A stretch of 64,000 bases of DNA from Cytophagales bacterium. GTDB lineage: Bacteria; Bacteroidota; Bacteroidia; Cytophagales; Flammeovirgaceae. Of the stretch, positions 1 through 64,000 are shown in pieces. The position numbers were made by a program, and so were the translations under genes. How positions within the stretch are numbered: position 1 is the stretch's first letter; the number at the start of each line of letters is the position of its first letter. The DNA is taken from positions 62,001 to 126,000 of the forward strand of contig JANWWC010000005.1 of NCBI GenBank assembly GCA_025056215.1, read 5' to 3'. The notes below the pieces were generated by a model. That model ran no database searches. It worked only from the letters and a program-made list of their open reading frames with translations, and was not told the DNA's origin.

Positions 1-756
1 GGAGAAATATGGCTTGAAGACGAGCAAATTACTCAATACTCTTTATATTCTCTTCTTGCTGAGCATCCTCATATTCAATATGTTTCACAGCATTTGGGTC
101 TCAAACCTTTTCATACAATCAGAGAGAATATTGCATATCCTATTCGACATTTAGGAGAGCGAGCACGCCGTCAAAGAATCGAAGAACTTCTAGAAATTTT
201 TGAGCTGCAAGAATTTCAGAATCAAAAACCTCAAACTCTTTCTGGAGGTCAACAACAGAGAGCAGCTTTAGCAGTAGCTCTTGCTAATATTCCTACTCTT
301 TTGTTATTAGACGAGCCTTTTAGTCATCTGGATATGCCGCTGCGATTTGAGTTATATCAAGTTATTCAAAAAATACGCAATCTTTTTTGTACTACAATTC
401 TTTGGGTAACACCTCAACTAGAAGAAGCACTCGCCTACGTTGATACGGTTTCTGTATTAGAAAAAGGATGTCTTGTTCAGACTGGAACTCCTCAAGAAAT
501 CTACTATGCGCCTGCAACCTTCTCAATAGCAAAATTATTCGGAGAATATAACATTGTAGAAGGAAGCATAGTGCGTCCTTCTCGAATCGAAATTGCTTTA
601 AATCCTACAGGAAATTATGTAATTCAACAAGTTACTTTCTGTGGAATTTATTATCGCGTGGTGGTAGAGCATTTTGTTCACCGCCAACAGTTAGTGGTTT
701 ATTCTTTGGAGAAACTTCCACTTTTTCATCGCGCAGATGTGCGGTTCAAAAATTAA
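1..756 (+). CDS. ABC transporter ATP-binding protein, 5' end outside window
   Basis: The reading frame is open from base 1, so the N-terminus with the Walker A motif lies upstream of the window. Visible in order are the Q-loop (YVSQHLGLKP), the ABC signature LSGGQQQRAAL, the Walker B motif TLLLLDEPFSHLD and a C-terminal region of about 80 residues resembling the TOBE-type extension of PotA/ModC/FbpC-like importers. The family normally has a switch histidine (VTHD) after Walker B. Here the motif reads VTPQ, with a proline codon at 412-414. The substrate cannot be told from the sequence and no permease is visible. It is probably the ATPase of an importer for a small solute or ion. Confidence 0.88.
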   Translation, partial: GEIWLEDEQITQYSLYSLLAEHPHIQYVSQHLGLKPFHTIRENIAYPIRHLGERARRQRIEELLEIFELQEFQNQKPQTLSGGQQQRAALAVALANIPTLLLLDEPFSHLDMPLRFELYQVIQKIRNLFCTTILWVTPQLEEALAYVDTVSVLEKGCLVQTGTPQEIYYAPATFSIAKLFGEYNIVEGSIVRPSRIEIALNPTGNYVIQQVTFCGIYYRVVVEHFVHRQQLVVYSLEKLPLFHRADVRFKN

Positions 757-779
757 GCGTTTGTTTTGAAAATTAGGAA

Positions 780-1229
780 TTACCCAATTCCGATAAGTTT
801 TTTGCCTGTTTGGTGAGTAGGATTGTGAACTAAAACATGTTTAGCATAACGAAAGGCTTCCTCCTGGCTAATGAGTCCCTCATCGTAATACTTGAGAAGT
901 TCTTCTTGTGCGGTCCAATCGGCAGGATCGAGCTGGATGCTTTTTTTGAGATGATATACAGCAGCTATTTTATGATGAGGAGCTTGTAGGTGGGAAATAA
1001 CTTGTGCTGCAATTTTATGCCAAAATGAAGTTTCTTTCCTTTGTAATATGAAATTAACAAACGTATAGGCAATGATTCCTTTTTCAGTCGCAATTTGAGT
1101 AAGTATTTTGACAATTTCTTTCGCATCTTTTTGAAGAATCATTTGATAGGCCTCGTAAAACTTGTTTTCTTTTATCAGATGCGCAATCAAAGAATGTGTA
1201 TTATCATGTAATGATATTTTAGCAGTCAT
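780..1229 (-). CDS. hypothetical helical (TPR-like) protein
   Basis: This gene codes for 149 residues that I do not recognise. The protein is predicted to be almost entirely helical. The part around residues 85-140 (AAVYHLKKSIQLDPADW, then EEAFRYAKHVLVHNP) has the spacing of a degenerate tetratricopeptide pair. There is no signal peptide and no membrane segment. It converges on the ABC gene with a 23-bp gap. A role as a small cytoplasmic protein-protein interaction module is an inference only. Confidence 0.6.
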   Translation of the reverse strand: MTAKISLHDNTHSLIAHLIKENKFYEAYQMILQKDAKEIVKILTQIATEKGIIAYTFVNFILQRKETSFWHKIAAQVISHLQAPHHKIAAVYHLKKSIQLDPADWTAQEELLKYYDEGLISQEEAFRYAKHVLVHNPTHQTGKKLIGIG

Positions 1230-1363
1230 GGGAATAAAGCGTTTGAAGTTGTTTGAAAGCGAAAAAAATATTGTATTATTGCTACGTAGAACTCTCGAAA
1301 AAGGTTCTAAACATCTTTTAATGATTGTTAATGATTCTTAGTTTTAGAGCAAATTCATATGTC

Positions 1364-1816
1364 ATGAGTCTCAGTGTTGGACAAATAGCGCCTGATTTTG
1401 TTGCTAAAGATCAAAATGGCAATCCTATAAGGCTTTCCGATTTTCGCGGGAAAAAAGTAGTTTTGTATTTTTATCCGAAAGATGATACGCCAGGCTGCAC
1501 AGCAGAAGCCTGTGACTTGCGAGATAACTACGAGCGCTTGCAAGCTCATGGTTATGTAGTGATAGGAGTCAGTTCTGACGATGAAAAATCCCACCAAAAG
1601 TTTATTCAAAAGTATCAACTCCCTTTTTCGCTTATTGCGGATACAGATTTAACAGTTCATCAACTCTACGATACTTGGAAAGAAAAAAATATGTATGGCA
1701 AAAAATACATGGGAACCCAACGTACTACCTTTCTTATCGACGAACAAGGAAAGATTATTGACATTATCACTAAAGTAGATACTAAAGCCCATACGGCTCA
1801 AATTTTAAAATCTTGA
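1364..1816 (+). CDS. bcp: thioredoxin-dependent peroxiredoxin, Bcp/PrxQ type
   Basis: The protein reduces hydrogen peroxide and organic hydroperoxides using thioredoxin. The motif DDTPGCTAEACD contains the peroxidatic cysteine (C45) and the resolving cysteine five residues later (C50), which is the atypical 2-Cys arrangement of PrxQ. I chose the ATG at 1364 because it gives the usual N-terminus (MSLSVGQIAPDF) and 150 residues. The in-frame TTG at 1325 would add 13 residues not typical of the family. The gene lies 17 bp before hisB. The oxyR gene 2 kb away suggests a peroxide-stress context, but no shared operon is visible. Confidence 0.93.
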   Translation: MSLSVGQIAPDFVAKDQNGNPIRLSDFRGKKVVLYFYPKDDTPGCTAEACDLRDNYERLQAHGYVVIGVSSDDEKSHQKFIQKYQLPFSLIADTDLTVHQLYDTWKEKNMYGKKYMGTQRTTFLIDEQGKIIDIITKVDTKAHTAQILKS

Positions 1817-1833
1817 TTTTGTAGAAATCAGAT

Positions 1834-2934
1834 ATGAAAATTCTTAAAAAAGCCTTATTTATTGATCGCGATGGTACTATTATTGTGGAACCACCTACTG
1901 ACTTTCAAGTAGACTCTCTCGAAAAATTAGAGTTTATTCCTAAGGCTATTACAGCGCTTCATAAAATTGCGCATGAGCTGGATTATGAACTCATCATGGT
2001 GACCAACCAAGACGGTCTTGGTACCAATTCCTTTCCAGAAGAAAGTTTTTGGATTCCACATAACAAAATGATAAAGACGCTTGAAAACGAAGGCATTCAT
2101 TTTCAAGCTGTTCATATTGATAGAACATTCGAGTACGAGAATGCTCCCACGCGAAAGCCTCGCACTGGTATGCTTGTAAGTTATATGCAAGGCGATTACG
2201 ATTTAGCAAACTCTTTCGTTATAGGAGATAGACTCACGGACGTACAACTCGCCAAAAATTTAGGAGCAAATGCTATTCGCTTTCATACAGAAGCGACACC
2301 TGATGCTGTTTTAGTAACAAATGATTGGGATGAAATTTATCGGTTTTTAAAAAGCTATCGACGCACCGCAAAAGTTCATCGAAAAACTTTTGAAACAGAT
2401 GTTACAGTAATTCTTTGTTTAGACGGAAATGGGAGGTATCATTCTCGGAGCGGAATAGGTTTTTTTGACCACATGCTCGAACAACTTGCTAAACATGCTC
2501 GCATCGATTTGGAAATTCGGGTGAAAGGAGATTTACATATAGATGAACATCATTCTATTGAAGATACTGCTCTCGCATTAGGAGAAGCGTTTAGCCGCGC
2601 TCTCGGAGATAAACGCGGAATTGCGCGCTATGGCTTCTTTCAACTTCCTATGGACGAAGCACTTGCTTCTGTTGCTCTCGATTTTTCAGGACGTCCGTAC
2701 TTAGTATGGAAAGCGAACTTTCGCCGAGAAAAGATAGGAAATTTTCCTACCGAAATGTTCGAGCATTTCTTTAAATCGTTTTCCGATGCAGCGCGCTGCA
2801 ATTTGCACATCGATTGCTATGGCACAAATGAGCATCATCAAATAGAAGCTATCTTCAAAGCTTTTGCTAAAGCTATTCGCATGGCAATCCAAAAAGAACA
2901 CGATCAAATACCGAGTACCAAAGGAAGCTTGTAA
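1834..2934 (+). CDS. hisB: bifunctional histidinol-phosphatase / imidazoleglycerol-phosphate dehydratase
   Basis: This is the fused HisB enzyme for two steps of histidine synthesis. Residues 1-165 form the HAD-type histidinol-phosphate phosphatase with the nucleophile motif FIDRDGT (D11, D13). From about residue 178 follows the IGP dehydratase with metal-binding histidines in [22 protein letters not shown] and [12 protein letters not shown]. The length of 366 residues matches the fused family form in Gammaproteobacteria and many Bacteroidota. No other his gene is in the window. The stop codon abuts the stop of the convergent methyltransferase gene with no spacer. Confidence 0.96.
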
Positions 2935-3582
2935 TCACTCTTGAATTTTTCGCATTATCATCAAACCGTCGCGCAAAGGGAGAAGCAAATTTTCTACGCG
3001 GTTGTCGCTAAGAATTTTTTGGTTAAACTGATGTAAACTGGCGGTGTCTTTATCGTGTTGAGAAGGGTGTTTGAGTACTTTTCCACTCCACAATACATTA
3101 TCTGCAATAATTAAACCTCCTACTTTGACTTTCGGAAAAATTAAATCGTAGTAAGAGGAATAATTTTTTTTATCAGCATCGATAAAAACCATGTCAAAAC
3201 TTTGCGTAAAAGTAGGAATAATATCAAGAGCATGTCCGATGTATAAGCGAAAGCAATGAGCGACATTCGCTTTTTGGACATATTTTAAGACCATCTCTTC
3301 GAGTTCTTCGTTAATTTCGATGCTATGCAAGAGACCATCAGCAGGTAATCCCATTGCCATGCAAATACCAGAGTAACCTGTAAATGTTCCGATTTCTAAA
3401 ACTTGTTTTGCTCTTGTAATTTTTACTAAAAATTGTAAAAACAAACCTTGTTGCCAACTCGAAATCATCTGAGGCATAAGCGTTTTTAAGTAGGTCTGCC
3501 GATGCAACTCCTTTAACACTTCTGGTTCGGGCATAGAGAAAGCAGTTGCATAGGCATCAATCTCTGGTTGAATTAAGTTCAT
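2935..3582 (-). CDS. class I SAM-dependent O-methyltransferase (CCoAOMT-like)
   Basis: This 215-residue protein resembles bacterial members of the caffeoyl-CoA / catechol O-methyltransferase family, which methylate phenolic hydroxyls using a divalent metal. The SAM site is VLEIGTFTGYSG near residue 60. The acidic residues of VFIDADKKNY (about residue 135) and the ADN of IIADNVLWSG (about residue 160) are the usual metal ligands. There is no signal peptide. The natural substrate is not known for most bacterial members. The gene is transcribed towards hisB and the two stop codons are adjacent. Confidence 0.9.
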   Translation of the reverse strand: MNLIQPEIDAYATAFSMPEPEVLKELHRQTYLKTLMPQMISSWQQGLFLQFLVKITRAKQVLEIGTFTGYSGICMAMGLPADGLLHSIEINEELEEMVLKYVQKANVAHCFRLYIGHALDIIPTFTQSFDMVFIDADKKNYSSYYDLIFPKVKVGGLIIADNVLWSGKVLKHPSQHDKDTASLHQFNQKILSDNRVENLLLPLRDGLMIMRKIQE

Positions 3583-3627
3583 AGCGTACTTGATTAACTA
3601 CTAAATGAGGTTTGTTGTTGTTTTCTT

Positions 3628-4575
3628 TCAGATTACCATACCTGTGTCTACTATAGTACCCGACTTTTTTAACATATGATGAGGAATATTAGCCTGAATT
3701 TCTTCGACAAGTTTTGTTATAAATCGTTCTTTGATTACTACTTTATTCGTTACTAAGCTTACTTCTCTCACAGGCTGAATATCTGAAAATTCTTTGAGCA
3801 TATCCTCTTTTTGAGGAGGAACGTTAAGTGTGGCGAGTTCGGGAATAATAGTAAATCCGCGTTGAGAATCTACAATGCATTTGAGAGACTCAATCGAACT
3901 GCTTACGTAGGTAAAGTTGCTTGTAGAAGTAATGGGTTTATCGCGCAATCCACACAGATTAATTACTTGATTTCTAAAACAATTTCCCTCGTTTAGGAGC
4001 CATAAGTCTTCTAATTCCAAGTTCTTAAGCGTGATTTCTTCTTTGTAATACAGCGGATGTTGGTCTGAAACGTAGATCATAAATTTTTCATAAAACAAAG
4101 GAGTAGTTTCTACGCTAGGCGCTTCAATAGGAGTTACGATAAGACCGGCGTCCATTTCACCATCTTTTAAGTTGCGAATGATGTTTTCTGTTATTTCTTC
4201 TACTATTTCTAATCTAATTTTGGGATATTTTTGATTAAAAGACTTGATAAAAAAAGGTACTAAATACGGAGAAATAGTGGGAATAATGCCGACGCGTAGC
4301 TTTCCAGAAAGTTCGTCTTTGTATTCCTCTACCATGTCGGCTATTTTGTACATTTCTCGTAGAGTGATGGCTGCTTGATCGATAATTTTTCTCCCTATTT
4401 CTGTAGTAACGATGGGCTTTTTGGAGCGGTCGAACAAGACTACGCCTAGTTCTTCTTCTAAATTTTTAATTTGCATAGTAAGAGCGGGCTGAGTTACGTT
4501 CAAATGGTCTGCCGCAATTACATAGCTCTTATATTTGTCTAATGCTACAGCATATTGAAGTTGCAGTGATGTCAT
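3628..4575 (-). CDS. oxyR: OxyR-type LysR-family peroxide sensor
   Basis: This is a LysR-family regulator of 315 residues with an N-terminal winged helix-turn-helix (about residues 18-40) and a substrate-type regulatory domain. The segment EGNCFRNQVINLC places two cysteines at C199 and C208, the positions and spacing of the disulfide-forming pair in E. coli OxyR. This strongly supports a hydrogen peroxide sensor rather than a generic LysR protein. It is divergent from porQ across a 139-bp region that contains an inverted repeat. The bcp gene lies 2 kb away and is a plausible target. Confidence 0.92.
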   Translation of the reverse strand: MTSLQLQYAVALDKYKSYVIAADHLNVTQPALTMQIKNLEEELGVVLFDRSKKPIVTTEIGRKIIDQAAITLREMYKIADMVEEYKDELSGKLRVGIIPTISPYLVPFFIKSFNQKYPKIRLEIVEEITENIIRNLKDGEMDAGLIVTPIEAPSVETTPLFYEKFMIYVSDQHPLYYKEEITLKNLELEDLWLLNEGNCFRNQVINLCGLRDKPITSTSNFTYVSSSIESLKCIVDSQRGFTIIPELATLNVPPQKEDMLKEFSDIQPVREVSLVTNKVVIKERFITKLVEEIQANIPHHMLKKSGTIVDTGMVI

Positions 4576-4622
4576 AGTGATATGAGTTTAAGTACAACAT
4601 TACGAGAAAAAATCAAAGTTTT

Positions 4623-4652
4623 AAATAACAAAAATCATTATCTCAGTTATTT
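4623..4652. promoter_or_regulatory. inverted repeat in the oxyR-porQ divergent region
   Basis: AAATAAC at 4623-4629 and GTTATTT at 4646-4652 form a 7-bp inverted repeat with a 16-bp spacer. It lies about 50 bp upstream of the oxyR start. LysR regulators often bind interrupted dyads in such divergent regions, so autoregulation by OxyR is possible. The region is very AT-rich and the match could be chance. Confidence 0.3.
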
Positions 4653-4714
4653 TTGAAAGAAATCATCATTTTAAAAACTTACATAACCTAATAAAAGTTT
4701 GATAAAACAACTGT

Positions 4715-5776
4715 ATGCGCCATTTTTTATTGCTTGTTTGTTTTTTGCCATTTTATCATTACGGTCAGATTGGAGGAAGTGCTCATTTTAACTTTTTAGA
4801 ACTTCCTTCTTTTGCACATCTTTCGGGTTTAGGAGGTTCAAACGTAAGCTCTTATTCGAACGATGGAAGCATGTTTTTAGCCAATCCTTCCTTATTGTAC
4901 GATTCTACTTCTTTTTATTTAGGTTTACATCATCAGTTTTTATTTGCTCAAACTCATATGAGTGCTTTTACTTATGTACATCGCTTTTCGCGTTCAGGAG
5001 TATGGGCTATAGGAGTTCAGCATTTGAATTATGGCACTTTTACGCAAACGGATTTTTTAGGTAACGAACTCGGGACATTTCGCGCGTATGATTACGCAAT
5101 TACGGTTGCCAAATCGCATACTATTGGAAATGTGAGCATGGGAATTGCTACTAAGTTAGCGCAGTCGCGTATAGAAGTTTACCAAATGAGTGCCTCTTTA
5201 TGGGATGTAGGCGGGAATTTTAAGCATCCCCATGCTGATTGGCGCATTGGAGTAGTTCTCAAGAATGTCGGCTTTCGTTTGAGTGCTTATGCAGGCGCTC
5301 CCCCTTTCGAGTCTCCTTTTGATGTGATGATAGGAACCTCTTACAAACCTTTTCGTATGCCTGTAAGATTTTCTGTTACTTTGCGTCAGTTGCATCGGTT
5401 CATGAAGCTCGACGCTAATACTTCTTTTGAAACCCCCATTTTATCTTTAGATGGCACTAACCACAACTCGTCGCAATCTGTTTCTGCATTTAATCGTTTT
5501 TCGAGGCACTTAGTATTGGGAGGAGAACTTCTTTTGTCTTCTCATGTTCACATCCGATTAGGGTATAACTTTCTTACGCGCCGTGAACTGCATATAGATT
5601 TAGACCGCTTTGTATTTAGCGGTTTTTCTTGTGGACTCGCAATAAAACTTCGAAAATTTGATTTCGGGTATAGTTACTATCGTTATCACGTAGCAGCCGC
5701 TACCCATCAGGTTTCTTTGTTGCTAAATATGCGGGAGTGGTTCGGCTCGGAGCGCTTTATGTTTATAGTTGAGTAG
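4715..5776 (+). CDS. porQ: type IX secretion system protein PorQ
   Basis: This is a 353-residue outer-membrane beta-barrel protein with a signal peptide (MRHFLLLVCFLPFYHYGQ). The mature start has the PorQ pattern: a GG, then FNFLELPSFAHLSGLGG, NDGSMFLANPSLL and many alternating beta strands. PorQ belongs to the PorV/FadL-like barrels of the type IX secretion system of Bacteroidota and is needed for surface delivery of proteins with a C-terminal sorting domain. Other T9SS genes are not in the window, which is normal because they are scattered. The 3' end overlaps the convergent HAD gene by 14 bp. Confidence 0.88.
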   Translation: MRHFLLLVCFLPFYHYGQIGGSAHFNFLELPSFAHLSGLGGSNVSSYSNDGSMFLANPSLLYDSTSFYLGLHHQFLFAQTHMSAFTYVHRFSRSGVWAIGVQHLNYGTFTQTDFLGNELGTFRAYDYAITVAKSHTIGNVSMGIATKLAQSRIEVYQMSASLWDVGGNFKHPHADWRIGVVLKNVGFRLSAYAGAPPFESPFDVMIGTSYKPFRMPVRFSVTLRQLHRFMKLDANTSFETPILSLDGTNHNSSQSVSAFNRFSRHLVLGGELLLSSHVHIRLGYNFLTRRELHIDLDRFVFSGFSCGLAIKLRKFDFGYSYYRYHVAAATHQVSLLLNMREWFGSERFMFIVE

Positions 5777-6404
5777 ACATTGGAATATCATTGATACTAA
5801 TCCCTTTGAGATGCAATGTGTGTAATCCAACCAGACGTGCTGCATCGGTATGAGTCGATGTATCGTCAATGAATAAAGTTTGGTGTGGAAGAAGTTGATT
5901 TTCTTGAATTACCCGCTCAAAAATGCTAAGGTTAGGTTTTCTATCTCCTATTTCAAACGAGTAGTATACTTTTTCGAACAGTGAACGAAACGGAAATCCG
6001 AAACTATCATAAAATTGCTTTTCGTAGTGCCGAGCATGAATAGAGTTAGTATTGCTGAGCAAGAAGATTCTTTTGTGCAACTTGAGCTTTTGAAGAAGTT
6101 CTATTCTTTCTCTAGGAAAATCAAGTAATAGGCTGTTCCAAGACTCATCTAAGAGTTTAGACGAAAGGGAAGTTCCGAGAAGTTCGTTGAGTTTTTTTCG
6201 GAATTCTTCCTCTGAAATTTTACCAGTTTCAAACTTATCAAAAATAGGATTTTGTTTATATTGACTATAGCGAGATTCGAAATCAGTCACTCCTAATTTT
6301 TCGAAACTTTTGGCTAATCTGGAAAAGTCTAAGTTTAAAATTACTCCTCCTAAATCAAAAATGATTGCCTCAAAACGGGCGTAACTTAATGCTGACAGTA
6401 GCAT
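5763..6404 (-). CDS. HAD-family phosphatase (YihX-like subclass I)
   Basis: This haloacid-dehalogenase-like hydrolase has 213 residues. Motif I is IFDLGGVILNLD, in which the usual second aspartate is glycine, as in the YihX / epoxide-hydrolase-N-like branch. Motif II is LLSNTNSIH and motif IV is TLFIDDTSTHTDAA. The cap is the small helical type between residues 20 and 90. Members dephosphorylate sugar phosphates such as glucose-1-phosphate, but the substrate here is unknown. The gene overlaps the 3' end of porQ by 14 bp on the opposite strand. Confidence 0.88.
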   Translation of the reverse strand: MLLSALSYARFEAIIFDLGGVILNLDFSRLAKSFEKLGVTDFESRYSQYKQNPIFDKFETGKISEEEFRKKLNELLGTSLSSKLLDESWNSLLLDFPRERIELLQKLKLHKRIFLLSNTNSIHARHYEKQFYDSFGFPFRSLFEKVYYSFEIGDRKPNLSIFERVIQENQLLPHQTLFIDDTSTHTDAARLVGLHTLHLKGISINDIPMSTQL

Positions 6405-6593
6405 TCTTTTGCAAGATTATTTTAACAAATATCGGAACGCTTACAGTTGATTTCCAAATCTAACAGTTTATAAACTATTTTTAAAAAATTAAATATTTTT
6501 TAGATAAAAAAATTTACAAAATTTTTGTGTATTTAATTTATATTTACTTAAATTTGAATCGCAATTTGATTAATAATTAAACTAAAAGAGAAG

Positions 6594-7631
6594 ATGAAAA
6601 ACTTTAGAATCAACCTTCCTGTAAAATACCAAGGAGAATCCATTTATTTAGGAGGTAATGCCGAATTATTAAAATTGGGTTGGGGGCGCAACGAGTACAT
6701 TTTTATTGTCAATACTCGCATACTTTTCAGTCTGCTATTGTTAATTTTGTTAACATTAATTTTTGTAATAGTGCGTTTTTCATTTTTTAATACAACTTTT
6801 GTAAGAGTTGATAGCGATGCTTCTTGCATTGTAACGCCTGTTCAGGAACATGAAGATGTAGTAGGTTATTTTATTGATTACTTTGAAGAAAAAAAGGAAC
6901 GCGAACTAGAGGTAAATAAAAAATTCTTGAAAGAAAAATTTGTAATTGAGAAACAGTTATTAATTACTAAGTTTTTATTAGAAGAAAAAGTTTCTCGACC
7001 CGACCAACTTTCAGACGCTAGCAAACTAAAATTAGCACGCCAAATTAGTGAGTTGTTTATCAAAACGATTTTGTCAAACTGGGACGTAGAACCGCACGTA
7101 TATCGTTATTTTACTGATGAAGAAGAACTTCGAAAAATCGAAACTGCTATTATTGAGCAAATAAAGTTTCACGTTCCTGCTTCTGTTACACTTGCACAAT
7201 CAGCCTTAGAAACAGGTTACGGAAAGCGTGTTATCAACAACAATTATTTTGGAATTAAAGACCAATCAGGAAAAAATGTTCCTATTATTACTACAGAATA
7301 TTATAACGAAAAAGAATTTCAAGCAAATCAGGATAAAATTGTAAGCTACACTACTTTGAAAAAAAACAATCAAATTCTTTACAAATGTGTAGTGCGCGAT
7401 AGTTTTGCCTCTTACTCGACTGCTTGGGAATCTTTCAGGGCTCATTCTTTGTATTTGTCTCAAAATCCGCGTTATGCTCCGTTGTTTACAGCAGGAAAAA
7501 ATTATGAGGCGTGGGCTGAACGGATTGGTTCTACAAAATACGGTGGAGTAGGGTACGCCACTTCTCCTTTGTACGGCGAGATTCTTAAAAGAATCATTCG
7601 ACGCTACCAACTTCATTTACTCGACTTCTAA
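6594..7631 (+). CDS. membrane-anchored glucosaminidase (GH73, FlgJ/Bax-like)
   Basis: This 345-residue protein has a short cytoplasmic N-terminus, one membrane helix at about residues 42-65, a charged helical stretch to about residue 160, and a C-terminal GH73 N-acetylglucosaminidase domain. The family motif VTLAQSALETGYGK carries the catalytic glutamate (E206) and is followed by NNYFGIKD. The C-terminal part SYSTAWESFRAHSLYL is also typical. It probably cuts peptidoglycan in the periplasm during growth or division. The gene stands alone and ends in a strong hairpin terminator. Confidence 0.9.
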   Translation: MKNFRINLPVKYQGESIYLGGNAELLKLGWGRNEYIFIVNTRILFSLLLLILLTLIFVIVRFSFFNTTFVRVDSDASCIVTPVQEHEDVVGYFIDYFEEKKERELEVNKKFLKEKFVIEKQLLITKFLLEEKVSRPDQLSDASKLKLARQISELFIKTILSNWDVEPHVYRYFTDEEELRKIETAIIEQIKFHVPASVTLAQSALETGYGKRVINNNYFGIKDQSGKNVPIITTEYYNEKEFQANQDKIVSYTTLKKNNQILYKCVVRDSFASYSTAWESFRAHSLYLSQNPRYAPLFTAGKNYEAWAERIGSTKYGGVGYATSPLYGEILKRIIRRYQLHLLDF

Positions 7632-7674
7632 GGTTCGATTTAATTGTAACTGTACTCACATGGATTGTAAGATG

Positions 7675-7707
7675 AAAGAGCCTTTTGCTGGTGGTGAAAG
7701 GTTCTTT
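7675..7707 (+). terminator. rho-independent terminator after the glucosaminidase gene
   Basis: A 14-bp stem with three G-U pairs (7675-7688 against 7694-7707) closes a 5-nt loop and leads into ATTTTTT. It begins 44 bp after the stop at 7631 and reaches the stop codon of the convergent dehydrogenase gene. Confidence 0.75.
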
Positions 7708-8647
7708 ATTTTTTAAAAAAATATCGAATGTGGTCTATCATAATTTGGACTAGTCGTTGGCGAGCTTGTAGGCTGGTCCAAGCGATGTGAGGTGTTAGCA
7801 AGAGTCGTTCTCGTGATTTAATAGTAAGAAAGGGGTGATGCATATCTATTGGTTCTCTTTCAAATACGTCGAGGGCTACTCCTGCCAAATGTCCTTCTTC
7901 TAAAACCTGATAAAGGTCTCGTTCTACAATAATTCCGCCTCGCCCCATATTGAGAAGGTAAGATGTAGGTTTCATCATTTTAAGTTCTTTGTATCGTATT
8001 AAGCCTTTAGTGCGCTCGTTGAGAGGTGCGTGAATTGAAACGATGTCGCTTGTACTGAGAAGCTGCTCTAATGTTTCAGAAGGATATTTTTCCTCTCGCT
8101 TCACACCTGAAGTAGAAAAATATGAAACGCGCGCTCCAAAGATAGTAGCTATTTCAGCAACCTTTCTTCCTATATTGCCTAAACCAATGATTCCGAACTT
8201 TTTGTTAGTCAGTTCCTCGAATCCTTTTCCGATGTGAGTAAAAATGGGCTGTTGGCTGTAAGCTCCTGATTTTACAAAAGCGTCGTAATAGCTCACGCGA
8301 TGGATTAGTTCGAACAACAGTGCAAATGTACACTGTGCAACGCTGTTAGTAGAGTATCCTACAGCATTTTTTACTACGATTCCTTTTTTTTCAGCATATT
8401 CTACGTCAACATTGTTCATGCCTGTAGCGGCAATACAGATAAGTTTTAAATTAGAACAAGCCTCTATGACATCTTTTGAAATGACTACTTTGTTGGTAAT
8501 GATTACGTCTGCCTGTCGGCTTCTGTCGATTGTTTGATCTGGTAGTGTGCAAGAGTACAGTATAAGGTTGCCTATCGAATGAAGTTCCTTTAGCGACTCT
8601 GGCAATTCGAGAGTATCCGTATCTAAGAAAACGATAGTAGGTTTCAT
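7706..8647 (-). CDS. D-2-hydroxyacid dehydrogenase (glycerate/hydroxypyruvate type)
   Basis: This 313-residue NAD(P)-dependent oxidoreductase of the D-isomer-specific family has the nucleotide site GIIGLGNIGRKVA near residue 153. The catalytic triad is visible as Arg in NMGRGGI, Glu in FEREP and His in LTPHIAW. The substrate loop ATGMNNVDVEYAEKKGI and NAVGYSTNSVAQ resemble glycerate dehydrogenase / hydroxypyruvate reductase (HprA) more than SerA, and no ACT domain follows. It lies 3 bp downstream of the DUF4286 gene and is probably cotranscribed with it. Confidence 0.9.
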   Translation of the reverse strand: MKPTIVFLDTDTLELPESLKELHSIGNLILYSCTLPDQTIDRSRQADVIITNKVVISKDVIEACSNLKLICIAATGMNNVDVEYAEKKGIVVKNAVGYSTNSVAQCTFALLFELIHRVSYYDAFVKSGAYSQQPIFTHIGKGFEELTNKKFGIIGLGNIGRKVAEIATIFGARVSYFSTSGVKREEKYPSETLEQLLSTSDIVSIHAPLNERTKGLIRYKELKMMKPTSYLLNMGRGGIIVERDLYQVLEEGHLAGVALDVFEREPIDMHHPFLTIKSRERLLLTPHIAWTSLQARQRLVQIMIDHIRYFFKK

Positions 8648-8650
8648 AAT

Positions 8651-8956
8651 TTATTTGACTTCTTCTAAAAGCGTTCTAAAGATAACGTATTTGTCTTTAT
8701 ATTTTTCATCGATTTTTGCTTGAAAAGTTGGCGCCCATTTTTTCAGATAATCGTTGAGTAATGCAGGATTTTCGCACTGAAATTGGAGAGCATAAGTAGT
8801 GTTCTCTTGTTCTTCTGCAAGCAATAATTTCCACATCTGAAAGCTTGTAAAATAACCTGTTTGCATTATCAGTGGAATGATATCAGTTTTTAGCCATAAA
8901 ATGCACTCTTCACAAATTTCGTTATCAAGGCTAATGGTAATGTTATAAAGCAACAT
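8651..8956 (-). CDS. DUF4286 family protein
   Basis: This small protein (101 residues) matches the DUF4286 family, which is widespread in Bacteroidota and has no assigned function. Typical features are the start MLLYNITISLD, the central TGYFTSF and YALQF, and the end around KDKYVIFRTLLEEV. The expected fold is a ferredoxin-like dimeric alpha/beta barrel. No catalytic residues are evident. It is the first gene of a two-gene unit with the hydroxyacid dehydrogenase. Confidence 0.85.
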   Translation of the reverse strand: MLLYNITISLDNEICEECILWLKTDIIPLIMQTGYFTSFQMWKLLLAEEQENTTYALQFQCENPALLNDYLKKWAPTFQAKIDEKYKDKYVIFRTLLEEVK

Positions 8957-9075
8957 TCTTACAAAGAATTTTCCTAATCTAAGAAATTTAATAAAAGCCC
9001 CAAAATTTTAATATTATGAAAAAAATTTGTTGCCTTTAGAACAATCTTTTTCAACAATATTTTTTAGAATCAGAT

Positions 9076-9107
9076 TTTGTTTGACAAACAAAGCATTCAT
9101 AGATTTG
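9076..9107 (+). promoter_or_regulatory. Bacteroidota-type promoter of nqrF
   Basis: TTTG at 9076-9079, a 20-bp spacer and TAGATTTG at 9100-9107 match the sigma-ABfr consensus (TTTG, 19-21 bp, TAnnTTTG). A transcript would start near 9113, about 35 nt ahead of the nqrF ATG at 9147. This supports independent transcription of nqrF. Confidence 0.6.
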
Positions 9108-9146
9108 CAAAGAACGCATTAAACTACATTAAATCTCTTTGAGAAT

Positions 9147-10457
9147 ATGGGCTTAACGATTGGAGCATCTATCATAGCCTTCACACTCATTATAGTGCTG
9201 TTGGTATTAGTGTTATTTTTCGCGCAGTCTAAACTTGTGCAGAGCGGACCAGTAAAAATTATTATCAATGACGATGAAGAGCACCCTCTGATTGTGCCAG
9301 CAGGTTCTTCTTTGCTAGCTACGCTCTCATCTCAAAAAATCTTTTTGCCGTCTGCCTGCGGCGGAGGAGGAACATGCGCAATGTGTCGCTGTCAAGTACT
9401 TGAGGGAGGAGGAGATATTCTTCCAACAGAAATAGGACATCTGAGTCGGAAAGAACAACAAGAAAAAGTACGGTTGGCATGTCAAGTGAAGGTGAAGCAA
9501 AACATGCGCATACATGTTCCCGAAGAAATTTTTGGTATCAAAAAATGGGAATGCGAAGTAGTTTCTAATTATAATGTAGCTACTTTCATTAAAGAGTTCG
9601 TCGTAAAATTACCAGAGGGTGAAGTATTGAATTTTCAGCCAGGAGGTTATATTCAGATAGATGTCCCGCCTATTACAGTCGATTTTAGCAAAGATATTGA
9701 TATTCGCCCACACCCTGACGATCCTGCAGGACCAGATAAATTTAAACCCGATTGGGATAAATTTAATCTTTGGTCGTTGAAGATGGTGAACACAGAACCG
9801 CTCTTCAGAGCTTATTCGATGGCGAATCACCCTGCAGAAGGAAACATTATTATGTTGAACGTTCGAATTGCTACGCCACCATGGGACAGAGCCAATAATC
9901 GTTGGATGAATGTCAATCCAGGCGTTTGTTCAAGCTATATTTTTTCTCGCAAACCAGGCGACAAAGTGACCATCTCAGGACCTTATGGAGAATTTTTTAT
10001 TAAACATACGAAGAAGGAAATGGTTTATATCGGCGGGGGAGCAGGAATGGCACCTTTGCGCTCACACATCTTCCATCTTTTCCATACGCTTAAAACAACC
10101 GATAGAAAAGTTTCTTATTGGTATGGTGGACGCTCGCGTCGTGAACTCTTTTATACAGAACATTTTAGAAAAATAGAAAAAGAGTTTCCTAATTTCCGCT
10201 ATTACATTGTGCTTTCTGAGCCACTCCCAGAAGATAACTGGAAAGTAGCCAAAGATTTAGATGATCGAGAAGCGGATGGATTCTTAGGATTTGTCCATAA
10301 AGCCTTGTACGACAATTATCTTTCTAAGCATCCAGAACCTGAAGATATTGAGTACTATTTCTGTGGTCCTCCTATGATGAATGCCGCTGTCTTGAAAATG
10401 CTCGATGAATTAGGAGTTCCCAAAGATCATATTATGTTCGACGACTTTGGAGGCTAA
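9147..10457 (+). CDS. nqrF: Na+-translocating NADH:quinone reductase subunit F
   Basis: NqrF is the electron entry subunit of the sodium-pumping NADH:quinone reductase. It oxidises NADH and passes electrons through FAD and a 2Fe-2S centre. The N-terminal membrane helix spans residues 5-26. The ferredoxin-type cluster ligands are C71, C77, C80 and C112 ([10 protein letters not shown], then LACQ). FAD binding is seen in [10 protein letters not shown] and NADH binding in [15 protein letters not shown]. The C-terminus MFDDFGG is typical. The other subunits usually precede nqrF in one operon, but here the gene stands alone with its own promoter and terminator. Confidence 0.96.
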
Positions 10458-10481
10458 AATTTATTTATCTGTAAAAATTAG

Positions 10482-10517
10482 AACCTACGAGCGTGGCGTA
10501 CTCGTAGGTTTTTTATT
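10482..10517 (+). terminator. rho-independent terminator after nqrF
   Basis: A perfect 10-bp stem AACCTACGAG (10482-10491) / CTCGTAGGTT (10501-10510) with a 9-nt loop is followed by TTTTATT. It begins 25 bp after the nqrF stop codon. A hairpin with a very similar stem occurs at 17363-17393. Confidence 0.85.
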
Positions 10518-10525
10518 AAGTAGAT

Positions 10526-11584
10526 CTAAAAGCTTATTGCTAATGAAGTAGTTATCCAAAAAGCACGCTTAGAAAATGAGTTTTGGTAGCTCTTAAAAAT
10601 TGCTTCATGGCCTTCAAAGCCTCTTCCTTCTAAACGCCAGAGTATTTTAGGAGCTAACCAATAATCGTAATTCAAAGAATAGCTAAATGTTGAAAATCCC
10701 TCTATTGAAGGAACTTGAATGATGTTTTGATGCTTATCGCGATAGTATTCACCTCGCAGAGCAATTTTCGCTCTGTCGTGAAGTTTGTATTGAGCGATAA
10801 CTACAGGCGAATACCATACAATCCAGTTTTTTGTAGGTTTTTGCTGTAATCCTATGTCAAAGCCTATTGTGAAATTTGCTTTTTTTGATAATAAAAGTTG
10901 TCCATAAAAGTTGTGAAAAAAACGAATAGTTTTGATAGAGTCGGAGCGCACCTCCCCTATGAAAGAACTGCTGTTGAGCAGTAAGTAATCAGATTGTGTA
11001 AAAACAATTTGATGTCCCCAGGCAGGTGTTCGAATATGATCTCTTCTTTGTATTTGTTGCCAACCATTTAGCAACAAACCTGCAAAAAACCAATTGTTTT
11101 GCGGATTAGTATAAGAAATTCTTATACCGCTTTCAAAATAAGGAGAGTTATCTGCTAAAATGCTCCTTGTCAGATTCCAACAATCTTTTCCAATAGCACT
11201 TTCAAACCCGATATGCGAAGGGAAAACGCCCGCATCGAGCCATATTTCTCGCTGTTTCGCAATTTTCCAACCTATGTTCGCTTCAAAGATATTTTTCAAT
11301 ACACCTGGTTCGTTTGCAAGATTAGTATTGGAGTAAGTGCCCGCCATGAATGCAAAATTGGTTCTTGTGCGTTCACTTTGGTATTGAACTTTTAAAAATC
11401 CGATATTTAAGTTGATTTCATTGTTTCTATGATAAGAACAAAAGTAACTCGGTTTTTCTGAGTTTTTTCCAAAGTCATAAGTGTAATAAGTTTCTAAGTA
11501 AGCTGAAAAAATAAGGGTATCCTTTTGAGCAAAAATTAAACTGTGTACTTGCAAGAAAATAAAAATTAAATAGTATTTTTTCAT
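10526..11584 (-). CDS. outer-membrane beta-barrel porin (BBP2-like)
   Basis: This protein of 352 residues has a signal peptide (cleavage after IFAQ) and many aromatic-rich amphipathic strands, ending in phenylalanine as outer-membrane barrels do. The opening SAYLETYYTYDFGK, the GTYSNTN and AGVFPSHIGFESAIGKDCWNLTRS segments resemble the putative beta-barrel porin-2 (OmpL-like) family of Bacteroidota. The transported solute is unknown. It lies 4 bp downstream of the Nudix gene on the same strand. Confidence 0.8.
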   Translation of the reverse strand: MKKYYLIFIFLQVHSLIFAQKDTLIFSAYLETYYTYDFGKNSEKPSYFCSYHRNNEINLNIGFLKVQYQSERTRTNFAFMAGTYSNTNLANEPGVLKNIFEANIGWKIAKQREIWLDAGVFPSHIGFESAIGKDCWNLTRSILADNSPYFESGIRISYTNPQNNWFFAGLLLNGWQQIQRRDHIRTPAWGHQIVFTQSDYLLLNSSSFIGEVRSDSIKTIRFFHNFYGQLLLSKKANFTIGFDIGLQQKPTKNWIVWYSPVVIAQYKLHDRAKIALRGEYYRDKHQNIIQVPSIEGFSTFSYSLNYDYWLAPKILWRLEGRGFEGHEAIFKSYQNSFSKRAFWITTSLAISF

Positions 11585-11588
11585 ATGC

Positions 11589-12071
11589 TTAAATTAGAAA
11601 AGCAGGCAAAGAGAACAAATCTTCAAAATTTTGAATGTGGTGTAAAATTTTATGATAAGTTTCTTTGGGGAAAGAATGTATTTCTGGCAAAGAAAGGAAT
11701 TTTACTTCTTTTAAGATTTGTTGATGAGAAGAAATTTCAGGGTCTTCTCCTGTTTTAAGTATTCCAGAAACTTTTTCAACTTCAAAAAAGAGCTCTATAG
11801 CATGAAGAGGAGGTTCTAAAAATTCGTGTAGGGTAAGATATTTTTTTACGTGGACTTGTAATCCTGTTTCTTCTTGAAATTCTCTTTTTAGCGCTTGATT
11901 CAAAGATTCTCCATATTGTACGCCACCTCCTGGCGGACACCAAAAATCTCCTTTCTTCGTGATGCTCCTATGGCAAGCCATTAAAACTTTATTGTTTTCT
12001 AAAAGTATTCCGCACACCCTTACACGAAGTTGCTTGCCAAATGTATTTATGGTTGCGTTAGAAATTTCCAT
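11589..12071 (-). CDS. Nudix hydrolase
   Basis: The 160-residue protein carries a complete Nudix box: a GG and then GVQYGESLNQALKREFQEET with the metal-binding REFQEE helix, near residues 47-70. The family hydrolyses nucleoside diphosphates linked to another group. The N-terminal VRVCGILLENNKVLMACH strand resembles the ADP-ribose or nucleotide pyrophosphatase group. The specific substrate cannot be told. It is the first gene of a unit with the porin. Confidence 0.88.
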   Translation of the reverse strand: MEISNATINTFGKQLRVRVCGILLENNKVLMACHRSITKKGDFWCPPGGGVQYGESLNQALKREFQEETGLQVHVKKYLTLHEFLEPPLHAIELFFEVEKVSGILKTGEDPEISSHQQILKEVKFLSLPEIHSFPKETYHKILHHIQNFEDLFSLPAFLI

Positions 12072-12552
12072 CGATGAAATCTAAATTATAGAATTTATAT
12101 TAAAAACTTTTGGCTTCTACGTTAATATAAGTAGAGGTCTTAACAAGGTGTTTCGCATATTTGTTATTTTTACTGTTGTCTGATTGATGCTTCATGAAGG
12201 GTTTTGATATCGAAGTTTCACAAAGTTATTTATCCTTTAAGATGATTTTTATTGCTAATTTTCTTTTTCGAATCAGAGCGAGCAGCAATTCGCATTCTTA
12301 TTATTATGCGTAGATGTTTTTTTTTTTTGATTTTGTTTATAAATCTCTGAAAAACAAGAACTGAAAGGAATTATTAGTGCGGATACTTTGATATTATTTG
12401 TGTGAATTTTTATTATTTCAGTATTTCAAGAACCTACACTCTAAACGATATTGTGGTACAGAATTCTGATTTTATTGTAAGTTTCAGATTATGTGGCTTT
12501 ATTGCAGTACGTTCGCAAACTATTCTACGTGATTCAATCCATTTCACACTTC
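12072..12552. other. long intergenic region before the GH1 gene
   Basis: About 480 bp lie between the divergent Nudix and beta-glucosidase genes. I see no open frame with coding character on either strand. It contains an 11-T run near 12320, a palindrome CTTCATGAAG near 12191 and a small GCGA/TCGC hairpin near 12278. It probably holds the promoters of both genes and may contain remains of a lost gene. No tRNA or known RNA element is recognisable. Confidence 0.4.
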
Positions 12553-13905
12553 ATGTATTTGGCGAGTTCTCTTAAAAAATCTTCTTTTGGACAGGAGTTC
12601 GTTTGGGGAACAGCTACTGCTGCTGCTCAAATTGAAGGTGCTTTTCTTGCTGACGGAAAAGGTCTCTCGATATGGGATACTTTTTCTGCTTTGAGAGGTA
12701 AAATCAAACAAAATCATCATAATCAAGTAGCATGTAATTTTTATTATAACTATCCTAATGATGTTCGTCTTATGAAAGAAATGAACATCAAGCACCATAG
12801 GTTCTCAATTGCATGGACAAGAGTACTGCCCGAAGGAGTTGGGAAGCCTAATCAGAAAGGATTGGATTTTTACGATAGACTCATCGATTTTCATTTGGAA
12901 TGCGGAATTACACCTTGGATTACGTTGTATCATTGGGATTTGCCGCAAATCCTTGAGAATCAAGGAGGTTGGACTAATAGAGAAATTCTTAACTGGTTTG
13001 CGGAATATGTCAATTTATGTACTCGAAAATATGGAGATCGGGTTAAAAATTGGATGGTGCTAAATGAACCTATGGTATTTACAGGAGCAGGATACTTTTT
13101 AGGGGTACATGCTCCTGGTAGAAAATGGTTGAATAATTTTCTGCCTGCTTGTCATCACGCTGCCTTGGCCATGGGAGTAGGAGGACGTATAGTGCGCCAA
13201 AATGTAAAGAATGCTCATCTCGGAACTACTTTTTCTTGCTCTTGGATTGAGCCCTATCGACCTGAAAAAGAATTAGACAAGCAAGCAGCTTTCCGAGTAG
13301 ACGCTTTATTAAATCGTTTGTTTCTTGAACCCGTGTTAGGATTAGGTTATCCTATTCAAGATATTCCATTGCTAAAAAAAATAGAAAAATACTTTTTGCC
13401 AGAAGATGAAAAATTATTGCCTTTTGAGTTTGATTTTATAGGGGTGCAGAATTATACGAGAGAAATTGTAAAATATTCATTTCTAACTCCTTATATCAAT
13501 GCTGAAATTATTCCTGGTAATAAGCGAAACGTTTTGCATACTCTTATGAACTGGGAAGTGTATCCAGAAAGTATTTATCACATATTAAAAAAGTATCATG
13601 CTTATCCACAAATCAAAAAGTTAATTGTTACCGAAAACGGCGCAGCCTTCGAGGACCATCTACATCACAACGAAGTGTACGATACAAAGCGTTTGCAGTT
13701 TTTGCAAGAATACATTTACCAAGTATTTCGAGCTAAACAAGAAGGAGTAAATGTGCAAGGATATTTTGTTTGGACGTTTATGGACAATTTTGAGTGGGCA
13801 GAGGGATATTCGCCCCGCTTTGGAATTGTGTATGTCGATTTTGATACACAAAAAAGAATTGTAAAAGAATCTGGTCGGTGGTATGCGAATTTTTTGTCTG
13901 AATAA
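12553..13905 (+). CDS. GH1 beta-glucosidase
   Basis: This is a family 1 glycoside hydrolase of about 450 residues with a TIM-barrel fold. The N-terminal signature FVWGTATAAAQIEGA, the TLYHWDLPQ strand, the acid/base glutamate in LNEPMV (about residue 170), the nucleophile glutamate in VTENGA (about residue 360) and the FMDNFEWAEGYSPRFG signature are all intact. It should hydrolyse beta-glucosides or beta-galactosides and has no signal peptide, so it is cytoplasmic. I prefer the ATG at 12553. A GTG at 12493 would add 20 residues ahead of the conserved start. Confidence 0.95.
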   Translation: MYLASSLKKSSFGQEFVWGTATAAAQIEGAFLADGKGLSIWDTFSALRGKIKQNHHNQVACNFYYNYPNDVRLMKEMNIKHHRFSIAWTRVLPEGVGKPNQKGLDFYDRLIDFHLECGITPWITLYHWDLPQILENQGGWTNREILNWFAEYVNLCTRKYGDRVKNWMVLNEPMVFTGAGYFLGVHAPGRKWLNNFLPACHHAALAMGVGGRIVRQNVKNAHLGTTFSCSWIEPYRPEKELDKQAAFRVDALLNRLFLEPVLGLGYPIQDIPLLKKIEKYFLPEDEKLLPFEFDFIGVQNYTREIVKYSFLTPYINAEIIPGNKRNVLHTLMNWEVYPESIYHILKKYHAYPQIKKLIVTENGAAFEDHLHHNEVYDTKRLQFLQEYIYQVFRAKQEGVNVQGYFVWTFMDNFEWAEGYSPRFGIVYVDFDTQKRIVKESGRWYANFLSE

Positions 13906-13926
13906 AAAAATGTCTAAGAATTTTTA

Positions 13927-13934
13927 TAGCTTTG
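13927..13934 (+). promoter_or_regulatory. -7 promoter element TAGCTTTG
   Basis: This octamer is a perfect TAnnTTTG match located 25 bp before the ATG at 13959. No good -33 TTTG is found at the expected distance. It overlaps the possible upstream TTG start at 13932, which argues for the ATG at 13959 as the true start. Confidence 0.4.
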
Positions 13935-13958
13935 AAAGCCATTAAAATTCTTTATCCT

Positions 13959-14858
13959 ATGACAAAGTACTTAAATACTATTTGCTTGTTGTTGTTCATA
14001 ACACTTGCTTGGGCACAAAATAAAAACAATCCAAAAAGCAATACCCCTACAAAGTCAGCTACTAGCGCTCCTACTGCTCCTACAGAAACTCCAGACGAAA
14101 AAGCGCTCCGAGAAGAATTTGAAAAGTTTGTAAAAGCTTATCAGACCATTCTTACCCATAAAGACCCTAAAAGCGTAATGAGATTTATGTCGCCAGCTTT
14201 AAAGTCCTGTTTTTATACTTCAGGCATTACAGATAAAATGAAACTTATCGAAGGTACTCTTGCTGATTTTGAGAACCACCTTTTAAAACTTATCCGCACA
14301 GAAGGCATGTCGATGACCTACGCCGTAGATAAAATTTTGCTTATTAAAACTAGAGAGAATACAGGCAATCTTGTGTATACCGTGAACTTTGAGACGCGCA
14401 TTAATGGCGCAATTTGGTCGAAAGGTTTTGAAACGGTGATGTTAATCTACAGAAAAATTGATGGAGATTGGAAAATAATTCATTTTACGAGCCTTAACAT
14501 CGAGGATGAAAAAGAAAAAGGAGTGTGTCAGTCGGAGTTTTATTTAGCCTCTGAAACAGGAAATTATATGACCAAAACCACCATACCGAGTGGACGTGGA
14601 TACACTACCAATGTGGATAACTTTGCTTTCACGATGGCTAATCAAGAGCGTATAATTTTAGTAGGAGATACTGCCTATAAATGGAAACCCTTAGGAGAAA
14701 TATGGCTTCAAAAAGAAGGGAAAGTAGGAGAATACTCTGATGTTTTGTTTATCGGAAAAGCTCATACACTCGACAAAGAAGATGCTATCATGTTGATTCT
14801 GAGAAATATGTATAAAGATAATTGTTCTGAAATTAAATTTTTAAACAAAAAACAGTAG
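13959..14858 (+). CDS. secreted protein with NTF2/SnoaL-like domain
   Basis: This gene codes for about 299 residues with a signal peptide (TICLLLFITLAWAQ) followed by a Thr/Ser/Pro-rich linker (about residues 20-45). A region of about 130 residues then reads like an NTF2/SnoaL fold: a helical FEKFVKAYQTILTHKDPKSVMRFMSP, a beta sheet and IDGDWKIIHFTSLNI. The last third contains a second beta-rich segment and is unassigned. Such proteins often act as periplasmic or secreted binding domains. No function can be given. Confidence 0.75.
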   Translation: MTKYLNTICLLLFITLAWAQNKNNPKSNTPTKSATSAPTAPTETPDEKALREEFEKFVKAYQTILTHKDPKSVMRFMSPALKSCFYTSGITDKMKLIEGTLADFENHLLKLIRTEGMSMTYAVDKILLIKTRENTGNLVYTVNFETRINGAIWSKGFETVMLIYRKIDGDWKIIHFTSLNIEDEKEKGVCQSEFYLASETGNYMTKTTIPSGRGYTTNVDNFAFTMANQERIILVGDTAYKWKPLGEIWLQKEGKVGEYSDVLFIGKAHTLDKEDAIMLILRNMYKDNCSEIKFLNKKQ

Positions 14859-14912
14859 TTTCATTTTGTATCAAAGGAGCTTTTTTTATTTACTTCTAAA
14901 CTTGTGGCAAGC

Positions 14913-16361
14913 TTAAGACAATAATTTGTCCTTTTCTTTTAAGTAGAGAATTAGAACTACTAAAGCCCAAAGAAGATTGCCAATAATAGTTTTGAGGGTA
15001 AAAGATTCAAAAGCAAAATGCAAAACCACACTTACTAAAAAACTGATTAAAAGGATTGATAACGGGAATGTCCACCGATAAGGAATAGGCATATACTTTT
15101 TTCCTATCCAAAAACAGCTTACAGCCATGCTTGTATAGGCAACTGCAGTTGTTATAGCGCTTCCTAAATAGCCCAATAAAGGAATAAGCGCATAATTGCC
15201 TACAAGTGTAAAAATAGCTGCTACTCCGCTAAAGATAACTCCCCAATATGTTTGGTTTGTAATTTTATACCATACTGATAAGTTATAGTAGATTCCTAGA
15301 GCTACATTTCCCAACAACAAAAAAGAGACAACTTCTAATCCTTGGCGATAAATGGGATTTTTTAAAAAAAGAAGTGCTATCCAATCTAAGTTTGCTCCGA
15401 TTCCTAGCAACATTGTTGCACAAATTAGAGTAAAATAATACATCGAATCAGCATAATATTGGAAAGAATTTTTATCAGATGCTTTGGCAAAAAAAAATGG
15501 TTCTGCTGCAAATCTATATGCTTGGACCGTTAGTGTAATAAATATGGAAAGCTTATAGCAAGCCGAATAGATTCCTACTGCTTCCTCTGCGTTCAGGTTA
15601 AGATAGAAGTGATGAGGAAGCCAATACTTGAGTAAGATACGGTCTGCTACTTCATTAATTGCAAATGCTATTCCTGAAAAAAGGATGGGTATTCCATATT
15701 TGAAAAGTTTTTGGACAAGTGATGAGTTCCAATAGAAGCGAAAATCTTTTAAAAGAGGAAAAAAGAAAGGGATCCAACATAAGTTTGCCAGAAGATTGGA
15801 TGCGAAAACAATGCCTATTTTGTCGTTGTAAAAAACAGGTAAACTATAAAAGTGTGGCAAAAACCAAAGAAATAAGTAGTTTAACCCTACGTTAAGAAGA
15901 ATATTTAAAATTTTTAAAAGTGCGAATTGTTTGGCTTTTTGTTGATAGCGAAGATGTGCAAATGGGATTACCATAAGTGTATCGATTGCCAAAATGCAAG
16001 AAAACCATTCTACGTATATAGATTTTTCTGTGTTTCCTATCCACGAAGCAATAGTTGCAGAATTAAAGTAGAGCAGGCTTGAAAATAACAATGTGCTAAA
16101 AATGAGTAAGGTAAGAATTTGGCGAAATACATAACTAGGTTCTTGTTCTTGCAGAGAAGTGAATCGAAAATAAGCTGTTTCCATTCCGTAAGTGTAGATG
16201 ACATTCAAAAAAGCTGCATATGCATAAAATTCCGATATTGTTCCGTATTCTTGTGCAGAGAGAACAGAAGTATGTAGGGGTACGAGAGCGTAATTAATGA
16301 TACGTGCTAAAATGCTGCTTAAGCCATAAAGAAGAGAATCCGAAAATAATTTTTTAAGCAT
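14913..16361 (-). CDS. polysaccharide (O-antigen type) flippase, MATE/Wzx family
   Basis: This integral membrane protein of 482 residues has 12 or more hydrophobic segments. It starts MLKKLFSDSLLYGLSSILARIINY and has the early AQEYGTISEFYAYA segment typical of Wzx / polysaccharide-biosynthesis flippases. These move undecaprenyl-linked glycans to the outer leaflet of the inner membrane. It is the third gene of the fur / HolD-like / flippase run, with a 3-bp gap to the gene before it. No glycosyltransferases adjoin it, so the glycan is unknown. Confidence 0.9.
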   Translation of the reverse strand: MLKKLFSDSLLYGLSSILARIINYALVPLHTSVLSAQEYGTISEFYAYAAFLNVIYTYGMETAYFRFTSLQEQEPSYVFRQILTLLIFSTLLFSSLLYFNSATIASWIGNTEKSIYVEWFSCILAIDTLMVIPFAHLRYQQKAKQFALLKILNILLNVGLNYLFLWFLPHFYSLPVFYNDKIGIVFASNLLANLCWIPFFFPLLKDFRFYWNSSLVQKLFKYGIPILFSGIAFAINEVADRILLKYWLPHHFYLNLNAEEAVGIYSACYKLSIFITLTVQAYRFAAEPFFFAKASDKNSFQYYADSMYYFTLICATMLLGIGANLDWIALLFLKNPIYRQGLEVVSFLLLGNVALGIYYNLSVWYKITNQTYWGVIFSGVAAIFTLVGNYALIPLLGYLGSAITTAVAYTSMAVSCFWIGKKYMPIPYRWTFPLSILLISFLVSVVLHFAFESFTLKTIIGNLLWALVVLILYLKEKDKLLS

Positions 16362-16364
16362 ATG

Positions 16365-16871
16365 TTATTGAATCTCAAAAAGTTGTTTGAGTGCATTCCA
16401 TAAAGCTATTTTTTTATTGCGGTCTTGACCTAAATCGGTAAGGGTATAGGTAGCAAGAATTGTGATATTTTGAAAGAAAGATATTTTGTTAGGAGAAAAT
16501 GAAGTGCGCAGTTTTAAACGAAACGGGCTAACCCCAAAAAGAATAATTTTTTTAGGAGAAAACGCTTGAATTATTTCTTCCCATGTAAGGCTTTTGTTTT
16601 CAGTTAAATTTATGATAGCTACTTCGTTTAGAGTAAGGTGGACGGCTTGTAAGATTTTATCTAATAAAGTAAATTCAAGAGTTTTTAGGAAGTCAGGTGT
16701 TCGCATTTCTAGGATGATCAGAATGTTTTTCTTGTTTGTGCCGTAAAATTGAAGTGGTAGTGTTGAAGAAATAGAAAATTGCGTAGAGGTGGCGTTTTTC
16801 TGTGTTTCTTCTTTTATGACGTATACAGGATTATCATGAAATAAGAAAGCTAAAAAAGTAAGATCTTCCAT
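16365..16871 (-). CDS. possible HolD-like (DNA polymerase III psi) protein
   Basis: The protein has 168 residues and no annotation I can give with certainty. It has alternating beta/alpha structure with a conserved-looking core LLDKILQAVHLTLNEVAIINL (residues about 87-107), KKIILFGVSPFRLKL and a C-terminal ATYTLTDLGQDRNKKIALW. The last segment resembles, from memory, the C-terminal part of E. coli HolD, where a short TDL motif is followed by a basic linker and ALW. This is a family-level guess based on pattern and length. Gaps of 3 bp on both sides tie it to fur and the flippase gene. Confidence 0.5.
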   Translation of the reverse strand: MEDLTFLAFLFHDNPVYVIKEETQKNATSTQFSISSTLPLQFYGTNKKNILIILEMRTPDFLKTLEFTLLDKILQAVHLTLNEVAIINLTENKSLTWEEIIQAFSPKKIILFGVSPFRLKLRTSFSPNKISFFQNITILATYTLTDLGQDRNKKIALWNALKQLFEIQ

Positions 16872-16874
16872 ATG

Positions 16875-17339
16875 TTATGATTTCTTCGGACGGTCGGGAC
16901 AATTCTCTTTGAGGCACTGTCCATATAAGTTAAGAGAGTGGTGAACAATTTGGAATTGATACATTTCGCCTACAAGGTTTTGAATATTTTGTACGCGAGG
17001 GTCGCAAAATTCGAGGACTTTATTACATTCCAAACAAATCAAATGATCGTGCTGGCGGAAGCCATACGATTTTTCGTACATGGCGAGATTTTTTCCAAAT
17101 TGGTGTTTGTTTACCAAGTCGCACTCTACCAACAGGTCTAATGTGTTATAAACCGTGGCGCGGCTAACGTGGTAATTTTTGTTTTTCATGCTTACATAAA
17201 GAGAATCCACGTCGAAGTGCCCATTTTTAGAATAGATTTCTTCTAAAATGGCGTATCTTTCTGGAGTTTTTCGCAGTTCTTTTTTTTCTAAGAATGCTGT
17301 AAAAATTTTTTTTACTTCTTCGTATTTGTTATCTGCCAT
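16875..17339 (-). CDS. fur: Fur-family transcriptional repressor
   Basis: This is a metal-responsive regulator of about 154 residues. The winged helix is visible as [14 protein letters not shown] and [19 protein letters not shown]. The metal-binding region includes [15 protein letters not shown] (a zinc-type CxxC) and a late C-x4-C (QCLKENC). The ATG at 17339 gives the usual start [13 protein letters not shown]; an in-frame ATG at 17360 is also possible. Iron uptake genes feoAB lie 8 kb away and are likely targets. It heads a run with the HolD-like and flippase genes, both joined by the same TAACATATG junction. Confidence 0.92.
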
Positions 17340-17362
17340 AGTATCAGTTTTTAACAGCATAG

Positions 17363-17393
17363 ACCTACAAGACTTTGGGTAAGCCTTGTAGGT
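17363..17393 (-). terminator. hairpin between the DUF2795 gene and fur
   Basis: ACCTACAAG (17363-17371) and CTTGTAGGT (17385-17393) form a 9-bp stem with a 13-nt loop. On the minus strand it follows the DUF2795 gene by 12 bp and precedes fur by 24 bp. The T-run after it is weak, so it may attenuate rather than stop transcription into fur. Confidence 0.5.
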
Positions 17394-17405
17394 TCGTAAA
17401 AAGGT

Positions 17406-17627
17406 TTAATATTCATCGTCGTTAAACAAGAAATCTTCCTTTGTAGGATAATCAGGCCAAATTTCTTCAATGCTTTCATACGGTTGCCCGTCGTCTTCAA
17501 GCTCTTGAAGATTTTCGATTACTTCCAAAGGAGCCCCTGTTCGCATAGAATAGTCGATGAGTTCCTCTTTGGTTGCAGGCCAAGGGGCATCTTCCAAGTA
17601 CGAAGCTAGCTCTAAAGTCCAGTACAT
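17406..17627 (-). CDS. DUF2795 domain-containing small protein
   Basis: The protein has 73 residues from the ATG at 17627. It matches a highly conserved small acidic Bacteroidota protein: MYWTLELASYLEDAPWPATK, DYSMRTGAPLEVIENLQELE and an acidic end. The core belongs to DUF2795, whose function is unknown. An upstream TTG would add 11 non-conserved residues. It lies upstream of fur on the same strand, separated by a hairpin. Confidence 0.88.
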   Translation of the reverse strand: MYWTLELASYLEDAPWPATKEELIDYSMRTGAPLEVIENLQELEDDGQPYESIEEIWPDYPTKEDFLFNDDEY

Positions 17628-17724
17628 AATTATCCAGTGTTTAGGTTTACAACAATACAATAAAAGTTTTCAATGAAAATAAACCCAAAAAATTTAGAAA
17701 AGTTTCATGAAATTCCAAAAAAGT

Positions 17725-18495
17725 CTATCTACCCATCCAACCTCCATCTACTACCATGATATGCCCATTCATGTAATCAGAAGCAGAAGAAGCTAAAAAC
17801 ACTACGGGACCTTTAAAGTCTTCTGGTTTTCCCCAGCGCCCCTGTGGAATGCGCGCCAAAATTGCGGCGTTTCGATTTTCATCGGCGCGAAGTGCAGCAG
17901 TGTTATCTGTTTCGATATAGCCTGGCGCAATTGCATTGATATTTACTCCTTTTCCAGCCCATTCATTAGAAAGAGCCATAGTAAGTTGTCCGATGGCTCC
18001 TTTACTGGCAGCGTAGCCTGGTACATTGATACCACCTTGAAATGTTAACAAAGACGCAGTAAAAATAATTTTACCATATCCGCGCGCTACCATTTCTTTC
18101 CCAAACTCGCGTGCCATAATAAATTGAGAGTTTAAATTTACTTCAATTACTTCATCCCAAAATTCATCAGGGTGTTCAGCAGCGGGTTTTCTTAATATTG
18201 TGCCGGCGTTATTTACTAAAATATCAGGCGTACCATGTTCTTTTTTTACTGTCGCGATAAACTGATAAAGGGATTTGCGGTCTTTAAAATCGCATTGATA
18301 AGCATAAAATTTTCTTCCTAAAGCAGTAATTTTTTTTTCTGCTTCACTTCCTGAGAGCTCAAGACTTGCTGAGACTCCAATAATATCGGCACCAGCTTCC
18401 GCCAAACCTTCTGCCATTGCTAAGCCTATTCCTCTTCTTACTCCGCTTACTAACGCCGTTTTTCCTTTGAGACTAAACTTCTCTAATATATTCAT
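17725..18495 (-). CDS. kduD: SDR-family 2-deoxy-D-gluconate 3-dehydrogenase type
   Basis: This short-chain dehydrogenase of 256 residues is most like KduD, which interconverts 3-deoxy-D-glycero-2,5-hexodiulosonate and 2-keto-3-deoxygluconate in uronate breakdown. The nucleotide motif reads VSGVRRGIGLA in place of TGxxxGIG. The catalytic Ser of FTASLLTFQGG, Tyr-x3-Lys in GYAASKGA and NNAG are present. The end NGHIMVVDGGWMGR is typical of KduD. No other pectin genes adjoin it, so the exact substrate is inferred. Confidence 0.82.
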   Translation of the reverse strand: MNILEKFSLKGKTALVSGVRRGIGLAMAEGLAEAGADIIGVSASLELSGSEAEKKITALGRKFYAYQCDFKDRKSLYQFIATVKKEHGTPDILVNNAGTILRKPAAEHPDEFWDEVIEVNLNSQFIMAREFGKEMVARGYGKIIFTASLLTFQGGINVPGYAASKGAIGQLTMALSNEWAGKGVNINAIAPGYIETDNTAALRADENRNAAILARIPQGRWGKPEDFKGPVVFLASSASDYMNGHIMVVDGGWMGR

Positions 18496-18662
18496 TTGCG
18501 TGGTAGTTTGAATTTTATGCGAATTTAGGACTTATCTTTTATCATGCAATTTTTATGAAAAAGTATAGAAAGCAAGGACTGGTTTTTAGATTTTTTTCTT
18601 TTTTAAGGCTTAGCTTTAACTTTAACGCATGTTTTTTTAATTTTTAAACTATTTTCACGTTT

Positions 18663-19997
18663 ATGTCAGCACAAAAAATCACTATTTCGAATGGTAAACT
18701 TGTAGTTCCTGAGCAGCCTATTATTCCCTTTATTGAAGGAGATGGTACAGGACCTGATATTTGGCGTGCCTCTGTACGAGTTTTTGATGCAGCGGTCGAG
18801 AAGGCTTACAAAGGTAAGCGAAAAATTCACTGGAAAGAAGTTTTGGCAGGTGAAAAAGCATTTCAACTCACTCAAAACTGGCTCCCTGATGAAACCCTTC
18901 AGATAATTCGGGAATATTTAGTAGCTATTAAAGGACCTCTTACCACACCTGTGGGTGGCGGAATTCGTTCTCTTAATGTAGCACTTCGCCAAATGTTAGA
19001 TTTGTATGTTTGCTTGCGTCCTGTACAATATTTTACGGGGGTTCCTTCGCCTGTAAAGCATCCTGAAAAAGTGAATATGGTAATTTTTCGAGAAAATACA
19101 GAAGATATATATGCTGGCATTGAATTTTCGGCAGGAAGCCCTGAAGCTACGAAGTTATTGCGGTGGCTTCAGCAAGAATTTCCTAAAGAATTTGCTAAAA
19201 TTCGATTTGCAACTCCTGAAAGTATTTCTGAATGGAAAACATTTGTGGGAGGGCTGTTTCCCGTACTAGATTCGACAGCTGTAGGGATTGGAATAAAGCC
19301 TGTCTCATCTCAAGGTTCTGAAAGACTTGTGCGCGCTGCTATTGAATATGCCATCCAAAACAAACGAAAGTCTGTTACGATAGTACATAAAGGAAATATT
19401 ATGAAATTTACAGAGGGAGCTTTTATGAATTGGGGATATGCTCTTGCGGAAAAAGAGTTTAGCGATAAAGTGTATACCTGGACACAATATGAACGCACCA
19501 AAAAAGCTTATGGAGAAGAAGCAGCTAACAACGAACAAAAAGCAGAACTTTCTAAAGGTAAAATTCTTGTGAAAGATGCGATTGCAGATATTGCTCTTCA
19601 GCAAGTTCTTACAAGGCCTGAAGAATTTGATGTGATTGCTACTCTCAATCTTAACGGAGATTATTTATCTGATGCTTTGGCTGCACAAGTGGGTGGAATA
19701 GGTATTGCTCCAGGTGCAAACATTAATTATGTAACAGGTCACGCCATTTTTGAGGCAACTCATGGAACAGCTCCTAAATATGCCAATAAAGACATGGTAA
19801 ATCCTGGCTCTGTGATACTTTCGGGAGAAATGATGTTGCGCTATATAGGCTGGATAGAAGCTGCTGATCTCATCATCAAAGGATTAAATGGAGCTATTGC
19901 TTCTAAGCGCGTAACGTACGATTTTGAACGACTTATGGAAGGGGCTACCAAGGTTTCATGTTCAGAGTTTGGCAGTGAAATTATCAAACATATGTAA
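18663..19997 (+). CDS. icd: NADP-dependent isocitrate dehydrogenase
   Basis: This TCA-cycle enzyme (444 residues) oxidises isocitrate to 2-oxoglutarate. Signatures are [14 protein letters not shown], the substrate loop [13 protein letters not shown] (with the serine equivalent to E. coli S113) and [23 protein letters not shown] specificity is supported by the Lys-Tyr of [10 protein letters not shown] and by the Tyr and Arg of VTYDFER, as in E. coli Icd. The gene stands alone and nearly touches the convergent PagL-like gene (7 bp). Confidence 0.96.
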
Positions 19998-20004
19998 GAA
20001 GTTA

Positions 20005-21093
20005 TCAATTTTCATCATATTTTTGTTGAAGCATAGAATAACCAATTCTGATATCTAAAAAATCGGCAATGTGTCTGTGAGCTTTTAAAGATATGGCATA
20101 TTGCCATTTTCCTACTCGATAGCTTAATTGCCAACGCTGATAAATCCTCTCAAAAAGAATGTAGCCGTATAGGTACGCTCCTATATAAGTGCTAAAGCTG
20201 AATCTACCTACTATAAAATCGTGCCCTGCCAGAACTCCTATTTTTCGAAAATCATCAGCAATTTGTTGAGATTTTAAAGATTTTTGCAAAGCATAGTTGG
20301 CATATCCTTCAAATCCAGCGGCCCAAGCACTTCTTCGGCTTATACGATATTTGTAAAAAGTATTAAATCCTATCAGCGGATAACGTTTAGAGCGCATAAA
20401 TGTTTCGTGAGGCATACTTCCAAATACATACATCCAAAGTTGTTTCTTTTCACTTTTTTTTAAGTCAAATAAGGAGCGAGTAGTTTTAGGAGAAAATTCT
20501 TGGGCAGGAGTATAGTCTACTCCTATTGAGAGAGTAGGGAAATTAATTCCTTTATTAGGCAAACTCATTCCTCCGTTAGAAATATGTTGATAGTTTGCTA
20601 TGAATCGCAGCAAACACTTAGGAGTAATTTTATAATTGAGTCCTGAGTTAGCTACCAAAGAAAAACTGATAGGTGAACTGTAAAAATGATTTTTAGGGTT
20701 GCGTTGGGGATGATATACGTTATCTAAGTAGACTATACCTGCTCCGAAGCGAAATGAAAAAAATAATTTTTTGTGTGTATTCAAAGTAGGTTCTACGTAA
20801 GGCGTAATCCAGTAAGCATTTCCTAAAATAGAAGGATTGGCAAAATTAAAGTAAGCTATAGAAGCGCCTATACGCGGATAACAAGCACATTCATTCCACG
20901 CATGTTGCGATGTGATGTGTTTACTAATATCTATTTCTACTCCCCAAGGGCGAGAATATGAAATTTCTCGTAACACCTCTGCATGAGGAATGATAAAGCC
21001 TTTATGAAAACGACTTCCACCAATCCACGGATAATTTTGGGAAAATAACGGAAGAGAAATTATTCCAAATAGTAATAGTAATAGCTTACACAT
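20005..21093 (-). CDS. acyloxyacyl hydrolase, PagL-like lipid A 3-O-deacylase
   Basis: This outer-membrane protein of 362 residues has a signal peptide (LLLLFGIISLPLFSQ) and beta-barrel character. The segment YQHISNGGMSLPNKGINF fits the catalytic His-x-Ser and the following PNxGIN signature of PagL-type deacylases, which remove a 3-hydroxyacyl chain from lipid A. A C-terminal extension of about 150 residues looks like further barrel strands, making it longer than PagL (about 180) but usual for Bacteroidota members. It sits 48 bp downstream of lpxC-fabZ on the same strand. Confidence 0.82.
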   Translation of the reverse strand: MCKLLLLLFGIISLPLFSQNYPWIGGSRFHKGFIIPHAEVLREISYSRPWGVEIDISKHITSQHAWNECACYPRIGASIAYFNFANPSILGNAYWITPYVEPTLNTHKKLFFSFRFGAGIVYLDNVYHPQRNPKNHFYSSPISFSLVANSGLNYKITPKCLLRFIANYQHISNGGMSLPNKGINFPTLSIGVDYTPAQEFSPKTTRSLFDLKKSEKKQLWMYVFGSMPHETFMRSKRYPLIGFNTFYKYRISRRSAWAAGFEGYANYALQKSLKSQQIADDFRKIGVLAGHDFIVGRFSFSTYIGAYLYGYILFERIYQRWQLSYRVGKWQYAISLKAHRHIADFLDIRIGYSMLQQKYDEN

Positions 21094-21141
21094 TCAAACT
21101 GCAAAGCAGTAAAAGTTATCTTTGTGCACAAAGATAGATAA

Positions 21142-22545
21142 CTAAGATGATTTTTTTACAATGCTTGCAGTCATTAAAGCTTCACATGTAAGATGATTTC
21201 CTACATATGCTTGTCCTTTCATTTTTACGATTCCTCGACGAATGGGCGCAATAAGCTCAAGTTTCATTATTAAAGTATCGCCAGGGAGCACCATTTTTTT
21301 GAAACGGCACTCTTCAATACCCAAAAAATAAGTCCAGTAGTCGTCAGGTTTATCCATACCCGCAAGTACCAAGATTCCACCTGTTTGGGCCATGGCTTCT
21401 ATTTGGAGCACGCCAGGCATGACGGGGTTTCCAGGAAAATGACCTTGAAAAAAGGGTTCATTAATAGTTACATTTTTGATACCCACTACCGATTTTTCAT
21501 CTAAATAGATGATTTTGTCTACCATTCGGAAAGGGTATCCGTGGGGAAGCATATGAGCGATTTGGTTGATATCGTATACAGGAGGTTGTGTAGGGTCATA
21601 AACTGGTACATCGCTGCTTTTGGCGTATTTTTCCATTAATCGTTTAATTTTTTTAGCAAATGCAACGTTAGCAGCGTGCCCGGGACGTTCTGCAATAATT
21701 TGCCCTTTTAGAGGTTTTCCTACTAATGCTAAGTCTCCGATTACATCGAGAAGTTTATGGCGGGCAGGTTCGTTGTTATATCTTAAAGTAACGTCGTTTA
21801 AAAAACCTGAAGATTTAGGTTTGAAATCTTTGACTCCCAGCCATTCTAACAGTTCTCGCGTATCTTCTTCTGATACAGGCTTATCAGGGTCGATTACCAC
21901 TACTGCATTATCGAGTCTTCCTCCTTTGATAAGTCCATTCTTTCGCAAAAGTTGAACTTCATGTAAAAAGCAAAATGTCCTTGCAGCCGAAATTTCATCT
22001 TTAAATTGACTGATCTTCGTAATAGAAGCGTGTTGATTGCCTAAAATAGAAGAGTTATAATCTACCATTACGGCAATTCTGTACTCGCTGTGAGGCATGG
22101 CAGCTAACTCTACTCCTCGTTCTGGTTCTTGATAAATAATTCCTTCAGGAATCTCAAAAAAGTCACGTGGCTGGTTTTGTTCTTCTAAGCCTACGCTTTC
22201 TAGGGCTGCTACAAATTCACGGGCACTTCCATCGCAAATAGGAGGTTCTGGTCCATCTAGATCTATCAGACAATTATCAATTTCTAAACCTACCAAGGCA
22301 GCAAGAGTATGTTCTACTGTATGAACTCGCGCGCCATTTTGCTCGATAGTTGTGCCACGCAGTACATCTACTACGTTATCTGCATCGGCATCAATGATTG
22401 GTTGATTTTCAAGATCTACTCGCCGAAATTTATATCCATGGTTTACTCCTGCAGGGCGAAATGTCATATTGCAAACTACTCCTGTATGAAGACCAATTCC
22501 TGAAACAGTAACTGGCGCTTTAATCGTATGTTGTTTAGTGTACAT
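21142..22545 (-). CDS. lpxC-fabZ: bifunctional LpxC deacetylase / FabZ dehydratase
   Basis: This is a fusion of 467 residues characteristic of Bacteroidota. Residues 1-310 are UDP-3-O-acyl-N-acetylglucosamine deacetylase, the committed lipid A step, with zinc ligands in VHTVEHTLAAL and the HKLLDVIGDLAL motif. Residues 325-467 are 3-hydroxyacyl-ACP dehydratase with LPHGYPFRMVDKI, the catalytic histidine in FFQGHFPGNPVMPG and the glutamate in QIEAMAQTGG. The fusion joins fatty acid elongation and lipid A synthesis. A 20-bp palindrome lies 31 bp upstream. Confidence 0.97.
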   Translation of the reverse strand: MYTKQHTIKAPVTVSGIGLHTGVVCNMTFRPAGVNHGYKFRRVDLENQPIIDADADNVVDVLRGTTIEQNGARVHTVEHTLAALVGLEIDNCLIDLDGPEPPICDGSAREFVAALESVGLEEQNQPRDFFEIPEGIIYQEPERGVELAAMPHSEYRIAVMVDYNSSILGNQHASITKISQFKDEISAARTFCFLHEVQLLRKNGLIKGGRLDNAVVVIDPDKPVSEEDTRELLEWLGVKDFKPKSSGFLNDVTLRYNNEPARHKLLDVIGDLALVGKPLKGQIIAERPGHAANVAFAKKIKRLMEKYAKSSDVPVYDPTQPPVYDINQIAHMLPHGYPFRMVDKIIYLDEKSVVGIKNVTINEPFFQGHFPGNPVMPGVLQIEAMAQTGGILVLAGMDKPDDYWTYFLGIEECRFKKMVLPGDTLIMKLELIAPIRRGIVKMKGQAYVGNHLTCEALMTASIVKKSS

Positions 22546-22571
22546 CGATTTCTAAAATTGAGAACCAAATT

Positions 22572-22596
22572 CAAATATATTAAGACTTCTTAATAT
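22572..22596 (-). promoter_or_regulatory. palindromic operator candidate with -7 element upstream of lpxC-fabZ
   Basis: ATATTAAGA-CT-TCTTAATAT at 22577-22596 is a perfect 9-2-9 inverted repeat. It overlaps the minus-strand octamer TATATTTG (22579-22572), a perfect TAnnTTTG -7 element. A repressor bound here would block the promoter. No -33 TTTG is found at the usual spacing. Confidence 0.45.
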
Positions 22597-22835
22597 TTAG
22601 AACTCTATTTAAAATTTTATATGTAAAGCTTTCTTTAATATACAAACGATTAAAACCTTAAAAATTAAAAGAGATCTCAACAAGCTTTCTGAAAAAGATA
22701 AAATACTTAATCGTTCGCCAAAACTCTTCTGAGGTAGAGAATGCGATTGTCATCGCACATCCTTTTGAACAGGAACTTATTGTATTTTTTAAAAGAGCGA
22801 TTTGGAAAAGGTATTCCGAATAGCAAGGTGTAGGC

Positions 22836-23234
22836 TTATTTCTTTTCAATAGTATAAGATATGAGATTAATATCTAGACCTGTTTCATCGATATAGTCTT
22901 CTGCTTCCATAAGCATTTCATCGTCATCAGGGTCGGGATAATACCAATTTACGGTTACATCTTTGCCTTCATCTTTGTATTTTTTTAAAACTTTCAAAAG
23001 GTCTAATATGGCGCGTGATGAGCTTGTATTAAAGTATGTCAGTTTAAAATTGACAATAATACGATCATTTTGCTGAAAATATTCTTCTACCCACCGGATG
23101 AGCCTATCATAAAACTCAAAAGATTCCTCTAAATAAGACTCTCCTGAAATTTCGCATATTCCTGTACTTGCTGAAAAATGAACATTAGGCGTAAAAAATG
23201 ATCCGTGTTGTCCTGTAATTTTTAGATCTTCCAT
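22836..23234 (-). CDS. SiaC-family regulatory phosphoprotein (DUF1987)
   Basis: This 132-residue protein contains the SiaC/DUF1987 pattern: a strand-rich start with TPNVHFSASTGICEISGESYLEESFEFYDRL, then the central LTYFNTSSSRAILDLLKVL. The serines of NTSSSR match the phosphorylated position of SiaC. In Pseudomonas, SiaC is phosphorylated by SiaB and binds a diguanylate cyclase to control aggregation. I chose ATG 23234, 12 bp after the siaB stop. The downstream 290 bp before lpxC hold no credible gene. Confidence 0.9.
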   Translation of the reverse strand: MEDLKITGQHGSFFTPNVHFSASTGICEISGESYLEESFEFYDRLIRWVEEYFQQNDRIIVNFKLTYFNTSSSRAILDLLKVLKKYKDEGKDVTVNWYYPDPDDDEMLMEAEDYIDETGLDINLISYTIEKK

Positions 23235-23246
23235 AGTCAAAGTCAA

Positions 23247-23828
23247 TTAAGCATGAGAAGAAGTAGTTTCAGAAGTTTCTTCTATATCTTTGTTGATATA
23301 AGTAGTGAGTGTGATGAAAGAATGTTGAGCATCGTAAGGTTTTGTTTCTACTTCTAACGGATTTTCCGATTTGATTGCGATTTGGATAAGCCCTATATTA
23401 CCACCTTTGTGCCCTTCTTTTCGGGGAGAACTTCTTACTTCTTTTTTGAGCTGTCTTAGTCCTTCATGATCTAATTGGTTGATTTTTTCAATTTTCGAAA
23501 CTATATCGTCTACAATATCGTTTTCTACCAAATTGCCGGAGATTAGCTTAAATTTTTCTCCAGCGTCTAAGATGGCGATTGTTCCGATTCCATGGCGTTT
23601 TTCACTATCGTCATAAATTTCTGTTTCGGCAGAGTAATAGCTAATATTTTGTGCTAATTCGATAAATATAGAAAATAATTTTCCGCACGCTCTTGGTGAA
23701 GCAGGAAATTTATAGCGTAAATAAGTTCCAATTTTATTCAGGATAATTTCGTCAAAAGGGCCTTTATAATACAAGAATACCTTATGCCCTTCCATCTTGC
23801 TTTGATAATCAATTAAACTAAATTCCAT
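23247..23828 (-). CDS. SiaB-family protein kinase
   Basis: This 193-residue protein matches the SiaB-type (DUF6272) kinases, which are GHKL-like ATP-binding proteins. Visible are FIELAQNISYYSAE (the N-box-like helix with the metal-binding Asn) and GHKGGNIGLIQIAI (the glycine-rich ATP lid). It should phosphorylate the SiaC partner encoded just downstream. The phosphatase SiaA and the cyclase SiaD are not in the window, so the output of this pair is unknown. Confidence 0.86.
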   Translation of the reverse strand: MEFSLIDYQSKMEGHKVFLYYKGPFDEIILNKIGTYLRYKFPASPRACGKLFSIFIELAQNISYYSAETEIYDDSEKRHGIGTIAILDAGEKFKLISGNLVENDIVDDIVSKIEKINQLDHEGLRQLKKEVRSSPRKEGHKGGNIGLIQIAIKSENPLEVETKPYDAQHSFITLTTYINKDIEETSETTSSHA

Positions 23829-23898
23829 GATTGTGCAAAGTTAGCTGCCAACTTTCTAATTGTAAAGTTTAGAAATATGATTGAAAACATCAAATAAA

Positions 23899-24102
23899 TT
23901 AGTACATAAATTCAACAGTATCGTCGTCTTGGTCAGATTTGAATCCGAATCGGTTTTTAAGTTTGTTATCTACCACTTTTTTATTGAGAAAAATATTAAT
24001 CTTTTCAATCGGAAAAGAGTATTCGATTTCTCCGAAAGAATTAACAAAAACATAAAATCCTTTTAATTCTGGATGTACTTTAGTTAAAAATTCCGTTCGC
24101 AT
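23899..24102 (-). CDS. small unknown protein upstream of siaB
   Basis: The gene encodes 67 residues with a beta-strand-rich start (KGFYVFVNSFGEIEYSF), a basic middle (NIFLNKKVVDNKL) and an acidic tail (SDQDDDTVEFMY). I do not recognise the family. It is on the same strand as siaB-siaC, 70 bp upstream, and has balanced coding composition, so I regard it as real. It could be a third member of the Sia unit, but this rests on position only. Confidence 0.6.
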   Translation of the reverse strand: MRTEFLTKVHPELKGFYVFVNSFGEIEYSFPIEKINIFLNKKVVDNKLKNRFGFKSDQDDDTVEFMY

Positions 24103-24212
24103 ATATAAGAAAAGCTAAAGCAAAAGAACCAAAGCGAATATACTAAAATTGCCTAATATCTATGTAAAAAAAGTTAAGAGAAAAATTCTTGGTATAGGAA
24201 TGCTTTTCCTTC

Positions 24213-25190
24213 TTACACTAAAGGTTGCTTAGAATATTTTTCCATATCAATAGCTTTCTTAGCTTCCTCTATGCGCTTTTGTTTTTCTCGTGCTTCTGCC
24301 AAAGAGCGTGACGTTTTAATATGGTGAGGAACCTCTTTGATGTCCCAAATCAATCCTATCCAAGAAAGAACCTTTAAGATGTAGTAAGTAATATCGTATT
24401 CCCACCAAAAAAAGCCTTGGCGGGTAGAAGATTGATAATAATGGTGATTGTTATGCCACCCTTCTCCTAGAGTAAGAATTGCTAAAAACCAATTGTTGCG
24501 CGATTCATCGCCTGTTTCATAGCGCTGAGTACCAAATTTGTGAGAAATGGAATTAATAGTAAAAGTTCCATGATATAAAAGAACGGTACTCAAAAAAAAT
24601 CCGCAAAATAAAGCTGACATGCCCCCCTGAGCTGCAAAAAAAGATTCCCAACCATTCCCGTTTATAAAAGCACCAGCAATTGTTACTGCTATTGCAAGCA
24701 CAAAAGGAGGAACTAAATAGTACTTGTTGAGCCAAACTAGTTCTGGATACTTGGCATAATCTTGAATAATTCCGAATTTGGTCTCTTTGTAATCAGGCCC
24801 AATGATCCACCCAATATGAGAATACCAAAACCCATAAAGTTTCATGGAGTGAGGATCTTCAGGTTTATCAGAATAACGATGGTGTTCGCGATGATGAGCT
24901 GCCCACCATAAAACTCCTTTTTGAGCTGATGTTTGCGCCATGAAGGCTAAAAAAAATTGGAACCAACGGGAAGTTTTGTAAGTTTTATGGGCAAAATAAC
25001 GATGATAGGCACCCGTAATGAAAAACATGCGCACAAAATACAATGATATGCACATAACCCAATCGAAAGTAGTGGCTCCCGTCCAAAAAATTCCGATCGG
25101 CAAAAGATGCATCACAATAAATGAAATTTCATCCTTTAAAATAGGCTTATTGCGCTTTTGAATGTGCTGTCCAGCTGATTGTGAATTCAT
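24213..25190 (-). CDS. acyl-CoA (delta-9 type) fatty acid desaturase
   Basis: This membrane di-iron desaturase of about 325 residues introduces a double bond into acyl chains. The three histidine boxes are HRYFAH, HHREHH and the EGWHNNHHYY group, in the order and spacing of the delta-9 acyl-CoA family. Four membrane helices are visible in two pairs. I prefer the ATG at 25190 (MNSQSAGQHIQK); an earlier in-frame start exists at 25220. It probably tunes membrane fluidity. Confidence 0.92.
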   Translation of the reverse strand: MNSQSAGQHIQKRNKPILKDEISFIVMHLLPIGIFWTGATTFDWVMCISLYFVRMFFITGAYHRYFAHKTYKTSRWFQFFLAFMAQTSAQKGVLWWAAHHREHHRYSDKPEDPHSMKLYGFWYSHIGWIIGPDYKETKFGIIQDYAKYPELVWLNKYYLVPPFVLAIAVTIAGAFINGNGWESFFAAQGGMSALFCGFFLSTVLLYHGTFTINSISHKFGTQRYETGDESRNNWFLAILTLGEGWHNNHHYYQSSTRQGFFWWEYDITYYILKVLSWIGLIWDIKEVPHHIKTSRSLAEAREKQKRIEEAKKAIDMEKYSKQPLV

Positions 25191-25319
25191 CAAAATATAA
25201 GAGTTTAGAATTTGAAACAAAAATCGTTCGCAATATAAGGGAAGTTTGCGGGTTTCACACCATATTCGCTACAAAAATTCAAAAATTTTATTTAGTTTAA
25301 ATCAATTTTAAGTTTTTTT

Positions 25320-25544
25320 ATGAATTTGCGAACACTTGCAAATGTTTCAAAAGGAGAAATCTTTGTGCTTCATAACTTTTCGGATGAGAATGTTGCCATT
25401 AGCATGATGGAACTGGGGTGCATTCCTCCTATCAAGATACAGGTTTTAGGATGGGCACTAGGGGGCTGCCCGTTGTATGTCAAAGCAAATAATACTTTGC
25501 TAGCTATTCGCCTAAAGGATGCTCAAAAGATGATAGGGATATGA
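25320..25544 (+). CDS. feoA: ferrous iron transport protein A
   Basis: FeoA is a small SH3-like cytoplasmic partner of the FeoB iron transporter. The 74 residues show the usual MELGCIPPIKIQVLG and the closing LAIRLKDAQKMIGI. The stop overlaps the feoB start in an ATGA junction, so the two genes are translationally coupled. No Fur box that I can recognise lies in the 99-bp upstream region. Confidence 0.93.
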   Translation: MNLRTLANVSKGEIFVLHNFSDENVAISMMELGCIPPIKIQVLGWALGGCPLYVKANNTLLAIRLKDAQKMIGI

Positions 25545-27511
25545 AAAAAATAGCAATTATCGGAAACCCTAATAGCGGGAAGACTTCTATTTTCAACCAT
25601 TTAACAGGGCTGCGACAACAAACTGGCAATTTTGCAGGAGTAACTGTAGAAATCCACAAAGCTGCCATCATTTTTGAAAACCAACCAATAGAAATTATAG
25701 ATTTTCCTGGAACTTATAGCCTTTTCCCTAATGCCGCTGATGAAAGGTTAGTAGTAGAAATTTTACTCGATGAACAACATGCAGTTCATCCTGACATAGT
25801 GTGCTATATTGCTTCTGCTCAACATTTAGAGCGGCATTTGTTGTTGTTTAGCCAAATTCAAGATTTAGGTTTTTTGACTGTATTGGGAATTACCATGCTC
25901 GATACAGCAGAACAACAAGGCATTACAGTCGATTTACCCAAACTTCAACAATTGGTAGGCGTGCCTGTGGTTTCTCTGAACGGAAGAAGCGGAAAAGGAA
26001 CACAAGAACTGCTTAAGAATATCAAAAATGCATCTTGCCAAACATGGATACGCTCTTGTGAAGAACAAAAACAATTTCTAAAGCAACAACTTTGCGAGAA
26101 TTTTACCTCTGTAAAGCCTCAAATAGAGGATGTATTACAAAGATATCAACGCATTCAATCAATTGTAGATGAGTGTACTGCCAAGAAAATGGCTTCAAAA
26201 ACTTTTACAGAACGCCTCGATACAATTCTTATTCATCCTATTGGAGGTCTTTTGATTTTTTTAGGACTGATGTTTTTTTTATTTCAAGCTATTTTTTCAT
26301 GGGCAGAAATTCCCATGAACTGGATTGAAGAAGGTTTTGTGTGGGTTTCACTTTATTTGAAAGGTCTGCTTTCAGAAGGTTGGTTTGCTAATTTGCTTAC
26401 TGATGGAATTTTAGCGGGTTTAAGTGGGATTGTTGTGTTCATTCCTCAGATTGCTATTTTATCAGCTTTTATTGCTCTTTTAGAAGAATCGGGTTATATG
26501 GCACGCGCTATTTTTCTGACTGATAACATTATGAGACGTTTCGGACTGAATGGAAGAAGTTTAGTTTCTTTAATTTCTGGAACTGCTTGTGCCATTCCTG
26601 CTATTATTGCAACTCGCAACATTTCTAACCAAAAAGAAAGACTCATCACAATCTTGGTAACTCCGTTCATGAGTTGTTCGGCGCGTCTTCCTGTGTTTAC
26701 ACTTTTGATTTCAGTAGGGATTCCATCGGAAAAAGTGGGTGGAATTTTAGATGCAAGAGGGCTCATCCTTTTTGCTTTGTATCTCGCAGGGGCTACTACG
26801 GCGCTTTTAGCTTCAAAAATACTTTCTCAAATAATTCCAACCTCTGAAAGAAATGTTTTTATGTTGGAACTCCCAGTTTATCAATATCCGCATTGGAAAA
26901 GTATTTTATTAACTGTATATAACAAAGTAAGAACGTTTGTGTGGGAAGCAGGTAAAATTATTCTCATCATTTCTGTAATTTTATGGGCATTGGCTTTTTA
27001 CGGACCTACGTATCAGCGTCAGAAGGCTGAACAACTTCTTCAAGAACAAATGACCTCTCATACGGATAATGTGGAGCAATTGAGATCTTCTATTTATTTG
27101 GAAACCTCTTATATCGGAATGTTAGGAAAATTCATAGAGCCCATCATCGAGCCGTTAGGATTTGATTGGAAAATTGGAATAGCTCTTATTACCTCTTTTG
27201 CAGCAAGAGAGGTGTTTGTAGCGACTATGGCTACTCTTTATAGTGTCGTGGATGCAGAGGATACCAGAACTTTAGTTCAAAGAGTCAAAGCAGAAATAAA
27301 TCCTAAAACTGGACAGCCCGTTTTTACGTTTCCTGTTGTTATCTCTTTGTTAATTTTCTATTTGTTCGCTATGCAATGTGCAAGTACTTTGGCTGTAGTT
27401 CGAAGGGAAACCCATACTTGGAAATGGGCTATTTTGCAACTTCTGGCAATGAGTGGATGGGCGTATGTTGCCTCATGGTTAGCTTACCGTATTGCAGTTT
27501 TTTGGGTATGA
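25541..27511 (+). CDS. feoB: ferrous iron transporter FeoB
   Basis: This inner-membrane Fe2+ transporter of 656 residues has an N-terminal G domain (1-165), a short helical GDI-like linker and about 10 membrane helices. G1 is GNPNSGKTS and G3 is DFPGTYS. The usual G4 motif NMxD reads TMLD (T118 in place of Asn). Gate motifs are ESGYMARAIFLTD and SCSARLPVF, the latter with the conserved cysteine. The rest of the sequence is intact, including AAREVFVATMATLY. It is translated from an ATGA overlap with feoA. Confidence 0.95.
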   Translation: MKKIAIIGNPNSGKTSIFNHLTGLRQQTGNFAGVTVEIHKAAIIFENQPIEIIDFPGTYSLFPNAADERLVVEILLDEQHAVHPDIVCYIASAQHLERHLLLFSQIQDLGFLTVLGITMLDTAEQQGITVDLPKLQQLVGVPVVSLNGRSGKGTQELLKNIKNASCQTWIRSCEEQKQFLKQQLCENFTSVKPQIEDVLQRYQRIQSIVDECTAKKMASKTFTERLDTILIHPIGGLLIFLGLMFFLFQAIFSWAEIPMNWIEEGFVWVSLYLKGLLSEGWFANLLTDGILAGLSGIVVFIPQIAILSAFIALLEESGYMARAIFLTDNIMRRFGLNGRSLVSLISGTACAIPAIIATRNISNQKERLITILVTPFMSCSARLPVFTLLISVGIPSEKVGGILDARGLILFALYLAGATTALLASKILSQIIPTSERNVFMLELPVYQYPHWKSILLTVYNKVRTFVWEAGKIILIISVILWALAFYGPTYQRQKAEQLLQEQMTSHTDNVEQLRSSIYLETSYIGMLGKFIEPIIEPLGFDWKIGIALITSFAAREVFVATMATLYSVVDAEDTRTLVQRVKAEINPKTGQPVFTFPVVISLLIFYLFAMQCASTLAVVRRETHTWKWAILQLLAMSGWAYVASWLAYRIAVFWV

Positions 27512-27589
27512 TTGTAGCATTTAGCTAAAAAGATTTTGTTTTCTGTGGAAAATGTAGAATTTGCATTTTAAAAAGTCAGTAAGCAAAGT

Positions 27590-28282
27590 ATGGCAGCAAA
27601 AATTGCAGTAATAGGGCTCGGACAGTTTGGAATTGCCATTGCTAGAAGGCTTGCATTTAAGGGAGTAGAAGTCATGGCGATTGATAAAGATCAAGAACGC
27701 GTAGACATAGTCAAAGATGATGTCGCTTATGCTGTAGCCTTAGATTCCACTGATATCAAGGCCTTAAAAGCTCAGAATATTACAGAGATGGACGCTGTAA
27801 TGTTGGCGATTGGTGAAAACATAGAAGGGTTGCTGCTCACAACTGTTCATTTACAAGAACTTGGAGTGAAGCGAATCGTTGCACGTGCTATGAGCAAACA
27901 ACAGCGTATGATTCTTGAAAAATTAGGAGTAAAAGAAATCTTTTTCCCCGAAGAAGAAGCCGCTAACATTGTAGCAGAGGCTATTTTAAATCCTAATGTG
28001 GGGGCATTTTTGTCTTTACCTGATGAGTATCAAATTGCAGAGATTCGCACGCCGCGTAAAATTGCTAAAAAATCAGTCGGAGAAGCTGAAATCAAAGACG
28101 GATACAATTTGAAAATTGTCGCCATTAAACGAACCTTCGAAGATTTTGCTGGGGGAGAACGCAAGATGAGAGAACACCTCATTCTTTCTTTTAACGATGA
28201 CACGATTATTCAGCCTTATGATGCGCTTTATATATTGGGGAAAGAAGCAGATATTGTTAGATTTATGGAACTCAATTCTTAA
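27590..28282 (+). CDS. TrkA/KtrA-family potassium uptake regulatory subunit
   Basis: This cytoplasmic RCK protein of 230 residues gates a Ktr/Trk potassium channel in response to nucleotides. The Rossmann motif IAVIGLGQFGIAIA and the NAD/ATP-binding acidic strand VMAIDKD lead an RCK_N domain. Residues 135-230 form the RCK_C domain. The channel subunit (KtrB/TrkH) is not adjacent. It precedes the nucleotide-sugar dehydrogenase by 5 bp, an odd partner that suggests transcriptional read-through. Confidence 0.9.
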   Translation: MAAKIAVIGLGQFGIAIARRLAFKGVEVMAIDKDQERVDIVKDDVAYAVALDSTDIKALKAQNITEMDAVMLAIGENIEGLLLTTVHLQELGVKRIVARAMSKQQRMILEKLGVKEIFFPEEEAANIVAEAILNPNVGAFLSLPDEYQIAEIRTPRKIAKKSVGEAEIKDGYNLKIVAIKRTFEDFAGGERKMREHLILSFNDDTIIQPYDALYILGKEADIVRFMELNS

Positions 28283-28287
28283 AAACA

Positions 28288-29580
28288 ATGATTTACCAAC
28301 AAATTTTTTCTAAACAAAAAAAGCTTGCTGTAATAGGCCTGGGATATGTAGGATTGCCGATTGCTCTTGAATTTGCTAAAAAGGTTAAAGTAATAGGATT
28401 TGATATCAATCAAGAGCGCATTGAAATGATGCGCAATCGAATAGACCCAAGTAAAGAACTACAACCTCATGATTTTGAAGGGGCGGATATTCATTTTACG
28501 TCGAATATAGAAGAACTCAAAGAAGCTTGTTTTTTTATTGTGGCGGTTCCTACGCCGATTGATGAGCATGCTGTTCCGGACTTAACGCCCTTATTTCGCG
28601 CATCAGAAACGGTGGGGAAGTGCCTTAAAAAAGGAGATTATGTTGTCTATGAATCTACTGTATATCCGGGCTGTACAGAAGAAGACTGTGTTCCTATTTT
28701 AGAAAAGTATTCTGGGCTAAAAGCATATCAAGATTTTAAAGTAGGCTACTCGCCTGAACGCATCAATCCTGGTGATAAAGAGCACACTTTGCCTAAAATC
28801 GTGAAAGTAGTTTCAGGTTGTTGTCTAGAATCGTTGGAGGAAATTGCTAAAGTGTATGAATTAGTAGTGAGAGCAGGTGTTTTCAAAGCAAAGTCTATCA
28901 AAGTAGCTGAGGCAGCTAAAGTTATCGAAAATACTCAACGCGACCTGAATATCGCTCTGATGAACGAACTCTCTCAAATTTTTGATAGAATGAATTTAAA
29001 CACGTACGATGTATTAGATGCAGCAGGTACAAAATGGAATTTCCTCAGATTCACTCCTGGCTTAGTAGGAGGACATTGTATAGGAGTAGATCCTTACTAT
29101 CTAACTTACAAAGCTAAGGCACTTGGTTACAATCCGCAAGTGATTTTAAGCGGTAGAAATATCAACGATTCCATGGGAAGCTATGTCGCAATTGCCACGA
29201 TTAAAAAACTTACATCTTTGGGAAAAAACTTTTCGGATATCAAAATTTTGGTAATGGGTATAACTTTTAAAGAAAACGTTTCAGATATACGAAATTCAAA
29301 AGTAGCAGATGTAGTGAGAGAAATTCGGCAGTTCGGCGTACAAGTGGATGTTACTGACCCTTATGCTAATTCCAAAGAGTTAGAGCGCGAATACGGATTT
29401 GGACTTGTCGAAAAAATTGGCAATCAGTACGACGCTGTTATTGTGGCAGTGCCTCACCGCGATTATCTTCAGTTTGACGAAGATTATTTCTTAAGTATCA
29501 CGCAACAAAATTCTTTGCTAGTAGATATCAAAGGAATTTATCGCAAAAAAATTCAAAAGATGGCATATTGGAGTTTGTGA
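28288..29580 (+). CDS. UDP-sugar 6-dehydrogenase (WbpO/TviB type)
   Basis: This NAD-dependent nucleotide-sugar dehydrogenase of 430 residues oxidises C6 of a UDP-hexosamine such as UDP-GalNAc to the uronate. It has N- and C-terminal Rossmann folds. Motifs are VIGLGYVGLPIALEFA, the VVYESTVYPGCTEE loop, the helix lysine region VAEAAKVIENTQRDLNIALMNE and the catalytic Cys in GGHCIGVDPYYL. It supplies surface polysaccharide precursors. The stop codon is followed 41 bp later by the M48 lipoprotein start. Confidence 0.9.
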   Translation: MIYQQIFSKQKKLAVIGLGYVGLPIALEFAKKVKVIGFDINQERIEMMRNRIDPSKELQPHDFEGADIHFTSNIEELKEACFFIVAVPTPIDEHAVPDLTPLFRASETVGKCLKKGDYVVYESTVYPGCTEEDCVPILEKYSGLKAYQDFKVGYSPERINPGDKEHTLPKIVKVVSGCCLESLEEIAKVYELVVRAGVFKAKSIKVAEAAKVIENTQRDLNIALMNELSQIFDRMNLNTYDVLDAAGTKWNFLRFTPGLVGGHCIGVDPYYLTYKAKALGYNPQVILSGRNINDSMGSYVAIATIKKLTSLGKNFSDIKILVMGITFKENVSDIRNSKVADVVREIRQFGVQVDVTDPYANSKELEREYGFGLVEKIGNQYDAVIVAVPHRDYLQFDEDYFLSITQQNSLLVDIKGIYRKKIQKMAYWSL

Positions 29581-29621
29581 AAATATTCTTATTTTTGAAA
29601 GTGATTTTGAAGTATAGAGGC

Positions 29622-30443
29622 ATGAAGCAACTCTTTATATTTTCAACAATTATTATTTTAGGATTCCTTTCAGGGGGGTGTAAAAAGAAGAAAGAAGAAG
29701 AAAAGCAACCTTTTGTTTTATTTAGCATAGAGGACGATAAACAATTGGGTCTTCAAGTAAAACAAGAAATAGAATCAGATCCTATTCAATATCCTATTTT
29801 GCCAGAGCGAGGCAACGAAGAAGCTTATCGATACTTGCGCGCTCTTACGCAAGAAATTTTAGATAAAGGGAACCTTACTTATCGAAATGAGTTTGCGTGG
29901 GAGGTCAAAATTATCAAAAATGACAATGTGTTGAATGCTTTTTGTACGCCAGGAGGTTACATTTATGTATATACGGGTCTTATTAAATATTTAGATAAAG
30001 CGGATGATTTGGCAGGTGTCATGGGACACGAGATTGCTCATGCCGATCGCCGTCATTCAATGAGACAAATTCAAAATCAATATGGAATACAAATAATATC
30101 CAGCATTTTGCTTGGAAACAATCCTACTTTGTTAGAGCAGTTGACAGCTCAGATTGCCGGGACTCTCACAGGATTGAGCTTTAGTCGAGATCATGAACGG
30201 GAAGCAGATATGTTTTCAGTTCGTTATCTTTCTAACACGCAGTATGCTTGCAATGGTGCTGCTTCTTTTTTTGAAAAACTTCTTCTCGAAGAACAAGCAG
30301 GAAGAATTCCAGAGTTTCTGAGCACTCATCCTAGTCCAGAAAATAGGGTTCAGGCTATCAATGCCAAAGCTGATGAAATTAGATGTAGTAAAATTCCTTC
30401 TAATACTCTTTCGAGTTACCAAAGGTTTAAATCTTTGCTTTGA
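29622..30443 (+). CDS. M48-family metalloprotease lipoprotein
   Basis: The 273-residue protein begins MKQLFIFSTIIILGFLSGGC, a lipoprotein signal with the modified cysteine at residue 20. A Lys/Glu-rich tether follows. The zinc motif is MGHEIAHADRRHS, with the third ligand in HEREADMFSVRYL. It resembles BepA/YfgC-type periplasmic proteases that clear misassembled outer-membrane proteins. I chose ATG 29622; the longer frame from 29568 overlaps the preceding gene and lacks a proper signal. Confidence 0.92.
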   Translation: MKQLFIFSTIIILGFLSGGCKKKKEEEKQPFVLFSIEDDKQLGLQVKQEIESDPIQYPILPERGNEEAYRYLRALTQEILDKGNLTYRNEFAWEVKIIKNDNVLNAFCTPGGYIYVYTGLIKYLDKADDLAGVMGHEIAHADRRHSMRQIQNQYGIQIISSILLGNNPTLLEQLTAQIAGTLTGLSFSRDHEREADMFSVRYLSNTQYACNGAASFFEKLLLEEQAGRIPEFLSTHPSPENRVQAINAKADEIRCSKIPSNTLSSYQRFKSLL

Positions 30444-31373
30444 TTACGAAAGAAGTGCAAGAGCTTTTTGTTTGTCTTCAAGAAGTTGAGCTTTCATTTC
30501 TTGAAGGGAACTGAATCGCATTTCTCCTCGCAAATAATTTTGAAAAAAAACAGTGACTTGTTTCCCGTAGATGTTATCATCAAAGTCGAAAATATGAAGT
30601 TCTATGCGATGGGAATTGTCTGTTAAAGAAGAACGCTTTCCTAAGTAACACATCCCATGGTAGTGAGTATTTTCTATTGTAACTGTTACTGCATAAATGC
30701 CATCGCCAGGGATCAGTTTTGTAGGATCTTGTACAGATAAATTAGCAGTAGGAAAGCCAATGGTTCTCCCTAGTTGATCTCCTTTTACGACAATACCCGA
30801 AAGATGATAAGCGTATCCTAAAAATTGCTTGGCGATTTCTACATTGCCTTGAGCGAGTGCCTGGCGGATTTTTGTAGAGCTAACTGCTACATGCTCTATA
30901 TCATAACGTGGAATTTCCTCTACTGAAAACCCAAATAGATGCGCATTTTTTTGAAGGTATTCAAAACTCCCCTCTCGATTTTTACCAAAGCGATGATCAT
31001 ACCCTATAACAAGCTTATAAGTTTGAAGCGCGTTTACTAAGATTTTTTGGATAAAATCATGAGAAGACATCTGAGAAAGTTCGTAAGTAAAGGGAAGTAT
31101 AATCAGATGTTGAATATTGTGCTTAGAAAGATGAATGATTTTTTCTTCTAATGTGTGTAAAAGTTTCAATTCGTGTGTTTTTTCTGGAAAAAGCACATAT
31201 CTAGGATGAGGATAGTAGGTAAGTACGACTGTTTGTCCGCCTACTTCATTAGCAAGAGTGCAAAGTTTTTGTAAGATGCGTTGATGTCCTAAATGAACAC
31301 CATCGAACGTGCCACTGGTTACTACTGCTCGGTGTACTTTTGGAAACTCTTCAAGATGATAATAAACTTTCAT
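30444..31373 (-). CDS. ribF: bifunctional riboflavin kinase / FAD synthetase
   Basis: RibF makes FMN from riboflavin and then FAD. The 309-residue protein has an N-terminal nucleotidyltransferase with SGTFDGVHLGHQRIL and VIGYDHRFGKNREGS, and a C-terminal flavokinase with GRTIGFPTANL and GDGIYAV. The start ATG at 31373 overlaps the cvpA-like stop in an ATGA junction, which decides the start. It is the last gene of the yqeY-cvpA-ribF run and abuts the convergent M48 gene without a gap. Confidence 0.96.
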   Translation of the reverse strand: MKVYYHLEEFPKVHRAVVTSGTFDGVHLGHQRILQKLCTLANEVGGQTVVLTYYPHPRYVLFPEKTHELKLLHTLEEKIIHLSKHNIQHLIILPFTYELSQMSSHDFIQKILVNALQTYKLVIGYDHRFGKNREGSFEYLQKNAHLFGFSVEEIPRYDIEHVAVSSTKIRQALAQGNVEIAKQFLGYAYHLSGIVVKGDQLGRTIGFPTANLSVQDPTKLIPGDGIYAVTVTIENTHYHGMCYLGKRSSLTDNSHRIELHIFDFDDNIYGKQVTVFFQNYLRGEMRFSSLQEMKAQLLEDKQKALALLS

Positions 31374-31915
31374 TTGAGCAAATTTTCTATATCTCTTGCC
31401 ATAGATTTGATAAAAGGCATTAAAACAGCTCCTACTTCTATAAGCCACTTCTGAAACTTAAGCAATAAAGGATAAATCAAAGAATCCTCGGTAACTCCTT
31501 TAGGTAGTTTGTAACCCACTGCATCGAGCAGACCTATCAGGATGGAGCAATATATAGCGTATTTCAGAAAGCCTGTTATCATGCCAGCAATATTATCAAA
31601 ATCATCAAAGATGGAATAGTTAATGCGGTTTTGCAATTGTCTTCCTAAAAAATTGAGCGCTCCTCCTCCTATAATATAGGCTATTAGGAAAAATAAAAAT
31701 GAAATTGCTTTAGTGGCAGTGCCTAAAACTTCTTTAGATGCTACGAAAATGACAGTAAAAAGATAAAAAACAAGTATAACTCCTACAATAAAAATCACCA
31801 GTGATAAAAACTCAATTACGAAGCCGCGACGGAAGCCTTTCAAACCTCCCCATATCATGAATAGCCCTAAAATAATGTCTATTACCCGAATGTAAGAAGT
31901 AAGGTAGCTATCCAC
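31370..31915 (-). CDS. CvpA-family inner-membrane protein
   Basis: The protein of 181 residues has four hydrophobic helices and the CvpA pattern IDIILGLFMIWGGLKGFRRGF near the start. Members affect envelope and export functions; the molecular role is unsettled. It overlaps ribF by 4 bp (ATGA) and follows the yqeY-like gene by 9 bp, so the three are translated from one message. Confidence 0.88.
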   Translation of the reverse strand: MDSYLTSYIRVIDIILGLFMIWGGLKGFRRGFVIEFLSLVIFIVGVILVFYLFTVIFVASKEVLGTATKAISFLFFLIAYIIGGGALNFLGRQLQNRINYSIFDDFDNIAGMITGFLKYAIYCSILIGLLDAVGYKLPKGVTEDSLIYPLLLKFQKWLIEVGAVLMPFIKSMARDIENLLK

Positions 31916-31924
31916 TGCAAAAAA

Positions 31925-32377
31925 TTATGGATTCAACAAAGATTTAACGATATCTGCAATAAGTTTGTTATCGGCTTTTCCTGCAAGTTCTTTTGAAGCG
32001 ACTCCCATTACTTTTCCCATATCTTTAGGAGAAGTGGCTCCTACTCGAGCGATAATTTCTTGCAAAATTTTTCGAACTTCGTCTTCAGAAAGTTGAGCAG
32101 GCAAGAAGCGTTCAATGACGCGTATTTCAGCCAGTTCTTTTTCAGCTAACTCTGTTCGTCCTGCTTTTTGAAATTGTTCAATAGAGTCTCTACGCTGCTT
32201 GATGAGCGATTGAAGTAGTTTCACTTCTTGTTCCTCCGTAAGTTCTGTATTGCCGCCTTTGGAGGTTTGTTCTAATAATATTTTAGATTTTATTGCTCGA
32301 AGGGCTTCTAGAGTAATAGTATCTTTTGCCTTCATAGCATTTTTCATTTCTTCTTCAACCCGAGACTTGAGTGACAT
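31925..32377 (-). CDS. GatB/YqeY domain protein
   Basis: This 150-residue helical protein is a stand-alone YqeY domain, the domain found at the C-terminus of GatB/GatE. Typical parts are EALRAIKSKILLEQTSKGG, KQRRDSIEQFQKAGRTELAEKE and GKVMGVASKELAGKADNKLI. A role in tRNA-dependent amidation or tRNA binding is assumed for the family but unproven for free-standing members. It starts the three-gene run with the cvpA-like gene and ribF. Confidence 0.93.
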   Translation of the reverse strand: MSLKSRVEEEMKNAMKAKDTITLEALRAIKSKILLEQTSKGGNTELTEEQEVKLLQSLIKQRRDSIEQFQKAGRTELAEKELAEIRVIERFLPAQLSEDEVRKILQEIIARVGATSPKDMGKVMGVASKELAGKADNKLIADIVKSLLNP

Positions 32378-32464
32378 AGTTCCAAAAAATTTACTTCAAT
32401 TCCTAAAATTCAGCTGGAAAGTACGAAGAAATGCTTATCAATCTCAAAATTTTGTGTTACTTTT

Positions 32465-33619
32465 TTAATGTAGTAATTGCAAGAGTTCTAAAGTTGAGCT
32501 CGTATCGAGTCCGTCAGCTTTGCCGAGTGCTAAGGATTCTTGTGCTACTTTTTTGGCTTCCTTGTATCGCCCTAATTTGTACAAGAGATGTGCTTTTGTA
32601 TCGGTGGTATACCAATCGCGTTTGAGCATTACTGCTTTTTCAGCCCAATAGAGCGCTCGTTCTAGATGTTTTCTATTTTTGCTGTTCTCATAGTATTTCC
32701 AAGCCGCCTCGTTCAGAAGTTCTGCATCTGTGCAATATTGAGTCATATATTTGTCGAACGCATTGAATCCTTTTTCGGGTTGGTCTGCATAAAAGTACAT
32801 ATCTACTTGTGTTTCAATTTCGTCGGCGTTTTCTGGGAATACAATAGGAATAATTTTTTTAGCATGCCATAATCGATTTTCATCTTTGTATTTGATGATA
32901 TCTTCTATATCGTAAATAAGCACATGTTGCAAGAAATCACTGACTCTTTCTTTGCCAAGTTTTTGGGCGTATTGGTCGCGATGGATAAGCACGTAACGAT
33001 AAAAATTGCAATCAGAACGACTTGTTAAGGATGTCATAATATCCCAGTTAGCCAAGTTTTCCCAATCTTCTTGAGTAAGCATGTTCATATATTCTTGCGC
33101 TGGTTGTAAGAAGTTTTCTCCACTTTCTTGTAACAATCTTATGTAATGTTGTAAAAAAGACTTGCTTTTTTCACCTGCTTCATATCGCTTTTTAAGAGTA
33201 AAGATTTGCATTTGAGGATGTAGTGCATTTTTTCCTAGCCTTAAAAATTCTTCAGGCGATTTTCCTCCCAAAACCCTATGAACAAGTTCTCCATCAGGAT
33301 TAAAAAATAATAAAGTTGGATAGCCGATAATTTCGTATTGATAAGCAAATTCAATTCCTTCACCTTTTTCGGCGTTCACCTTGTAGTTGATATAGTGTTG
33401 ATTAAAAAACTCTCCTACTAACTCATGAGTGAAAACAGAGGCATCCATATATTTGCAAGGTCCGCACCATTCTGCGTAGGCATCTACAAAGATGTATTTT
33501 TTTTGTTGTTTTGCTTTTTGTTTTACTTCCTGCCAAGAACATGTTTCAAATTCTATGGGCTGACCGAGTAAATAGTAAGCATTGAACATCAAAAGAGCAA
33601 AGAAGAGCAAATCTTTCAT
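32465..33619 (-). CDS. secreted thioredoxin-like protein with helical repeats
   Basis: This 384-residue protein has a signal peptide (LLFFALLMFNAYYLLGQ), then a thioredoxin fold with the redox motif YAEWCGPCKYMD at about residue 50. The C-terminal 250 residues are helical with repeat character (about residues 300-380: LLNEAAWKYYENSKN, ALYWAEKAVML, YKLGRYKEAKKVA) consistent with TPR-type repeats. The family acts in the periplasm in disulfide or cytochrome maturation. The specific partner is unknown. Confidence 0.86.
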   Translation of the reverse strand: MKDLLFFALLMFNAYYLLGQPIEFETCSWQEVKQKAKQQKKYIFVDAYAEWCGPCKYMDASVFTHELVGEFFNQHYINYKVNAEKGEGIEFAYQYEIIGYPTLLFFNPDGELVHRVLGGKSPEEFLRLGKNALHPQMQIFTLKKRYEAGEKSKSFLQHYIRLLQESGENFLQPAQEYMNMLTQEDWENLANWDIMTSLTSRSDCNFYRYVLIHRDQYAQKLGKERVSDFLQHVLIYDIEDIIKYKDENRLWHAKKIIPIVFPENADEIETQVDMYFYADQPEKGFNAFDKYMTQYCTDAELLNEAAWKYYENSKNRKHLERALYWAEKAVMLKRDWYTTDTKAHLLYKLGRYKEAKKVAQESLALGKADGLDTSSTLELLQLLH

Positions 33620-33663
33620 ACCTTTGAATTTGTTGTTTTCTGTATAACGAATGTGTTTTAAAA

Positions 33664-36129
33664 ATGTTGTACAATGAAAAAATAAATTTGCAAACGATTG
33701 CAGAAAATTGGTTTAAAAGTTTAGGTTGGCATCCTTTTGAGTTTCAGCGCCAGTGTTGGGATGCTTATTGGTCGGGAGAATCTGGTCTATTACATGCTCC
33801 TACAGGAAGTGGTAAGACCTATGCAATTGCAATAGGTTGTTTGCTAGAAGCTCTTTCTCAACACAACAGTCCAAAATTCAATGCATTACAAGTGATTTGG
33901 ATAACTCCTTTGAGAGCACTTGCTCAAGATATTGCGCGAGCCGTTCAACGAGCAAACGATGCTTTAAAGATTGGTTGGAAAATTGCTGTTAGAACAGGGG
34001 ATACTTCTTCTGCTGAAAAGCAACAACAATTTAAACAACTACCTCATTTTCTGGTTACTACACCAGAAAGTTTGCATCTTTTGTTGGCACAGAGTCGACA
34101 TGAAATTCATCTTCAACAACTTCGCGCACTTGTAGTAGATGAATGGCATGAGCTACTTGGTACCAAACGAGGAGTACTTATCGAATTGGCAATTGCAAGA
34201 ATTAAAAAAATTGCTCCTTTTGTCAGAATATGGGGAATTTCTGCTACAATAGCTAATTTAGAGCAAGCTGCAAAAGTGCTTACTCAACAAGAAAAACCCG
34301 CTATCATTCATGCAGACTTTACCAAAAACATTCAGGTTCATACCATTCTCCCAATTTCATTGCCTAAATTTAGTTATGCTGGGCAATTAGGCATAGCACT
34401 TCTTCCTCAAATTATGCCTATCATTGAGCAATCTCGCTCTACTCTTATTTTTACTAATACTCGCAATCAAGCAGAAAGTTGGTATAGAGCTATTATAGAG
34501 CAATATCCTGAATATATCGGCTGGGTGGCGCTTCATCATAGCTCTTTAGACCGACAAACGAGAGATTGGGTAGAAAATGCCTTGCATGAAGGAGCTTTGA
34601 AAGTAGTCATTTGCACTTCCACCTTAGACATAGGAGTCGATTTCAGACCTGTAGATACAGTAATTCAAATAGGAAGTCCGAAAGGAATTGCGCGTTTTTT
34701 GCAGCGCGCTGGCAGAAGTGGACATGCGCCTGGAGAAACAAGTCGTATTTGGCTTTTGCCTTCTCAATCGCTCGATTTGCTTGAATTTGCTGTTTTAAAA
34801 CAAGTAGCACGACAAATCTGCTTGTCTTCGTCGTCTTTAATAGAATCCAGAGTTCCTATGACTTTGTGTTTTGATGTACTAGCCCAGTATCTTGTTACGT
34901 TGGCAGTCTCAGGAGGATTTTCAGCGCGCCTTGTTTTTGAAGAAGTTCGCTCTACTCATTGTTTTCGTTATATGAGTAAAGCGGATTTTTACAGCCTTTT
35001 GAATACGTTGACTTATGGTGGCAAAGCGCTTTCAGCATACGAAGATTTTTGCAAACTTCAGTCTGACGATGGTGATTTTTTTTATGTGAAGAATAAAAAA
35101 ATAGCAACGTTACATCGCTTGAACATCGGAACAATTGTCAGTGAACCTACAGTAAAAGTTCAGTTTTTGTCGGGCGCTTATATTGGAACAATAGAAGAAA
35201 GTTTTGCGGCGCGTCTTCGGGAAGGAGATTGTTTCTTTTTTGGGGGGCGCAGCTTGGAATTTGTTCGCTTGAAAGATCTAACAGTACAAGTGAAACTATC
35301 TGCTCAAAAAGAGGGGCTTGTTCCGCGTTGGCAGAGTTCTCGCTTAACGTTATCAGATGAGTTTGCTAATTTGTTGAGAAAGCAACTGTGCGATGTTTAC
35401 TCTGATGCTCCAGAAATGCAAATGCTTTGTCCTTTATTGGATTTGCAAAGGTCTCTTTCTGCTATTCCTAAAGAAAATGAGTTGCTTATTGAGTACTTTA
35501 AAGATAAAGATGGATTTCATTTACTTGTTTATCCTTTTGCTGGGCGTGCAGTTCACGAAATGATAGCTACTCTCATAGCTTATCGTATTTCTAAAGAAGA
35601 AGCTATTACTTTTACTGTCGCTATGAACGATTACGGTTTTGAGCTTCTTTCTGAAAAGGCTATTCAACTCGATAAATACTTGAAAGAAAAAAATATTTTT
35701 TCGGCTCAAGAAGTTTCAGAAGATTTGTTTCACAGTTTAAATTTAGCAGAAATTGCAAAAAGAAAATTCAGAGAGATTGCTATTATTTCTGGGTTAGTTG
35801 TTCAGCAGTATCCCTCTCGGCAGGTTTCTTACAAAAATTTGCAGGTTTCTACACAGCTATTATTTGAAGTTTACAAACAATATGAGCCTGAAAACTTGTT
35901 ATATCAACAATCGTTCCGAGAAAGCTTAGATTCTAATATTATTTACAATAAATTTTTACAAACGCTTAAGCAAATTCAAAATTCTTTATTATTAATTAAA
36001 TATCCTCCCCGCACCACTCCGTTTGCTTTTCCGATTATAGTAGAGAGGATTCGCAACCAAATTAGCTCAGAATCAGTTGAAAACAGAATTTTGAAGATGC
36101 AATTACAGCTTGAAAAAATACAAAAGTGA
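33664..36129 (+). CDS. ligase-associated DEXH-box helicase (Lhr-like)
   Basis: This superfamily 2 helicase of 821 residues matches the ligase-associated DNA damage response helicase family. Motif I is APTGSGKTYA, motif II VVDEWHELLG, motif III ISATIANLEQA, motif VI FLQRAGRSGHAPG, and the Lhr-type C-terminal winged-helix and beta domains follow. In other genomes it is encoded with an ATP-dependent DNA ligase, an exonuclease and the phosphoesterase PdeM. None of these is adjacent here; pckA comes next. Confidence 0.92.
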   Translation: MLYNEKINLQTIAENWFKSLGWHPFEFQRQCWDAYWSGESGLLHAPTGSGKTYAIAIGCLLEALSQHNSPKFNALQVIWITPLRALAQDIARAVQRANDALKIGWKIAVRTGDTSSAEKQQQFKQLPHFLVTTPESLHLLLAQSRHEIHLQQLRALVVDEWHELLGTKRGVLIELAIARIKKIAPFVRIWGISATIANLEQAAKVLTQQEKPAIIHADFTKNIQVHTILPISLPKFSYAGQLGIALLPQIMPIIEQSRSTLIFTNTRNQAESWYRAIIEQYPEYIGWVALHHSSLDRQTRDWVENALHEGALKVVICTSTLDIGVDFRPVDTVIQIGSPKGIARFLQRAGRSGHAPGETSRIWLLPSQSLDLLEFAVLKQVARQICLSSSSLIESRVPMTLCFDVLAQYLVTLAVSGGFSARLVFEEVRSTHCFRYMSKADFYSLLNTLTYGGKALSAYEDFCKLQSDDGDFFYVKNKKIATLHRLNIGTIVSEPTVKVQFLSGAYIGTIEESFAARLREGDCFFFGGRSLEFVRLKDLTVQVKLSAQKEGLVPRWQSSRLTLSDEFANLLRKQLCDVYSDAPEMQMLCPLLDLQRSLSAIPKENELLIEYFKDKDGFHLLVYPFAGRAVHEMIATLIAYRISKEEAITFTVAMNDYGFELLSEKAIQLDKYLKEKNIFSAQEVSEDLFHSLNLAEIAKRKFREIAIISGLVVQQYPSRQVSYKNLQVSTQLLFEVYKQYEPENLLYQQSFRESLDSNIIYNKFLQTLKQIQNSLLLIKYPPRTTPFAFPIIVERIRNQISSESVENRILKMQLQLEKIQK

Positions 36130-36251
36130 AAGGTTTTTGCAGCATCAAAAAAGAACTTATAGAAGATTGCAAAATAAAATATTTAACTTTTTCACTTGCA
36201 ACAAACAAGATTTTTTTAGAATAGCCTTTTTTAAAATAAAAAGCATATGCT

Positions 36252-36259
36252 TATATTTG
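36252..36259 (+). promoter_or_regulatory. -7 promoter element of pckA
   Basis: TATATTTG is a perfect TAnnTTTG match, 51 bp upstream of the pckA start. The expected -33 region has only T-rich sequence, so the match is partial. The 181-bp gap between the helicase gene and pckA holds no other feature I can see. Confidence 0.4.
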
Positions 36260-36310
36260 CGTAAAGTTATATTAGTTGTATCATTCTTTCAACCATAACA
36301 ACACACACCT

Positions 36311-37903
36311 ATGATTATTAATGAATTAGCCCAAATAGGGCTTGACAATTTAAAAGAAGTACGTCATAATTTTTCTCCTGATCAGCTGATTGATTTAGCC
36401 GTAAAAGAGGGAGAAGCTGTATTAGCGGATAACGGCGCTCTCATGATGGACACAGGGAAATTTACAGGTCGCTCTCCTAAGGATAGGTTTATTGTGAAAG
36501 ATGAACTTACCTCTAAAAGCGTATGGTGGGGAGACATTAATCAGCCTATCTCTGTAGAGCATTTCGAGAGGCTTTATAAAAAAATGACTAAGTTTTTAGA
36601 AGGAAAAACTGTTTATGTCAGGGATGCTTTTATAGGAGCTGACAAAAAATATCGCTTCAGTGTTCGGATTATTGGAACGCGCGCCACTCATAGCCTGTTT
36701 TGTTACAATATGTTTATCCAGCCTACTAAAGATGAGCTAGCTAATTTTAAGCCCGATTTTTTAGTAATTGCTGCTCCTGAGTTTGAGGCTAATCCGTCTG
36801 AAGATGGCACACGCGCCAACAATTTTGCTATTCTGAATCTTAGCAAAAAAATCATTTTAGTAGGTGGAACTGGTTATACAGGCGAGACCAAGAAAGGAGT
36901 TTTTAGCGCAATGAATTTTTTGTTGCCTAAAAATTATCATGTTTTTCCTATGCATTGCAGTGCAAACAAAGGTAAAAAAGGAGATGTAGCTATTTTTTTT
37001 GGGCTCTCGGGGACGGGTAAAACAACACTTTCAGCAGATGAAAACCGATTTCTCATCGGTGACGACGAACACGCTTGGAGCGACGAAGGTATTTTTAATT
37101 TGGAAGGAGGATGTTACGCTAAAGTAATTAATCTTTCTGCTGAAAAAGAACCTTTAATTTATAAAGCCATTCGTCGAGGAGCTTTGCTCGAAAATACTCG
37201 TTTTATTCCGGGTACTCGAACTGTAAACTATGCTGATAAATCCGTAACAGAGAATACACGCGTTTCTTATCCACTTTCTTTTATTGAAAATTCCGTAATT
37301 CCGTCTGTTGGAGGGCATCCTACAAACATTTTCTTCCTAACTTGTGATGCGTATGGTGTTCTTCCTCCAATTGCTCGTCTTTCTCGTGCACAGGCGATGT
37401 ATTATTTTATTTCTGGTTACACTGCTAAAGTGGCAGGTACTGAAACAGGGATTATTGAACCTCAAAGCGTATTTTCGGCTTGCTTTGGAGCACCTTTTAT
37501 GCCTTTGCATCCTGCTGAATATGCTGAACTTTTAGGGAAGAAAATGTCAGAGCATCGTGCCAACGTTTGGTTAGTAAACACAGGTTGGATTGGAGGCGGA
37601 TATGGTGTCGGCAAACGAATTGATATTCCTTACACGCGCGCTCTGATTACAGCAGCTCTAGAAGGAAAATTAATCAATTCAACTTTTATCAAGCATGAAA
37701 TTTTTGGAGTTGATATTCCTACAGAGTGCGAAGGCGTACCTTCAGAAATTTTAAATCCTATTAATACGTGGAAAAATCCAGATGAGTATATAAAAGCAGC
37801 TCGTCGCTTGGCTCAGAAATTCGTAGAGAATTTCCGCAAGTTTGAATCTAATGCTTCATCTGAGATACTTTCGGGATCACCGCTTGTTTTGGAGCAAGCA
37901 TGA
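36311..37903 (+). CDS. pckA: ATP-dependent phosphoenolpyruvate carboxykinase
   Basis: This is the gluconeogenic enzyme that converts oxaloacetate and ATP to phosphoenolpyruvate (530 residues). Motifs are the substrate loop DTGKFTGRSPKDRF, the P-loop GLSGTGKTTLS at about residue 236, the metal-binding FLIGDDEHAWSDEG and the NTGWIGGGYGVGKRI region. The length and motifs are standard. The gene is followed by a strong terminator. Confidence 0.97.
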   Translation: MIINELAQIGLDNLKEVRHNFSPDQLIDLAVKEGEAVLADNGALMMDTGKFTGRSPKDRFIVKDELTSKSVWWGDINQPISVEHFERLYKKMTKFLEGKTVYVRDAFIGADKKYRFSVRIIGTRATHSLFCYNMFIQPTKDELANFKPDFLVIAAPEFEANPSEDGTRANNFAILNLSKKIILVGGTGYTGETKKGVFSAMNFLLPKNYHVFPMHCSANKGKKGDVAIFFGLSGTGKTTLSADENRFLIGDDEHAWSDEGIFNLEGGCYAKVINLSAEKEPLIYKAIRRGALLENTRFIPGTRTVNYADKSVTENTRVSYPLSFIENSVIPSVGGHPTNIFFLTCDAYGVLPPIARLSRAQAMYYFISGYTAKVAGTETGIIEPQSVFSACFGAPFMPLHPAEYAELLGKKMSEHRANVWLVNTGWIGGGYGVGKRIDIPYTRALITAALEGKLINSTFIKHEIFGVDIPTECEGVPSEILNPINTWKNPDEYIKAARRLAQKFVENFRKFESNASSEILSGSPLVLEQA

Positions 37904-37917
37904 ATCCGATGAAAAGG

Positions 37918-37948
37918 AAGGGCTTAGAAAAAGCCCTTTTTTATTTTT
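37918..37948 (+). terminator. rho-independent terminator after pckA
   Basis: AAGGGCTT (37918-37925) and AAGCCCTT (37931-37938) form an 8-bp stem with a 5-nt loop and run into TTTTATTTTT. It starts 14 bp after the pckA stop. Confidence 0.85.
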
Positions 37949-38015
37949 GTTGAGTTTTAACTATCTTTAAAACGGAAATTCATCGTGATGAAGGATTAAT
38001 TTCTGTTTTTAAGAC

Positions 38016-38735
38016 ATGCCTGTTTTTGTACTCGATTCTCAGCGGCTTTATTTTCCCCCTGCTTATCTTGCAAATGAAGAGGGTATCTTAGCAATCGGAG
38101 GTGACTTGCGCCCAGAAAGGTTGCTACTCGCTTATCAAAATGGGATTTTCCCTTGGTTCAACGATAATATGCCTCCTTTGTGGTGGTCGCCTAATCCTCG
38201 TTTCGTGTTGTACCCTTCTAAAATAAAGGTAAGCAAAAGCATGAAGCAGTTGCTTAAGCAAAAAAAGTTTCGCGTTACTTTTAATCAGGCATTTGAACAG
38301 GTCATGCGTGGTTGCCAACAGACTCCTCGCAAAAACGGAAATGGCACTTGGATTTCTGATGAACTTATTGAGTCGTTTTGTGTATTGCACTATCGAGGGG
38401 TAGCCCATTCAGTAGAGGTATGGCAAGGAAGTGAACTCGTAGGAGGGTTGTACGGAATTATTATTGGTAAGTATTTCTCAGGAGAATCTATGTTTACGCG
38501 CGTGAGCAATGCGTCTAAGTACGGGTTTATTATTTGGACGCAAAACTTACAGCGACACGGCTTTGAAATTATTGATTGCCAGACCTATACAGATCATTTG
38601 GCTTCTTTAGGAGCTGAAATGATTTCTCGCCTAGAATTTTTAGAAATTCTGCGCAGAAATCAGCAGACTGATTTTTATAGCAATCTTGAAATGGTAGCTT
38701 CTTTTCAGCCTTATTATTCTTTTGAGGGACTTTGA
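38016..38735 (+). CDS. aat: leucyl/phenylalanyl-tRNA-protein transferase
   Basis: Aat transfers Leu or Phe from tRNA to the N-terminus of proteins bearing basic N-terminal residues, marking them for ClpAP. The 239 residues show the family core GILAIGGDLRPERLLLAYQ, GIFPWFNDNMPPLWWSPNPR, GTWISDELIESF and GGLYGIIIGKYFSGESMF. The 3' end overlaps the convergent galT gene by 22 bp. Confidence 0.96.
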   Translation: MPVFVLDSQRLYFPPAYLANEEGILAIGGDLRPERLLLAYQNGIFPWFNDNMPPLWWSPNPRFVLYPSKIKVSKSMKQLLKQKKFRVTFNQAFEQVMRGCQQTPRKNGNGTWISDELIESFCVLHYRGVAHSVEVWQGSELVGGLYGIIIGKYFSGESMFTRVSNASKYGFIIWTQNLQRHGFEIIDCQTYTDHLASLGAEMISRLEFLEILRRNQQTDFYSNLEMVASFQPYYSFEGL

Positions 38736-39793
38736 TACTCTTGAAAATCCGATAAATCTACTGAACGCAACTCTTGGGCTTTTTCTTCAGGAATGGTATC
38801 CGCCATAAAATTTCCTCCTCCAATTTCTGGACCTGCCAAGTATTTGATAAGGCCAGGCTGCCGATAAGGAGGCAAGATACTAATGTACAAATGGTAATCA
38901 GGATATTCTTTGCCATCAATAGGCGCTTGATGAATAGTCATCACATAAGGGAAACTCATATCAAAAGCCACATCGTAGCGGCGTTGTACTTCCTGAAATG
39001 CTTGAGCCAAGTCGTAAAGTTCAGTTTCAGACATGGTAATCAAGGTAGCATGCCGACGTTTAGGCATCACCATGACTTCATACGCATAACGAGCAAAAAA
39101 TGGAATAAATGCAATAGATGTAGAATTTTCAGCAATTATGCGTTTTTCAAATTCTAGTTCATTGACAATAATCTGCTCAAAGATATTTTTATTATACTCT
39201 TTTCTATACCATGCTGCTTGTTCGATTTCTTTTTGGATAAGCGTAAATATGAAATCAGTAGAGTAAATCTGACAATGAGGATGCGGATTAGAAACTCCTA
39301 CTACTTCTCCTTTATTTTCAAAGATAAGAGTATATCGAATCCCTTCCATTTTAGAAAACTCTATCATTTGGAGTTTCCATGCTAAAAATACTTTCGCTAC
39401 TTGAGCTGTGCTTACTTCTGAAAGAGTAACATTATGTCGAGGGTCATAGCAAACTACTCGTGCAATGCCATGTGCTTTTTCCTTGCGATAAAGCCCTCCT
39501 CCAAATTCTCGCTGTTGGGGTGAAATTGTAGGAGAGTGAAGACCTACGACAGGGTGATCATTATCAAAGATAAAAATATCTTTGTAGTCGGGATTTCGGT
39601 CGCCGTGAACGCGCAGGTTACCAGGACATAGATAACAGTTTTCGTCGTATTCTGGTGCAGTGTTCTTGCGAGCGGGCTTTTTTTCAAAACTCCAAGGACG
39701 TGTGTTGCGGTGCGCTGCGTACACTATCCACTCATCGCGCAACGGATGCCAGCGCTTTTCCCATTTCCCTTCGTATTGTTGTGTGTCTTTCAT
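38714..39793 (-). CDS. galT: galactose-1-phosphate uridylyltransferase
   Basis: This Leloir-pathway enzyme (359 residues) exchanges UMP between UDP-glucose and galactose-1-phosphate. A zinc-type motif CYLCPGN lies near residue 52. The active site reads NPHPHCQIY at about residue 167, with Cys where E. coli has Gly (HPHGQ). The second histidine site is HLYISILPPYR. The GH36 alpha-galactosidase further on could supply galactose. No galK or galM is adjacent. Confidence 0.92.
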   Translation of the reverse strand: MKDTQQYEGKWEKRWHPLRDEWIVYAAHRNTRPWSFEKKPARKNTAPEYDENCYLCPGNLRVHGDRNPDYKDIFIFDNDHPVVGLHSPTISPQQREFGGGLYRKEKAHGIARVVCYDPRHNVTLSEVSTAQVAKVFLAWKLQMIEFSKMEGIRYTLIFENKGEVVGVSNPHPHCQIYSTDFIFTLIQKEIEQAAWYRKEYNKNIFEQIIVNELEFEKRIIAENSTSIAFIPFFARYAYEVMVMPKRRHATLITMSETELYDLAQAFQEVQRRYDVAFDMSFPYVMTIHQAPIDGKEYPDYHLYISILPPYRQPGLIKYLAGPEIGGGNFMADTIPEEKAQELRSVDLSDFQEYQSPSKE

Positions 39794-39807
39794 TTTGAAT
39801 CTTGCTT

Positions 39808-40911
39808 TTACTTAAATTTTAAATAAATGTATACGCCAAAATGATCACTATATCCTCCCAAATATCGATTTCCAGCGAAGGTTCGATGTGGTGCTCCTTT
39901 AAATTTTTCTGGTTTTTGTTGCTTGAGATGCTCAGGAGCATAGATATCAGCGGAGTTGTTCACGTATTGAAATCCTTTTTGGGAAAACAAGATGCCATCA
40001 GAAATCAGAATGTTGTCGATAAGTTCCCATTTGCCTTGATGAAAATAAGTTCCTTTTCCTGCTTGTTTTAAAAGGTACATCGGATTGAACAATTTTCTAT
40101 CTTGATCGATTTGAGAATCATCAGCTTTGAGAACTTGGATTATTGATTTATCGGTGGGTTCATCATTAAAATCGCCCATAACGATAAACTTGTAAGACAA
40201 ATTTTGAAGTAACAAATTTTCTATTTCTTTTCGAAGTTGGGAAGCGACTGCTATTCGTCTGAACTCTGATTTTTCTTTTCCTTCTTTTCGAGAGGGCAAG
40301 TGCACGACGTAAAAAGTTAGACTATCATTTTTTTTAGCGAGACGTACTTCCAGAATGTCGCGCGTGCGCGGTTCTTCGTTATCATTTGGGTTGAAATCAT
40401 CTATTGATATTTTGCGAGAATTCACGAGTGTGAACTCTTTTTCTTTGTAGAGAAGCGCTACGTCAATTCCGCGTTTATCAGGCGATTCGTAGTGTACAAT
40501 TGCATAGTGAGATTTCTGTAAAAGTGGCTGTTTAACCAAATCTTCTAATACTCTACGGTTTTCAATTTCACATAGTCCGATAATTTCTGCACCATCATCA
40601 TCACCGATTTTACTAATCACCTGACTGATTTTGGCAAGTTTATCTTTATAGCGCATTGTGTTCCATTGCTTTTCTGAGGTAGGTAGAAATTCGCTATCAT
40701 CAGTATCGGGACTGTCAATCGTATCGAAAAGATTTTCGACATTATAAAAAGCTATCGTAAATAGTTTGCGTCCTTGTTCTTCTAAGGGAGTCGAAATTAG
40801 TTCGTTTTTTGTAGTTGAGTCTCCAAAGATTTGTTGATGATGGGTGGTAGTGTTGCATGTCAAGAAAAATAAGATGGATGTAATTTTTAGGACAAAAATT
40901 ATTCGTCTCAT
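39808..40911 (-). CDS. endonuclease/exonuclease/phosphatase-family lipoprotein
   Basis: The protein of about 367 residues begins MRRIIFVLKITSILFFLTC, a lipoprotein-type signal. The EEP fold is shown by FTIAFYNVENLFDT, IIGLCEIENRRVL, the VMGDFNDEPTD motif and the C-terminal GGYSDHFGVYIYL. Members hydrolyse phosphodiesters of DNA, lipids or sugars; the substrate here is unknown. I chose ATG 40911 because the longer frame overlaps the divergent aminotransferase gene by 46 bp and lacks a signal. Confidence 0.88.
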   Translation of the reverse strand: MRRIIFVLKITSILFFLTCNTTTHHQQIFGDSTTKNELISTPLEEQGRKLFTIAFYNVENLFDTIDSPDTDDSEFLPTSEKQWNTMRYKDKLAKISQVISKIGDDDGAEIIGLCEIENRRVLEDLVKQPLLQKSHYAIVHYESPDKRGIDVALLYKEKEFTLVNSRKISIDDFNPNDNEEPRTRDILEVRLAKKNDSLTFYVVHLPSRKEGKEKSEFRRIAVASQLRKEIENLLLQNLSYKFIVMGDFNDEPTDKSIIQVLKADDSQIDQDRKLFNPMYLLKQAGKGTYFHQGKWELIDNILISDGILFSQKGFQYVNNSADIYAPEHLKQQKPEKFKGAPHRTFAGNRYLGGYSDHFGVYIYLKFK

Positions 40912-40988
40912 TTTTGCGAAATTAAAAGTTGAGCAAACATACAATATTCTCATATATTCGCGAAGAAGTAAATTAATATCGTTTATAA

Positions 40989-42176
40989 ATGTTGTCCCAG
41001 CGTCAAATTTTTTTGCAGCATCAAGCACAAACAAGCGATTTTCCCTTAATGTTAGAAATTGAAAGTGCCAAAGGAATTTATCTGTACCAGCCTGATGGCA
41101 AAAAAATAATAGACTTGATTTCGGGGATTAGTGTGAGCAACGTGGGGCATTCTCATCCTAAGGTCGTGAAAGCAGTGCAGAAGCAAGTAAAACGCCATAT
41201 GCATTTGATGGTATACGGAGAACTTATCCAGTCTCCTCAAACAGCTCTTGCTCATGCACTCGTTCAGACTTTGCCAACTTCTTTGGATAACGTTTTTTTT
41301 GTCAATTCAGGAAGTGAAGCTATCGAAGGCGCTATGAAGTTAGCCAAGCGCTACACAGGCAGAACAGAAATTGTTTCTTGCTTTCGGGCGTATCATGGTT
41401 CGACGCACGGAGCTCTTTCGATTGGAGGAGGAGAATATTTTAAAAGAAATTTCAGACCGCTCTTGCCCGATATTCGACAGATTTATTTTGGAGTAGAGGC
41501 AGAGCTCGAAAAAATTACAGAAAAAACAGCTTGCTTTATAGTAGAAACTGTACAAGGTGAAGCTGGAGTTCGGACGGCCTGCTCTCGTTATTGGAAAGCA
41601 GTGCGCCAACGCTGCAACGAAACAGGTGCCCTTTTGATTCTTGATGAAATACAATGCGGATTTGGTAGAACTGGAAAGTTTTGGGCTTTTGAGCATTACG
41701 GAATTGTGCCTGATATCGTAGTGACTGCTAAGGCTATGGGAGGCGGAATGCCTTTAGGCGCTTTTATTGCTTCTAAAGAAATAATGAGTGTTTTAAAAAA
41801 TAATCCTATTCTAGGTCATATTACTACTTTTGGAGGTCATCCTGTTAGTTGTGCAGCTTCGTTGGCTTCTCTTAGGATTATTCAAGAAAAAAAACTTCTT
41901 TCAGAGGTAGCTCATAAAGCGGAGCTTTTTAAACAACTTCTTCATCATTCGACCATTCGAGAAGTGCGAAATGCTGGACTGATGATAGCCGTAGAGTTTG
42001 ATAATTTTGAGATTCTTCAAAAAATTATCCAAAAAGCATTGCAGCTGGGAGTTCTTACAGATTGGTTTTTATATTGCGATAATTCTATGCGCATTGCTCC
42101 GCCTCTGATTATCACCAAAAAACAAATTCAAAAAGCATGTGATAGAATTTTGAAAGCTATTCAACTTGCTACTTAG
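40989..42176 (+). CDS. class III aminotransferase (acetylornithine/ornithine type)
   Basis: This PLP-dependent aminotransferase of 395 residues is of fold type I. The PLP lysine is in VVTAKAMGGGMPLGA (about residue 240) and the phosphate-binding region is NSGSEAIEGAMKLAKRYTG. The motif LILDEIQCGFGRTG is typical of the ArgD/OAT group. A second gene of this type is at 61768. Specific substrate is not certain; 4-aminobutyrate, ornithine or acetylornithine are all possible. It abuts the convergent pyrH gene by 2 bp. Confidence 0.88.
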   Translation: MLSQRQIFLQHQAQTSDFPLMLEIESAKGIYLYQPDGKKIIDLISGISVSNVGHSHPKVVKAVQKQVKRHMHLMVYGELIQSPQTALAHALVQTLPTSLDNVFFVNSGSEAIEGAMKLAKRYTGRTEIVSCFRAYHGSTHGALSIGGGEYFKRNFRPLLPDIRQIYFGVEAELEKITEKTACFIVETVQGEAGVRTACSRYWKAVRQRCNETGALLILDEIQCGFGRTGKFWAFEHYGIVPDIVVTAKAMGGGMPLGAFIASKEIMSVLKNNPILGHITTFGGHPVSCAASLASLRIIQEKKLLSEVAHKAELFKQLLHHSTIREVRNAGLMIAVEFDNFEILQKIIQKALQLGVLTDWFLYCDNSMRIAPPLIITKKQIQKACDRILKAIQLAT

Positions 42177-42178
42177 AT

Positions 42179-42886
42179 TTATCGAGTAATAAGTGTGCCT
42201 ACTTCTTTCCCCATGACTAAATCGTACAAATTACCAGGCTTATTCATATCGAACACGATAATAGGAAGGTTGTTTTCTTTACAAAGGGTAAAGGCTGTCA
42301 TATCCATAATTTTAAGATTTTTGTCGTATGCTTCATCGAAAGTAATTTGTGTATAGCGTACAGCGTCAGGAAATTTTTCAGGGTCTGCTGTATAAACTCC
42401 ATCTACACGCGTTCCTTTCAAGACTACATCAGCATTGATTTCGATAGCTCTTAGACTTGCGGCTGAGTCGGTTGTAAAGTATGGATTTCCAGTTCCTCCT
42501 CCGAAAATAACAACGCGTCCTTTTTCAAGGTGTCTTACAGCTCTGCGCCGAATAAAAGGCTCACAAATTTGCTCGATGCGTACCGCTGACATCAATCGAG
42601 TATAAACTCCATGCGCTTCTAAGGCACTTTGAATGGCCATACCGTTGATAACTGTCGCCAACATTCCCATGTAATCGCCTTGCACGCGGTCTATGCCCGA
42701 TTTTTCACCTTGCATGCCTCTAAAAATGTTTCCTCCACCGATCACAATAGCTACTTCTACGCCAAGTTGTACTACTTTTTTTATTTCGGTAGCATACAAG
42801 TCCACCATTTCAGGAGAAATACCATAACGCTGATTCCCCATAAGAGCTTCACCGCTGAGTTTGAGTAAGATACGTTTGTATTTCAT
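42179..42886 (-). CDS. pyrH: UMP kinase
   Basis: PyrH converts UMP to UDP and is essential for pyrimidine nucleotide supply. The 235 residues show [43 protein letters not shown] and [19 protein letters not shown], all standard. It is usually next to frr, which is not present here; upstream is the histidine kinase gene on the other strand. Confidence 0.97.
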
Positions 42887-43095
42887 GTGTATTTCTAAAA
42901 GTTTTATTCCAAAAGAATGATTTTTTTACGTAAAAATAGCAAAATGCGACGCTGACCAAAAAGTATTTGGAATAGTTTTTTGGCTAATTTCTCAAAAGTT
43001 GTATATTAATTTTTAGAAGTGTTCAACGTGTAGACATTCAGAAAAAATTAAGAAAAAAGATAACTTCACAAAAGTTGAACCCAACCCAAAGATAA

Positions 43096-44577
43096 ATGGA
43101 TTTAAAAAGACTCACTATTTTTCATCAGCTTACGCTTTCTTATTTGTTTGTTGGAGGATTCATGATTTTTTCAGTTTCATTACTTTTTTACTACACCATG
43201 CGTCAAGCAATTATAGAGCGAATTTTTGCGCAGTTGTCGTCTATTAATCGATTGCAAAAAGTTCATGTAGAAGATTTATTGCTGCAGGAAAAAAGTATTA
43301 GCGATATCAAAAACATTTTGCTAATCCGAACAGGTATGGGAGAAACGGGTGAGTCTTATTTGGTAGACGACAAAGACACTATGCGCTCTGAATCCAGGTT
43401 TTTTCCCAGTACAATTCCTATTTTGGTACGTACAGAGGGCGTTTTAAAGGCACGTAAAGAGGGTCATTTTAGTGGATTGATTCGAGATTATAGAGGGGTA
43501 GAAGTTTACAGTGTAGCAAGCACTCTCAGCATTCCTCAAAAACATTCTTGGGTGATTCTTACTGAAATAGATAAATCAGAAGCTCACAAGCCACTTGAAA
43601 AAGCTTTAAAATTTACTGCTTTGATAGTAATTTTTTCATTTATTTTATTATGGATTTCTACTTTTGTGCTAGCCAAGCGTGTCTCGCAGCCTATTTTGCA
43701 GCTCAAGTCGTTTATTTTGCATCTTGCTCAAGGAAAAATTCCGAAAACCGTTTCTTTTCCAGAAAATAACGTTGAGCTCTCAGAAATAAATTTAGCGTTG
43801 TGCAAGTTATGTGAAGCACTTCGCACTTATATCGATTTTGCTCAAAACATTGGCAAAGGCAATTTTTCGGTCGATTTTCAGCCGTTGAGCAAAGAAGATG
43901 TGCACGGGTGGGCGCTGATTCAAATGAGAAACCAGCTTATCGATTTAAGAGAAAAAGAAAAAAAACTTCAACAACAAAAAACTATGGCGCTCTTAGAAGG
44001 GCAAGAAACAGAACGAAAGCGCATCGCACAAGAATTACACGATGGAGTAGGGCAAATGCTTACAGCAATTCGTTTGAGAATTGACCTTTTTAATGACAAC
44101 GAGCAACTCAAGAAAGAAATAAAGCTTATCGTAGATGAAACGATTAACGAAATAAGAAGAATTTCTAACAACCTGCTGCCAAGCGTGCTACTAGACTTTG
44201 GATTAGAAGCAGCACTTGCTAAGTTATGCCAATCTACTCAACAAGTAAGCGGAATTAGATTTCATTATTCCTTTATACAGGAAGAAGAATTTTTTCGAGA
44301 TGATTACGCTATAGATATTTGTTTTTATCGCGTAGCGCAAGAAGCTATCAATAACATTTTGAAACATGCCGATGCAAAGAATGTAACTCTTAAAGTAGTA
44401 AAATCTGCTCAAAATGCAAGTTTAGAAATTTATGATGATGGAAAAGGTTTTGATATGAAAGAAAAAAGTATCGGGAACGGAATTCAAAACATGGAAGCGC
44501 GTGTAAAAGCTCTGAATGGAATTTTCATGATTCATTCTCAACATCAAAAAGGAACTTATTTGAAGGTAATTATTTAG
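43096..44577 (+). CDS. membrane sensor histidine kinase (NarL-type, HisKA_3)
   Basis: This 493-residue kinase has an N-terminal membrane helix (about 12-35), a periplasmic single-Cache-like sensor (35-175, with GETGESYLVDDKD) and a second helix (175-200), then HAMP-like and coiled-coil parts. The phospho-acceptor region is ERKRIAQELHDGVGQ, followed by a HATPase with EAINNILKHADAKNV and GNGIQNMEARV. No response regulator is adjacent. The last 8 bp overlap the convergent ccoI stop. Confidence 0.92.
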   Translation: MDLKRLTIFHQLTLSYLFVGGFMIFSVSLLFYYTMRQAIIERIFAQLSSINRLQKVHVEDLLLQEKSISDIKNILLIRTGMGETGESYLVDDKDTMRSESRFFPSTIPILVRTEGVLKARKEGHFSGLIRDYRGVEVYSVASTLSIPQKHSWVILTEIDKSEAHKPLEKALKFTALIVIFSFILLWISTFVLAKRVSQPILQLKSFILHLAQGKIPKTVSFPENNVELSEINLALCKLCEALRTYIDFAQNIGKGNFSVDFQPLSKEDVHGWALIQMRNQLIDLREKEKKLQQQKTMALLEGQETERKRIAQELHDGVGQMLTAIRLRIDLFNDNEQLKKEIKLIVDETINEIRRISNNLLPSVLLDFGLEAALAKLCQSTQQVSGIRFHYSFIQEEEFFRDDYAIDICFYRVAQEAINNILKHADAKNVTLKVVKSAQNASLEIYDDGKGFDMKEKSIGNGIQNMEARVKALNGIFMIHSQHQKGTYLKVII

Positions 44578-47017
44578 ATAGTTGCTTCTGAAGAGTACTT
44601 TCTGAAAACTTTACAGCTAAGGTGGTAAAGCCAATGACAGTGAGCGAGCTCAAAGGCATCAAAATAGCAGCAATGAGAGGAGAAAGTGTTCCGCTTACAG
44701 CGAAACTTAATCCTATTGCGTTGTAAATAAGAGAAATACCAAAACTTATTTTTACTACTCGAATTGCCTTTTGACAAAAGAAGATGATATTGGGGATATT
44801 CGTAATTTGTGAAGCTTCTAAAATAACATCGCCCGCAGGTGTCAGTAATGCAGTATTTTCAGTAATAGCAACGCCTATCCATGCACTTTGGAGGGCACCA
44901 GCGTCGTTCAGACCGTCTCCCAACATCATAGGGTAGTATCCTTTGTTTAGTAATTGTCGTACAAAGGCTAATTTATCGGTAGGTTTTTGAAAGAATTTAA
45001 GTGAATTTTCGCTCTCAAAGAAGCGCAAGAGTCTTACTTTTTCCGAATCGTTATCACCAGAAAGTAAGTAAACAGGAAATTTTTGTTGCAAATTTTGAAT
45101 CGTTTCTCCAATTCCTCTGCGGTATTTGTTTTTAAATTTAAAGTAACCCACTAAAGTAGAGTTAATAGAGACGTAGACGCGCGTTTCATCTAAAAAGTTA
45201 GAAACCTTAGCTTTTTCATTTACAAACGATAAGTTACCAATTCTAATTTCTTCTCCTTCCACTTGAGCACTTACTCCTTTTCCGATAACTTCTTGGAAGT
45301 GAATAGCTTTATAATTCGACTCGCAATTTTTAATATATTCGGCTATTGCAATCGAAAGAGGATGAACGGAGTTACTTACAAGTGGGTATATTTTTGAAAA
45401 TATCGTGCCAACATTGAGATTTTCTTGAAGAGGTTCAAAGCTAATTTCAGGAGATCTTTCTGTAATTGTTCCTGTTTTGTCGAAGATAATTACATCTGTT
45501 TGGGCTATTTTTTCAACAGTTTGTGTATTTTTGACGTAACATTTGTGCTTGCCAAGCAGGCGCATAGCTGTTCCCAACGCAAACGGACTAGAAAGCGCTA
45601 ACGCACAAGGGCAGCCAATGATGAGCGTAGCACCAAGAGCATTGAGTCCTCGTGACCAGTCTGAAGAGAATCCCCAGAATAGCAAAGAACCGAAAGCAAT
45701 TCCTAACAGAGAAATTGTAAAATAGCGACTGAGCGTGGTTTGCAATGTTTCAAAGGAGTCGTCTTTTTTCTTATCGAGTTGATTCCATAGTTGTGTAAGG
45801 TAGCTTTGAGAAACAGGCTTGATTACTTCTAACCAAATAGAAGTACCTTGTTGTTTTCCACCAGCATAGATCGTTTGTCCTTCTTCTACATGAACAGGCA
45901 TCGATTCACCTGTTACAAAGCTATAATCAATAATAGCATGCTCGCTGAGTAGCTTACTATCGGCAGGGATGAGTTCGTGGTTACGTACCAAAATTCGGTC
46001 AGAAGGTTGCAGTTTTTTGATAGGTATAGGCTGTACTGAACCATCTGGCATAAGTTTTTGAACTGCTAATGGAAAAAACGACTCGTAGTCGCGGTCATAG
46101 CGCAAAGTGTCATAAGTAAATTGTTGAAACCATTTCCCGATTAACAAGAAAAATACTAATCCTGCTAGCGTATCTAAATATCCAGCATCTGTTCCTGTTC
46201 CGATTTCATATAAGCTTCGTATCAAAAGAACTATTAATCCTATTGCCAAAGGAACGTCTATATTGAGGTATTTTTCTCGAATACTTCGCCAAGCAGAAAT
46301 TAAATAATCTCGACCGCTATAGAAAAATACAGGAATGCTCAATAAAACATTAAGCGTACTAAACCAGTGTTTAAATGTCTGTTGAGATTGCGAATCAAAT
46401 CCTAAATATTCAGGGAAACTCCAAAGCATGATGTTTCCAAAGCAAAATCCTGCTACAGCGATTTTGAGAATAAGTTTTTTTTGGGCTTCTGTTCGTAAAA
46501 AATGTGTTTGTCTATTTTGAGAGTTTTCAGATTCTAAATTGATAAAAGGAGCATAGCCCAAACGCGCTAAAAGAGAAGCAACCTCTGAAAGTCGGATGGA
46601 GCTAGATTGAAAAGTAATTGAAAGTGTCTTTCTTAAAAAATTAACGCGTGAATTGATAATCCGTTTTTCAATGCGGTGTAAGTTTTCTAATAACCAAATG
46701 CACGAACTGCAATGGATTGAAGGAATTTCCCATGTAACTTTAGCAATTTTTCCATCTGTAAATTCGATAATTTGAGATTGAATCTCGGGTAGGTCTAAGT
46801 AATCGTATGTATTTTCTGAAAAAGAGGCACTTATACCTGAGCATTTGTTGAGCTCGTAGTATTTTTCTAAATGGTTCTCTTTGAGAATTTGGTACACATT
46901 TTTGCACCCTTGACAGCAAAATGTTTTTTGGTCATAGTAAAGAGCTGATTTCTCATCAGTTATTTGCCCGCAATGGTAGCATTCTATTCCCACTCGACTT
47001 TGTGCATTAGACGACAT
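44570..47017 (-). CDS. ccoI: CcoI/FixI-type copper-translocating P-type ATPase
   Basis: This heavy-metal P1B ATPase of 815 residues is of the type that supplies copper to cbb3 cytochrome oxidase. The N-terminal cysteine-rich domain (CYHCG, then FCCQGC) and the HMA-like SIHCSSCIWLL are typical of CcoI. The ion motif is GCPCALALSSPFALGTAMRLL, the phosphorylation site FDKTGTITE and the hinge LGDGLNDAGALQ. It is divergent from an FNR-like regulator, but ccoS and ccoNOP are not in the window. Confidence 0.92.
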   Translation of the reverse strand: MSSNAQSRVGIECYHCGQITDEKSALYYDQKTFCCQGCKNVYQILKENHLEKYYELNKCSGISASFSENTYDYLDLPEIQSQIIEFTDGKIAKVTWEIPSIHCSSCIWLLENLHRIEKRIINSRVNFLRKTLSITFQSSSIRLSEVASLLARLGYAPFINLESENSQNRQTHFLRTEAQKKLILKIAVAGFCFGNIMLWSFPEYLGFDSQSQQTFKHWFSTLNVLLSIPVFFYSGRDYLISAWRSIREKYLNIDVPLAIGLIVLLIRSLYEIGTGTDAGYLDTLAGLVFFLLIGKWFQQFTYDTLRYDRDYESFFPLAVQKLMPDGSVQPIPIKKLQPSDRILVRNHELIPADSKLLSEHAIIDYSFVTGESMPVHVEEGQTIYAGGKQQGTSIWLEVIKPVSQSYLTQLWNQLDKKKDDSFETLQTTLSRYFTISLLGIAFGSLLFWGFSSDWSRGLNALGATLIIGCPCALALSSPFALGTAMRLLGKHKCYVKNTQTVEKIAQTDVIIFDKTGTITERSPEISFEPLQENLNVGTIFSKIYPLVSNSVHPLSIAIAEYIKNCESNYKAIHFQEVIGKGVSAQVEGEEIRIGNLSFVNEKAKVSNFLDETRVYVSINSTLVGYFKFKNKYRRGIGETIQNLQQKFPVYLLSGDNDSEKVRLLRFFESENSLKFFQKPTDKLAFVRQLLNKGYYPMMLGDGLNDAGALQSAWIGVAITENTALLTPAGDVILEASQITNIPNIIFFCQKAIRVVKISFGISLIYNAIGLSFAVSGTLSPLIAAILMPLSSLTVIGFTTLAVKFSESTLQKQLSK

Positions 47018-47037
47018 AACTTAATAAGATTTTCTTA

Positions 47038-47045
47038 CAAAGTTA
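47038..47045 (-). promoter_or_regulatory. -7 promoter element of ccoI
   Basis: The minus-strand octamer TAACTTTG matches TAnnTTTG perfectly, 20 bp before the ccoI start at 47017. The estimated start of transcription near 47033 puts the FNR-like palindrome at about -63, a known class I activator position. Confidence 0.5.
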
Positions 47046-47090
47046 TTCGTCAGCATTAGAGATAATAATGAGATTTTGCAAAGAAAAAGA

Positions 47091-47102
47091 TGATTTTTAT
47101 CA
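47091..47102. promoter_or_regulatory. FNR/Crp-type binding site TGAT-N4-ATCA
   Basis: TGATTTTTATCA is an exact match to the inner part of the FNR consensus (TTGAT-N4-ATCAA). It lies between ccoI and the fnr-like gene, 74 bp and 55 bp from the two start codons. The outer bases (A and C) do not match the consensus T and A. Confidence 0.6.
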
Positions 47103-47122
47103 CCTTTTTCATTTTTTTTTAT

Positions 47123-47130
47123 TAACATTG
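47123..47130 (+). promoter_or_regulatory. probable -7 element of the fnr-like gene
   Basis: TAACATTG has one mismatch to TAnnTTTG and lies 26 bp before the ATG at 47157. An estimated start near 47135 puts the FNR-like palindrome centre at about -39, near the class II position of -41.5. Confidence 0.4.
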
Positions 47131-47156
47131 TACAACAAACTTCACATCTTTTTGTT

Positions 47157-47861
47157 ATGGCTTTCTCTAATGTAACAGGCGATATTTTATGCGAGCGCTG
47201 CCGGATTCGCCAACAGTCACTGCTAAGATTCTGTACTATTACAGAAATCAACAGTATTAGCGTTTCTAAATCGTGCAACACTTACAAAAGAGGGCAAGAA
47301 ATATTTCATGAGGGCAGTTTGCCATTAGGGTTATTTTGTATCAATTCAGGAAGTATCAAAATCGTAAAGTATGCTTCAGGTGGAAAAGAACAAATTATCA
47401 GAATTGCTACAGCGGGCGAACTTGTGGGATATCGTTCTTTAATCACAAGGAAAAGGTATACTACGTCGGCAATTGCTGCAGAAGATTCTAAAGTATGCAT
47501 CATTCCCAAAGACGAGTTTTATAAGATTATTCAAACGAATCAAGTGTTTTATCAAGCTATTTTAAATGCATTAGTGGAAAACTTAGAAAAGGCAGAAGCC
47601 AAAATTGCTGATGTGGCATATAAGCCCGTTCGCGGACGTATCGCAGAAGCGTTGCTTATGCTTGCCCGAAGTAATGGAGATGATAAATGGAGTGTTACTC
47701 TGACGCGCGAAGATTTAGCAGGCTTCGTAGGAACTGTAAAAGAAACAGCCATTCGGACGCTCTCTGAATTTAGAGACGAAAAACTAATTCAGATTGATAA
47801 AAGAACTATTCGAATTTTGAATCCTGAAGGACTAGAACGCATGAGTAATCTGTATGATTAA
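47157..47861 (+). CDS. Crp/Fnr-family regulator with N-terminal cysteines (FNR-like)
   Basis: This 234-residue regulator has a cyclic-nucleotide-binding-like sensor domain (about 45-150) and a C-terminal winged helix with LTREDLAGFVGTVKETAIRTL. The recognition helix keeps the Glu and Arg used by FNR/Crp to read TGA. Before the sensor domain are cysteines at 12, 15, 26 and 40 (ILCERCR first), which could bind a 4Fe-4S cluster as in FNR. It is divergent from ccoI with an FNR-type site in between, which suggests oxygen-responsive control. Confidence 0.88.
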   Translation: MAFSNVTGDILCERCRIRQQSLLRFCTITEINSISVSKSCNTYKRGQEIFHEGSLPLGLFCINSGSIKIVKYASGGKEQIIRIATAGELVGYRSLITRKRYTTSAIAAEDSKVCIIPKDEFYKIIQTNQVFYQAILNALVENLEKAEAKIADVAYKPVRGRIAEALLMLARSNGDDKWSVTLTREDLAGFVGTVKETAIRTLSEFRDEKLIQIDKRTIRILNPEGLERMSNLYD

Positions 47862-47864
47862 GCT

Positions 47865-48044
47865 ATGAATGAAGAACTTACGTACCAAAAAGCTTTAGAA
47901 GAGTTGCAAAATATTCAGCGAGATTTGCAAGAAAATGAAGTATCGTTAGAAGAGCTTGTACAAAAAGTTCACCGAGCTCACGAGCTAGTAGCTTGGTGTG
48001 AAGCTAGGTTGACCGATACAGAAAGAGCAATTAAAAATATTTGA
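47865..48044 (+). CDS. xseB: exodeoxyribonuclease VII small subunit
   Basis: This short gene encodes 59 residues. The sequence MNEELTYQKALEELQNIQRD, followed by LQENEVSLEELVQKVHRA and a helical end ERAIKNI, is the two-helix XseB pattern. XseB binds the catalytic subunit XseA, and the complex degrades single-stranded DNA. XseA is not adjacent. The gene starts 3 bp after the stop of the fnr-like gene, so the two are cotranscribed. Confidence 0.88.
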   Translation: MNEELTYQKALEELQNIQRDLQENEVSLEELVQKVHRAHELVAWCEARLTDTERAIKNI

Positions 48045-48084
48045 CAAACGTCTTCATCTGAATTTTGGAGAAGCTATAAACGTG

Positions 48085-49380
48085 ATGTATGTTTGTCAAA
48101 TGTTAGCGAAAAGAATTGTGCTCATAGGTATTTTTATTTTTTCGGCAGCGAGGAGTCAATCCTTCCAATCTTTTTTTTCTCTCAAGGAAATCGAAACTCA
48201 GTATCCTTTTATTCAGTTACAAGAAAATAAGATTATCACTTTTCGAGAAAATACGCTTACTTATTTTTTAGAGCGCTTACACGATGTACAGTTTTCTCAA
48301 AAACAACAAGTCCATATTTTTCATTTGGGCGATTCTCATATTCAGGCTGACATATTCACAGGGCAAGTTCGAAGGCGATTTCAAGAAGATGAAAAATTTG
48401 GAATAAGCAGCAGAGGTTTTTTGTTTCCTTACAAGTTGGCACAATCTAACAATCCTTTTACATTTAATGTAGCAATGCGAGGAGTTTGGCAAGGGTTTCG
48501 ATGTGTAAAAAGCACACATTTTAGTCGTTGGGGAGTTGCGGGGGTTACAGCGCTTACTTACGATCTGTTTGCTACTTTTACAGTGAATCCTAATCCGCAA
48601 GAACTTTTATATCCAATTCATAAGATCAAAATTTTTTATCCTGTCGAAAACCCTACCTCTTATGTTCCTGAAATATATCCAGAAGCTGGAAATCGAGTAA
48701 TCAACGAGCAAATAGGCAATGGATATATCGAATTTACTTTAGCTAAGACTCAATCGCGGATCACTGTAGGGCTTCGCAAAACTAACCCTATCCAAAATCA
48801 TTTCTTACTACAAGGAATTAGTTTAGAAAATTATTATGCAGGAGTAGTGTATAGCGCCAGCGGAGCCAATGGAGCCGAATATCGGCATTACATTCGTTGC
48901 GAAGACTTTAGTCGAAACTTGCAGGCTTTAGAACCTCATTTGGTTGTCATTTCATTAGGTACTAATGATGGTTATATGCTCAATTTTGATAGGCAATACT
49001 TTGAAGCAAATGTTCGGTATATTATCAACAAAATCAGAAATCAACTACCTAATATTTCTATTCTGTTAACTACCCCAGGCGATAATTTTCGACGCTATCG
49101 CTATCCAAATAAAAATAATGCAATTATTTCAGAAGTATTGTATCAAGTAGCTCAAGAAATGGATTGCGCTTTGTGGGATTTTTATAAAATCATGGGTGGA
49201 TTTCGTTCTGTCGAAAAATGGTATGCCTATGGACTTTGTACTAAAGATATGCTTCATTTGACTGCAAAAGGATATACTTTACAAGGAAATTTGTTTTTCG
49301 AAGCTCTCAGACAAGCTTACTTAGATTACTTGAAAGAAAAGCATGAAAAACAAAACGTTAGCCAAACAAGCGGCAATTGA
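48085..49380 (+). CDS. secreted SGNH/GDSL-family hydrolase
   Basis: This protein of about 431 residues has a signal peptide (AKRIVLIGIFIFSAARSQ) and an SGNH hydrolase fold. Block I is FHLGDSHIQAD (nucleophile Ser), block III includes SLGTNDGYML, and the Asp-His pair is DMLHLTAKGY. The insert between residues 100 and 240 is beta-rich. In Bacteroidota such proteins often deacetylate cell-wall or capsular sugars, so an esterase for O-acetyl groups is likely. The 3' end overlaps coaX by 38 bp. A GTG just before the ATG is also possible. Confidence 0.85.
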   Translation: MYVCQMLAKRIVLIGIFIFSAARSQSFQSFFSLKEIETQYPFIQLQENKIITFRENTLTYFLERLHDVQFSQKQQVHIFHLGDSHIQADIFTGQVRRRFQEDEKFGISSRGFLFPYKLAQSNNPFTFNVAMRGVWQGFRCVKSTHFSRWGVAGVTALTYDLFATFTVNPNPQELLYPIHKIKIFYPVENPTSYVPEIYPEAGNRVINEQIGNGYIEFTLAKTQSRITVGLRKTNPIQNHFLLQGISLENYYAGVVYSASGANGAEYRHYIRCEDFSRNLQALEPHLVVISLGTNDGYMLNFDRQYFEANVRYIINKIRNQLPNISILLTTPGDNFRRYRYPNKNNAIISEVLYQVAQEMDCALWDFYKIMGGFRSVEKWYAYGLCTKDMLHLTAKGYTLQGNLFFEALRQAYLDYLKEKHEKQNVSQTSGN

Positions 49381-50077
49381 TATTGGAAACACTTCTGTTA
49401 AAATTGGAATTTTTCAAGAAGATTCTCTTATAAAATACTACGAGCACATAAAACTTGAAGAAGTGAGTGAAATCTTACAACAAGACCAAATTCAGATAGC
49501 TATTGTGAGCAATGTATCCAACCCTATTTTGGAATATATCCATCAATGGAAGAAAATTGCGAATGTTGTTGAATTGTCCTCTCAAATGAATTTGCCTTTT
49601 AAGGTTCAATATCTTACTCCTGCTACTCTTGGCACTGACCGTATCGCTGTAGTAGCAGGTGCTAAAAAGTTATTTCCTGCCTCTGATTGTCTTTGTATCG
49701 ATGTAGGCACCTGTTTAACTTTCGATTTTGTAACCCGAGATAATCATTACTTAGGAGGAAGTATTTCGCCTGGTTTACGTTTGCGTTTGCGCGCCATGCA
49801 CGAGCATACCTCCGCACTGCCACTCGTCGTAGAGCTTCAGAAAGTACCACTTATTGGAAATTCTACTGTTACTTGTATGCTAAGCGGAGCCATTCATGGA
49901 ATATTAGCCGAAATTACTGGTCTTGCGCAACAGTATTCAAAACTTTATCCAGGTGTTAAGATTCTTCTAACAGGTGGAGATGCTGGTTTTCTTGTATCAG
50001 ATTTGCCACCTTCTTTTTATTTTAACCCTAAGCTCCTTCTCATCGGACTAAATGCTATTCTGAAACTTAATACTTAA
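49343..50077 (+). CDS. coaX: type III pantothenate kinase
   Basis: CoaX phosphorylates pantothenate in the first step of coenzyme A synthesis; the type III enzyme belongs to the ASKHA fold. Of 244 residues, motifs are AIDIGNTSVKIGIF, CLCIDVGTCLTFDFV and YLGGSISPGLRLRLRAMHEH. The start ATG lies inside the 3' end of the hydrolase gene (38-bp overlap). The stop is 6 bp from the next gene. Confidence 0.95.
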   Translation: MKNKTLAKQAAIDIGNTSVKIGIFQEDSLIKYYEHIKLEEVSEILQQDQIQIAIVSNVSNPILEYIHQWKKIANVVELSSQMNLPFKVQYLTPATLGTDRIAVVAGAKKLFPASDCLCIDVGTCLTFDFVTRDNHYLGGSISPGLRLRLRAMHEHTSALPLVVELQKVPLIGNSTVTCMLSGAIHGILAEITGLAQQYSKLYPGVKILLTGGDAGFLVSDLPPSFYFNPKLLLIGLNAILKLNT

Positions 50078-50083
50078 AGAAAA

Positions 50084-51908
50084 ATGAAAATTTTGTGTTG
50101 CTTTTTGTTCATTTCTACTCTTTGGGCGCAATCCCCTCTGATTACGAATGTGTATCAAAGGAAGTTCGTTAGTCTCAATGGAAAATGGAATTGTATTGTA
50201 GATCCTTACGAATGCGGATATTACGATTATCGCCGTGAGCCTTTTGATAGGCGACAAGAACCACCTAAAGAAGCTTTTTTTATGAACGCTATTCCTAAAA
50301 ATAAAATCGAGCTCATAGAATATAGTTTTGATAAATCTGAAACGCTCCTTGTGCCTGGCGATTGGAATTCACAATCTGAAAAACTTCTTTACTACGAAGG
50401 GACTATTTGGTATCGACGTTTGTTTGACGTTTGTAAGCAATCTCATAAGCGTTATTTTTTGTATTTCGGAGCAATCAATTATGAAACGATTGTATATTTG
50501 AATGGTAAACGGTTGGGAAGTCATGTCGGCGGATTTACTCCTTTTAACTACGAGATTCCTGATAGTCTGTTGCGGGAAAAAGGTAATTTCTTAGTGCTGA
50601 AAGTCGATAATACCAGAAAGGCAGAATCTGTGCCTACTCTTCAAACAGACTGGTGGAATTATGGCGGTATTACAAGAGATGTTCTTTTATTAGAAATGAA
50701 CGAAACTTTTATTCAAGATTTTTATTTGCAACTTTCTAAAGGGAGTCTTTCGCAGGCTGAAGGTTGGGTACAGCTCAACGGCTCTCGCAAGAAGCAAAAA
50801 ATAAAGATTTGTATCCCTGAACTTAACATCTTGCATTTGGCAAATTCTGATAGCAATGGATTAGCGACATATAAAATCGAGTTGAAAAGACCTGTTTTGT
50901 GGACTCCTCACAATCCAAAGCTTTATGAGGTCATCATTACTGCCGAAACCGACCAAATATCTGATCTAATCGGGTTTAGAACTATTGAAACACAAGGAAC
51001 TGAAATCTTGCTCAATAAAAAACCTATTTTTCTTAGAGGAATTTGTATTCACGAAGAGATACCTCATCGCAAAGGAAGAGCTTATAGTCGAGAAGACGCA
51101 CAATTGCTTTTAGGGTGGGCAAAAGAGCTAAATTGCAATTTTGTTCGATTAGCACATTACCCGCATAATGAGCATATGGTTCGTTTAGCAGATGAGTTAG
51201 GTTTATTAGTATGGGAAGAAATTCCTGTGTACTGGACGATTCAATGGGAAAATTCCGAAACTTTAAAAAATGCTAAAACCCAACTTAATGATGTCATCAC
51301 AAGAGACAAAAATAGAGCCTCTGTTATCATTTGGTCTGTTGCCAACGAAACTCCAGTAACGCCCCATAGGCTTATTTTTTTAAAGGAACTCATTTCTTAC
51401 GTTCGCCTTAAAGATGGTGCGCGCTTAGTAAGTGCAGCTATGGAAGTAGAATTATCCAAACGGAAAAGAAAATGTTTTTCCTGTTCATGATCCATTAGGA
51501 GAATATACAGATGTGATTAGTTTTAATGAATATATAGGTTGGTACGGAGATGCGATGCCAGACGCTTGCCAATATGTTAGTTTTGATATAAAATTTGAAA
51601 AGCCTGTGATTGTGAGCGAGTTTGGCGCTGATGCACTTTATGGATTCCACGGTGATTCTCTTACGCGTTGGTCGGAAGAGTATCAAGAAAATGTATATAT
51701 TCAGCAATTAGCTATGTTGCGTCGTCATGCTAAGGTGAGAGGAATAACTCCTTGGCTACTCGTTGATTTTCGCTCTCCTCGTCGCAATGCTCCTTTCTAT
51801 CAAGACGGCTGGAACAGAAAAGGAGTTTATTCTGAGCTAGGAGATAAAAAAAGGGCTTTTTATGTGCTCAAAAGATTTTATGAAGAAGTTGAGAAAGGTT
51901 TCAAATAA
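50084..51908 (+). pseudogene. GH2 beta-glucuronidase-like gene with frameshift
   Basis: The reading frame starts at 50084 with a signal peptide (LCCFLFISTLWAQ) and runs to a stop at 51488-51490. The same protein continues in the +1 frame, from about 51456 to 51908. Together they give about 608 residues, the usual length for a secreted GH2 beta-glucuronidase/galactosidase. The acid/base Glu is in WSVANETP of the first part; the nucleophile Glu is in VSEFGADA of the second. The shift lies near 51449-51475, around the A/G-rich CCAAACGGAAAAG. It is either a sequencing error or a recent inactivation. Confidence 0.85.
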
Positions 51909-51911
51909 AAT

Positions 51912-51940
51912 AAAAAATCTGGTAGGAAATTACCAGATTT
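51912..51940 (-). terminator. terminator of the bacilliredoxin gene
   Basis: AAATCTGGTA (51915-51924) and TACCAGATTT (51931-51940) form a perfect 10-bp stem with a 6-nt loop. On the minus strand it is followed by a run of Ts (TTTTTTATTTT), 10 bp after the bacilliredoxin stop. The plus side lacks a T-run. Confidence 0.75.
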
Positions 51941-51949
51941 GAGAATGTT

Positions 51950-52366
51950 TTAGCAGTAATGGGCATATACTTGAGCTAGATGCTCGGCTATCATTTCTGC
52001 AGACCTCCCCTCGATATGATGGCGTTCTATGAAATGCACAAGTTCTCCATTCTTGAAAAATGCAATAGAAGGAGAAGAAGGAGGATAAGGAGCGAAGTAT
52101 TCTCTCGCTTTGGCTGTAGCTTCTTTATCTACTCCTGCAAAAACAGTAGCTAATACGTCTGGTTTTTTAGAAGAAATTTCTAAGGATTTCAGGACTCCAG
52201 GCCGCGCAGTGCCTGCTGCACATCCACACACTGAGTTCACTACTAACAAAATAGTTCCTTCTTTTTTGTTAAGGAGTTCCTCTACTTGAGAAGGCTGAGT
52301 TAAATCAAGAAAACCTTTAGAGGTGAGTTCTTTTTTCATTGGAGTTGTAAGCGCTTCTGGATACAT
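51950..52366 (-). CDS. BrxA/BrxB-family bacilliredoxin
   Basis: The 138-residue protein belongs to the YphP/BrxA family. The active motif is VNSVCGCAAGTARP with the CGC pair. Bacilliredoxins remove bacillithiol from oxidised protein thiols, so a low-molecular-weight thiol of this type is suggested, and Bacteroidota do make bacillithiol-related thiols in some lineages. It follows the SufT-like gene by 28 bp. Confidence 0.92.
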   Translation of the reverse strand: MYPEALTTPMKKELTSKGFLDLTQPSQVEELLNKKEGTILLVVNSVCGCAAGTARPGVLKSLEISSKKPDVLATVFAGVDKEATAKAREYFAPYPPSSPSIAFFKNGELVHFIERHHIEGRSAEMIAEHLAQVYAHYC

Positions 52367-52394
52367 AGTTATGCAAAGATTAAAGGTTTAAAAA

Positions 52395-52700
52395 TTATAA
52401 AAATCCTAATTCTAATTTCGCTGCTTCTGACATCATCTCTTGCGAATATGGAGGATCCCAAGTGATTTCAACCGTTACATCTTGAACTCCTTCAATCGCT
52501 TTTACTTTTTGCTTTACTTCTTCAGGGATATGCTCTGCTGAAGGGCAAGAAGGCGATGTAAGGGTCATCAAAATAAATACATTATTAACAGGATAAATGC
52601 TAATTTCATAAATGAGTCCTAATTCATAAATGTCTACAGGAATTTCAGGGTCATAAACTGTTTTAAGTGCTGCAATAACTTTTTGTTTGAGTTCTTCCAT
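52395..52700 (-). CDS. SufT-like MIP18/DUF59 iron-sulfur assembly protein
   Basis: This 101-residue protein is a DUF59 (MIP18) domain with the pattern VYDPEIPVDIYELGLIYEI and the conserved cysteine in LTSPSCPSAEHIPEEV. The close DPPYSQEMMSEAAKLELGF matches the Suf-system form (SufT). It aids maturation of Fe-S proteins in the cytosol. The suf genes are not in the window. I chose the start MEELKQ at 52700. Confidence 0.92.
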   Translation of the reverse strand: MEELKQKVIAALKTVYDPEIPVDIYELGLIYEISIYPVNNVFILMTLTSPSCPSAEHIPEEVKQKVKAIEGVQDVTVEITWDPPYSQEMMSEAAKLELGFL

Positions 52701-52730
52701 AATTCTCATATTTTTCCATATAAAACAAAA

Positions 52731-52758
52731 AAAGCTGTGTTTGGTTTCACACAGCTTT
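52731..52758 (-). terminator. terminator of the tRNA-Ser / tRNA-Pro pair
   Basis: AAAGCTGTGT (52731-52740) and ACACAGCTTT (52749-52758) form a perfect 10-bp stem with an 8-nt loop. On the minus strand the hairpin is followed by TTTTTTTGTTTT. It lies 20 bp beyond the end of tRNA-Pro. Confidence 0.85.
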
Positions 52759-52778
52759 ATAACAAAATTTTATGGCAG

Positions 52779-52853
52779 TCGGGGCGGCAAGATTTGAACT
52801 TGCGACCTCCTGCTCCCAAAGCAGGCGCGATAACCGGGCTACGCTACACCCCG
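52779..52853 (-). tRNA. tRNA-Pro (anticodon TGG)
   Basis: The minus strand folds into a complete cloverleaf. The acceptor stem is CGGGGTG/CGCCCCG with one G-U pair, the anticodon stem-loop is CCTGC-TTTGGGA-GCAGG with anticodon TGG (52816-52818), and the T-loop contains GTTCAAATC. CCA is not encoded. Confidence 0.95.
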
Positions 52854-52857
52854 AACG

Positions 52858-52944
52858 CGGAGAGAATGGGATTCGAACCCATGCACCAGCTTACACCGGT
52901 GACAGTTTAGCAAACTGCTCCTTTAACCACTCAGGCATCTCTCC
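52858..52944 (-). tRNA. tRNA-Ser (anticodon GCT)
   Basis: The cloverleaf has acceptor stem GGAGAGA/TCTCTCC, anticodon loop TTGCTAA with anticodon GCT, and the long variable arm expected of tRNA-Ser (CACCGGTGTAAGCTGGTG region). The T-loop is GTTCGAATC. It is separated from tRNA-Pro by 4 bp and transcribed first. Confidence 0.95.
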
Positions 52945-53111
52945 TTTCTCTATAAAGGTTTTGCAAAGCTAATGGCATTTTTTATAAATACAAAAATCTA
53001 TTTTATTTTTGTTATAAAATCTCTACGCTTTTTTGTAATGCAATCGTTTAGCTTTAGTAAAAGTTGAGTTCTTTTGTTAAAATTAGTAAGTTGCAAAAAA
53101 ATTATATTTCA

Positions 53112-54062
53112 ATGGACAGTTGGCAAGTGGTGCTGCTTTTTTGCGTAATAACGTTTGTCTATGCTGATGCTTATGCACAATCATCAGCCAACGTGATTAG
53201 TGAGATTGCAAATGTAAACACTTCCAACAAAAACTTTGATATTGCTAATTTTTTAAGTAAAAAAGCAGGGGCCAAAGTTATCAGTTGCTCCTCTGATACG
53301 ATTGGATTCGAGTGCCATAATGTGATTGATGACCATGCAGGGCATAACAAAGTATGGCGCGCCTTGCTTTCTAAAGATAAAGCTCCAGAAATTGTTATAG
53401 AGCTTCCCGAAGCGAGAGTCCTTACGACCTTTGTAATAAACACAGGATTTTTACATGAACAAGAATTTGTAGGCATTACAGCACGGCGCATTTCGATTTA
53501 TATTTCTACTGTTAGTCCCGTAGATGGGTATGAGTTGTTAGCTCAAGAATTTATTAGCCGCGGAAAAACAGAACAGGTAATTAGTGTAGAAACCAAAAAG
53601 GCTCGATGGATTAAAATTATCCTTGACAATAATTGGGGACATCCGCGCTATACAGAAATTGGACGCATTTATGCCTATAACGATGTAATGTACAACGAAT
53701 ACGAGATGATTCTGCAAGCAGAAGGAAAACTTGATGTTCCAGATATACATTTTGAGACTAATTCGCACGTGCTCATGAAAAAAAGTTTGCCTACTATCGA
53801 GGCAATTGCAGAGCTTCTCCATGAAAATAAGCACTGGAATTTATTAGTGGAAGGACATACAGACCAAACAGGAAGCTATGAATATAACATGGAGCTTTCT
53901 CGGAAACGCGCCGAAACAGTCGTAGAGCTTCTCATTAAAGCAGGAATTTCGCGCAGTAGACTTAAGTTTGTAGGATACGGTTCCTCTCGTCCGATTACGG
54001 AGGACGGATCAGAACAAGGAATGTCTTTAAATCGACGCGTTACCTTTAGGCTTATTGAATAA
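53112..54062 (+). CDS. OmpA-family protein with N-terminal discoidin-like domain
   Basis: This 316-residue envelope protein has a signal peptide (VVLLFCVITFVYADAYAQ), a middle domain of about 130 residues (FECHNVIDDHAGHNKVWRA, ARRISIYIS, KKARWIKIILDNNWGHPRYTEIG) that fits the F5/8 type C discoidin fold used to bind carbohydrates, and a C-terminal OmpA peptidoglycan-binding domain (HFETNSHVLMKKSLPTIEAI, VEGHTDQTGSYEYNMELSRKR, VGYGSSRP). The ATG at 53112 starts at the signal peptide; an earlier frame start at 53064 is less likely. It converges on tRNA-Leu. Confidence 0.87.
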   Translation: MDSWQVVLLFCVITFVYADAYAQSSANVISEIANVNTSNKNFDIANFLSKKAGAKVISCSSDTIGFECHNVIDDHAGHNKVWRALLSKDKAPEIVIELPEARVLTTFVINTGFLHEQEFVGITARRISIYISTVSPVDGYELLAQEFISRGKTEQVISVETKKARWIKIILDNNWGHPRYTEIGRIYAYNDVMYNEYEMILQAEGKLDVPDIHFETNSHVLMKKSLPTIEAIAELLHENKHWNLLVEGHTDQTGSYEYNMELSRKRAETVVELLIKAGISRSRLKFVGYGSSRPITEDGSEQGMSLNRRVTFRLIE

Positions 54063-54077
54063 AAACCGAACCAACGC

Positions 54078-54163
54078 GTACCCAGAGCCGGAGTCGAACC
54101 GGCACAACCTTGGGAGTTACTGGTTTTTGAGACCAGCGCGTCTACCAATTCCGCCATCTGGGC
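54078..54163 (-). tRNA. tRNA-Leu (anticodon CAA)
   Basis: The minus strand folds into a cloverleaf with acceptor stem GCCCAGA/TCTGGGT, anticodon loop CTCAAAA with anticodon CAA, and a long variable arm (TAACTCCCAAGGTTGT). The T-loop is GTTCGACTC. It lies 15 bp beyond the stop of the convergent OmpA-family gene. No terminator with a T-run is evident after it. Confidence 0.94.
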
Positions 54164-54314
54164 TTCACCTTTGCAAAGGTAGGAACTTTCTCGTATCTAC
54201 GCAAACATTCTATTTCAAATTTGTTTGTTTGTTATCCTATATTTAAAAAATATAACAAACTTCTTGTTTTTGTATTTGAAATGTTAAATTTTGCTATTCA
54301 GCTTCTATTGGGTG

Positions 54315-56849
54315 ATGAGAAATTGGATTGTTATTTTCATCTGGATAGCGCAAGCTTTTTACCTTCGGTTGCTTGCTCAAAAATCGGTAGTGTGGGAAAA
54401 CACATTGGTTCGGCACTCTATTTCATGGGAACATCAAAAGATTGTTCCGCAAGTCTATATAAAAGCGCTTCAAAAAAATGTTCTTGTGATACAGGATACG
54501 TTGCCGTATTTTGAATTTTGTTTAAATAATCAAATGATTTCGTCTTCACAACCTGTTTGGATTTACTACGCGCATTATTGGCGGAAACTTCCGCAAGGAG
54601 GAGAAGAACTTACTATCAAATTTGTTCATCAAAAAATAAAACACCTGCAAATTACCATTTCGAGGCAATACTTTTATGATTCACCTCTCATACGCGAGCA
54701 ACTTGCCATTTCCAATCAAAGTGCTCGTTTGCTACATCTCTCAGAGTACAATCAAAAATTGCACTTTAGATTTCCTCAGTATGTTTTTGAGAATGAAGAG
54801 CCCTATAACAAAACGCGTGAAATCCGAATTGCTTCTTTTGCTCGAGAGCTCCTTCCTAATTTGAACCCTTATGCAACCTACGACGACCGAGCATTGGATA
54901 ATGCTGAATTTTTTAATTTATCTCATAACCATTTTTTTCATCCTCATGTGTTGCATCACAATCTTGTTGCAAATTCTGAGTTGCTTACCAAAGGTTGTAT
55001 GCAATTTTTAGAGTTAGCAAACTTTCGTATATTCATGTCGTATGAGCATGCAGGTCAAGATAGTAGGAGAGGTTTTAAAAAAAACGGTGGAGGAAGAATC
55101 GGACTTACAGGCAGTTTTACGCAGGATGCCTGGCAAGGTGTTAGTGGCGAAAGTGGATTGCCCGAAACAGACAATGATTTTTGGTTTATAGGAATTCGCA
55201 CTCAAAAAACAGCTCGTGCAATTGCTATCAGAAATGAATATCTCAAAGGGGCTTACTTAGATAAGGAACCTATTTCTGTGCAACGTCCTTATGAGTCTGT
55301 ATGGAGCGCCTTTGCTATCATTTCTTCGCAAATCAGTGAAAAACAATTACTACACGAATATTTATGGCGTCAGATTACAGAACATCCTGCTGCACGCAAA
55401 CAACATTTTTACTATAACACTTGGGGAATGCAGCGAGATGCGCGCAATGAAGGTAAGGAAGTTCGGGAGATTTTTACAGAAGAACGCATGCTAGAAGAAA
55501 TTGAATACGCTGCTCAATTAGGAGTAGATATTGTAGTATTAGACGATGGTTGGCAAACAGCACAAGGAGTATGGATCTCTCATCCTACTCGTTTACCAAA
55601 TGGACTTCAACCCCTCGTGCAAAAAATGAAATCGTATCAAATCATACCAGGCATTTGGCTTTCTCCTTTAGGAATTGATAGCACAACAGAGCGATTCAGA
55701 AAATATCGTCATTGGATTATTGAAGATAAAAATGGAAATCCTGTAAAGGCCCAGTGGGAACACCCTGCTTTTGATTTTGTCAGTGATTTTTATCATATGT
55801 TCGTAAACGACTGTAAAAAGTTGATTGATGAAGGATTTTTATTTTTCAAATGGGATGCCATTAGTACGTTGAGTAGTACACTTATGAATGCTCATCATGG
55901 AGATAATCGTTATCCTAAAATCAAAATAAAAGAGCGCTATGAATATCTTCTGCCAATCTATATTACGAAAGCCATGCGCGAATTACGTCTATATAATCCA
56001 AACGTGGTAATAGAAATTGACGTGACAGAACCCGAAAGAAGTCTCGTTGGGTTGCTTCCTTTGCAGGAGGGTAAGTTTTTTTGGATTAACAACGGAGCTT
56101 CGGGTTATGGCGATTATAGTCATTACCGAACAAAATCTGTAAGAACGGTTTTGCATGTATACGATAGCATTTTGCCTTATGGAATTTTTACTTTTGCAGT
56201 GTATCCTCACAATTCGTATCCCTTTTTTGCTCAGCGATACAACGTGAATACGGCATTAATAGGAGGAAAAGGTTTTTGGGGAAATCTTAAGCTTATGAGT
56301 CTCGAACAGCGCCAACGCGTGAAAAACGTCGTATTAAAACATAAGCGTATTCTCCCTTATATTGAACATTTGCCTTTAGAGATTTTTGGGAAAATAGGTT
56401 CATCTCCTGAAATTTTCGTGCAATTAAATCGAGATACAGCAGCAGGGCAAATTATCGGATTTAGCGGTGCTCCTACTGAGTATTTATATAAAACTTCTTT
56501 GGCAGCATCTAACTGTTTGGCTGTACTGCATCATCAATATGAGTTGAAAGAAGATACGCTTTATTTGCCATTACAATTTTCAATGCCCGATGATACTCGT
56601 GAAGCGTTTGTTTTGCCCAACCACGGAACGAATGTATCTGTAACATCTGTAAAAGGTTGGCTTTCTGATGCTATTTTAGAAGAAAAGCGTTTGATACTTC
56701 ACACAGGAACATCCTCCGTAATAGAGCTCCAACTTCCTCAAAATGTTCAAATAGTTGAATTAAAAAATGCTGAATATGAGCAAATGCAGTATAATTATTA
56801 TAAGATATATACAAAGGCGGAAGCACAAGTAGTTATTTTTTGGAAATAA
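54315..56849 (+). CDS. GH36-type alpha-galactosidase
   Basis: This protein of about 844 residues has an N-terminal hydrophobic signal (MRNWIVIFIWIAQAFY), a beta-rich domain (about 1-330), the catalytic TIM barrel and a C-terminal beta domain. Key barrel motifs are VVLDDGWQT near residue 405, GIWLSPLG and FFKWDAIS with the nucleophile Asp near residue 500. The acid/base Asp is probably in the EIDVTEPER region, where family members differ. It releases alpha-linked galactose; the galT gene 15 kb away could use the product. Confidence 0.9.
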   Translation: MRNWIVIFIWIAQAFYLRLLAQKSVVWENTLVRHSISWEHQKIVPQVYIKALQKNVLVIQDTLPYFEFCLNNQMISSSQPVWIYYAHYWRKLPQGGEELTIKFVHQKIKHLQITISRQYFYDSPLIREQLAISNQSARLLHLSEYNQKLHFRFPQYVFENEEPYNKTREIRIASFARELLPNLNPYATYDDRALDNAEFFNLSHNHFFHPHVLHHNLVANSELLTKGCMQFLELANFRIFMSYEHAGQDSRRGFKKNGGGRIGLTGSFTQDAWQGVSGESGLPETDNDFWFIGIRTQKTARAIAIRNEYLKGAYLDKEPISVQRPYESVWSAFAIISSQISEKQLLHEYLWRQITEHPAARKQHFYYNTWGMQRDARNEGKEVREIFTEERMLEEIEYAAQLGVDIVVLDDGWQTAQGVWISHPTRLPNGLQPLVQKMKSYQIIPGIWLSPLGIDSTTERFRKYRHWIIEDKNGNPVKAQWEHPAFDFVSDFYHMFVNDCKKLIDEGFLFFKWDAISTLSSTLMNAHHGDNRYPKIKIKERYEYLLPIYITKAMRELRLYNPNVVIEIDVTEPERSLVGLLPLQEGKFFWINNGASGYGDYSHYRTKSVRTVLHVYDSILPYGIFTFAVYPHNSYPFFAQRYNVNTALIGGKGFWGNLKLMSLEQRQRVKNVVLKHKRILPYIEHLPLEIFGKIGSSPEIFVQLNRDTAAGQIIGFSGAPTEYLYKTSLAASNCLAVLHHQYELKEDTLYLPLQFSMPDDTREAFVLPNHGTNVSVTSVKGWLSDAILEEKRLILHTGTSSVIELQLPQNVQIVELKNAEYEQMQYNYYKIYTKAEAQVVIFWK

Positions 56850-56960
56850 AAGGAGTACTTTAACAAATGTTCTACCGCTTCATGTAACTTTTTTTTTTAT
56901 TTTTCAGTAAAATAGAGAACCTTATCCAACTGTTAATATCAAATTAAAATATGAAAAGTT

Positions 56961-58646
56961 ATGAGTGTTAATCTCAACGAAAAACCTTGGCTTGCACATT
57001 ATCCAGAAGGCGTTCCTGCTACCATCAATCCAGATCGCTACTCTTCTATAGCTGCTTTTTTGGAAGATTGCTTCGAGAAATACGGCAATATTCTTGCTTT
57101 CGAAAATATGGGTGTAGCACTTACTTATTCAGAAATAGAAAAACTTTCTAGACAATTTGCTGCTTATTTACAAAGCATCGGACTGAAAAAGGGAGACCGC
57201 ATTGCTATTCAGCTGCCTAATTTATTGCAGTATCCAGTGGCGATGTTCGGAGCTTTGCGCGCAGGCTTGATTGTAGTAAATACGAATCCGCTTTATACAG
57301 AAAGAGAAATGGAGCATCAATTTAAAGATTCTGGTGCTGTAGCAATTGTAATACTTGCAAATTTTGCATCAAAATTACAAGCGATTCTTCCTAATACAAA
57401 TATCAAACACATTATCATTACAGAAATAGGCGATTTGTTAGGTGTGAAAGGCTATCTCGTAAATGCCGTTGTAAAATACATAAAAAAAATGGTGCCTTCT
57501 TACGAATTGCCCACAGCGGTTTCGTTCAAAAAGGCACTTTCACAAGGAGCCAAACAAACTTTTCAAAAAGTATCAATTCAAAACACAGAAATTGCTTTTT
57601 TACAATACACGGGTGGAACTACAGGAGTTTCTAAAGGAGCTATCCTGACTCATCGCAATATTTTAGCGAATATTGAGCAAAATTTGGCGTGGATGCAGGT
57701 CACTTTGAAGGAAAAACAAGAAATAGTCTGCTCTCCTTTGCCATTATATCATATTTTTTCATTGACGGTAAACTGCTTTACGCTGATGAGCATCGGTGCA
57801 CATAATGTGCTAATTACCAATCCTAAAGATATGCGTTCTTTTATGAAAGAGATGCTTTCTCACCGATTTTCGGTTTTTACGGGCGTAAACACTTTGTTTA
57901 ACGCAATGATGAACCAACCTGAGTTTGAGAAGATAGACTTTAGCAATATGCGCGCTATTGTAGCAGGAGGAATGGCACTTCAATTACCTGTATACGAAAG
58001 ATGGCTTAAACTGACAGGAAAGCATATTTTACAAGGATATGGACTTACAGAAACTTCTCCCGTAGTAGCCTGCAATCCGCTCAAAGGATATATCAAACCT
58101 GATACGATAGGATTAGTATTCCCAAGTACAGAACTCAAAATTATGGACGACGATGGCGAAGAACTTCCGCATGGAGAGGCGGGTGAAATTTGCGTGCGCG
58201 GTCCTCAAGTGATGCAAGGTTATTGGCAAAGACCCGATGAAACTCAAAAAGCGTTCCATGAAGGAGGTTGGTTCAAGACGGGTGATATAGGACTAATTGA
58301 TAATGAAGGATTTGTAAAAATTGTGGATAGAAAAAAAGATATGATTCTGGTCTCTGGATTTAATGTGTATCCTAATGAAATCGAAGATGTGCTTGCTGCT
58401 CATCCAAAAGTGTTAGAGGTTGCTGCTATTGGGGTTCCCGATAATTATTCTGGTGAGGCTGTAAAGGTTTGTATTGTTCGAAAGGACACTTCTCTTACGG
58501 CAGAAGAAGTGAAGGAATATTGTAAAAAGTATTTGACAAGCTATAAGATTCCGAAATACGTAGAGTTCAAAGCGGAACTTCCTAAAACTAACGTAGGAAA
58601 AATTCTTCGCAGAGCACTCCGAGAAGAAGCGCAAGTTGCTCAATAA
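56961..58646 (+). CDS. fadD: long-chain fatty acid-CoA ligase
   Basis: This adenylate-forming enzyme of 561 residues activates fatty acids to acyl-CoA. Motifs are LQYTGGTTGVSKGA near residue 215 (the AMP-binding loop), GYGLTETSPVV near residue 355, and TGDIGLIDNEGFVKIVDRKKD. The C-terminal catalytic lysine is in LPKTNVGKILRRALR. The desaturase gene at 24 kb also uses acyl-CoA. Ahead lies the 111-bp gap after the alpha-galactosidase gene. Confidence 0.95.
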   Translation: MSVNLNEKPWLAHYPEGVPATINPDRYSSIAAFLEDCFEKYGNILAFENMGVALTYSEIEKLSRQFAAYLQSIGLKKGDRIAIQLPNLLQYPVAMFGALRAGLIVVNTNPLYTEREMEHQFKDSGAVAIVILANFASKLQAILPNTNIKHIIITEIGDLLGVKGYLVNAVVKYIKKMVPSYELPTAVSFKKALSQGAKQTFQKVSIQNTEIAFLQYTGGTTGVSKGAILTHRNILANIEQNLAWMQVTLKEKQEIVCSPLPLYHIFSLTVNCFTLMSIGAHNVLITNPKDMRSFMKEMLSHRFSVFTGVNTLFNAMMNQPEFEKIDFSNMRAIVAGGMALQLPVYERWLKLTGKHILQGYGLTETSPVVACNPLKGYIKPDTIGLVFPSTELKIMDDDGEELPHGEAGEICVRGPQVMQGYWQRPDETQKAFHEGGWFKTGDIGLIDNEGFVKIVDRKKDMILVSGFNVYPNEIEDVLAAHPKVLEVAAIGVPDNYSGEAVKVCIVRKDTSLTAEEVKEYCKKYLTSYKIPKYVEFKAELPKTNVGKILRRALREEAQVAQ

Positions 58647-58683
58647 AAGATTGCCTGAATAAATATTTTTGAGAATTCTCTCA

Positions 58684-58691
58684 TAACTTTG
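58684..58691 (+). promoter_or_regulatory. -7 promoter element of ccmD-ccmE
   Basis: TAACTTTG matches TAnnTTTG perfectly, 15 bp before the ccmD start. A second perfect match, TATTTTTG, lies at 58664-58671. Neither has a clear -33 TTTG at the expected distance. Confidence 0.35.
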
Positions 58692-58706
58692 CGAAAATAA
58701 TTTGTT

Positions 58707-58949
58707 ATGAGAAAAATAGCTCTTGTATTCTTTTTGTGTTGGCTTAACTTACATGCTTGGGGAAAGGAATATCCGATTGCTGAGGCAGACTATCAAAATC
58801 AAGCCGTAGAGATGGCCGATATGTTGCGAGCTAACGGTAAGATTTATGTCGTGGTGGCGGTTATTACGGCAATTTTTATAGGAATTGTATTATATTTGTG
58901 GAAGCTTGATAAAAAAATTTCTCAACTTGAAAAAGATAATAACAATTAA
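58707..58949 (+). CDS. ccmD: CcmD family protein
   Basis: The 80-residue protein has a signal-like N-terminal helix (MRKIALVFFLCWLNLHAW) and one membrane helix at about residues 46-67 (YVVVAVITAIFIGIVLYLW), followed by a short charged tail. It matches the Bacteroidota CcmD-type protein, which in the cytochrome c maturation system helps release heme-loaded CcmE. It is 3 bp upstream of ccmE. The rest of the ccm genes are not seen here. Confidence 0.82.
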   Translation: MRKIALVFFLCWLNLHAWGKEYPIAEADYQNQAVEMADMLRANGKIYVVVAVITAIFIGIVLYLWKLDKKISQLEKDNNN

Positions 58950-58952
58950 CCC

Positions 58953-59366
58953 ATGAAAATATCGCATATTATTGGGCTTATCGTAATAGCTATTGCTGTT
59001 AGCATTATTATTTCTACTGCAGGTGATGCAAGTCGGTATGTAAGTTTTCAGGAAGCTCTTGAAATGGAGAAAAAGGGAGATGACTCAAAGGTCCATGTGG
59101 TAGGCACCTTGAAACGCAATGAACAAGGAAAAATTATTGGGGTTCATTATGAGCCTACGACTGACCCTAATAAACTTTCTTTTATTTTAGTAGATGAAAA
59201 CAATTATGAGCAACTCGTAATTGCTTCTCCGCCGGCGTCCATGCAAGATTTTTACCGTTCTGAAAAAATTGTAGTGGAAGGTCGTTGTAAAAATGGACAG
59301 TTCTATGCATCAAAAATTCTGATGAAGTGCCCTTCTAAGTATGAAGAAAAAGAACTGAAATCTTGA
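58953..59366 (+). CDS. ccmE: cytochrome c maturation heme chaperone CcmE (Cys type)
   Basis: CcmE carries heme in the periplasm to cytochrome c apoproteins. The 137 residues have an N-terminal membrane anchor (about 5-24) and a small OB-fold (VHVVGTLKRNEQGKIIG, LSFILVDENNYEQ, VVEGRC). The usual heme-binding His-x2-NY motif is replaced by KCPSKYEE, a CxxxY arrangement with C127 as the likely heme attachment residue. Cys-type CcmE is known from archaea and some sulfate reducers. ccmA, ccmB, ccmC and ccmF are not in the window. Confidence 0.88.
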   Translation: MKISHIIGLIVIAIAVSIIISTAGDASRYVSFQEALEMEKKGDDSKVHVVGTLKRNEQGKIIGVHYEPTTDPNKLSFILVDENNYEQLVIASPPASMQDFYRSEKIVVEGRCKNGQFYASKILMKCPSKYEEKELKS

Positions 59367-59561
59367 AGCTAGACTTGTGCTTGTTTTGAATGAGCTTAAA
59401 GTCGTCGGGAGAATTCTTCACTTTTCCAAAGATTTTATTAGAGTGCGTTAAAAAAATCTGATTTTATTTGTAAGATTCAAAAAAATATCACATTTTTGGC
59501 GATGTAAATCTATGAAAAGTATAAGTTTCATGATTTTAAATTGGCAGATAATACGATAGGT

Positions 59562-59596
59562 AAGCCTGACTTTTTTGAAGTCGGGTTTATTTTTTT
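59562..59596 (+). terminator. orphan hairpin terminator between ccmE and a Nudix gene
   Basis: An 11-bp stem with two G-U pairs (59562-59572 / 59578-59588) has a 5-nt loop and runs into ATTTTTTTG. It lies 196 bp after the ccmE stop, with no gene between. It may end a ccmE transcript with a long tail or a small RNA. Confidence 0.6.
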
Positions 59597-59613
59597 GTTT
59601 AGCCCATTGGAAT

Positions 59614-60168
59614 CTAGAATTTGCTTTGTTTAATGGTTTTTCTTACCATTCTCATCACAGAACGCTCTGAATTAAATTTATGGATGTCCCAAAGATGTAG
59701 CCAAGCTAATTGTTTCGATTCGTAATTTTTGATTAAATTTTCATAGCGATTAGCAATCAAAATGAATCGAATGTCAAAATGAATATGCTCTGGTATCTCT
59801 TGATAGGTTGGTATGGTATGAACGTCTACATCGAAAATCGTTTCTTGAAAAATATGTAAAGATTCTAATCCTGATTCTTCTTTTGCTTCTTGGAGAGCGA
59901 CTTCGAGCATGTTTTCATTTCCATCGGCATGTCCACCGAGTTGAATCCATTTGTTGAGTTTTTGGTGATGAGTAAGCAAAGCAAATTGAAAAGTATTGTC
60001 TACTATCCAAGCAGAGGCGGTAAGATGTCCTTTCAGATTAGAGCGCAAGAAACAATCTTTGTTTTTTTGAATAAATAGGATAGTATCTTGTAGCATTTGG
60101 GCTTCGTGCTCGTCGTAAGGTTGATATTGGTGGAGTTGGGCAAGTAGTAAGTTACGTTTATTTTTCAT
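59614..60168 (-). CDS. Nudix hydrolase
   Basis: This 184-residue protein contains a Nudix box in which LGGHADGNENMLEVALQEAK is followed by EES. The box keeps the E-x2-E-E metal motif, with AKEES in place of the usual RELxEE. The family hydrolyses phosphoanhydrides of nucleotide derivatives. The sequence around it (FLRSNLKGHLTASAWIVD) fits members with unknown substrates. Confidence 0.85.
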   Translation of the reverse strand: MKNKRNLLLAQLHQYQPYDEHEAQMLQDTILFIQKNKDCFLRSNLKGHLTASAWIVDNTFQFALLTHHQKLNKWIQLGGHADGNENMLEVALQEAKEESGLESLHIFQETIFDVDVHTIPTYQEIPEHIHFDIRFILIANRYENLIKNYESKQLAWLHLWDIHKFNSERSVMRMVRKTIKQSKF

Positions 60169-60240
60169 AGTTGCTGAGTTTGTTTAAAATAAAGCATAAT
60201 GATATTTCACCAAAGCTTTTTTCGCAAGTGTTATGGTATT

Positions 60241-60271
60241 ATTGTATAGCCTAAAAAAAGATTTACATTTG
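60241..60271 (+). promoter_or_regulatory. Bacteroidota-type promoter of the histidine phosphatase gene
   Basis: ATTG at 60241-60244, a 19-bp spacer and TACATTTG at 60264-60271 match the TTTG / TAnnTTTG pattern with one mismatch in the first box. The start codon is at 60293. Confidence 0.5.
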
Positions 60272-60292
60272 TTGCATCAATGAAAACCTTTT

Positions 60293-60976
60293 ATGATTTC
60301 ATTTCCTACTAAGCCAGACGGAATTTTGGAACTTTATTTAATTCGCCATGCAGAAAGTGAAGGTAATATTAACACAGGAATTGTAGGAGGACAATCCAAC
60401 CATCTTCAACTTACTGAACGGGGAATTTTACAGGCTAAAGCATTAGGAGAGCATTTTTTGCAACACAATATTTTTTTTGATGGAATATTTTGTTCGACAG
60501 CCGAACGTGCGAAAGCGACTGCTACTACGTTTAGCAGCTACATTAATTTTCCCGCTGACAAGATCGTATATAGCGACGATCTTTTGGAAATTAGCCAAGG
60601 AGAATGGGAAGGAAGACCCCGAGTGGAAGTTTATACTCCTGAAGTATTAGAGCGTATTAGCAGTGATGTTGCTAACTTCTGCCCGCCTTCAGGAGAAAGT
60701 TTGCGCGATGTAGAAAAAAGGATGCTTAATTTCATCCATCATCATATCCATTTTCACCCTGATAAAAAGCAGCGATACGCTATTGTATCCCACGGGACTG
60801 CCTTGAGATGTTTGATTCGCGCTGTGTTAGGATTTGAATATGCCATGATTTTTAGAGTAGTGTTGCATAACACTTCTGTTACCAATCTGCAGCGCACTGC
60901 CAAAGGTTGGTATTTAGAACGCTTAAATGATTCTCAGCATCTAAATAAAGTAGGCTATTATTACGGTTATTATTAA
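60293..60976 (+). CDS. histidine phosphatase superfamily protein
   Basis: This 227-residue protein of the phosphoglycerate mutase-like family has the catalytic histidine in LYLIRHAESEGN at about residue 18 (RHA rather than RHG), a second site EWEGRPRVEV, and the C-terminal His in YAIVSHGTALRCLIRAVL. Members are small-molecule or protein phosphatases. The substrate here is not known. It converges on the DUF4159 gene with a 3-bp gap. Confidence 0.88.
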   Translation: MISFPTKPDGILELYLIRHAESEGNINTGIVGGQSNHLQLTERGILQAKALGEHFLQHNIFFDGIFCSTAERAKATATTFSSYINFPADKIVYSDDLLEISQGEWEGRPRVEVYTPEVLERISSDVANFCPPSGESLRDVEKRMLNFIHHHIHFHPDKKQRYAIVSHGTALRCLIRAVLGFEYAMIFRVVLHNTSVTNLQRTAKGWYLERLNDSQHLNKVGYYYGYY

Positions 60977-60979
60977 TTG

Positions 60980-61633
60980 TTAGTTTTGCGTAAGTGCATA
61001 GCTAATCAGATTAGCACCCATTTGAAGCGCTTTTTGACGAATCTCTTCAGGGTCGTTGTAAACGCTTTGGTCTTCCCAACCATTTCCTAAGTCGCATTCG
61101 TAACTGTAAAAGCAAACCAAGCGACCCTCATAAATGAGTCCAAAACCTTGAGGAGGTTTTCCATCGTGTTCATGTACTTTGGGTAAACCTTTAGGAAAAG
61201 AGTACTTTTGATGATAGATAGGATGAGAAAATGGAAGTTCTACAAAATCCAGTTCTGGAAATACTTTTTTCATTTCAATGCGAATAAATCTGTCTAACCC
61301 GTAATTATCGTCGATGTGCAAAAAGCCACCTGCAATCAGATAACGTCTCAGGTTTTCAGCTTCTTGTGGAGAAAAAAATACGTTGCCATGTCCGGTTAAA
61401 TGAACAAACGGATAGGAAAATATTTCAGGGCTTCCCACCTCTACGATATCCTCTTCAGGATAAATGCTTGTTCCTAAGTTGGCATTTACAAAAGCAATCA
61501 AATTAGGCAAAGACGTTTTGTTAGCGTACCAGTCTCCTCCGCCATTGTATTTTAATTTGGCTATTTTAATGGAATAATTCTGAGCGAATCCGTTAAGACA
61601 GAGCCCTATTAAAAACCAACAGTACCACTTCAT
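60980..61633 (-). CDS. DUF4159 domain-containing protein
   Basis: This 217-residue protein has a signal peptide (WYCWFLIGLCLNGFAQ) and a DUF4159 domain. The key segments are KLKYNGGGDWYANKTSLPNL, FVHLTGHGNVFFS and GGFLHIDDNYGLDRFIR. DUF4159 resembles class I glutamine amidotransferase-like folds but has no proven activity. It is common in Bacteroidota and Planctomycetes. Confidence 0.9.
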   Translation of the reverse strand: MKWYCWFLIGLCLNGFAQNYSIKIAKLKYNGGGDWYANKTSLPNLIAFVNANLGTSIYPEEDIVEVGSPEIFSYPFVHLTGHGNVFFSPQEAENLRRYLIAGGFLHIDDNYGLDRFIRIEMKKVFPELDFVELPFSHPIYHQKYSFPKGLPKVHEHDGKPPQGFGLIYEGRLVCFYSYECDLGNGWEDQSVYNDPEEIRQKALQMGANLISYALTQN

Positions 61634-61767
61634 TTTAAGTGAGTTTTTCTCAAATTTACAAATTTTTGAAAATTCGTTAAAAAGAATAACAAAATTCTAA
61701 GAATCTTCTCTAACATGATAAAAATTTTTGGATATTTGCGTTTTGCAATCAACTTACATAGCTTTTT

Positions 61768-62922
61768 ATGAACGCTCATTTATTCGATGTTTATCCGATT
61801 TATGAAATAGAACCTGTCGAAGGCAAAGGTTGTTATATTAAAGATAAAAAAGGAGTAGAATATCTTGATTTTTATGGCGGGCACGCTGTTATTTCTATTG
61901 GACATGCTCACCCTCATTATATCAAGCGCATCACTGAGCAACTCAATAAAATTGCCTTTTATTCGAATTCTATTGTCAATCGCTTACAAGAAGAGTTAGC
62001 AGAGCGTTTGTTACACCTCTCAGGAATGACAGGTTATCGCTTGTTTTTAGTGAACTCAGGAGCAGAAGCTAACGAAAATGCTTTAAAATTAGCTTCTTTT
62101 CATACAGGAAGAAGAAAAGTGATTGCTTTTAAAAGAGCATTTCATGGACGTACCTCTGCTGCGGTAAATGTTACGGACAATCCTAAAATAAGAGCTTTGA
62201 TTAATGATGGTTTTCCAGTAGAATTTAAATGTTTTAAAGAGGACTGTTGTATTTTTGAATCGCTTCAAAATAGAGATGTAGCAGCCGTAATTATTGAAAC
62301 AATACAAGGTGTAGGAGGAATTCATATGCCTTCTGTCTCTTTTTTGAGACGCTTGCGCGAAGAATGTACTAAGACAGGAACCGTGTTAATTGCTGATGAA
62401 ATTCAGTGCGGATACGGGCGTTCTGGTTATTTTTTTGCTTTTCAAATGGCAGGCATCCAGCCTGATATTATTTCTGTGGCAAAAGGAATGGGAAACGGTT
62501 TCCCGATTGGAGGTATTCTGATAGCCCCTCAGTTTAAGGCTTCTTACGGACTTTTAGGAACTACTTTCGGAGGAAATCATTTGGCTTGTGCAGCAGCTCT
62601 TGCAGTTTTAGAAGTAATAGAACAAGAAAAACTAGTACAAAACGCAAAAAGTATGGGAGATTATTTGTTAAGCTCTTTGAAAAAAATAAAAGGAATTGCA
62701 GATGTTCGCGGCATGGGTTTGATGATCGGTTTGGAGTTTGAGAAGCCTATCAAATTTTTGCGAGATGAATTATTGTTTGAACATAAAATTTTTACAGGCA
62801 ATTCTTCTAATCCTAATGTTTTGCGCTTATTACCACCTCTAACGATTACGGAGCGGGAAGCCAATCAATTTTTAAACGGCCTGCAAGAAGTGATTCAAAA
62901 AATACATCAACATGAATCCTAA
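61768..62922 (+). CDS. argD: acetylornithine/ornithine aminotransferase type
   Basis: This class III PLP-dependent aminotransferase of 384 residues has NSGAEANENALKLASFHTGRR for phosphate binding, LIADEIQCGYGRSG, and the PLP lysine in ISVAKGMGNGFPIGG. The length and motifs fit ArgD or the closely related ornithine aminotransferase. It differs from the paralogue at 40989. The 3' end overlaps the dipeptidase start by 11 bp. No arg operon is visible, so the assignment to arginine synthesis is provisional. Confidence 0.85.
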   Translation: MNAHLFDVYPIYEIEPVEGKGCYIKDKKGVEYLDFYGGHAVISIGHAHPHYIKRITEQLNKIAFYSNSIVNRLQEELAERLLHLSGMTGYRLFLVNSGAEANENALKLASFHTGRRKVIAFKRAFHGRTSAAVNVTDNPKIRALINDGFPVEFKCFKEDCCIFESLQNRDVAAVIIETIQGVGGIHMPSVSFLRRLREECTKTGTVLIADEIQCGYGRSGYFFAFQMAGIQPDIISVAKGMGNGFPIGGILIAPQFKASYGLLGTTFGGNHLACAAALAVLEVIEQEKLVQNAKSMGDYLLSSLKKIKGIADVRGMGLMIGLEFEKPIKFLRDELLFEHKIFTGNSSNPNVLRLLPPLTITEREANQFLNGLQEVIQKIHQHES

Positions 62923-64000
62923 ACAATATATCGAAAATCATAAAGAGCGGTTTTTAAGTGAGTTGCTCGAATGGCTAAAAATTCCTTCAGTGAGCACAGA
63001 GAGCTCTCATACTGCCGACATGAAACGAGCTGCCGAATATTTGTGTAAGCAACTTACTTCTCTGGGTTTAGAGCGAGTGTCTGTTCTCCCTACGAAAGGG
63101 CATCCCGTAGTGTTCGCCCAAAAAATTATAAATCCTTCTTTGCCTACAGTGTTGATTTATGGACACTACGACGTGCAGCCTACTGATTCATCTGATGGCA
63201 GGACATGGACCTCTCCCCCTTTTGAGCCTGTAGTTCGTGATGGGAAAATATATGCAAGAGGCGCTACCGACGATAAAGGACAAGTTTATATTCACGTAAA
63301 AGCCATTGAAACCCTTCTCAATACAACGGGACTTACTTGCAATGTTAAGTTTTTGATTGAAGGGGAAGAAGAAATTGGTTCGCCACATCTGGGAGAGTTC
63401 GTAGAACAACATCGCAACTTGTTGCAATGCGATGTTATATTGATTTCAGATACCTCTATTTTGGACAATGATATTCCTTCTATGACTGTGAGTCTACGTG
63501 GCTTGAGTTATGTAGAAGTAGAAGTTTCATCAGCTAATAAAGATTTACACTCTGGGGTATATGGCGGTGCAGTTGCTAATCCGATTAATGTACTTTGTCA
63601 GATGATAGCTTCTCTGCACGATGCTAATCGACGCATTACTATTCCGGGTTTTTATGATAATGTAATTCAACTTTCAGAAGAAGAGCGGAAATTACGTCAA
63701 GTACCTTTTGATGTAGAAGAATATAAAAAAATGCTTGGCATTCCTGATGTTTGGGGAGAAAAAGGCTATACAGTTCCTGAACTTACTTCTATTCGTCCTA
63801 CGCTTGATGTAAACGGAATTTGGGGAGGATTTACAGGAGAAGGTTCTAAAACGGTGTTGCCATCAAAAGCCTTCGCTAAAATTTCTATGAGACTTGTTCC
63901 TAATCAGACTTGTGATGAAATTACGGCGCTCTTTACAAAGTATTTTCTTCAAATAGCTCCGCCGAGTGTTCGCGTAAAAGTGACTTCTCGTCATGGAGGC
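62912..64000 (+). CDS. M20-family dipeptidase, 3' end outside window
   Basis: A frame of 363 codons is open to the end of the window. The protein starts MNPKQYIENHKERFLSELLE and shows the M20 zinc site YGHYDVQP, the bridging Asp in GATDDKGQ, and the catalytic EGEEEIGSP. The dimerisation domain follows (DLHSGVYGGAVANP). Such enzymes (450-460 residues) cleave dipeptides such as carnosine- or Cys-Gly-type substrates. It overlaps argD by 11 bp. Confidence 0.93.
   Translation, partial: MNPKQYIENHKERFLSELLEWLKIPSVSTESSHTADMKRAAEYLCKQLTSLGLERVSVLPTKGHPVVFAQKIINPSLPTVLIYGHYDVQPTDSSDGRTWTSPPFEPVVRDGKIYARGATDDKGQVYIHVKAIETLLNTTGLTCNVKFLIEGEEEIGSPHLGEFVEQHRNLLQCDVILISDTSILDNDIPSMTVSLRGLSYVEVEVSSANKDLHSGVYGGAVANPINVLCQMIASLHDANRRITIPGFYDNVIQLSEEERKLRQVPFDVEEYKKMLGIPDVWGEKGYTVPELTSIRPTLDVNGIWGGFTGEGSKTVLPSKAFAKISMRLVPNQTCDEITALFTKYFLQIAPPSVRVKVTSRHGG

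Follow-up and report, generated by a model that had tools for sequence, protein, structure and literature searches.

Which protein would act at the palindrome that separates ccoI from a divergent CRP/FNR-family regulator gene, and which of the two genes would it serve? Both genes lie in the window, by which we mean the whole 64,000-nt stretch that was analyzed (Cytophagales bacterium, GCA_025056215.1, contig JANWWC010000005.1, positions 62,001-126,000 of the forward strand). Since ccoI starts at 47017 on the minus strand and the regulator gene at 47157 on the plus strand, 139 bp lie between them. The genes and the parts of this region are as follows.

44570-47017, minus strand: ccoI (FixI), a copper-transporting P1B-type ATPase with the N-terminal metal-binding domain PF12156, CxxC and CPC.
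47045-47038, minus strand: exact -7 box of ccoI, TAACTTTG, 44 nt from the main site.
47068-47081, minus strand: degraded second site, TTGCAAAATCTCAT, centered at -41.5 for ccoI; identified from the sequence and from the proximal-site signal in 26 class-I-type promoters.
47090-47103: main palindromic site, ATGATTTTTATCAC, with its core TGAT-N4-ATCA at 47091-47102, centered at -63.5 for ccoI; identified from the sequence and from conservation of the motif before ccoI, ccoN, and hemA.
47123-47130, plus strand: candidate -7 box for the regulator gene, TAACATTG, imperfect (five of six fixed letters), 19 nt from the site.
47157-47861, plus strand: CRP/FNR-family regulator of 234 aa, with C12, C15, C26, and C114 and the recognition helix KETAIR.

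A first-pass annotation of this DNA had pointed to the core palindrome in the divergent region and to a perfect minus-strand box for ccoI with a near-match for the regulator, and all of these can be read directly in the sequence. The gene families that it had named were likewise confirmed. The ccoI product is a P1B ATPase with PF12156, a CxxC motif within SIHCSSC, and a CPC motif within GCPCALALSSP, which are the hallmarks of CcoI/FixI; we infer from this family its role in copper transport for cbb3 assembly, and in relatives ccoI adjoins ccoN. The regulator matched the cNMP-binding domain PF00027 (4.1e-22) and the HTH_Crp_2 domain PF13545 (5.4e-18), placing it in the CRP/FNR superfamily. From the position of its box, ccoI is predicted to be transcribed from ∼47033, and the computed site centers of -63.5 for ccoI and -38.5 for the regulator agree with previous estimates of about -63 and -39. 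Downstream, ccoI and a histidine kinase gene (43096-44577) converge, their 3' ends sharing 8 bp (44570-44577). On the other side of the regulator, a glycoside-hydrolase-like gene at 50084-51908 is apparently split by a frameshift into ORFs in different frames (50084-51490 and 51513-51908), which appears to reflect decay or a sequencing error.

The first-pass annotation had proposed a search with the E. coli string TTGAT-N4-ATCAA. The intergenic site deviates from this string at two positions, and with up to two mismatches allowed we observed no enrichment in the 64-kb window (75 matches versus 78.5 expected). As this frequency equals expectation, a match to TTGAT-N4-ATCAA alone is no evidence, and we rejected the string as a working motif; its two perfect matches in the window (27681 and 28400) are both intragenic. 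The informative motif came instead from relatives, as the three closest regulators that face a divergent ccoS (L123-L125) have ATGAYTTTTRTCAT-like intergenic sites. Targets within the genome studied here read ATGAY-N4-RTCAT or deviate from it by one flanking base, with the inner core TGAY-N4-RTCA kept, and the sites of some relatives read TTGAC-N4-GTCAA. Hence a search with the E. coli string would miss real targets in this genome, for which ATGAY-N4-RTCAT is the motif.

Within the same order, TGAY-N4-RTCA precedes 40/47 ccoN genes (Markov resamples gave a mean of 2.8 and a maximum of 7), 22/30 ccoI genes within 400 nt (28/30 within 700 nt), and 18/30 hemA genes (controls, 0-3), although these counts are not independent events since the relatives share ancestry. 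A lack of motif enrichment before microaerobic genes in related genomes, which the first-pass annotation had named as grounds for abandoning its model, is thus not what we observed. Letter-permuted palindromes occurred before a mean of 2.4 ccoN and 1.1 ccoI genes, and the maxima of 16 and 10 came from a palindrome that overlaps the true motif. Moreover, a spacer of four was the sole spacer enriched, with 40 ccoN and 22 ccoI sites versus at most 10 and 2, respectively, for other spacers. Beyond the order, the site precedes ccoN in 19/20 genomes of other orders in the class and in 2/43 outside the class (within 500 nt), a post hoc contrast that is useful as a control.

Start-site mapping in Flavobacterium psychrophilum places the -7 box at -12 to -5 (PMC9723704). 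When we measured the distance from 64 non-redundant ccoN and ccoI sites to TAnnTTTG boxes matching five or six of six letters, it was almost quantized: boxes fell at 22 nt (15 boxes), 23 nt (4), 44 nt (16), 45 nt (5), and 46 nt (5), and every other position had 0-3. With the sites of this genome omitted, 43 boxes were in phase (22-23 or 44-46 nt) versus 27 across the other 55 positions. Given a box at -12 to -5, these phases put the site centers at ∼-41.5 and ∼-63.5, which is the geometry of FNR-type activated promoters, with class II sites near -41.5 and class I sites at about -61 or further out along the same face of the helix. The gaps in this genome are 44 nt for ccoI, 44 nt for ccoS, 22 nt for hsp20, and 21 nt for hemA, all with exact boxes; no in-phase -7 box of five of six letters or better was found in the usp and DsbD_2 promoters. 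The class I placement originally suggested for ccoI, with its Bacteroidota -7 box, describes a layout that recurs in many genomes.

Could A+T-rich intergenic DNA have produced such a palindrome by chance? Matches to the loose motif across the genome are mostly intragenic, and the E. coli string at two mismatches is no commoner than expected, both of which fit a chance origin. However, such an origin is already contradicted by the conservation before ccoI, ccoN, and hemA, by the fixed phase, and by the spacer specificity, and we regard it as highly improbable. Dinucleotide shuffles of the 139 bp, for which the phases were derived from relatives, contained TGAY-N4-RTCA in 1.3% of cases and the site together with an exact in-phase TAnnTTTG box in just 0.015%. 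The palindrome is thus a real, functional-looking FNR-type operator within a conserved promoter design.

The ccoI promoter had been described with one site only; its position at -63.5 held, but a degraded second site at -41.5 had been missed. This second site is spaced exactly 22 bp from the main one and retains the promoter-side half CTCAT. Across the 26 class-I-type promoters, a second copy of the motif 22-23 bp closer to the box matches a mean of 5.27/8 letters, versus 0.8-3.4 at other offsets. The promoter-side half of this copy is TCAT (or TCAA) in all but one of the 26, and its other half is often decayed. This suggests either that two dimers sit side by side or that a half-site replaces the -33 element. 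On balance, we slightly favor a class-wide Bacteroidota FNR-type regulon for cbb3, copper ATPase, and heme genes with a promoter grammar of its own, in which the -7 box TAnnTTTG would be preceded by a full palindrome at -63.5 together with a part-degraded one at -41.5, and in which the near-invariant TCAT half may replace the -33 element.

In this genome we counted 21 exact ATGAY-N4-RTCAT sites, versus 12 for a control pattern, and only four of the 21 are intergenic. These precede the ccoS-ccoNO operon, which runs on through ccoQ, ccoP, ccoG, and ccoH, as well as the DsbD_2 gene, usp, and hsp20. Allowing one flanking mismatch added the window site, a site before hemA, and two intergenic matches with no obvious link. 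Because the loose matches are mostly intragenic, the motif alone is insufficient to define the regulon, and the list given here is a partial one that covers the stretches around pattern matches and target genes. The intergenic matches L204 and L244 were rejected as targets for want of an in-phase box or a coherent function, as was the photolyase gene divergent from hemA, which is without an in-phase box. The cco set of this genome is split over three loci, each with its own site (L106 6627-6640, L189 1949-1962, and window 47090-47103); ccoI, ccoS-N-O-P-G-H, and the DsbD_2 gene are clustered together in many relatives. The cbb3 and heme genes of F. psychrophilum are induced under oxygen limitation (PMC9723704). 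Near the ccoS operon, L106 3158-5531 holds many short minus-strand ORFs that resemble remnants of a beta-glucosidase-like gene and is probably a decayed gene.

The adjacent regulator is the sole Crp-type HTH (PF13545) protein in this 99.5% complete genome. Because there is no other such protein, the sites can be provisionally assigned to it by elimination. Upon alignment with E. coli FNR, C12, C15, and C114 correspond to FNR C20, C23, and C122, as they do in most relatives, and C26 stands in place of C29 with a shift of five residues (C-X2-C-X10-C). The recognition helix keeps E209 and R213, consistent with the earlier claim of a retained Glu and Arg, and carries K for V208 and I for S212, substitutions that may go with the changed outer base in the half-site. 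In some genomes of the same family a response-regulator-CRP fusion of 351-356 aa with a similar recognition helix (IESVIR) is found instead (L043-L047), and these genomes still carry sites before ccoN. A scan of genome contigs with the single regulator protein returned mostly distant proteobacterial and Verrucomicrobia relatives, plus two Ignavibacteria proteins. The Ignavibacteria regulators L081 and L082 are 47% identical to the regulator of the window and have the same cysteine set.

Four cysteines, three of them aligned with FNR ligands, make oxygen sensing by this regulator a plausible and well-motivated reading. Alternatively, the regulator could control the same genes in response to nitric oxide, thiol redox state, or a small metabolite. 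The C-X2-C-X10-C arrangement is unlike the C-X2-C-X5-C of E. coli FNR, and the HMMs do not discriminate, with FNR and CRP at 71.3 and 71.0 bits. Relatives such as L035 and L042 lack some or all of these cysteines. Partial losses occur in some relatives that retain the sites, hence cluster-based oxygen sensing need not be general. In addition, homologues in Flavobacteriales, Saprospiraceae, and Ignavibacteria have been assigned to MalR-like carbon sensing (PMC8510549). We nevertheless consider a non-oxygen signal unlikely, as the match of C12/C15/C114 to the FNR ligands is shared by most relatives and the targets, cbb3, copper, and heme, are the classic low-oxygen set.

Taken together, the intergenic site is probably the operator of the adjacent FNR-like regulator, which would activate ccoI and the cbb3/heme set, most likely at low oxygen. 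An FNR-like dimer would bind the full palindrome at -63.5 and activate ccoI, with a second, weaker dimer probably on the degraded site at -41.5 beside the Bacteroidota-type promoter and its -7 box. The same protein and layout would activate the ccoS-NO-Q-P-G-H operon, the DsbD_2 gene, and hemA, and probably usp and hsp20. Since one protein would activate all of these by the same layout, copper delivery, heme supply, and the high-affinity cbb3 oxidase are predicted to rise together. The most likely trigger would be a fall in oxygen that leaves a putative [4Fe-4S] cluster on C12/C15/C26/C114 intact.

This arrangement shares with E. coli FNR the CRP/FNR fold, the helix Glu and Arg, three aligned cluster cysteines, a spacer of four, and activation-type positions near -41.5 and -61 to -64 as at class I and II promoters. 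It differs in the half-site (TTGAT in E. coli, ATGAY in this genome), in the helix (VETISR versus KETAIR), in a third cysteine five residues further on, and in promoters that have TAnnTTTG rather than a -10 hexamer, a distal site at -63.5, and frequently a full site in tandem with a degraded one. FixK, FnrL, and ANR of Proteobacteria (fixNOQP, fixGHIS) likewise exert FNR-type co-control of cbb3 subunits, CcoI/FixI, and heme synthesis, but in another phylum, with other half-sites and promoter types; here the cco set is in three pieces, each with a site. HcpR of delta-proteobacteria and cyanobacteria (TTGACnnnnGTCAA; PMC1274295) also recognizes an FNR-like palindrome with a spacer of four and an inner C or T, yet its targets are hcp and frdX and its signal is nitric oxide, and the Bacteroides HcpR2 site is GTAACnnnnGTTAC. 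We found no FNR-type regulon described for Bacteroidota cbb3 oxidases in the open literature, the scope of our search, so that novelty is provisional with respect to subscription papers. Oxygen control in Bacteroidota is poorly mapped, and starts and regulons can be predicted class-wide from sequence, given how specific the site, its spacing, and its targets are. The layout also shows how a CRP/FNR activator is accommodated at a promoter whose -7 box is the unusual TAnnTTTG, and the same evidence questions the published carbon-sensing assignment of related regulators (PMC8510549).

Whether the site also acts on the regulator gene is a separate matter. Of the autoregulated oxygen switch proposed in the first-pass annotation, the ccoI half stands, and the motif and the autoregulation call for correction. 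The regulator's imperfect box, 19 nt from the site, falls outside the phases of 22-23 and 44-46 nt. In most relatives the regulator gene is not preceded by a site, and those that do have one there mainly carry a divergent cco gene. Autoregulation is thus unproven, given an out-of-phase regulator promoter and a site kept mainly with a divergent cco gene. Dual action, in which the site activates ccoI and also represses the regulator gene (or activates it, as first proposed), is a tentative reading to which we give somewhat less than even weight. The site is common to both genes, and in L123-L125 it lies between the regulator and ccoS, 8-9 nt upstream of the regulator's exact -7 box, so placed that a bound protein would lie over the upstream promoter element; this position suggests repression of the regulator. 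In the relative L135, the site is instead 22 nt from an exact box facing its regulator. We also observed a conserved inverted pair, GATAATTCTGATAA / TTATCAGAATTATC, in L035-L041, relatives of the same family, where it flanks ∼120-150 bp upstream of the regulator.
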